25,752 bases of DNA from a virus, in IMG/VR virus record IMGVR_UViG_3300048009_000104, positions 1 to 25,752 of that record; one strand, written 5' to 3'. A program made the position numbers and the translations under genes. Position 1 is the stretch's first letter. Each line of letters starts with the position of its first letter. The notes under the pieces were generated by a model. That model was given only the letters and a program-made list of their open reading frames with translations, did not search any database and had not been told where the DNA came from. Shown here piece by piece: positions 1-25,752 of this stretch.

Positions 1-1128
1 CATCCGTTCTGCAACTTCTGTAGCTGTAGCAGGTGTTCTATTAGGGTCGCCCAGCATATCATTATACAGCGCACGCTTAATGTTATTGCGCATGTCAGAC
101 AGGATAAGGTTTGCCACATCAAACGAACCAGCAGCACGGATAGGCTGCAACCCATTAGATGTCGGTGACTTTGGAATGATCGTTCCGGGAACCAGATTGA
201 TACTGTCAGTGTTAATCACTCCATCATCGTCCATCTGGTAAATTCCAGAGATCGCCATTTGCGCATTCTCAAGGACAAGTTCGATTGTGAGGTTGGTTGT
301 TTTGATTGCGCTAAGCGAATTAACCAGTGGGCCGCGTCCGTAGACTTCCCCTGCTGCTTTCGACCAGCGGAAGCAAACAAAAGGATTTGACCCAGCACCT
401 TCTAAAACCTCCTGATGAATTAGCTCCTTGGTTTCTTTTTCGATAACGTAAAACCCATTACGCTCGACATTTGGTTTGTCATACAGACGACAGACAACCT
501 CGATGATCTTCACCTTTCTATCTGGTGAGTTCATCATTCTGTCTGTAATCACAGGCGGCAAGATGGCTTTCGGGTAAGCAATAGGCAGATCTTTACAACG
601 CAACTCACGCTCACGATAAACGTGATCGATGCGATCATCTGGCCCGTTTTCCAATACAATCTGTGGCAGTGGCACAGCGTTGAAGCGCACAGGATTTACC
701 GCGTCACCTTCTTCAACAAGTAGGCACCCAGTGCCAACTGCCAGATCAAGGAAACTCTCATGCGCTTCCTGACCGAAGTTTGAGTTCTGTATTATCTCAA
801 AGACATATTCGGTAACTTCATCAAGTTCGTTATCGATAGCTTCAGCTTGTGATTTATCTACCTCGGAGCCAGCAATAAAGTCAGCCCATCGTGCAAAGTT
901 TGGGCAGATGCCATTCTGTAAGCGTGATGCAAATTCCTGCACACCAACAACAGCAGTCTCGTCAAAGATACGATCATCCCTGCGTTGCCCTGCCGATGTT
1001 TTGGTAAAGCCCTCGCGCTGTGGCAGCGCGTACTCGTAACACTCATCAAACAAGCTCTCAAACAAAAGCCTGTGAGAGCGTGCTTTTTCATATCGCTGCA
1101 GATAGGTTTTGGCTATGCCGTCATGCAT
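1..1128 (-). CDS. Portal (T7-type head-to-tail connector), 3' part missing
   Basis: This frame stays open from an ATG at 1128 to the left edge, giving 376 codons without a stop. It begins MHDGIAKTYLQRYEKAR and contains RWSKAAGEVYGRGP and, at the very edge, RTPATATEVAERM. A basic amphipathic start, a W-x-K-x-x-G-E-x-Y-G-R-G-P-like segment and a T-A-T-E-V motif are typical of the podovirus head-to-tail connecting protein. In that family a ring of 12 subunits forms the DNA entry vertex and docks terminase. Family members are usually about 500-560 residues, so roughly a third is missing beyond the window. The start codon overlaps the stop of the 70-aa gene upstream (TAATG), which suggests translational coupling. 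Identification is firm; the exact subfamily is not. Confidence 0.9.
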   Translation of the reverse strand, partial: MHDGIAKTYLQRYEKARSHRLLFESLFDECYEYALPQREGFTKTSAGQRRDDRIFDETAVVGVQEFASRLQNGICPNFARWADFIAGSEVDKSQAEAIDNELDEVTEYVFEIIQNSNFGQEAHESFLDLAVGTGCLLVEEGDAVNPVRFNAVPLPQIVLENGPDDRIDHVYRERELRCKDLPIAYPKAILPPVITDRMMNSPDRKVKIIEVVCRLYDKPNVERNGFYVIEKETKELIHQEVLEGAGSNPFVCFRWSKAAGEVYGRGPLVNSLSAIKTTNLTIELVLENAQMAISGIYQMDDDGVINTDSINLVPGTIIPKSPTSNGLQPIRAAGSFDVANLILSDMRNNIKRALYNDMLGDPNRTPATATEVAERM

Positions 1129-1340
1129 TATTTATACTGATTGTAGTATCCGATGCCACCGCTAGAACTTGTTAGCAGTGATCGTTTGCCTACACCTTTC
1201 TTTTTGCGCTGAACTGTCTCTTCCAATGCCATGTCACGGTTGCGGCGTGCCTCGGCAGTTTCCTGAGCCATGCGATCTTTGCGATCCTGTTCGATAGACG
1301 GATCAGGGGCAGGCATCTTTGGTGATTGAAATACACACAT
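1128..1340 (-). CDS. Small virion-region protein with C-terminal RSLLT motif
   Basis: A 70-aa charged protein lies between terminase and portal. The first part is acidic and basic in alternation (PDPSIEQDRKDRMAQETAE) and is probably a helix. The end is GVGKRSLLTSSSGGIGYY followed by a short polar tail. Small proteins with a [KR]-x-S-x-L-L-T-like tail are often found next to podovirus portal genes, but I know no assigned function. A palindrome and -10-like box lie just upstream, so this may be the first gene of the portal transcript. AGAGGG lies 5 bases before the ATG. Its stop overlaps the portal start. The gene is well supported by context; its role is unknown. Confidence 0.75.
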   Translation of the reverse strand: MCVFQSPKMPAPDPSIEQDRKDRMAQETAEARRNRDMALEETVQRKKKGVGKRSLLTSSSGGIGYYNQYK

Positions 1341-1351
1341 GATTCCCTCTT

Positions 1352-1370
1352 ACTGTAATGCATTAATGCA
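1352..1370 (-). promoter_or_regulatory. Promoter with embedded palindromic operator before the portal operon
   Basis: The perfect palindrome TGCATTAATGCA lies at 1359-1370 in the 45-bp gap between large terminase and the 70-aa gene. Reading leftward it is followed after one base by TACAGT (1352-1357), which fits a -10 box. TTGTGC lies further upstream, 7 bases before the palindrome, but spacing to the -10 would be 20, so the -35 is weak. The same palindrome-to-(-10) arrangement occurs at the Cro promoter. It is likely an operator for the phage repressor; that assignment is inference. Confidence 0.6.
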
Positions 1371-1385
1371 AGACAACGCACAAAA

Positions 1386-2900
1386 TTACATTCTTGCCCA
1401 CAATCCTTGCCTGCGTTGTTTTGGTTGTCTGGTAAATACATCGTAGCTGCGCTTAGCTTGAAAGGCTTGAGACTGAGAGCCATGCCCCAATACCTGCCTG
1501 CCTTCACCTGCACCCAGCATCAAATATTGCAGTGCATCATGGATATGAGAGAAACGATTTTTATCAGGGCGGTCATCATATCGCTCCCCCGACACCTGTA
1601 TGCGGCGATACTGATAGCCACCCTCAAAACCTTTGATCAACTCCTTGCATCTGCGATCAACTAAAAATCCTGGTTGCCCCTCTATCATGCGTGTAAGGGT
1701 GCTGCTGACAGACTCAAGACGCAGAGATACATCATTGCTTGGGGCAGGGCGTGCCATCAATCCAGCACCGCGCAAGACTTGAAACGGGGTAGACTCATCA
1801 GTCTGTGCGCGGAAGTCACCAGCAGGATCACCAAAGATATTTATCTCACAGTTGGCATAACGCACTGCAATCTCTTGGCGCAGTAGTTCAGCAAAGCGAA
1901 CAATGCCCATATCAAATGCCACAATCTCTTGCAGGATAAGCCACCTGCCACGCACCTTCTGCCCAAACACAGCAGCAGGGGTCAGCCCAAAGTCGATACC
2001 AATAAACACAGGCATACCATCTGCTACTGGTATTTCCTCATCAGCAACGTGCTGATCAAAGGCAAACATATTGTAAACAGGCTTGCCATCTTGGATTGAG
2101 CCAAGACGGTTCATCACATACACATCAATCCAGCTTTTGCCCTTACCTTGGATTAGGTTTGGATAATAGCTGTCCAGCATGTGCTTCTGGTTTTCAGCTT
2201 CATCATTCGGCTTGTATTCTTTGATGCCGCCATCTTCTTCTTTAATTTCTCGCATGCCTGCTGGCTGCGTATAGAACGACCAGTTGTCAGGCTTGACCAG
2301 CATCTTGGCCTCATCCTTGTTGATGTGATCAGGGATAGGAACCTCGCCAGACATAATGGGCCACCAGTGATCTTCTTCTGGCGCATTGGTGTCAGCGATA
2401 ACGCCTGTCCAGCTTGGCCCACCCTCACGCATAGAAGGGAAACGCCCAACACGCATAGTGCAGGCATCGATGATTGACTTAGGTATCTCCCTAGCCTCAT
2501 TGATCCAAATGCCAGTAAGCTCCAGCGACAAGAGCTTCTTAACATCCTCGGGACGGTCAAGGGCTAGGAAGATTACTTCAAGGTCTAAGTCACCCTTTTT
2601 AATGTGATGCGTGTAAGGCACCGACCAGAGAAACTTGCCCCAGTCATTCTCTGGAAACCAGTCGAGCCAAGTCTTGATTGTAGTTGTTCTAAGCTGAGGG
2701 TTGGTGTTACGGATGATTGCCCATCTGCTTCTGCGCTTGCCATCCTCATTAGGCTTTTGAGCCAATGCACGGCGAAACACCTCAACGCAACAACCCACTG
2801 ACTTGCCAGAGCCAACTGGGCCGCGGATGCCTCGGAAGAATGTATCGTCCTTCATAAAGGATTTAAGTATCTCCCCATCCGGCTTGTACTTAAACTTCAT
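1386..2900 (-). CDS. terL: Terminase large subunit
   Basis: This 504-aa protein is the ATP-driven DNA packaging motor and headful or end nuclease. The N-terminal ATPase has a Walker A at residues 27-34 (GPVGSGKS) and a Walker B followed by the catalytic Glu in TGIWINEARE (about 129-138). The C-terminal RNase H-like nuclease shows three acidic motifs: FIGIDFG (Asp303), IFGDPAGD (Asp358) and HIHDALQY (Asp455). Length fits full-size podovirus and siphovirus terminases. Its ATG overlaps the preceding 64-aa gene by 11 bases. The terminase-small-subunit-like gene is not adjacent but about 4 kb upstream at 6709-7086. Function is secure. Confidence 0.96.
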   Translation of the reverse strand: MKFKYKPDGEILKSFMKDDTFFRGIRGPVGSGKSVGCCVEVFRRALAQKPNEDGKRRSRWAIIRNTNPQLRTTTIKTWLDWFPENDWGKFLWSVPYTHHIKKGDLDLEVIFLALDRPEDVKKLLSLELTGIWINEAREIPKSIIDACTMRVGRFPSMREGGPSWTGVIADTNAPEEDHWWPIMSGEVPIPDHINKDEAKMLVKPDNWSFYTQPAGMREIKEEDGGIKEYKPNDEAENQKHMLDSYYPNLIQGKGKSWIDVYVMNRLGSIQDGKPVYNMFAFDQHVADEEIPVADGMPVFIGIDFGLTPAAVFGQKVRGRWLILQEIVAFDMGIVRFAELLRQEIAVRYANCEINIFGDPAGDFRAQTDESTPFQVLRGAGLMARPAPSNDVSLRLESVSSTLTRMIEGQPGFLVDRRCKELIKGFEGGYQYRRIQVSGERYDDRPDKNRFSHIHDALQYLMLGAGEGRQVLGHGSQSQAFQAKRSYDVFTRQPKQRRQGLWARM

Positions 2901-3084
2901 TAACCTTCATGTCCTTACCGACTTTGATTAGACGCTCAACAGTCTCAGGACCGATGACAGCTATCATCTTGTCTGCCTCATAGTCGGTGCAGAACTCTCT
3001 TGGGTAATGCTTGAAGTGAACTTGCTTCACAATCTTACGCAGCACCTGCCGCTCTTCGATCTTCAAGGTGTGTAAGAAACTCAT
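2890..3084 (-). CDS. Conserved-type small protein upstream of terminase
   Basis: A 64-aa protein starts MSFLHTLKIEERQVLRKIV and contains KHYPREFCTDYEADKMI and the segment VIGPETVERLIKVGKDM. The pattern of a basic helix, a 'YP-x-E-F-x-T-x-x-E-A-D-K-x-I' stretch and an 'IGPETxxxLI' end is familiar from short genes adjacent to terminase in marine podoviruses. No function is known to me. It overlaps its upstream neighbour by ATGA and its downstream neighbour (terL) by 11 bases, so it is part of one tightly packed transcript. It could be a packaging accessory factor, but that is a guess from position only. Confidence 0.75.
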   Translation of the reverse strand: MSFLHTLKIEERQVLRKIVKQVHFKHYPREFCTDYEADKMIAVIGPETVERLIKVGKDMKVNEV

Positions 3085-3302
3085 CTGTATCGCTTTGCTG
3101 TTTGAGCCGCGCCCTTGGGCTGCTTGGAAAACTGTTTGCCAGCTTTGGTGTCCTTGCGCTTCTTGGCTGTAGACGCTGCATATTGTGAAGAGGACATATT
3201 CTTAATTGCTGCTGATGGCAGGTAACGCTCACCAGTTGCTTTCGGACCTTGCGTTGATGGCTTGCCAGACTTGGTGCGCCACTTCTGCTTTGTCCAATTC
3301 AT
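3081..3302 (-). CDS. Small basic protein, DUF5872-like
   Basis: The likely product has 73 residues and starts MNWTKQKWRTKSGKPS. It contains GERYLPSAAIKNMSSSQYAA and a Lys-rich end (KAGKQFSKQPKGAA). The W-x-x-Q-x-W-x-T-K-S-G-K-x-S and G-E-R-Y-L-P motifs resemble DUF5872, a short family seen in phages and other viruses; this is from memory and not verified. The frame is open back to 3419, but that upstream stretch is covered by the 55-aa gene in another frame, so the internal ATG at 3302 is preferred even though it has no clear Shine-Dalgarno. The ATGA overlap with the next gene suggests coupling. Function is unknown; the composition suggests nucleic-acid contact. Confidence 0.75.
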   Translation of the reverse strand: MNWTKQKWRTKSGKPSTQGPKATGERYLPSAAIKNMSSSQYAASTAKKRKDTKAGKQFSKQPKGAAQTAKRYR

Positions 3303-3324
3303 CAGGCTGCGTTGTGACTTTGCC

Positions 3325-3492
3325 CTAGCCACGGTATCCACCACCCTTGGCTTTGTATTGTTTAGCAAGCATCTGGGCTTTACGCGCCGACCATTGGCCC
3401 GGTCTGCCGCCCTTGCCACTAGCCTTGATCTTATTGAACAAGCTCTTGCGCATTGTAGGCTTGGTGTAATTACCTGCTGCGTTTACTGCCAT
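3325..3492 (-). CDS. Small basic protein (55 aa), short conserved-type phage gene
   Basis: A 55-codon gene starts MAVNAAGNYTKPTMRKSLF and contains GGRPGQWSARKAQMLAKQY, ending KAKGGGYRG. It has AGGAG six bases before the ATG, and the upstream gene's stop codon overlaps that site. The 'NAAGNYTKP-x-x-R-K-x-x-F', 'G-x-P-G-Q-W-S-A-R-K-A-Q' and 'K-A-K-G-G-G-Y' motifs are ones I recall from tiny genes of marine phages, always without function. It belongs to a run of small Lys/Arg-rich proteins between the 478-aa protein and terminase. Good RBS, close spacing and motif content make it convincing despite its size. Confidence 0.8.
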   Translation of the reverse strand: MAVNAAGNYTKPTMRKSLFNKIKASGKGGRPGQWSARKAQMLAKQYKAKGGGYRG

Positions 3493-3501
3493 GACAATCT
3501 C

Positions 3502-4173
3502 CTATGTTAAGAATGACCTGCGACCTGACCCTCTGGCATTTGCACTGCTTCTGCGTCTGTTCAGAGGAATCAATGATCTGCGTGTACCATCAGCAGCAGC
3601 AAGTTCCGCATCAGGGGCAGGGGCAGGTTGAGAGGCAACATTGTCTGATGGTTTGTCATTGTCACCAGATGCACGTTTCGTCATGGCTGCTGCTGCATCT
3701 GCAACAGGGTCACGCCCTGTCAATGATCCACTCTCATTGCGCGATCCAGTTACATTGCCATCCTTGTCGTAAACAGGTGTGCCACCAGCCCTCAGATCAC
3801 GAATAATTCTTTCAGCAAAGAAATCACTCACTGTGTCCAAAACATTAAATGCCATAGGACGCGCGATGATTTCCATCAGTGTCTTTGGATTGTTGCGCTG
3901 ATCTATGCGGTCTTGCACATTCTTGACTGCATTGTTCATAACAACAGCCTGCTGTGCTGACTTTCCTATCGGCGTGCGATTGGTTGGCCCACCTCTGGTA
4001 GCTGATGCAGGCTGATTGCTTGGACGGCTTGTAGGCTGAGGACGAGAGAAATCTCTCGCCCTTGTATCTCTTGGTGAACCACGACCACGTTCTCCATAGC
4101 TTGATCGGCTGCCAGATCTTGACGATCTACCGCTGCCAGTGCTGCTATATCCACCACCCCAATTATCAGGCAT
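3502..4173 (-). CDS. Low-complexity Ser/Arg/Gly-rich protein, possibly virion-associated
   Basis: This 223-aa protein has a disordered N-terminal third rich in Ser, Arg, Gly and Pro (residues 1-75). A more ordered middle follows, with VMNNAVKNVQDRIDQRNNP and FNVLDTVSDFFAERIIRDLR. The tail is again polar and ends RRSFLT. That tail resembles the KRSLLT motif of the 70-aa protein next to the portal. Its ATG overlaps the stop of the 38-aa gene upstream (TAATG). I recognise no enzyme or fold. Position among packaging genes and the shared tail suggest a minor structural or assembly protein, at low certainty. Confidence 0.7.
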   Translation of the reverse strand: MPDNWGGGYSSTGSGRSSRSGSRSSYGERGRGSPRDTRARDFSRPQPTSRPSNQPASATRGGPTNRTPIGKSAQQAVVMNNAVKNVQDRIDQRNNPKTLMEIIARPMAFNVLDTVSDFFAERIIRDLRAGGTPVYDKDGNVTGSRNESGSLTGRDPVADAAAAMTKRASGDNDKPSDNVASQPAPAPDAELAAADGTRRSLIPLNRRRSSANARGSGRRSFLT

Positions 4174-4289
4174 TACTTTTTCCTGCGCAGCTTAGGGTTA
4201 GACATCTGTGGCTTTTTAGCTGCGGCCTTCTTTGCTGCTGCTTTACCTTTAGCTGTGTAAGGGAATTTCTTTCCGGCTACGTTAGGCAT
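4173..4289 (-). CDS. Tiny Lys/Ala-rich protein (38 aa)
   Basis: A 38-codon gene starts MPNVAGKKFPYTAKGKAAA and ends MSNPKLRRKK. Nearly half of the residues are Lys, Arg or Ala, so it is strongly basic. AGGA lies upstream at usable spacing. It overlaps the preceding gene by 8 bases and the following gene by the TAATG stop-start pair. The start 'MPNV-x-G-K-K-[FY]-P-Y-T-x-K-G-K' is one I recall from short phage proteins. It may be a DNA-binding or condensation peptide; that is an inference from charge only. Confidence 0.7.
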   Translation of the reverse strand: MPNVAGKKFPYTAKGKAAAKKAAAKKPQMSNPKLRRKK

Positions 4290-4581
4290 TGGCTTTGTTC
4301 CTCTTGCTAATTGCTTTTCCCTTTCTTACTGCATCCGCTTTTGAGGATGCCCCCCACGCCCGAAGGGAGAGAAGCAGGCGTGTGGGACGCCCTTTGCTGT
4401 CACGCTCTGGGCCTCTCATGTTGCCCATGCGCTGCAGAAAAGAAGCACGTCTTGGATTGTCACCGGACTTTACGGGGGCTTTGAGTTTGCCGCCTTTGTA
4501 AGAGGCGCGACCTCTGGCGTTGAGACCACCTTTGGGGTTCTTGCCTGCTTTCCTTGTCCATGCTGGTGTCTTTGGTGCCAT
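4282..4581 (-). CDS. Small basic protein, DUF6321-like
   Basis: This 99-aa protein starts MAPKTPAWTRKAGKNPKGGL and continues NARGRASYKGGKLKAPVKSG, then RRASFLQRMGNMRGPERD and LLLSLRAWGASSKADA. The ordered blocks W-x-R-x-x-G-K-x-P-x-G-G-L-N-x-x-G, K-L-K-A-P-V, R-R-x-S-F-x-x-R-M and W-x-x resemble DUF6321, a phage family of unknown function; this is recalled and not checked. Its ATG overlaps the stop of the 478-aa gene (TAATG). Net charge is strongly positive. It likely acts in the virion or on DNA, but no direct evidence is visible. Confidence 0.78.
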   Translation of the reverse strand: MAPKTPAWTRKAGKNPKGGLNARGRASYKGGKLKAPVKSGDNPRRASFLQRMGNMRGPERDSKGRPTRLLLSLRAWGASSKADAVRKGKAISKRNKANA

Positions 4582-6017
4582 TAGTTTTTACTGCTCCCAA
4601 ATGGTGAAACAAAATCTAGAATTGATGGCACTTCAGTGCCGTGCATAATTTCAGCTTCAAATTTGTTCAGCCCACCAGTTAATACATTGCCAGTTTGAGC
4701 AACGCCCATTGCCTGATCAGGCGAAATGATTTTAGTTTTTTCCAAGCCTTTTATGTAATCCAAATCTAATTCATCAGCTTGTGCTGATGGAAAGAGTGCT
4801 TCCATTGCAATATCAAAGAATCCTTTGCGCTCATCATCCATAGGGCCGCTAGGGAATGAAGGCTCTATGTCATTGCGCTCAAACCAATCGGGGCGAGGGC
4901 GAGGAATGTAGTTGTCCAATGTCTCAGTAGTGGCAATCATCACAGGTTCTATTGGTTCATTAACCACAGAAGAAAAGGCGCGATTGCCAGTAAGAACAGA
5001 TGCAATGGTGGTTGCATCAAACCCGATCTCTTCCATCACATCACCTACGCTGTCACCAAACTCAGCTAGGAATGACGGAGAGTCGTATTTGTTTGTGAGT
5101 GTATATCCACCCTGTCCATCAACATTGCGGTTGACGACATACCTGCCCATAAAATTATTTAAGGACTCAGGCAGCGTGCCATTGTAGGCATTCGGATTAC
5201 CAAGGTTGATACGTACCTTGCGCCCAACATCACGGCTGTCATCTTCGTAATCACGACTACCAAGAACAAAAGACAGATTATGTATCTTGGTAAAGTTACC
5301 AATGCCTGACGTTAGTGTTTCGTAAATAGCTTTGGCATTACCACTCATGCCTTTGTACTGCTGCTCATATTGTTCAGCAGTTAAGGCGACATCATCAGGG
5401 GTGCGATAATAATTTTGATCATAAGAATCTACCAAATGCACATCACCATTTGGTTGCAATTCAAATGAACCAGCACCGATAGTCGCATACGATCTTTCAG
5501 CAGCACTCATGTTTAACATCGCTGAGTCAGCCATCTGGTTGCCAGAACGAATGCCGAAAGATGCAATGTCTCCGTAAGCTGGCTTATCAAAGCTGCCAGC
5601 CCCAAGACGCCGATACATATTTAAAAAGAAATCTAGCTCATCAGGTTGCATCGCATCTTCAGTAATAGGCATTTGCTCTTTCATTAAATCGCCCATCAAT
5701 ACATCTGAGATGGCGGCTTTTGCTGGCGTACTTGTCACCAGATCTACCAGCTTGCCAAGCGTTGTACCTGCCGCACCAGCCTGTCTAGGCTTAGGAGTGG
5801 GCAGGGTTATGTTCACCATGTCATTGTCTATGATGCCAGCACGCACTTTCTTTTGTGTGTACTCATCAAGCTGCGCAACACGATCAGCAGCATCATCAGC
5901 ATAGAAGTAATCAAAGACTCTCCGCAGGACGCCATTCGTTTCCTGCGGCATGGGTTCGCTTTCATCCCAGTTAAATGCGCCAGCAAGAAAGCCTGTTGTG
6001 TAACGAGAGTTGTCCAT
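4581..6017 (-). CDS. Unknown 478-aa protein, first gene of the packaging transcript
   Basis: A full-length 478-aa ORF starts MDNSRYTTGFLAGAFNWDES. I recognise no family. It is mixed alpha/beta in composition with no membrane segment or signal peptide. A central part contains ITLTSGIGN-like small-residue stretches, LSFVLGSRDY and NLGNPNAYNGTLPESLNN, and it ends FVSPFGSSKN. Its size, lack of catalytic motifs that I can name and position ahead of the terminase genes suggest a virion or assembly protein. There is no Shine-Dalgarno before the ATG; a -10-like GATACT ends 7 bases upstream, so the message may be leaderless. Its stop is coupled to the next gene (TAATG). Confidence 0.8.
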   Translation of the reverse strand: MDNSRYTTGFLAGAFNWDESEPMPQETNGVLRRVFDYFYADDAADRVAQLDEYTQKKVRAGIIDNDMVNITLPTPKPRQAGAAGTTLGKLVDLVTSTPAKAAISDVLMGDLMKEQMPITEDAMQPDELDFFLNMYRRLGAGSFDKPAYGDIASFGIRSGNQMADSAMLNMSAAERSYATIGAGSFELQPNGDVHLVDSYDQNYYRTPDDVALTAEQYEQQYKGMSGNAKAIYETLTSGIGNFTKIHNLSFVLGSRDYEDDSRDVGRKVRINLGNPNAYNGTLPESLNNFMGRYVVNRNVDGQGGYTLTNKYDSPSFLAEFGDSVGDVMEEIGFDATTIASVLTGNRAFSSVVNEPIEPVMIATTETLDNYIPRPRPDWFERNDIEPSFPSGPMDDERKGFFDIAMEALFPSAQADELDLDYIKGLEKTKIISPDQAMGVAQTGNVLTGGLNKFEAEIMHGTEVPSILDFVSPFGSSKN

Positions 6018-6024
6018 AGACGCG

Positions 6025-6054
6025 AGTATCTAAGGGCAATGAAGAAAAGCGCAA
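6025..6054 (-). promoter_or_regulatory. Candidate promoter for the leftward packaging operon
   Basis: Reading leftward, TTGCGC (6049-6054) and GATACT (6025-6030) are separated by 18 bases. The -10 ends only 7 bases before the ATG at 6017, so transcription would begin at or next to the start codon. No TGCATTAATGCA palindrome is present here. Match to consensus is moderate. Confidence 0.35.
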
Positions 6055-6089
6055 CGCACATTTGCCACAATTAAGTGAGATACTTTCCC

Positions 6090-6629
6090 ATGAAAAAAAT
6101 AATATTCATTGCCCCGTTCCTGTTCGTGCTGCTGTTCAGCTTTCGCATTGACTATCTAGGCAAGCTGATAAGAGCAGAAGGCGCAGAAGCATTAAGCTAT
6201 CCAGACAGGGTGGCTATCTATCTCTACAACATACCAATGGCTGTAGGCGGTTTGTTGATAGGTTGCCCAGAGGTTGCACTTGAAACTCTGGCATTGATGC
6301 TGCCAATGGACAGAAACAAAACCTATGTGGTTGATAGCGACTTCGCCCTATCAAGCCCACGCATCAAACGCATAGTGGATAACTATCAGCCAGCTATGGG
6401 GCGGGTGCCTATAGGCAAGGTCAGATACGATGACCTGCGAGTAACATTAGCAGTAGGAGGGGGCGGGCTTACATGCAGCAAGACGGAATGCCGCATTAAG
6501 GTGCATGTCGCATACTCAGAGAACGCAGCTAAAGTATTCTGGATAGACGAGGCAATATTCAGCGGATTGCAAGATCTTGGCTGGCTAAACCCATATTGGC
6601 TGGAGTATCGGTTTGATCGAACCTTGTGA
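6090..6629 (+). CDS. Lone membrane-anchored or exported protein (moron candidate)
   Basis: This is the only plus-strand gene among leftward genes. From the ATG at 6090 it has 179 residues and starts MKKIIFIAPFLFVLLFSF, a signal-anchor-like segment with Lys residues before a hydrophobic core. A second hydrophobic stretch spans about residues 41-70 (IYLYNIPMAVGGLLIGC). The rest is soluble-looking with two Cys in GGGLTCSKTECRIKVHV. A GTG start at 6075 is possible but would put five residues before the signal. A terminator-like hairpin follows. Isolated, opposite-strand, self-contained genes in prophages are often lysogenic conversion genes; no function can be assigned here. Confidence 0.75.
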   Translation: MKKIIFIAPFLFVLLFSFRIDYLGKLIRAEGAEALSYPDRVAIYLYNIPMAVGGLLIGCPEVALETLALMLPMDRNKTYVVDSDFALSSPRIKRIVDNYQPAMGRVPIGKVRYDDLRVTLAVGGGGLTCSKTECRIKVHVAYSENAAKVFWIDEAIFSGLQDLGWLNPYWLEYRFDRTL

Positions 6630-6645
6630 GAGAAAAATGCTTGGG

Positions 6646-6679
6646 CTGGACCTATTGCGTTGGTCTAGCGTCCGTTTTT
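6646..6679 (+). terminator. Probable terminator of the lone plus-strand gene
   Basis: CTGGACC (6646-6652) pairs with GGTCTAG (6662-6668) through seven positions including one G-T wobble, with a 9-base loop. A run of five T lies at 6675-6679, six bases past the stem. It is suboptimal but well placed, 17 bases after the stop. Confidence 0.45.
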
Positions 6680-6708
6680 CCCCCCACCCCCTCGCTATCA
6701 TCACATGG

Positions 6709-7086
6709 CTAGGACAGGTCAATCGACACTTGTATATCACCAGCATGTAGATGCATGTGCTTGTCTGCGGCCTTGTATCCAGCCCTGTCCAAGATATCCT
6801 TGCTGGCCTCAAGCTGGACGTACTCACTCTTGGCACCCTGCGCCAGTTGCAACACCTTAGCAGCAGCAACCGTAGCATTCAGTCCAATACTCTCACCCAC
6901 CCGTTGCATCATGTACGCTTGAACGTGCGGTAGCTTCAAAGCCTTGCTGGCTGTCACTCTGCCGCTTTGTCCATTGGCATACCCTGCCTCTGCTGCTGCT
7001 TGTGTGATGCTACATCCAGTAGCTACCATCGTATCAACCAGTGCCATCTGTTTCGGTGTGCATTTCCTTGACGTTACATCGCTCAT
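6709..7086 (-). CDS. terS: Terminase small subunit-like protein
   Basis: The 125-aa product starts MSDVTSRKCTPKQMALVDTM. It has a helix-turn-helix-like segment, GCSITQAAAEAGYANGQSG, followed by a long helical part with SEYVQLEASKDILDRAGYK. This is the layout of small terminases: an N-terminal DNA-binding HTH and a helical oligomerisation region ending near 'D-I-L-D-R-A-G-x-x'. In such phages TerS recognises the packaging site and regulates TerL. The frame is open to an ATG at 7164, but AAGAGG stands 8 bases before the ATG at 7086 and the upstream extension is low-complexity C-rich DNA, so 7086 is preferred. It is separated from terL by about 3.8 kb. Confidence 0.82.
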   Translation of the reverse strand: MSDVTSRKCTPKQMALVDTMVATGCSITQAAAEAGYANGQSGRVTASKALKLPHVQAYMMQRVGESIGLNATVAAAKVLQLAQGAKSEYVQLEASKDILDRAGYKAADKHMHLHAGDIQVSIDLS

Positions 7087-7301
7087 ATCGTTTGCCTCTT
7101 CATCAGCCCCCCCTGTCATCCCCCCCATCACTAGCTGCTCGTTCATCCGTCCGTCAACGTACATTTGTCCATCTTTGCCCTCGACACTGCCATGCCCTGC
7201 GCATCACAAGCCAACAGCCTTATTACCTTTTCTAAAGAGGACTAGCTAAAAAGGAGAAGATATCCAACAGGACGCTGGCAAGTTGCCACTGTGGCTTGTT
7301 C

Positions 7302-7342
7302 TTACAGCTTTACATCTGTCATTTGTCTCTGCCGTCTCCTGC
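7302..7342 (-). repeat. Inverted vestigial copy of the RBS and start of the next early gene
   Basis: On the minus strand, CAGGAGAC, then AGACAAATG, then codons reading M-T-D-V-K-L-stop occur here. The plus strand at 7604-7640 has CAGGAGACAGACAAATG followed by M-S-D-V-K-L. About 26 of 31 aligned bases agree, apart from a short insertion. The six-codon frame is not a real gene; it looks like an inverted, decayed duplicate. Confidence 0.5.
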
Positions 7343-7436
7343 TAACCAACGGTCTGTACGCACCACTCTGCCATCCAATAGCACAACAATCTGTCGATAA
7401 CAGAGTCAAGCCGCTGTCGTATTACATCTAGTGATC

Positions 7437-7474
7437 GGCGCGCGCATTTATTGTTGCTCCGCAACGTGCGCGCC
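7437..7474 (+). other. GC-rich hairpin
   Basis: GGCGCGCGCA (7437-7446) faces TGCGCGCC (7467-7474), and an inner GTTGC/GCAAC stem (7453-7457, 7461-7465) closes a three-base loop. It lies in otherwise moderate-GC non-coding DNA and has no T-run, so it is not an ordinary terminator. Confidence 0.5.
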
Positions 7475-7517
7475 TAATGCTTCTAGTTATCAACGCTATT
7501 GGACTCTGTGTATCGAT

Positions 7518-7602
7518 GCTGCGTCCGCGCTCCCTCGCGCGGGGCAGCACCCCAAGGGGCAGATTGCCATGCTCTTGGGGCATCATGGCGGTACATCCCG
7601 CC
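7518..7602 (+). promoter_or_regulatory. Tandem hairpins in the 5' leader of the early cluster
   Basis: Three successive stems precede the RBS of the 145-aa gene. First, GCTGC plus CCGCGC pair with GCGCGG and GCAGC (7518-7548). Second, CCCCAAG pairs with CTTGGGG (7550-7556 and 7574-7580), with a nested GGCA/TGCC stem. Third, GGCGG pairs with CCGCC (7587-7591 and 7598-7602). AGGAG follows within about 10 bases. The packing suggests a folded leader RNA that could influence translation; no known riboswitch class was recognised. Confidence 0.45.
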
Positions 7603-7622
7603 GATTAACAGGAGACAGACAA

Positions 7623-8060
7623 ATGTCAGACGTAAAACTTTCAGAAGCCACAGTACAGCAACTTACCAACGCCCTGTTGGACACCTTCTCTAATGACTAT
7701 TCAAAAGGTAATAAGGCTGCCGACTTGTGCTACTCAGCGCATAACAGCATCGAATACAAAGAAGGCCAAATGACTAAGTTGAAGGCCGAGATGCAAGAAC
7801 TTCGCAGGCAAGGTGATGGTGCTGATGCCAATGCTGGCGACTCAGATTCCAACGAGATAATCGATGTCACGCTGTCAAGGAAATACCACCTTTACCAGTC
7901 GATGGCTACAGAGCTGGTTGAATTTCAGGCGCATCTGGACGCAGCACAAGTTGCACACAAGAAGCACAAAGGCACTAAGTGGATGCCAAAGCCAAAGAAC
8001 TTCGTGAAAGACAACAAGCTCGTTGAAGCATCCGCCATAGACGCTCTTCTCGCATCATAA
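7623..8060 (+). CDS. Unknown early protein with predicted helical regions
   Basis: This 145-aa protein starts MSDVKLSEATVQQLTNALLD behind CAGGAG at good spacing. The frame is open upstream to 7431, but that part overlaps the leader hairpins and lacks an RBS. The sequence is polar and rich in Lys, Glu and Ala, with a probable helix in YKEGQMTKLKAEMQELRRQ and another in the second half (LYQSMATELVEFQAHLDAAQ). I recognise no family. It is the first gene of the early rightward cluster and is followed by a strong terminator, so it may be expressed as a separate abundant transcript. Confidence 0.75.
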   Translation: MSDVKLSEATVQQLTNALLDTFSNDYSKGNKAADLCYSAHNSIEYKEGQMTKLKAEMQELRRQGDGADANAGDSDSNEIIDVTLSRKYHLYQSMATELVEFQAHLDAAQVAHKKHKGTKWMPKPKNFVKDNKLVEASAIDALLAS

Positions 8061-8068
8061 TCCAACTA

Positions 8069-8097
8069 GGGTGGGGTTCAAGCCTCACCCTTTTTTT
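8069..8097 (+). terminator. Strong rho-independent terminator
   Basis: GGGTGGGG (8069-8076) pairs with CCTCACCC (8083-8090) over eight positions with one G-T wobble and a six-base loop, followed by seven T. It lies directly after the 145-aa gene and should end most transcription there or act with partial read-through into the next genes. Confidence 0.85.
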
Positions 8098-8111
8098 CTA
8101 CGGAGCTAATC

Positions 8112-8315
8112 ATGTATCAGTTATTCGTGCGCGAGTATGCCAAACCCTCTTCATCTTATCAGCCAGCGCGTCATCTACTGGACCATTTAGTGGCTGAGGA
8201 TTCTTCTTGGGACAGGATACGAGCCGCAGAGATTGCACTGCAAAACAAACTTCACAAACAGTGGCGTCTACGGTGGCGCAAAGCTGAAACATTCATCACA
8301 TCCACAGGCTACTGA
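8112..8315 (+). CDS. Small unknown protein (67 aa)
   Basis: A 67-aa ORF starts MYQLFVREYAKPSSSYQPA with CGGAG six bases upstream of the ATG. It contains DSSWDRIRAAEIALQNKLHK and a basic end (WRLRWRKAETF). It looks like a short helical, positively charged protein. No family was recognised. It lies between two hairpin terminator-like structures. The RBS and codon pattern support it as a real gene, but the function is unknown. Confidence 0.6.
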   Translation: MYQLFVREYAKPSSSYQPARHLLDHLVAEDSSWDRIRAAEIALQNKLHKQWRLRWRKAETFITSTGY

Positions 8316-8339
8316 CGCTTGGAAAAGGGGGGCAACACA

Positions 8340-8376
8340 GGTGGTTCCGCGACTTATCTCCCTTCGTGGGACCACC
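8340..8376 (+). terminator. Hairpin, attenuator or weak terminator
   Basis: GGTGGTTCC (8340-8348) can pair with GGGACCACC (8368-8376) over nine positions including one wobble, around a 19-base loop. The following sequence is T-rich (ATTTTCATTTCATTTATC) but not a pure T-run. It may reduce read-through between the 67-aa and 62-aa genes. Confidence 0.45.
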
Positions 8377-8411
8377 ATTTTCATTTCATTTATCAATTTA
8401 TGGAGGACAAA

Positions 8412-8600
8412 ATGCATACCATTTTAGCAGGGATGATTCTTTCATTCTTCTCACTGATTCTTTCAATTCACTTCGGACTGTCAGCCAATGGCATGGGCTT
8501 CATGGGTAGTGTGACTGCCTTCTTTGTAGGCCAATGCATGATGTACCTGCCCATGATTTTGGACACAGGTGCTAACCGCGCACGCAAGAATGTGCGGTGA
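8412..8600 (+). CDS. Small two-helix membrane protein
   Basis: From the ATG at 8412, with GGAGG upstream, the product has 62 residues and starts MHTILAGMILSFFSLILSIH. Two hydrophobic segments cover roughly residues 3-21 and 28-50, ending in a polar basic tail (NRARKNVR). This is a likely inner-membrane protein with both ends on the same side. It is in an early cluster, so superinfection exclusion or control of host membrane functions is conceivable, but nothing in the sequence shows it. A holin is less likely because the lysis genes are elsewhere. Confidence 0.65.
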   Translation: MHTILAGMILSFFSLILSIHFGLSANGMGFMGSVTAFFVGQCMMYLPMILDTGANRARKNVR

Positions 8601-8631
8601 CAAAACTCAATTCAAATGCAGAGGTAACGTG

Positions 8632-9009
8632 ATGCATAAAGAAATCGAATCCATCCTTGCATCAGTCAGCACTATCACTGGTTACACAGAGCATGAACTG
8701 CTCTCACCACGGCGTGCTGCTGGTTTAGCTACAGCCAGACAGTACGTCTACTGGATGGCAGTACAACACACTCGCCTGTCATACACACGCATTGGTGTCG
8801 AACTCTACAAAGATCACACCACGATTATGTACGGCTACAAACAAGCACAGTTAAAGCTGAACAACACTGTGTTTCGTTTCCAACTTGATGAGATTGTTCA
8901 GCACTGGAGATCTAACTATGGACGGCCTGACAACACCAGAATACAAGAGCGCGTACGCATTTCCAATTCAGATGATGGACATGCATATCCAAGTACCAGA
9001 CGACAGTAA
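8632..9009 (+). CDS. Stand-alone DnaA domain IV-like protein
   Basis: The 125-aa protein starts MHKEIESILASVSTITGYTE behind GAGGT. Residues about 20-70 match the C-terminal DNA-binding domain of DnaA: ELLSPRRAAGLATARQYVYW, then LSYTRIGVELYKDHTTIMYG, the D-H-T-T signature that contacts the DnaA box. No AAA+ ATPase domain is present. In bacteria this domain binds origin boxes and phage paralogues are known as regulators; here it could modulate the phage or host origin. Its last 92 bases overlap the next gene in another frame, so the tail after about residue 95 (RIQERVRISNSDDGHAYPS) is probably not conserved. Confidence 0.85.
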   Translation: MHKEIESILASVSTITGYTEHELLSPRRAAGLATARQYVYWMAVQHTRLSYTRIGVELYKDHTTIMYGYKQAQLKLNNTVFRFQLDEIVQHWRSNYGRPDNTRIQERVRISNSDDGHAYPSTRRQ

Positions 9010-9823
9010 TCCATACGAGTCTGGCTCTCGCACTCTCACCGTGCCACGTTCACTGCGCACTGCATTGATCCGCACTGACACCAACGAAATCCTTGGCACA
9101 CACGGCAGCAAATACAAGCCAGTGCTACATGATGATGTAGTCAACAGCATGATGGATGCGATCAAAGCAGCCAACATCAGCAATGACTACGAGGTTGACA
9201 TCAAGACCTATGACAATGGTGCCAAGATGAAGGGCGTCATTACGTTTCCCAACGTGCTGATCGAACCGCAGGTAGGTGACTACATCAGGTATCGCATCCC
9301 GTTCTTTAACTCATACGATGCATCATGGGCATTCATGTACTCAGCCGAGGGTGATCGCTTGTGGTGCAGCAACGGATGCTCACACCCACAGATGGTAACT
9401 GTAGGTAAAGTAAAGCACACCACCAACATCAACATCGAAGGTGCTGCTGCTAAGATTACTGCAGCAACAGAAGCATTCCATGGTTCCGAAGATCAGTGGC
9501 GCACCTATGCCAAGATCAAAGTCAGCGATGAGCAGGCAACAGCCATGATCAGAGCAACGCTATGCAAGTACAACAAGTCAGTCACTGGCGTAGAGGACAA
9601 GATCAACGAGGTGCAGTACGCCACACTGATGCGTGCATGGGATGATGAGAAGCGCAAGCTCGGCATGAACCTGTGGGCTTTGTACAACGCATGCACATGG
9701 TGGGCATCACACCCTGATGTCACACGCACACGCTCACACCCTGACGTAATCAGTCGGCAGCGCAGCGTTGATGTCGCACGCATGATGCAACACAAGCAGT
9801 GGAGAGAATTAGAAGCTGCTTAA
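8918..9823 (+). CDS. DUF932-like phage/plasmid protein
   Basis: From an ATG at 8918 preceded by GGAGATC, the product has 301 residues. It shows LGTHGSKYKPVLHDDVVNSM, FFNSYDASWAFMYSAEGDRL followed by WCSNGCSHP, and later a His/Lys-rich VGKVKHTTN segment. Similar order, with N-S-H/Y-D-G-S, R-x-V/W-C-S-N-G and K-H-T, occurs in DUF932 proteins of phages and plasmids, whose role is uncertain but linked to replication or recombination. An upstream start at 8885 is possible but lacks the RBS. The gene overlaps the DnaA-like gene by 92 bases. Confidence 0.78.
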   Translation: MDGLTTPEYKSAYAFPIQMMDMHIQVPDDSNPYESGSRTLTVPRSLRTALIRTDTNEILGTHGSKYKPVLHDDVVNSMMDAIKAANISNDYEVDIKTYDNGAKMKGVITFPNVLIEPQVGDYIRYRIPFFNSYDASWAFMYSAEGDRLWCSNGCSHPQMVTVGKVKHTTNINIEGAAAKITAATEAFHGSEDQWRTYAKIKVSDEQATAMIRATLCKYNKSVTGVEDKINEVQYATLMRAWDDEKRKLGMNLWALYNACTWWASHPDVTRTRSHPDVISRQRSVDVARMMQHKQWRELEAA

Positions 9824-9844
9824 TTCAAATGATTGGAGATCATA

Positions 9845-10135
9845 ATGCACGCAACTATCAGAACAGCAAGCAACCCTTGCATCAGACGCGTAGTCTTTGA
9901 CGGTTTCACAACACTGATGATCACAACTGTTGAAGGTGCCAAGTTCTACATCGAATGCACCGAGGACAAGTTCCAACTGCATGAGCATACAGCAACATTA
10001 GCTGATGAAGATGTACCCAATGAGTACAACAGGCTGCATATGCCATTGCTCATGCCGCAAGTAACAGACGAGGACATCTACAAGATGAACCTCGAAAACC
10101 TAGCAATAGAAGTTGCTGGCATCAGTTCCTATTGA
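9845..10135 (+). CDS. Unknown small early protein (96 aa)
   Basis: A 96-aa product starts MHATIRTASNPCIRRVVFDG with TTGGAGATC just before the ATG. It looks like a small beta-rich domain (FTTLMITTVEGAKFYIECTE) with an acidic second half (DEDVPNEYNRL). No family was recognised. It is the last gene of the early cluster and ends next to a hairpin that also serves the repressor on the other strand. Confidence 0.7.
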   Translation: MHATIRTASNPCIRRVVFDGFTTLMITTVEGAKFYIECTEDKFQLHEHTATLADEDVPNEYNRLHMPLLMPQVTDEDIYKMNLENLAIEVAGISSY

Positions 10136-10186
10136 TCATTGATAACGACACGGATACGGAGTCGGCACCGTGGCAAGACCGTGACG

Positions 10187-10208
10187 CTAGGCAAGACCTG
10201 ATGCCTAG
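10187..10208. terminator. Shared hairpin between convergent early and repressor genes
   Basis: CTAGGC (10187-10192) pairs perfectly with GCCTAG (10203-10208) around a 10-base loop, followed on the plus strand by AACTTTAT. The stem includes the repressor stop codon (10205-10207). It can stop transcription from both sides, although T-runs are short. GGCAAGACC occurs twice just upstream and in the loop (10172-10180 and 10190-10198). Confidence 0.45.
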
Positions 10209-10819
10209 AACTTTATCATTGCTTGCTTAACCTTGCCAATCAATCGCTTACCTACATCCTTAGCTTTTATTGGCGACCAAAATTCTTGCCCAACATGACT
10301 GAATTGTTCGGGCATAACCCGAGCATCGGCTGGATAACAAGCCAATAAATCATTACGATATTCAGCACACATAAGCCCAATTGATTTGCTTTTATACAAA
10401 ACAATATCGCCTTCATCTACATCTTGGAAAGATTTTTTAGGTTCGACTACAACAGTAGAATGTCCGACAATGCCTCTGGCACCCATGCCTGTCCATTCAC
10501 CCATCTGATAGATTTCTACGTTATCGTCATCAATTACGATCATATCAATAACTAACCCCTCTGCATCGTAGACGGGTCTTTTGATATAGGTTGTCTGTTG
10601 GCAACCTGTATTCAAAAGTGGAGGAAACGAACCAGCCACAGCAGCCAGCTTTGCAAGGGTTCTTGCACTTGGAATAAACTTGGAATCAGAATTAAGAAAC
10701 CGAGTTATGTTACTGGTAGATGTGCCTGCACGGTTGGCCCATCCATTAGCTGTCCAATTGTGGTTAGCCATAACGGTACGCATCCATACGCGTATGGCTT
10801 TCCTTTCATCCTGTTCCAC
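10205..10819 (-). CDS. Prophage repressor: HTH plus S24-like C-terminal domain
   Basis: From a GTG at 10819, placed six bases after AAGGAG, the product has 204 residues. The N-terminal part has an HTH: WTANGWANRAGTSTSNITRF, then IPSARTLAKLAAVAG. The C-terminal part resembles the S24/LexA fold (DVDEGDIVLYKSKSIGLM, then DVGKRLIGKV) but I see no S-M after a G-D/N step and no VKR catalytic Lys. So it may be S24-like without autocleavage. An ATG at 10837 would add six residues but has no RBS. It is divergent from Cro and most probably keeps lysogeny by binding the palindromic sites nearby. Confidence 0.85.
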   Translation of the reverse strand: MEQDERKAIRVWMRTVMANHNWTANGWANRAGTSTSNITRFLNSDSKFIPSARTLAKLAAVAGSFPPLLNTGCQQTTYIKRPVYDAEGLVIDMIVIDDDNVEIYQMGEWTGMGARGIVGHSTVVVEPKKSFQDVDEGDIVLYKSKSIGLMCAEYRNDLLACYPADARVMPEQFSHVGQEFWSPIKAKDVGKRLIGKVKQAMIKF

Positions 10820-10944
10820 AGCTGTCTCCTTGTGCATAAATACATGGATACAGCAGACCCGCATGCTTTGTCATTAAGCATAAATGCATAAAAGCACATT
10901 GGATTCACTTGTGCAATATGCATTAATGCAATACAATATCTCGT
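10820..10944. promoter_or_regulatory. Immunity operator region with four or five TGCATWWATGCA sites
   Basis: Variants of the 12-bp palindrome are TGCATAAATACA (10833-10844), AGCATAAATGCA (10877-10888), TGCATAAAAGCA (10885-10896, overlapping the previous one) and the perfect TGCATTAATGCA (10919-10930); GTGCAATATGCA (10911-10922) is weaker. They lie between the divergent repressor and Cro genes, as expected for OR-like operators. Repressor and Cro probably compete here. Which protein prefers which site cannot be told from sequence. Confidence 0.7.
10909..10937 (+). promoter_or_regulatory. Rightward Cro promoter (PR-like), leaderless
   Basis: TTGTGC (10909-10914) and TACAAT (10932-10937) are separated by 17 bases, and the perfect palindrome fills most of the spacer. 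The -10 ends 7 bases before the Cro ATG, so the first transcribed base is at or beside the start codon; no Shine-Dalgarno is present. A bound repressor would cover the spacer and -10. Confidence 0.65.
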
Positions 10945-11145
10945 ATGGATACTTATTTTGAGACACTACAAGCAGTAGCAGACAGGCTAGATGTTGATTT
11001 GAGAACGGCATTCTCTGTGTCAGGTGTGCCAATCAGTACCTTCTATCGATCAGCGCAGCGTAATGACATGCGACACAAAACAGCAATGAAGGTGTTGAAT
11101 GCAATCAAGAACATTCACGCATCTAAAGAATCCTGTGCTGGTTGA
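10945..11145 (+). CDS. Cro-like small HTH repressor
   Basis: This 66-aa protein starts MDTYFETLQAVADRLDVDLR. The middle, RTAFSVSGVPISTFYRSAQR, fits an HTH, with the second helix S-T-F-Y-R as the likely recognition helix. A last helix follows (KTAMKVLNAIKNI). Small size, divergent orientation from the repressor and first position in the rightward early operon make it the functional counterpart of lambda Cro. In lambda this protein represses the repressor promoter and favours lytic growth; the same is inferred here. Its promoter overlaps the operator and the mRNA appears leaderless. Confidence 0.8.
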   Translation: MDTYFETLQAVADRLDVDLRTAFSVSGVPISTFYRSAQRNDMRHKTAMKVLNAIKNIHASKESCAG

Positions 11146-11359
11146 TCCAAACTGGCACGCGATTGTTACTTACTTAGTCGATGCACGACACAAGAAAGAT
11201 CTATCTCAGGAAGCACTAGCCCATGAGATCGGATGTGCATCCAGCCTGATACACAAGTGGGAGCAATTCAAACGGCTTCCGTCAGGCTTTCTGTTTCTCT
11301 GCTGGTTACAGGCATTGGATTGTGAAGTCGAAATTAAACACAAAGGGCAGGAAAGCTAA
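11099..11359 (+). CDS. XRE-like HTH protein in the cII position
   Basis: The 86-aa ORF has a clear HTH: DLSQEALAHEIGCASSLIHK, followed by WEQFKRLPSGFLFLCWLQAL. The pattern L-S-Q-E-x-L-A-x-x-I-G-x-x-x-S-x-I-x-K-W-E is classical XRE. The ATG at 11099 has AAGGTG before it and overlaps cro by 47 bases; a GTG at 11135 overlapping the cro stop is an alternative and would begin nearer the domain. By position it may be a second switch regulator, like cII, but it is not a CII homologue by sequence. Function as a DNA-binding regulator is likely. Confidence 0.75.
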   Translation: MQSRTFTHLKNPVLVDPNWHAIVTYLVDARHKKDLSQEALAHEIGCASSLIHKWEQFKRLPSGFLFLCWLQALDCEVEIKHKGQES

Positions 11360-11636
11360 ATGTAATCTGTGCGAGAAGCACGTTCACGATTTTGTTTGCC
11401 CATTAAAATCAACCAATCCTGTCAGACACTACACGATCTGCCTTGATTGTTATGAGAGGGACACATGGCAAGCAAGGCTCGCGCAAAAGGAAACTACCAC
11501 GAAAACTATTTCGTCAAACTCTTCAAAGAGTGGGCGATCAAGGTCAAGAAGCAACCACTCTCAGGCAGCTTGGGAGGAGAGTATAGCGGAGACCTCATCA
11601 TCGAACTCAACGGACAACGCTTGGTGGTGGAAGTAA
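11322..11636 (+). CDS. Zinc-ribbon-like protein with a long overlapping tail
   Basis: A GTG-start frame gives 104 aa. The first half has CNLCEKHVHDFVC and ICLDCYERDTW; that is C-x2-C and C-x2-C, a plausible zinc ribbon. The second half, rich in Ser and Thr, is encoded over the start of the resolvase gene in another frame for 172 bases and looks like a by-product of that overlap. The Zn part resembles short zinc-finger proteins adjacent to phage nucleases. No RBS is obvious. I trust the first 48 or so residues more than the tail. Confidence 0.55.
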   Translation: MKSKLNTKGRKAKCNLCEKHVHDFVCPLKSTNPVRHYTICLDCYERDTWQARLAQKETTTKTISSNSSKSGRSRSRSNHSQAAWEESIAETSSSNSTDNAWWWK

Positions 11637-11785
11637 AGTACCGCAAAGCAAGCAGCTTTCCCTCTCCCTTCACTGTCCTCAACAACCGCAACGCTGCAAT
11701 CTACAAGCGTGGCAACGGCACCGATCCCAAGTGGGTGCTGATACTACCCGACTACATAGTCGAAAAGATCTGGAGATCACAATGA
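11465..11785 (+). CDS. Resolvase-like PD-(D/E)XK nuclease
   Basis: This 106-aa protein starts MASKARAKGNYHENYFVKLF. The active-site pattern is Glu13, then GGEYSGDLII (Asp43) and VVEVKYRK (Glu56, Lys58), i.e. E..D..E-x-K, with a preceding Ser-Gly-rich loop. This matches Hjc-like Holliday junction resolvases, though VRR-NUC or other nucleases of the same fold cannot be excluded. It is set among replication and recombination genes and likely trims or resolves branched replication intermediates before packaging. Four bases overlap with the next gene (ATGA). Confidence 0.82.
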   Translation: MASKARAKGNYHENYFVKLFKEWAIKVKKQPLSGSLGGEYSGDLIIELNGQRLVVEVKYRKASSFPSPFTVLNNRNAAIYKRGNGTDPKWVLILPDYIVEKIWRSQ

Positions 11786-12402
11786 GTTTTGTCATCATGG
11801 GCAAAGTCTATGCCACTGATGTTGGTGACTCGCTTGCTAAGTTTGTGCTGCTCGTACTAGCAGAACATGCCGACAACGATTCACACATCTGCTGGCCCAG
11901 CTTATCCCGCATACAATCTATCACGCATCTGTCACGCCAATCAGTAGTCAACAAGCTAGACTATCTGACCAGTCGTGGCTTCATACAACGTGAGCGTGGA
12001 CACAAAGGGCAGTCCACCAGATATACTATCCTAGTCCACCAGCTAGACCAGGGTAGTCAACCAGCTAGACCCGAACCTGTCAGTAAACCTAATAACAATA
12101 GCAGTAGCCAGCCGATCCCGCATGATTGGGTTGCTAGTGAAGAGTTGCGTGCTGCTGTAGATGCATTACCAAATCTTGAGGAGATCGATCATGACATTGA
12201 AGAAGCTCAGTTCCGTAGCTACTGGCAAGAGCGCGGCGGCACCAACGCAGACTGGGACGCTAAATACAAATGGTTTATCAAACGCCATCGTACCAAGCAG
12301 CCAGATGCGCCAAGCAGCTTTAACCAAGCTCGTTCAACTAAAGCCAGACGAGACAGTGGATCAACTGGTATCTGGCATGATGTCGCTAGGGGTGTTGGTT
12401 GA
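11782..12402 (+). CDS. Phage replication initiator with winged HTH (O-like)
   Basis: A 206-aa protein from an ATG at 11782 preceded by GGAGATC. The N-terminal domain is a winged helix with SLAKFVLLVLAEHADNDSHI, the W-P-S-L element CWPSLSRIQSITHLSRQSVV, and NKLDYLTSRGFIQRERG. A Pro/Ser/Asn-rich linker (about 100-130) leads to a C-terminal part FRSYWQERGGTNADWDAKYK, typical of HTH_36-type replication proteins. By analogy to lambda O it binds the origin and recruits a helicase. No phage helicase or primase is visible, so the host replisome is probably recruited. Confidence 0.8.
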   Translation: MSFVIMGKVYATDVGDSLAKFVLLVLAEHADNDSHICWPSLSRIQSITHLSRQSVVNKLDYLTSRGFIQRERGHKGQSTRYTILVHQLDQGSQPARPEPVSKPNNNSSSQPIPHDWVASEELRAAVDALPNLEEIDHDIEEAQFRSYWQERGGTNADWDAKYKWFIKRHRTKQPDAPSSFNQARSTKARRDSGSTGIWHDVARGVG

Positions 12403-12826
12403 GCCACGCATGGTTACACGCTTCCCTGACAATGGTGTGCGTATCACAATCACACATTATGATGTGCATACCACGCGCGACATTACAGATGAGCGTGTCA
12501 ATCAATCTATTGAGCGTGCCATGCTGTCGCTCACACCCATGCCAGAAGATGATATGTACAAAAACCTGCAAGCCACAGTCATGCTCATGGCTAAGCCAGC
12601 AGGTGAGAGTGCTGATGATCTGAAGATGCGCTTGCAACTGCTGGTCAAGAACATGGCTGACTGGCCTGCTGATATCTTTTTGGCTGCACTTAAAGCAGTA
12701 GCAGAAACCAACAAGTTCTTTCCTGCGTTTGCAGAGTTTCACAAGCACTATTCTACTCACATTCGCAAGCGCAGACTTATACTTGAAGCATTGCATAAAT
12801 ACAAAAATCAGCACGTTTTGTCTTGA
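12377..12826 (+). CDS. Replication helper-like protein downstream of the O-like initiator
   Basis: The product is about 149 aa from an ATG at 12377; the start is uncertain. Alternatives are 12305 (173 aa) and 12410 (138 aa), none with a strong RBS, and the frame overlaps the initiator at its upstream end. The C-terminal half, KMRLQLLVKNMADWPADIFL followed by AALKAVAETNKFFPAFAEFH, resembles a segment I know from small phage proteins next to initiators (L-x-D-x-P-A-x-x-x-x-A-x-x..F-x-P-A-x-A-E). Position parallels lambda P, a helicase loader. Similarity in position is not proof. The gene is likely real. Confidence 0.65.
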   Translation: MMSLGVLVEPRMVTRFPDNGVRITITHYDVHTTRDITDERVNQSIERAMLSLTPMPEDDMYKNLQATVMLMAKPAGESADDLKMRLQLLVKNMADWPADIFLAALKAVAETNKFFPAFAEFHKHYSTHIRKRRLILEALHKYKNQHVLS

Positions 12827-12852
12827 TTGTTGTGCATTTATGCATATATAAT
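12792..12852 (+). promoter_or_regulatory. Repressor-controlled promoter of the recombination genes
   Basis: TTGATT (12823-12828) and a perfect TATAAT (12847-12852) are 18 bases apart. TGCATTTATGCA (12833-12844) sits in the spacer, two bases before the -10. A second variant, TGCATAAATACA, at 12792-12803 is identical to the one at 10833-10844. This is the best match to sigma-70 in the window. It lies 24 bases upstream of the exonuclease ATG. Confidence 0.75.
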
Positions 12853-12875
12853 AAACCTAACGATTGGAGATCGAT

Positions 12876-13697
12876 ATGAACAGACAAGGATTTATTGGTG
12901 GCTCAGATGCAGTCCGTATTATGGACGGTGATCTGCACCAGCTATGGTTGGAAAAGACAGGGCGTGAACAGCCTGCTGATCTGACTGATGTGTTCCCTGT
13001 GCAGCTTGGCATTGCCACAGAAGAATGGCATGTGATGCAGGTAGCTGAAGAGTTACTTACAAACTGTCACGAACATCAGCACACATTCAAAAGAACTGAC
13101 ACGCTGGGCAAAGCTGACCCCACCTATCATGTGCCGCTTAAGGGTACATTCGATGCCACCATCTACTCACCAGAAGATGAGTTGTGGGGTGTCGAGTGCA
13201 AGCATACCAACGATCGACAGACTATGGCAAAGCAGCTTGAGCGTTACATGCCACAGCTACAGTTCTATCTGCACCTCACTGACGAGATCAAAAACCTCTG
13301 GTTCTCCTGCATCTTTGGCAATGCACGGCGTGAGATGGTGCAGGTCAAAGCTGATGGCAACTACTACCTTGAGTTAATGCCACGCATCAGACGCTTCTGG
13401 GCATACGTTGCTGATGACAAAGAACCACCACGCCATGTCAAACCAGCCAATGTGTCTATCGATACTGTCGCTATCAACAAGATGACGGCGCGTGACATGA
13501 CAGGTGACAACCAGTTTGCCAGCTATGCGCATGACTACATCGAAACCAAGGCAGCGCATAAGCACCATGAGATTTGCAAGAAAGAGTTGAAGCAGATGAT
13601 CGCAGTCAATGAGCGTGAGATCTACAACGACAACCTTGCAATACGCCGAGCCGCTAATGGCTCACTTCGCTTTGTCGAACAGAAGGAGGCTTCGTAA
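12876..13697 (+). CDS. YqaJ-like phage exonuclease (lambda Exo type)
   Basis: A 273-aa protein starts MNRQGFIGGSDAVRIMDGDL behind TTGGAGATC. It shows the phage-type nuclease signature: IGGSDA near the N terminus, LGIATEEWH (Glu49/Glu50), KGTFDATI (Asp93), GVECKH (Glu107, Lys109) and a later YMPQLQFYLHL. These form the PD-(D/E)XK active site. Enzymes of this family degrade the 5' strand of double-stranded DNA and hand single strands to an annealing protein, here the ERF protein two genes on. It is expressed from the promoter at 12823-12852. Confidence 0.88.
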   Translation: MNRQGFIGGSDAVRIMDGDLHQLWLEKTGREQPADLTDVFPVQLGIATEEWHVMQVAEELLTNCHEHQHTFKRTDTLGKADPTYHVPLKGTFDATIYSPEDELWGVECKHTNDRQTMAKQLERYMPQLQFYLHLTDEIKNLWFSCIFGNARREMVQVKADGNYYLELMPRIRRFWAYVADDKEPPRHVKPANVSIDTVAINKMTARDMTGDNQFASYAHDYIETKAAHKHHEICKKELKQMIAVNEREIYNDNLAIRRAANGSLRFVEQKEAS

Positions 13698-13933
13698 TGA
13701 CAGGCACCAACACACAGAACGGCATGATCCTGCGTGATTTGCTGGAGGGTAAGAAGATCACACCCATCAGTGCAGTCAAAGATTATCACTGCATGAGACT
13801 CGCTGCCCGCATTTGGGATTTGAGGCAACAGGGTCACGTTATTAATAAATCGATTGTCCACTCAGGCGATAAGCATTGGGCAGAATATAAATTGGCGCAG
13901 GCTAATGATAATCAACCTGCGCCTGTCAAATAA
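13697..13933 (+). CDS. Small HTH protein
   Basis: This 78-aa protein begins MTGTNTQNGMILRDLLEGKK with the start codon overlapping the exonuclease stop (TAATG). It contains KITPISAVKDYHCMRLAARI followed by WDLRQQGHVIN, a short helix-turn-helix with the R-L-A-A-R-I-x-D-L-R-x-x-G signature seen in small phage HTH proteins (HTH_39-like). It may regulate the recombination operon or recognise DNA as a partner of the nuclease. No direct evidence for its target is visible. Confidence 0.75.
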   Translation: MTGTNTQNGMILRDLLEGKKITPISAVKDYHCMRLAARIWDLRQQGHVINKSIVHSGDKHWAEYKLAQANDNQPAPVK

Positions 13934-13937
13934 GATT

Positions 13938-13951
13938 GGAGATCTATCTTG
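13938..13951 (+). promoter_or_regulatory. RBS and TTG start of the annealing protein
   Basis: GGAGATC at 13938-13944 is followed by TATC and a TTG initiation codon at 13949-13951. The same GGAGATC motif precedes many ATG starts in this phage, so TTG is the most likely start here; no ATG is at a fitting position. Confidence 0.65.
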
Positions 13952-14449
13952 ACGGTTCAACCTATCAAAAAGGATGCAAAGGTGAAAGCCCCTGTTAATC
14001 CAAAAAACTTCGATGAGGCAATGCTTGCCTTCCAGAAATTAGCCGTAGCTGCAACCAAAGACGGCAAGAACCCACACTTCAAGAGCAAATACTCTACGCT
14101 TGAAGAGGTAATGACTGCGTCACGACAAGCCAATCAGTTCGGTCTGTACTTCATGCAACCATTGCAGATGATACAGATCGGCGAACAGATTGTGCAGGTT
14201 GTGCAGACTGAAATCACGCATGCACCTACTGGCGAGAAGCGTATGAGCCAGTGTCCTGTTCGATCACAAGACCCCACCAACCCACAGAAGATGGGCAGTG
14301 GTATTACCTATGCCAAGCGTTACGCATTGCAAGCAGCGTTTGGTCTACCGTCAGAAGATGATGACGGTAACGCCGCATCAAGCGGTCAACCAGCCAATCA
14401 AAATACCGAGTGGCGCAAACCTAAGACTGGAGATCTAAATGACTTCTAA
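13949..14449 (+). CDS. ERF-family single-strand annealing protein
   Basis: From the TTG at 13949 the product has 166 residues. It has NPHFKSKYSTLEEV (about 41-54), a Y-F-M-Q-P-L-Q segment, and GSGITYAKRYALQAAFGLPS followed by EDDDGNAA. The N-P-H-F-K-S-K-Y-S-T-L and S-x-x-T-Y-x-K-R-Y-A motifs define the ERF family of annealing proteins. Such proteins pair with an exonuclease and circularise or recombine phage DNA. The polar C-terminal end is likely disordered. It overlaps the next gene by 11 bases. Confidence 0.88.
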   Translation: MTVQPIKKDAKVKAPVNPKNFDEAMLAFQKLAVAATKDGKNPHFKSKYSTLEEVMTASRQANQFGLYFMQPLQMIQIGEQIVQVVQTEITHAPTGEKRMSQCPVRSQDPTNPQKMGSGITYAKRYALQAAFGLPSEDDDGNAASSGQPANQNTEWRKPKTGDLNDF

Positions 14450-14714
14450 ACCTATTATTATCCGCAAGGATGTTCCTATCCCGCCAAAGACTTCACAAGG
14501 TAGGAAGGGACACACAAAATGGGCATGGCTCTGGACTATGGAAGTCGGTGATTGCATCGACCTTGAGTCCCAGAAAGCAGTCAATGCATTTTATGGAGCA
14601 ATCACTAATCACGGTATCGGACCTGATAAAAAGAAAGGTAAGGGTTTGATCACACAGCGTGCCATTAACGACAACAACGGCGAGAAAGTATTTCGCGTTT
14701 GGAGAATATCATGA
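14439..14714 (+). CDS. Small unknown protein between annealing protein and SSB-like gene
   Basis: A 91-aa ORF has GGAGATC before its ATG, inside the end of the ERF gene. It starts MTSKPIIIRKDVPIPPKTSQ and contains WAWLWTMEVGDCIDLESQKA. The pattern 'K-P-I-I-I-x-K-x-V-P-I-P' with 'M-E-V-G-D' is one I recall from small phage proteins next to replication genes, without a function. It overlaps the following gene by four bases (ATGA). It probably belongs to the recombination unit. Confidence 0.72.
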   Translation: MTSKPIIIRKDVPIPPKTSQGRKGHTKWAWLWTMEVGDCIDLESQKAVNAFYGAITNHGIGPDKKKGKGLITQRAINDNNGEKVFRVWRIS

Positions 14715-15124
14715 GCGACTATGACAACACTGACTCAGGGGCAGCATTCGCCCCTAAGTACAGCAAGATGATCCTTGAGGGTCCAATCAATGACAACGGT
14801 ACGGATGGTCGTATTGCTGTCGTGCAATCTCAGACCAAAGATGGTGACATCATTCGTGATGTTTACATGAAGGTCGGCACGCTGTTTCCCAATGAAGCAG
14901 CAGACGAGAGCAGCGAGAAGTTCAACCCAAAGGCACCTAAGTACACTGGTCCCTTTGGCGGCAGACGTTGCTCGGTATGGACAGCGATGACCAAGGACAA
15001 CGCACCGTATATGTCTTTCAAACTACAGGACAAATACAACGGTGACGCTCCTACTGCTGCCGCGCCAGCGGCTAACGCCAACACCCCAACGCCGACAGAA
15101 CTCGATGATGCTATCCCTTTCTGA
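14711..15124 (+). CDS. DUF736-like protein with SSB-type acidic tail
   Basis: This 137-aa protein starts MSDYDNTDSGAAFAPKYSKM. Its C-terminal end is TELDDAIPF, nearly the same as the D-D-D-I-P-F tip by which bacterial SSB binds partner proteins. Before it is a Pro/Ala/Thr/Asn-rich linker (about 114-130). The main part has TKDGDIIRDVYMKVGTLF, APKYTGPFGG and VWTAMTKDNAPYMSFKLQD, closer to DUF736 than to a typical OB-fold SSB. It sits directly after exonuclease and annealing protein genes, so it is likely the phage single-strand-binding protein. Fold is uncertain. Confidence 0.72.
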   Translation: MSDYDNTDSGAAFAPKYSKMILEGPINDNGTDGRIAVVQSQTKDGDIIRDVYMKVGTLFPNEAADESSEKFNPKAPKYTGPFGGRRCSVWTAMTKDNAPYMSFKLQDKYNGDAPTAAAPAANANTPTPTELDDAIPF

Positions 15125-15404
15125 TCTGGTTCCATTGGAGAAAGTGTGCGCCGCACTTGAAGCTGCACCCCGCAAAGTGCAGCAAGAGTGCGGCAAGCAC
15201 AAGATACCTGTGATCAAGATTGGCAACAAAGCATGGCTGACTAACGAGAATGTAGACAAATTACTGAGGGCATCAGAATGGCACTACACTTACACAAGCG
15301 AGGAAAATTCTGGCACGTCCAAGGTTCGGTATCGTGGGGCAACAAAACAGTCAGCGTACGCAGATCTACAGGCAGAACTCTCAAGCGAGAAGCCGAGCAA
15401 GTAG
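15105..15404 (+). CDS. Excisionase-like (AlpA/MerR-type) protein
   Basis: The ORF gives 99 aa from an ATG at 15105 (15108 is equally possible); no good RBS. The first 60 residues, SLSDLVPLEKVCAALEAAPR and VIKIGNKAWLTNENVDKLLR, look like a winged helix with a P-x-x-K-I-G-x-x-x-x-x-x-x-x-x-x-x-x-L-L pattern typical of small excisionases. The 127-base C-terminal part overlaps the integrase gene in another frame. Position next to integrase supports a role in excision and control of integrase. The overlap also permits coupled expression. Confidence 0.6.
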   Translation: MMLSLSDLVPLEKVCAALEAAPRKVQQECGKHKIPVIKIGNKAWLTNENVDKLLRASEWHYTYTSEENSGTSKVRYRGATKQSAYADLQAELSSEKPSK

Positions 15405-16246
15405 TCGATGAATTTTATCAGCAGGCAATCAACACACTAAAGAATGGCAGTGACAATGCTGCCATTCCTTTTTCAATAGCTGCAATTAACTGGGTTAAAG
15501 CTAAAAAACGTAAGCCGACATGCCGACAAAATATTAAACAATTAGGTGATTTCTTCCAAGACTACATAGTGGGAGATATCACTGATGAAGCGTGGCGCAA
15601 GTACGTCAACCAGCAACATGCGGACAGCAGACCCGCTGCTATTAATCGCATTCGTACAACACTGGTGAGCGTGCTTCGTCACGCTTCTGTCAATTACACT
15701 ATAGCTAAAGAGAAGGAACCAGATAAGCGCATCGTCTTTCTGTCCATAGAAAAACAGAACGAACTGCTTGCTGCTTATCCAGAGTTTGCACGCCCATACT
15801 TCCAAGCCCTCTGTTATCAAGGCCTGCGCAAGTCAGAAGCCTGCCAGCTTTTGTGGAATGACGTGAATTTTCATGACGATATCATTCTCATACGAGGTGA
15901 GAATAATCACACAGGTTCAAGTAGATTCATACCGCTGCACACCAGAGTCAAAGCAACATTGCAGACAATGGAACGCAGATCAAATTTGTATGTGTTCACA
16001 AACAGATATGGCAGTCCATACTCATTAGGTGGACCGCGTAAAGTGCATGAGACTGCACGCAAGAAAGTGGGGCTACCCAGCTTTACCATACATGACTGGC
16101 GGCACCACTGGGCCAGCCGCTTGGCTATGCTCGGTACAAACTCAGCTACACTGATGGAGTTGGGTGGATGGGAAACACCAGACATGGTGCATCGATATGC
16201 ATCTCTAAGTAACGAACACAAAAAGCACACAATCAACAAACTGTGA
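15278..16246 (+). CDS. int: Tyrosine integrase
   Basis: This 322-aa protein starts MALHLHKRGKFWHVQGSVSW with GAGG seven bases upstream. The N terminus is a small arm-binding domain; the middle (about 60-140) is a core-binding SAM-like domain. The catalytic residues are Arg184 (YQGLRKSEA), His272 and Arg275 (HDWR), Trp298 (GGWETPD) and the nucleophile Tyr307 (HRYASLS). The usual beta-hairpin Lys is not obvious in GENNHTGSSRFIPL. Family members insert phage DNA at a short identical sequence in the host, often a tRNA gene. No attP was confirmed. Confidence 0.94.
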   Translation: MALHLHKRGKFWHVQGSVSWGNKTVSVRRSTGRTLKREAEQVVDEFYQQAINTLKNGSDNAAIPFSIAAINWVKAKKRKPTCRQNIKQLGDFFQDYIVGDITDEAWRKYVNQQHADSRPAAINRIRTTLVSVLRHASVNYTIAKEKEPDKRIVFLSIEKQNELLAAYPEFARPYFQALCYQGLRKSEACQLLWNDVNFHDDIILIRGENNHTGSSRFIPLHTRVKATLQTMERRSNLYVFTNRYGSPYSLGGPRKVHETARKKVGLPSFTIHDWRHHWASRLAMLGTNSATLMELGGWETPDMVHRYASLSNEHKKHTINKL

Positions 16247-16254
16247 GGCGATTC

Positions 16255-16455
16255 ATGCAGCTATTTCAATCAGATAAAAGCAAGGGTGATTCCCTTACCA
16301 AGGGTGCGCTCTACCGCTGGAGCTATGGCAGCATTATACCGAGCAACATTCTAACTCGTTGTTATCCTACAAGAAAACAAGTTCGTAAAGCACGTTTACG
16401 CCTTTGCATTAGTGCAGGGTTATGCATCTTCTTGTTAGTTTCCATAATTTACTAA
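16255..16455 (+). CDS. Small protein with C-terminal membrane segment
   Basis: A 66-aa ORF follows the integrase; GAGG stands six bases before the ATG. It starts MQLFQSDKSKGDSLTKGALY. A basic segment (RKQVRKARLRLC) is followed by a hydrophobic tail, ISAGLCIFLLVSIIY, which could anchor it in the membrane. Its coding region overlaps a set of operator-like sites. There is no family I recognise. Gene or decayed region cannot be separated by sequence alone; RBS and spacing favour a gene. Confidence 0.5.
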   Translation: MQLFQSDKSKGDSLTKGALYRWSYGSIIPSNILTRCYPTRKQVRKARLRLCISAGLCIFLLVSIIY

Positions 16456-16459
16456 TGCA
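16405..16459 (+). promoter_or_regulatory. Operator-like cluster and weak promoter upstream of the 84-aa gene
   Basis: TGCATTAGTGCA (16405-16416, one mismatch from the palindrome), ATGCAT (16422-16427) and TTTACTAATGCA (16448-16459) are present. TTATGC (16420-16425) and CATAAT (16443-16448) are 17 bases apart and could form a promoter for the gene at 16506. The sites are weaker than elsewhere. Confidence 0.4.
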
Positions 16460-16505
16460 AAACTCGCATATTTTTTACACAAATCTTACACAGAAAGGAA
16501 AACCA

Positions 16506-16760
16506 ATGCGCCTTGCATACAGAAAACAAAGCAGCAAAGCAACGATCGAAGCGCGTGCTGCTGGTTATTTGTCATTTCACACTACAGTCGATGGCATGGA
16601 CAAATCTCATAGGCAAGAAATCGATAAGTACAAACAACAATGGGCGGCAGCAGCAAAGCTAATGCCTGAGAATGCATTCGCAGATGATGTGGCCGATGAT
16701 GATGTGGGTCACTATTACCCTAGCATGACTGTAGTCGAAGGAGGACTGCACTATGAGTAA
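16506..16760 (+). CDS. Small unknown protein (84 aa)
   Basis: An 84-aa product starts MRLAYRKQSSKATIEARAAG and has AGGAAAA before the ATG. The first half is basic; the second is acidic (FADDVADDDVGHYYPS). It is probably a soluble protein and has no recognised family. Its stop overlaps the next gene's start by eight bases (ATGAGTAA). Location after the integrase and a possible operator suggest expression in lysogeny or early lysis. Function is unknown. Confidence 0.6.
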   Translation: MRLAYRKQSSKATIEARAAGYLSFHTTVDGMDKSHRQEIDKYKQQWAAAAKLMPENAFADDVADDDVGHYYPSMTVVEGGLHYE

Positions 16761-16947
16761 CGTAATCAACCTACCTAAAGCAGAACGGCAGCTATCCAGC
16801 GAGGCTTTGCTTAAATTGATCAGTGAAAACGCTGATCGCTTTGTAGTTTTTGCAGAACATGAGTCCACATTACACGGTCTGGACGACAAAATGCCTGCAT
16901 GTTTGAACGGTAACTCTATTCAACTCAATCTGGTAAACGACCTGTAA
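16753..16947 (+). CDS. Small unknown protein (64 aa)
   Basis: This 64-aa protein starts MSNVINLPKAERQLSSEALL with GGAGG upstream at a suitable distance. It overlaps its neighbour by eight bases, which points to coupled translation. It has SENADRFVVFAEHEST and ends NGNSIQLNLVNDL. No family recognised. It is the last rightward gene before the convergent boundary. Confidence 0.6.
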   Translation: MSNVINLPKAERQLSSEALLKLISENADRFVVFAEHESTLHGLDDKMPACLNGNSIQLNLVNDL

Positions 16948-16996
16948 TCGTTGCTGGAAGCCAAATAAAACATCGATTCTCAGCGACCTGAGCAAG

Positions 16997-17013
16997 ACTA
17001 GCCGTGTCCTAGT
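16997..17013. other. Candidate recombination core-like inverted repeat
   Basis: ACTAG (16997-17001) and CTAGT (17009-17013) are a perfect inverted pair separated by CCGTGTC. This 5-7-5 layout is similar to tyrosine recombinase core sites, and it lies 0.75 kb after integrase in a 204-bp gene-free gap. No host sequence is present to compare, so it is only a weak suggestion of attP. Confidence 0.2.
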
Positions 17014-17036
17014 ACCTTCAAGTCTACGAGATTTGA

Positions 17037-17045
17037 TGTTATAAT
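17037..17045 (+). promoter_or_regulatory. Extended -10 promoter-like sequence
   Basis: TGTTATAAT contains an extended TG and a perfect TATAAT (17040-17045). The region 17 bases upstream (TTCAAG at 17017-17022) is only a weak -35. No ORF begins downstream, so it would produce a short RNA across the hairpin at 17098-17147. Confidence 0.45.
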
Positions 17046-17097
17046 CTAAGGATCGATACGTTAGTAGGCCTGAAGAAGGACAAAAGCGTATTGCTAG

Positions 17098-17147
17098 GGC
17101 GGCGACCATCTGGAGGTCCAGATCATTTGGACTCCTCGGTTGCCGCC
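17098..17147. ncRNA. Large two-part hairpin; possible small RNA or convergent terminator
   Basis: GGCGGCGACC (17098-17107) pairs with GGTTGCCGCC (17138-17147) over 10 positions with one wobble. Inside, GGA-GTCCA (17112-17120, one bulge) pairs with TGGACTCC (17128-17135) around a seven-base loop. No T-run follows on either strand. It lies between the end of rightward genes and the start of the leftward endolysin end. It could be a bidirectional terminator or part of a short RNA starting near 17052. Confidence 0.4.
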
Positions 17148-17151
17148 TGAC

Positions 17152-17604
17152 CTAAACAGGAACAGCCAGCAGCCGCATACGATTACACAAACGCTCTGCT
17201 CTGTTGGGAACCTGACGATACCATTTGGAATCTTCCATCTGGTTTGCAGCCTCCTCGAAGTCGCCAGCATCTACTGCTGCTTTCATCTTCTTAAAAGCAG
17301 ACAGCCGAGGGTAACCAAGATTAAACATCATATTCGCTATGATTAATTGAGCATCCTCTTGCAGCGTATCAAAGTCAGGATAGAGCTTGATGCAATCCAG
17401 ACGCACAGCATCAAGGTCACGCTCAAACGCTTCCTGCACACGTTCGTCAGAGACAGGCGTACCTACTGGCTCACCAAACTCAGGGTCGTTAGTGCCAATC
17501 AAGTGACCAATCCCGAGCGTAAAGAACCCTAGATGATCTTTATAGATTTCGTGCTTGCAGCCCTCGTCAAGCTCAAGATCTACACGCAGCTTTGCTATGT
17601 TCAT
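17152..17604 (-). CDS. Endolysin: T4-type lysozyme (GH24)
   Basis: The 150-aa enzyme starts MNIAKLRVDLELDEGCKHEI followed by YKDHLGFFTLGIGHLIG. Compared with T4 lysozyme (Glu11, Asp20, Thr26), Glu14, Asp23 and Thr29 lie at the same spacing, and G-x-G-H-L is kept. Downstream, IIANMMFNLG and NRAERLCNRMRLL fit the conserved helices. It cleaves the bond between N-acetylmuramic acid and N-acetylglucosamine in peptidoglycan. No signal peptide is visible, so export depends on the holin next to it; their genes overlap by ATGA. Confidence 0.93.
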   Translation of the reverse strand: MNIAKLRVDLELDEGCKHEIYKDHLGFFTLGIGHLIGTNDPEFGEPVGTPVSDERVQEAFERDLDAVRLDCIKLYPDFDTLQEDAQLIIANMMFNLGYPRLSAFKKMKAAVDAGDFEEAANQMEDSKWYRQVPNRAERLCNRMRLLAVPV

Positions 17605-17960
17605 TTCTTATTCCTTACGCTCTCAGCTAACCCGCCACCAAAATAAAAACCAACAATGATCAGCATGATTTCGCCAATCCAGAAGTCACCGAGGATTGCT
17701 TTAACGCCTTCGATGTCACCCTTCCCAGCCAGTGTCATGCCTAGTGTGATTGCAAAGCAGAGTAGGAAAGTGAAAGCAAACATCAAAGCAAGATACCGTT
17801 GGGCCAACTTGAATGGCTGATATGCGGCTAACAAATCTGTCTTGGCTTTGCTTTTTGCCGCAATTTCTTCCTCAGATGTGACAACCATGTCATCAATTAG
17901 GCTCATGCCCTGCTTGATCACATCACCTGAACCTAGAATCTTGGTTAAGATACCAATCAT
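17601..17960 (-). CDS. Holin, GTA 3TM-holin-like family
   Basis: This 119-aa protein starts MIGILTKILGSGDVIKQG. It has a soluble helical N-terminal part, then PFKLAQRYLALMFAFTFLLC (membrane segment about 55-77) and WIGEIMLIIVGFYFGGGLAE (about 94-110), ending VRNKK. The P-x-x-x-x-R-x-x-L segment followed by hydrophobic parts and G-F-Y-F-G-G is similar to the holin found with the Rhodobacter gene transfer agent. It would permeabilise the inner membrane and release the endolysin. It is coupled by ATGA to genes on both sides. Confidence 0.8.
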   Translation of the reverse strand: MIGILTKILGSGDVIKQGMSLIDDMVVTSEEEIAAKSKAKTDLLAAYQPFKLAQRYLALMFAFTFLLCFAITLGMTLAGKGDIEGVKAILGDFWIGEIMLIIVGFYFGGGLAESVRNKK

Positions 17961-18649
17961 TTCTGGCTCTCCTTAATAGCTTTTAGAGTTTCTCTTAGTG
18001 AGGGTGGCCTTGGTTTGTCTGGCTCAAAGTCACACAGATATTCTTTTGGGAACCACTCATCCATTTCAAAGCTAATAACTTCTTGTGTGTTCCATGCGCC
18101 TCTGTAAACGCAGTAACGCTTATCATCTATCTTATCGCAACCGACAAGGCGGCAAACTACATGCTCTGGCTGTGCCTTTGCAGCTTGGCCTTTGAGAAAT
18201 AATACAAACAAAGTAAGCAATGCAGCAGCTAATACTGCCATCATTACCCAAGCCACAATCTCAATAAACTTTTGACGGCGTTGCCTTTGTTTATAGAGAG
18301 TTTCTTGCCGTTGCTTACGAATCTGACCCTCCATTTTAACAAGCTCATCCCACTTGCTTCGACCAAGAGTTAGACCAATCCATTGTTGCAATTCGTATCT
18401 CTGCTGTTGCGCCTTCTCCTTAGCTGCAAATGCCTCGATAGCCTCCTGCTCTACAGACTTGCCATTAAACAACTTCTTAAAAATCGGGGGGTTCTTTGCT
18501 TCCTTCTCAAGCATGTCGAGATCGCTAAGCGCACCCATCCATCTTGAAAGATCGCCAGCCATAGACTCAATGTCACGACCAACAGAAAAACCTTTTTTTA
18601 AAATTGCAAATGAGGAACTGGCTACGGCCATACAGCTCATCGGGTCCAT
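17957..18649 (-). CDS. Single-span membrane protein of the lysis cassette
   Basis: From the ATG at 18649, with AAGG upstream, the product has 230 residues. It starts MDPMSCMAVASSSFAILKKG. A helical, charged region with NPPIFKKLFNGKSVEQEAIE and many Gln/Arg/Lys (about 50-120) precedes one membrane segment (IVAWVMMAVLAAALLTLFVL). The C-terminal half after it contains four Cys (CRLVGCDKIDDKRYC..LC) that may form disulfides outside the membrane. Similar 'M-D-P-x-S-C...NPPIFKKLF' proteins occur beside lysis genes in marine phages. It could be a spanin-like or structural component; not assigned. Confidence 0.75.
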   Translation of the reverse strand: MDPMSCMAVASSSFAILKKGFSVGRDIESMAGDLSRWMGALSDLDMLEKEAKNPPIFKKLFNGKSVEQEAIEAFAAKEKAQQQRYELQQWIGLTLGRSKWDELVKMEGQIRKQRQETLYKQRQRRQKFIEIVAWVMMAVLAAALLTLFVLFLKGQAAKAQPEHVVCRLVGCDKIDDKRYCVYRGAWNTQEVISFEMDEWFPKEYLCDFEPDKPRPPSLRETLKAIKESQK

Positions 18650-18837
18650 CAGTACACCTTGGTTTCCTTTGGAACTACAACTGGCAAACAATAAGCGGTG
18701 ATATTTTGCCCCTGTTTGTGGAGTCGTTGTGCAAAGTACACGCAGTCATCGACAGAGCGAAAATACATATCATTACTTTTGAGGCGTTTGTCCTCGCCAA
18801 TGCCCACAAATACGAACAACAGAAACGCATGGATCAT
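18649..18837 (-). CDS. Small exported protein with two Cys
   Basis: This 62-aa protein starts MIHAFLLFVFVGIGEDKRLK, with a short hydrophobic segment that may be a signal. The rest contains DDCVYFAQRLHKQGQNITAY and CLPVVVPKETKVY, giving two Cys that may pair. Its stop overlaps the next gene start by TGATG and its start overlaps the previous stop by ATGA. It is not a typical lipoprotein because no lipobox is visible. It may work with the 230-aa membrane protein, but this is inferred only from position. Confidence 0.65.
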   Translation of the reverse strand: MIHAFLLFVFVGIGEDKRLKSNDMYFRSVDDCVYFAQRLHKQGQNITAYCLPVVVPKETKVY

Positions 18838-19004
18838 CCATTAACAATCAACCCAATAAGCAAAACGATAGTCGTGCCAGCAGTGCCAATCATAATGTGT
18901 TCAATGCGCTTGATACGCAGGATGGTTTCTTTCCAACGCTCAGCGCAGACCGCTTCATGTGTATCGATCTGAGATTGCACTGATGCTGCTGTTGGCTTGC
19001 TCAT
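18834..19004 (-). CDS. Small membrane protein (56 aa) with coiled N terminus
   Basis: A 56-codon gene starts MSKPTAASVQSQIDTHEAVC and continues AERWKETILRIKRIEHIMIG, then a C-terminal membrane segment TTIVLLIGLIVNG. The 'H-E-A-V-C-A-E-R-W-K-E-T-I-x-R-I-K-R-I-E' block resembles a short phage protein I have seen in lysis regions; no function is known. Both ends overlap the neighbouring genes by ATGA. It may be an additional holin or antiholin-like element. Confidence 0.75.
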   Translation of the reverse strand: MSKPTAASVQSQIDTHEAVCAERWKETILRIKRIEHIMIGTAGTTIVLLIGLIVNG

Positions 19005-19309
19005 TGTTTCACCTCAATTAGATCACTTAAACTTGGTGGGCGTTTCATTGACTCTAAAAGTTGATGGCTAACCTCATTGCCTTTCACCATCTCATTACGA
19101 AAACTCTCTACGGCTGCGCCTGTCTGTCGTGACTGTTGTGCGTTCTCAATCATCAACATTGGCATCCAAGCCATAGAGCAGCCCCAGTCATCGACTTCCT
19201 CACCCGAATTTGGGTCAGTGCCTCTGATTTGTATGAACCAAGCGCAATCAAACTTCTTGCATGGCTCAAAGCCGTTCAAAGGGCAGTTGTCTTTCACTTC
19301 CATCCTCAT
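19001..19309 (-). CDS. Small Cys-rich phage protein (102 aa)
   Basis: This 102-aa protein starts MRMEVKDNCPLNGFEPCKKF and continues DCAWFIQIRGTDPNSGEEVD, then WGCSMAWMPMLMIENAQQS. The N-terminal half has four Cys (C9, C17, C22, C44) in the order D-N-C-P-L-N-G-F-x-P-C-x-x-x-D-C-A-W-F, a set I recall from marine podovirus proteins of unknown function. The second half is helical (RQTGAAVESFRNEMV). It may bind a metal. Its start overlaps the stop of the previous gene by TAATG. Confidence 0.72.
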   Translation of the reverse strand: MRMEVKDNCPLNGFEPCKKFDCAWFIQIRGTDPNSGEEVDDWGCSMAWMPMLMIENAQQSRQTGAAVESFRNEMVKGNEVSHQLLESMKRPPSLSDLIEVKQ

Positions 19310-19620
19310 TAAATGCTAGCCTCAGCTGCTGCGGCTGCCGCTGCTGTTGCATTTGCTGCGATTTCAGCTTGTTCTGCATCATACGCCGCTTGCCATGTGG
19401 CTTCTACATTCGACCACCAACTCAACGTAGTGACATCCTCTACAGACTCATTGTCTGTGATTGTCAGCGTGGACCTGACACCTTTTTCCAAGTCGGCTGA
19501 TCCATCTGCTGATTGTACTGCTATGATATCTTCGGGGAGCCAATCGATGTTAAGAGATTGGTATGATGTTCCATCTTTAGAAATGAAACCATCTGCGTGA
19601 ATGATAGTATAGTTTGCCAT
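19309..19620 (-). CDS. Tail-fibre-associated protein, assembly-type
   Basis: A 103-aa protein begins MANYTIIHADGFISKDGTSY and has INIDWLPEDIIAVQSADGSA-like W-x-P and I-A-V-Q segments. The C-terminal helix is acidic and Ala-rich (AEQAEIAANATAAAAAAAE). A short protein right after a tail fibre with 'W-P-x-x-I-x-A-V-Q' is often a fibre assembly or tail-fibre-linked protein. No specific match is claimed. It lies 14 bases after the fibre gene and overlaps the next gene's start by TAATG. Confidence 0.65.
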   Translation of the reverse strand: MANYTIIHADGFISKDGTSYQSLNIDWLPEDIIAVQSADGSADLEKGVRSTLTITDNESVEDVTTLSWWSNVEATWQAAYDAEQAEIAANATAAAAAAAEASI

Positions 19621-19634
19621 TTAGATTCCTCTCC

Positions 19635-22469
19635 TTAATTCTTGGACGCAATGATTACGTCAACATATTGAACATTGATTGAGGCTGTGCCGCTCATGGA
19701 GTGGTTGTGAGAGCCGCCACCACCTGTGCTGTTCATTAGATTGCTGTTCGACCCGTTGTTTGCATTGGACATGTATCTGCCCCCAAGGGATGTTTGGTAT
19801 CCGAAATTGCTCTCGTTACTTTGGAAGAATTGACTGGTGTTATAGCCCCATCGGAGAGAGTGGTTGTGAGAAGGCATCTGACTGGTTGACAAAGTTGTGC
19901 TTCCTGTCGAACCACTGAGCGATGGTGTGCCCAAGGCGGTTGTAAAGGCGTTTGAACCGCCACTTCCAGCAGAGCCTGTGACAACACGCAGTGCCTTGTT
20001 GTTGTGGCTTGTTTGCTTAGTCCATCCGGTTGGTGCTGATGTTTGCTGGAATAGCATCTTTGTGCCAGATGCAAAGCCCGGTCCTTGTGGTCCAGTTGCG
20101 CCAGTTGCGCCAGTTGGGCCAGTTGGTCCTTGTGGCCCTTGTGGCCCCGTTGGTCCAGTGGCTCCAGTGGCTCCAGTGGCTCCATCATTTCCGTCAGATC
20201 CAGCGGACCCCGTGGCCCCTGTTGATCCTGTTGGCCCTTGCGGACCAGTGGGTCCGGTTGGTCCTGTGGGGCCAGTTGGTCCTTGAAGAGCCGCATTGGC
20301 TATTGTTTGCTTTTCCCATGCTCCCGCAGTCACGTCATACACGGGGATTAGGTCAGACGATACAGCATCTGTTCCTGTAGAAAATGCAGTGAGCGATGAG
20401 CCTACATTGCTTGCGTCTGTGACATCGGCATTGGCTTCGATAGCGTTCAACTTCGAATGATCAGCATCTGTAAAGACGTTGCTGTCGGACGCACTCTCAA
20501 CAAGCGCACGAATTTCTGATGCCGTTTGATCGGCAGTAGCTGATGCTTCGATGCCGTCTAGCTTTGAACCATCTGCTGATACATCACGGCCATCCACAGT
20601 TTGACTACCAGAGAAAGTAAGGTTGCCAGAAAGCTGTCCACCAGATAAGGCAAGGAATCCAGAGCCAGCAGTAACACCGCCTTCCCAAGCAGAACCATTA
20701 TAGACTTTTAAGGTGTTAGATGTGGTGTTGTAGAACAAATCACCTTCATCATTGCTCGAAGATGGATCGCGTGAGCCAATTCGGTATTTATCTGCAAAGT
20801 CATTAATACTGCTAAGATTAGTAGCAACCGTATTTACGTTCGCTATTGCACCGCCAACATTATTTACATTGGTAATCGCCCCTGCAACGGTGCTTACGTT
20901 AGATGATACTCCAGCAACCGTTGTTACGTTAGACGCAATCCCAGCCACAGTAGTTACGTCACTGACGATACCGGATACAGAATTAATATTACTTGCATTG
21001 CTTACAGCAGCGTTGATGTTGGAAGCATTGCTGACTGCACTATTTATGTTTGATGCGTTGCCAGCTACAGAAGTCACATTGGATGCAATGTTTTCTACAG
21101 CAGCCACATCGCTGCTTATGCCAGCTACAGTCGTTACATCACTGGCTATACCAGCAACAGTGTTAATATTAGACGCATTACTAACGGCAGAGTTGATGTT
21201 AGATGCGTTGCTTACAGCAGCATTAATATTTGAAGAATTACTAACTACAGCCGTTACATCACTGGATATGCCAGCAACCGTGTTTACGTTGCTAACAGCC
21301 CCAGCAACAGTATTTATATTGGATGCGTTGCTAACAGCAGCGTTAATATTTGAAGCATTGTTACCAGCAGCAACAATATTAGAAATATTGCCAGCTACAT
21401 TATTAATGTTTGATGCGTTACCAGCAACACTAGCAAGGTTATTAACATTAGTAGTTGTAGCCATTGTGTTGAGGTCAGACACAAAGTCAGAAGTGGCAAG
21501 CTGATTTAAGTCAGAAACGATATCGGCTGTTGCAAGGGTATTAATATCGCTAACAATGTCAGATGTTGCGAGGGTGTTGAGGTCGCTTACGATATCACTG
21601 GTTGCCAGTGTGTTAAGGTCACTAACAATGTCGCTTGTTGCCAAGGTATTGATGTCGTTTATTACATCTGTAACAGCCAGAGTATTTAGATCAGATACAA
21701 AATCGCTTGTAAGCAAGCTGGCCTTTGCAGCAACGCTAGTGATTTCAGATTCTTTGCCAGCAACTGTATTAATGTTAGAAGCATTGCTCACAACAGCATT
21801 GATATTGGTTGCGTTGCCAGCAACTGATGTAACATTGCCAGAGATTCCAGCTACTGTTGTTACGTTATTGGCAATACCAGCAACGGTCTGAATTGCATCT
21901 GTTGCGTCAGTGCCATCTTCGATATCTGCCAATGTCGCTATGTCAGCAGTAACAGCAGACAGGCTTGAAACATCAGCAATAGTAGGGCCAGCTTCCGGTA
22001 CGCCTGTTGTTGCATTAAAGCCTAAAACCGTACCTTTGCGTACATCCTTGAGAGGCAGTTCCATAGATGCAGCAGCATCACTATCTTGCAGACGCAATGA
22101 GCGATCAACGTCATCTTTGAGGTCAGCAAACTGAGCCGTAATTTTATCTAGCTCTGTGTTGAGAGCTGCTATGTTAAAGGAGCCAGAAGTTGGAAAGTCT
22201 GTGGTTCTAGCAAGATCGATATCGCGTGTAATAACAACCGTGCTGCCACCTGACGCACCTGTTACAGTCAGGGCTATCGTTCCCGTTGACCCGCTGCCAC
22301 CAGATGAAACCGTATAATGTGTGGTTGCTGATTTTTGCGTGCCATCAACATAGACATTTAGATCTGCTATGTCGAAAAACTCAAATGGCACAGTGAAGCT
22401 GGTCTGTGTAGCCCCCGCATTCACAGTGTAGGATATTCTCGGATTGTTATCAGTTAAACTAATAGTCAT
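19635..22469 (-). CDS. Tail fibre with T7-type anchor, repeats, collagen-like shaft and histidine-rich tip
   Basis: The 944-aa fibre has five parts. Residues 1-140 resemble the T7 gp17 N-terminal anchor ([20 protein letters not shown]) that joins the tail. Residues about 190-550 are repeats: N-A-S-N-I-N plus A-V-S, and A-G-I-x-S-x-V-T-T-V; around 254-340 a 12-residue repeat [12 protein letters not shown]. Then a mixed region with [20 protein letters not shown]. Residues 729-798 are Gly-Pro-x collagen-like. The C-terminal tip has paired HNH motifs (PSHNHS at 866-871 and GGSHNHS at 918-924) as in fibre tips that bind metal. It recognises the host surface. Confidence 0.92.
20076..20285 (-). repeat. 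Collagen-like Gly-x-y repeat in the tail fibre gene
   Basis: About 23 consecutive Gly-x-y triplets, mostly G-P-T, G-P-Q and G-A-T, correspond to residues 729-798. They should form a stiff trimeric shaft. Such tracts change length easily by recombination. Confidence 0.85.
20820..21902 (-). repeat. Degenerate tandem repeats in the tail fibre gene
   Basis: The stretch corresponding to residues about 190-550 is built of a 10-residue unit family (S-N-A-S-N-I-N-x-x-V and [10 protein letters not shown]). A run of seven or so 12-residue units [12 protein letters not shown] is inside it. Units differ enough at the DNA level to show long evolution. They look like heptad-like helical shaft segments. 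Confidence 0.8.
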
Positions 22470-22477
22470 GTCACCCT

Positions 22478-22496
22478 CGTATCATGCATTAATGCA
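22478..22496 (-). promoter_or_regulatory. Palindromic operator and -10-like box before the tail fibre
   Basis: TGCATTAATGCA (22485-22496) lies in the 41-bp gap between the internal virion protein and the fibre gene. Reading leftward it is followed after one base by GATACG (22478-22483), a weak -10. The ATG is 8 bases farther, with GAGGGTGAC as its RBS. TGTGCGT lies upstream in both this and the portal site. It likely controls a separate fibre-lysis transcript. Confidence 0.55.
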
Positions 22497-22510
22497 ATGC
22501 TCTACGCACA

Positions 22511-25500
22511 TTAATCCAGTGCATCGTTGATAAAATCACCCGCCATTGGAACAAGTGGAGACATTGGCATATTGCGCCAAAACTCTCTTGATGCCTCGTC
22601 AGTATCACCATTGAAAGCTGAGAAACCTGCACGCAGCCAAGATGCTATCATTCCGGGTGCCGCACCAAATGGTTCAGTTACCGCATCAAAACCATCAGGT
22701 TGATATTTCGGTGCAATGATAGAGTTCTCTGCGTCTACCAGCCCACCGCCAACAGCCATGTGTGTAGCTGTATATGCAAGATCAGTATAAATACCGAACA
22801 AGCCAGACTGATCTATAGTGCGCTGCATGATCTCAGCAGTGCTACGATTTTCAAACCAGTAATCATCGTGACGTAACTGCAAGACTGTGTAGCCCAACCC
22901 AAGCAGAGCAGCAGAACCGATCAGCCTGTGCTGTTTCATAGGATCAAACAAGCCAGCGGTAATACGATTGGTTGCACCCAGCATGAAATTCATAAACTGA
23001 AATGGATAGGTAAAAAACTGTGTCTCAAGACGCGCAAATTCTACAGATGAAGTAGACGCACGCTTGTCAGGCAAGAACATAGGCTCACCATTTAGATGAT
23101 TAATATTACGCATCCATGGACGAATCCTAACGTAAGCAACGCCATCCATAATACGAGGCTTATCAAATGAAGTTGCGTGCAGGATTGTGTTGCCGATACC
23201 AGCATTCATTGCTGTATCAAATTTTCTAACTAGATCTCTCTGCTGCTTAGTTGATTTGGGCCAGAGATCTACATTTGCATGGATGTATTTGTCACCACGT
23301 TCAAACGGATAGCCAGCTATAATCTTTGCATCTTGCTCAGTAAAGCCGTATCGCAGCATTTCTTTTACTTCAACTACAGTTGCCTTGCCATCAGCCCACT
23401 TAGTTAATGCCTGCATGTATTTGTCAGAGCGATAGACACCATCAATCTGTTTCATAAAGTAAGTCAGCGTACCCAAGCCATTACCCAAAACGGGTATGTT
23501 GTAATAAGCACGCGTAATCGGTGACAGGATTCGTTCTGTCAGATTAGGTGAGATGCCCTCAATATTATCTGCAATAAAACGCTGCTGAACATTATTCATT
23601 GCAAGTTCTGGCGCACCACCAGAGCGTTTTACTTCCCGTAATGCCTTGCCCATGATGCGCAAGTCTTTGCGCAAAGTAACTGGGGAAGCTATCGCTTTGA
23701 AACCATGCTGAAAAACAATGTTGGCTACGTCAGTAATTGATGCAATTGCTGCTGTATCAAGATAAGCCATGCCAGCTATTTCTTTAGTAGCCCTGCCAAA
23801 CTGATTATCCCAACGATCACGATGCTGAATGAAGTCACCCATTGTGCGCTCATATTCAAACGCCATGTCAGCACGCAAGGCAGCTATCTTTTTCTCAGAT
23901 TTACCTTCTGCACGCATTTCAACTTCAAACTCATCTAGTATGTCATCGATGCTTCGATTGCCAAAGTTGCGCACATATTCAACTCTGGCTCCAACACGCT
24001 GTGCATAGGAGTGAACAACAGACGGACCCTTGAGTATAAACTTAGATATTTTATGTTCAGGTATATCGATTGCCCTGTGACGCAGGTGCTTACCCTTTGG
24101 AATGCCCATCGATAACTCAAGATGAGTAATCGGATCGCCTTCTTCCATGATGGCATCAACAGCTTTTTCAGCTACCGTACGCGGGTTCTGTCTGGTTTCT
24201 GGGTTTAGATCGACAAATCTGTTTTGTTTGTCATTCCAAACCTTAGTGATTGGATTGGCACGGATATGTTCTTCGAACACATCGACCAGTTCGTTACGCA
24301 ACTCTTCTGATCTGTTAAGTGCAGCCTTGTCGTAATAGATAGGCCAGATATATCTGTCTGAATATTTGGTTTCCAACAGATCATTGACTAACTGCAAATC
24401 ATCCTTGGCTTTTTTGACTGCTGTTATTTGCTTTTCGGTCAGCCCTTTGACTTTTTCTTGAGCCTCGATGTTATCAATGAATTTCTGCAATGATTTTGCA
24501 CGGTCTTTGAAATACTGACCGTCATTGATCATGCCAAGTTCCTGCATATCAACTTTGTAATCATCAAAGAATTTTTTGACAGATGTCATCGCATCTTCAA
24601 ATGGCGCACTGAATGCATCAGTCTTGCCAGCCGAGCGTTGCAACATGGCTTCGACAACTGTTTGATACCAGTCATCAAAAGTTATAACGCCCTTCGATCT
24701 AGCAACAATATCATCTGTATTATAGCCAAAGATGTTGGCTCTGTTATCTCTACCAAATGTGTCATTTGACCAAAGATGTTGCAGTTCTTTGTTTAGTTCA
24801 ATCGATTTAGCCTGATGTGTACGCGCTGTGCGATAGACTGACTTCCATTGCGTTCTATTATTTGCCAGACCCTCAATTTCCATGTGATCGACACCAGCCA
24901 GCTTATGATAGAACACACGCATGGCGTCTGTTCCATCCTTCATAATTCGCTTTCCTGGTGTAGTTAGAATCTTGAAGGCCATTGAGGACGTAAATGGCGT
25001 TTGAGCCAGCCCATACCCCTTTAAAACGCGCTTATAGGCCTCTTTGTTAGTACGGTCTACATAAGCTGCTTGGCTCTCACCAGCTTTGCGCTTTGTCTTG
25101 GCGCGGATTGCCTCTCTGTTGGCAAGATATTCACCCCATTGAGAAGGAGAATTGAAATCTGTTTCACGGAAAGGAGTGGCACCCTCGACTTCTGGCTTCG
25201 TCCATGAGTGTAGGTTGTATGACTCATTGATTGCAGCTTCATCAAAGACGATCTTGTTAGACTTTCTGTCAAACTTTGTACCGCCTTCTGCACGGAACTC
25301 ATCAACAGCTTTGTTGTGCGCATCTAAATCAGCTTTGTATTTCGCAAGATTCTTTTCATAGGCACTTAAAGATGCCGCATGATTTTTTTGATTGATGCGA
25401 TTTTTTTCTTTGGTTGCTTTGATGTCTTTTCTGTTCTTTGCATTTTGCTGTGAGTTAAAAATGCGTGCAGAGCTGTTGGCTTGATCTATCTTTTTCTTTT

Positions 25501-25752
25501 GAGACGCATATTTATTTTTAGCTGCTGTGGTTTTTTTGATAGCAAGCTGCAAAGATTTGATGTCCTGCAAGTTGAGAGCTTTATACTCATCAACCGTCAT
25601 GTTCAGTCGCGCTGCTTCATCACGAACTGCTGCAAAGTTTGGACCCTGTAATTTTTTAAGGCGTTTTATGTCAGCCTTATACCCAGAAATTAGCCCTTCA
25701 AAGTTACCCCGTTCTGGTAACGGTTGAATCTGCCTGTTCCTAAGAACAGGCA
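22511..25752 (-). CDS. Very large internal-virion/ejection-like protein, 5' part missing
   Basis: The frame is open from its stop at 22511 through the right edge. An ATG at 25600 is inside the frame, and 50 further codons upstream to the edge have no stop and read on smoothly (QGPNFAAVRDEAARLN before MTVDEYKALN), so the true start is outside. At least 1079 residues are present. The N-terminal visible part is Lys/Ala/Gln-rich and coiled-coil-like (DIKSLQLAIKKTTAAKNKY); the C terminus has FMNFMLGATNRITAGLFDPM and small hydrophobic stretches. Size and position before the tail fibre match podovirus internal virion proteins that form the ejection channel, though no lytic-transglycosylase motif is visible. 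Confidence 0.78.
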   Translation of the reverse strand, partial: PVLRNRQIQPLPERGNFEGLISGYKADIKRLKKLQGPNFAAVRDEAARLNMTVDEYKALNLQDIKSLQLAIKKTTAAKNKYASQKKKIDQANSSARIFNSQQNAKNRKDIKATKEKNRINQKNHAASLSAYEKNLAKYKADLDAHNKAVDEFRAEGGTKFDRKSNKIVFDEAAINESYNLHSWTKPEVEGATPFRETDFNSPSQWGEYLANREAIRAKTKRKAGESQAAYVDRTNKEAYKRVLKGYGLAQTPFTSSMAFKILTTPGKRIMKDGTDAMRVFYHKLAGVDHMEIEGLANNRTQWKSVYRTARTHQAKSIELNKELQHLWSNDTFGRDNRANIFGYNTDDIVARSKGVITFDDWYQTVVEAMLQRSAGKTDAFSAPFEDAMTSVKKFFDDYKVDMQELGMINDGQYFKDRAKSLQKFIDNIEAQEKVKGLTEKQITAVKKAKDDLQLVNDLLETKYSDRYIWPIYYDKAALNRSEELRNELVDVFEEHIRANPITKVWNDKQNRFVDLNPETRQNPRTVAEKAVDAIMEEGDPITHLELSMGIPKGKHLRHRAIDIPEHKISKFILKGPSVVHSYAQRVGARVEYVRNFGNRSIDDILDEFEVEMRAEGKSEKKIAALRADMAFEYERTMGDFIQHRDRWDNQFGRATKEIAGMAYLDTAAIASITDVANIVFQHGFKAIASPVTLRKDLRIMGKALREVKRSGGAPELAMNNVQQRFIADNIEGISPNLTERILSPITRAYYNIPVLGNGLGTLTYFMKQIDGVYRSDKYMQALTKWADGKATVVEVKEMLRYGFTEQDAKIIAGYPFERGDKYIHANVDLWPKSTKQQRDLVRKFDTAMNAGIGNTILHATSFDKPRIMDGVAYVRIRPWMRNINHLNGEPMFLPDKRASTSSVEFARLETQFFTYPFQFMNFMLGATNRITAGLFDPMKQHRLIGSAALLGLGYTVLQLRHDDYWFENRSTAEIMQRTIDQSGLFGIYTDLAYTATHMAVGGGLVDAENSIIAPKYQPDGFDAVTEPFGAAPGMIASWLRAGFSAFNGDTDEASREFWRNMPMSPLVPMAGDFINDALD
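25731..25752. repeat. Inverted repeat ending exactly at the window edge
   Basis: TGCCTGTTC (25731-25739) is followed by four bases and its perfect inverse GAACAGGCA (25744-25752). The right copy ends at the last base. It lies inside the open frame of the large virion protein. A fold-back artefact during amplification or assembly is the simplest explanation; a real hairpin end is possible. Confidence 0.55.

Follow-up and report, generated by a model that had tools for sequence, protein, structure and literature searches.

What use a phage may have for the DNA-reading end of the bacterial initiator DnaA, detached from the rest of the molecule, is the question raised by a short gene in the IMG/VR virus record IMGVR_UViG_3300048009_000104. 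The stretch analysed, 25,752 nucleotides (positions 1 to 25,752 of that record), is referred to here as the window. The original prediction had described a 125-aa protein with the DnaA-box-binding signature and no AAA+ domain, and had proposed that it either steers the host replisome to a phage origin or blocks host initiation. The open reading frame is present as described, and its product is, with practical certainty, DnaA domain IV alone. The gene and the codons of its DNA-reading residues are the following:

8632–9009, + strand: coding sequence of the DnaA domain IV protein, 125 aa (residues 1–97 in a confident fold, the remainder a low-confidence tail)
8713–8742, + strand: codons R28 to Q37; R28 corresponds to E. 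coli R399, the minor-groove arginine, and R36-Q37 to R407-Q408 (phmmer alignment to 1j1v_A and 3pvp_A)
8812–8823, + strand: codons D61-H62-T63-T64 at the start of the recognition helix; D61-H62-T63 corresponds to E. coli D433-H434-T435 (alignment to 1j1v_A)

In the Pfam profile search the protein matched PF08299 (Bac_DnaA_C) with E=3.7e-14 and a score of 52.9 bits (cut-off 31.5), and its residues 5–71 aligned with positions 1–68 of the 69 of the profile, that is, with the whole domain. A better match to another helix-turn-helix family had been named beforehand as the outcome that would speak against the assignment; PF08299 was the sole Pfam family found in the protein. The top NCBIfam match was full-length DnaA, TIGR00362 (E=5.8e-11), whose 42.1 bits fall far below the cut-off of 343.9 because the protein comprises just the end part of DnaA. 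Indeed, the AAA+ domain III, the Walker motifs and the N-terminal domain I of a full DnaA were all absent from the 125 residues in the Pfam and NCBIfam searches; the PHROG profile search gave no match. Among solved structures, the sequence search (phmmer) placed M. tuberculosis 3pvp first (E=6e-6), followed by the E. coli domain IV–box structure 1j1v (E=0.04) and by 2z4r, a further full DnaA (E=0.3). The AlphaFold2 model, built on a 51-row alignment, has a mean pLDDT of 85.3; 93 residues reach 90 or more, and blocks of residues 1–90 lie at 94–98. It places a helix at residues 62–75 and becomes poor in the tail, from about residue 101. Foldseek searches with this model returned DnaA in all nine top matches, headed by 3pvp (E=3.3e-5) and with the box-bound E. 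coli domain IV structure 1j1v in third place (rmsd 1.3, TM(target) 0.85), and the model shows the helical fold of domain IV with its helix-turn-helix.

In E. coli, as described in PMC5742627, R399 reads the minor groove at the 5′ TTA of the box, the major groove of its 3′ part is read by helix 434–451, and the R399A and T435M substitutions cause box-binding defects. The equivalents of R399 and T435 are both kept in the alignment (R28 and T63; E. coli residue numbers were counted manually on the phmmer alignment, backward from D433). Pfam, alignment and AlphaFold/Foldseek thus agree with the claim of an isolated domain IV with intact box-reading residues. The phage protein has in common with bacterial DnaA domain IV (PF08299; 1j1v, 3pvp) the fold and the tested box-contact positions, but it differs from bacterial DnaA in lacking domains I–III, in its 25–26% identity and in its extra low-confidence tail.

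The gene is present in four viral contigs at 93–98% identity; the loci of its close relatives are designated L002 to L005. Within the genome it belongs to the early/regulatory half, where it adjoins a CI-like repressor region, a name based on layout since no family was matched. Three features define its immediate setting:

8617–8640, + strand: 24 nt without a difference in L002 and L004, covering the GAGG site and the ATG (blastn, upstream regions)
8918–9823, + strand: DUF932 gene, phage/plasmid-like protein (PF06067, E=8.3e-15)
8068–8091, + strand: hairpin resembling an intrinsic terminator, upstream of the operon that contains the DnaA-domain gene (weak scan result, 5 found against 3.5 expected in shuffles)

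Inspection of the open reading frame revealed an alternative GTG start at 8569, giving a 146-aa product; ATG 8632 is the likely start, because upstream identity with L002 and L004 begins at 8617 and a GAGG ribosome site is present. The 3′ end of the gene overlaps by 92 nt the DUF932 gene, which is 93–100% identical across L002–L005 and probably starts at 8918, read from a GGAG site; the two genes are likely to be translationally coupled. Over codons 1–98, dS/dN relative to the window is 0.201/0.042 for L004, 0.093/0.023 for L002 and 0.096/0.027 for L003, while the 0.053/0.031 of L005, in which the first 13 codons are missing, reflects too few changes to judge. The dN/dS ratio is 0.13–0.28 in seven of the ten close-relative pairs over the same codons; the other three comprise one identical pair and two (0.43 and 0.58) that both involve the truncated L005 and very few changes. 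Since dS exceeds dN against L004, L002 and L003, the protein is, by its substitution pattern, under purifying selection in its close relatives.

Stand-alone DnaA domain IV genes of phages are a kind already known to annotation, apparently uncharacterised. In IMG/VR, 150 of the 485 pattern matches of an alignment scan were confirmed as relatives; the best 80 of these, together with one phage record, made up a set of 81 open reading frames, 95–311 aa long (median 147 aa; 76 complete), which fell into 48 clusters at 80% identity with one representative each. All 48 representatives matched PF08299 and none an ATPase family in Pfam, the sole additional Pfam family at 0.001 being HTH_38, in four. 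Thirteen matched phrog_16091, which has no name, and two phrog_27829, ‘DnaA-like replication initiation protein’; both PHROGs thus contain relatives, and the window protein itself matches neither. A PHROG transcriptional repressor was matched by one representative. R28 is kept in 45 of the 48, R36 in 47 and D-H-T-T in all, the last count being biased by the search pattern. In a second scan, with the pattern placed outside the recognition helix, 44 relatives were obtained from 52 matches, on contigs partly the same as in the first; H and the last T were present in all 44 (DHTT in 27, HHTT in 8, DHST in 6, DHAT in 3), and none had a Walker A motif in frame. The 17 that deviate from DHTT at one position may reflect a drift in specificity.

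A structure search of BFVD gave 40 matches at E<=0.001, of 92–218 aa and 12–33% identity; many carry the UniProt name ‘Chromosomal replication initiator, DnaA C-terminal’, from uncultured Caudovirales phages, and resemble the window protein in fold and length. Annotated phages with such short genes include the Microcystis phages Mvi-Yong1342-1 and Mae-JY35, the Myoviridae isolate ctOK67, the Bradyrhizobium phage ppBeUSDA76-2 and phage C72C1. No experimental study of such a phage protein was found in the open-access literature searched, a scope that leaves most subscription journals outside. A single-protein scan found no near relative in sequenced bacteria; in the bacterial alignment scan, the frame also contains a Walker A motif in 76 of the 80 loci examined (of at least 202 confirmed), and these were taken as ordinary DnaA, the other four lying in frames of 485, 134, 415 and 191 codons. 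Four unverified contigs of faecal origin in the phage collection, with full-length DnaA in frames of 414–471 aa, were left aside, as were further tblastn matches resembling host DnaA in mislabelled records.

This distribution bears on whether the gene is simply a passenger, a copied host DnaA domain that plays no important role or sequesters a few boxes only. Such a reading would accord with the lack of the gene in the two isolates whose terminases are most similar, Pelagibacter phage Hodr and MEP301, and with gene neighbours that vary between phages; it is nevertheless unlikely, given that selection is purifying wherever pairs have enough change to judge and that the gene is kept across 48 clusters. 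The window has a GC content of 46.9% compared with 32.8% in Hodr, and neither a tRNA nor an Rfam match was found in it.

Together with the proposal that the protein directs the host replisome to the phage origin, the original prediction had pointed to an imperfect DnaA box in a stretch described as non-coding, 7087–7622. Two features are relevant here:

7392–7400, − strand: imperfect DnaA box TTATCGACA, judged a chance match (no enrichment; the region is missing in L002, L003 and L004)
7114–7359, − strand: decayed inverted copy of 7591–7830, the 5′ part of gene 7623–8060, with in-frame stops (local alignment)

The box sequence does exist, and it was discarded as a target since it has no counterpart in L002, L003 or L004 and is not enriched. 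The surrounding stretch is mostly the decayed inverted copy, whose alignment scores 102.5 against 25 for the best of 200 shuffles, and as an origin it was ruled out for that part. The minus-strand copy extends into the start of the leftward gene 6709–7164. From 7054 to about 8324–8590, L002–L004 carry unrelated DNA instead, with a different 186-aa gene.

The original prediction had also remarked on the lack of a polymerase or helicase of the phage's own; among the 10 proteins searched this is not contradicted, but a replication initiation gene had been missed:

11782–12402, + strand: O-like replication initiation gene (phrog_1032, E=2.7e-23; HTH_36, E=7.6e-10)
12006–12071, + strand: three 22-bp tandem repeats, iteron-like, within the O-like gene; candidate phage origin (TRF score 76)
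12191–12826, + strand: gene in the place of a helicase loader, overlapping the O-like gene (role from position alone; no Pfam, PHROG or NCBIfam match)

A fourth copy of the 22-bp repeat lies near 11942, and the repeats are conserved in L003–L005; their period is not a multiple of 3. Between L004 and the window they differ at 2 of 66 positions, compared with 37 of 328 in the remaining gene before 12173 (Fisher p=0.042), while the same comparison with L003 and L005 (p=1.0 and 0.70) involves sequences too similar to tell. The gene at 12191–12826 is 87–97% conserved in L003–L005; it overlaps the O-like gene by about 212 nt in a different frame, and both are kept in these relatives. RecE-like, ERF and integrase genes, identified by profile searches, follow downstream. 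In phage lambda the origin lies inside the initiator gene, and the layout of the window resembles this arrangement; an O-like protein with in-gene tandem repeats groups with the lambda-like O initiators, and initiation at the repeats of the window is a prediction. The repeats at 12006–12071 are likely to be the phage origin, and a separate DnaA-box origin is neither needed, given the O-like gene with its own repeats, nor seen.

DnaA domains I and III are the parts that contact DnaB, ATP and other DnaA molecules. Profiles and model show a 125-aa protein of domain IV alone, with neither of these, which argues against its acting as an adaptor that marks the phage origin by DnaA-box binding and recruits the host replisome. 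This role is improbable also because a box cluster occurs neither in the window nor near the gene, the box at 7392–7400 is not conserved and the window encodes an O-like initiator whose gene carries repeats; steering to a DnaA-box origin, as first proposed, is accordingly disfavoured. Indications for it come from other phages, in some of which the gene adjoins replication genes: in MW202613 it precedes a replisome-organiser gene, and its 134 downstream neighbours include six DnaD-like helicase loaders and five replication initiation proteins, in counts that come from a simple ORF caller with possible false genes, overlap between families, include no background frequency and are tilted by one row (the replication gene of L007, entered by hand as third neighbour). 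Five of the downstream neighbours match HNH endonucleases, and the 128 upstream neighbours, counted in the same way, include nine of a DNA methyltransferase family and seven of a helicase family. No constant partner was found among these 134 downstream and 128 upstream neighbours; DUF932 is confined to the window's own group, with one of the 134 downstream.

DnaA boxes in the phage genomes were counted as possible binding sites. Sequences that depart from TTATNCACA at no more than one position number 23 in the window, where 29.5 are expected, which is no enrichment, and the window contains no box cluster, the largest group being two in 500 bp, equalled in 60 of 60 shuffles; the looser TTWTNCACA occurs twice in the window and not at all in the L002, L003 and L004 loci. 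An exact consensus box, TTATGCACA, lies at 10831–10839 (− strand), where the repressor-like gene has a potential start codon that it overlaps; it was rejected as a target, being missing from L003, L004 and L005, with about 1.3 exact boxes expected in the window. Across the 48 loci, exact TTATNCACA was found 25 times against 15.0 expected, with 16 of 200 permuted patterns as frequent, and only one of the 25 is intergenic, compared with 10.1% of the DNA; the corresponding figures are 47 against 39.7 for TTWTNCACA and 332 against 385 for one-mismatch sites. Proximity to the gene brings no higher density: there are 11 boxes in the 153.8 kb that lie up to 1.5 kb from it and 36 in the other 528.7 kb of the 48 loci. 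Dense groups in L014 and L083 were each matched in one of 60 shuffles, and about one such group is expected among 48 loci. Since they are neither conserved, nor denser near the gene, nor concentrated between genes, canonical boxes in phage DNA do not appear to be the evident target of the protein. In L014, two inverted consensus boxes, TTATACACA, flank the DnaA-domain gene at 9823–9840 and 10537–10554, within an 18-nt imperfect inverted repeat; one is degraded in L013, and both are in L015.

These results leave two principal readings. In the one tentatively favoured, the product would be a small, ATP-independent, sequence-specific DNA binder, without the parts for ATP binding, oligomerisation, origin melting and DnaB loading, the monomer of which would still bind DnaA-box-like 9-mers. 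Its main targets would more probably be boxes of the host chromosome, those at oriC, at the dnaA promoter and at further promoters under DnaA control, because no box clusters surround the gene in the window or the 47 other loci. By competing with host DnaA at these sites it would damp or retime host initiation or DnaA-dependent transcription, at an early stage of infection or during lysogeny; replication of the phage would meanwhile depend on its own O-like initiator. Competition with DnaA at host boxes is favoured because the box-reading residues are kept and evident phage targets are absent; we are moderately confident of this host-directed part, while the statement as a whole, a domain IV protein competing with DnaA at host boxes, is put at somewhat under an even chance. 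The protein may block host initiation, the other half of the original proposal. On the other side, the absence of boxes in the phage is equally predicted by an altered target, and exact TTATNCACA is somewhat commoner than expected over the 48 loci.

The other reading, a real possibility that we rank below competition at host boxes, is a phage transcription regulator with a borrowed DnaA domain IV fold, which would act on its own early-region sites, perhaps with a shifted preference, to control early or lysogenic genes. The position of the gene beside the CI-like repressor region in the early/regulatory half agrees with it, as do the HTH_38 and repressor matches of four and one of the 48 representatives, respectively; moreover, the Bac_DnaA_C-like domain of TnpA-REP occurs with flanking repeats unlike DnaA boxes, as described in PMC6006769. 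Candidate sites are also at hand. Palindromes of the TGCATTAATGCA type at the repressor-like gene are conserved in the window, L003, L004 and L005, and upstream of the RecE gene a related one is shared by the window (12790–12850), L003 and L005. In the window, the TGCATTAATGCA and GCATAAATGCA palindromes lie at 10875–10945, between the repressor-like gene and the next rightward gene. However, these are the positions expected for CI/Cro-type operators, and the palindromes are likely to be operators of the repressor; a protein with a shifted target would not need the box-reading residues, which are retained here, and DnaA boxes, the sole motif checked for association across phages, do not accompany the gene.

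If competition at host boxes holds, its outcome would be shared with known phage factors that reach the host initiation machinery by protein contact, namely YfdR of an E. coli cryptic prophage, which acts on host initiation (PMC4776307), and an S. aureus phage inhibitor of DnaI (PMC4887207), as these are described there; those two bind proteins, whereas the window protein would bind DnaA boxes. Binding of host boxes would represent a simple phage interference with the start of host replication that leaves host proteins untouched, and the family would provide natural ATP-free box binders for studies of initiation control; were phage operators bound instead, the DnaA reading head would have been reused as an ordinary regulator. 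A wider proposal, more doubtful than competition by this one protein, is that a widespread phage family reduced to the reading head brakes host initiation at the DNA level, at oriC and DnaA-controlled promoters, while phages without box clusters, here with an initiator of their own, would be unaffected. In the Bradyrhizobium phage ppBeUSDA76-2 (L214), a DUF2312 gene lies a few genes after the DnaA-domain gene, and in other loci GapR_DNA-bd is matched once among the 134 downstream neighbours, a second host chromosome-binding domain in phages of this kind.
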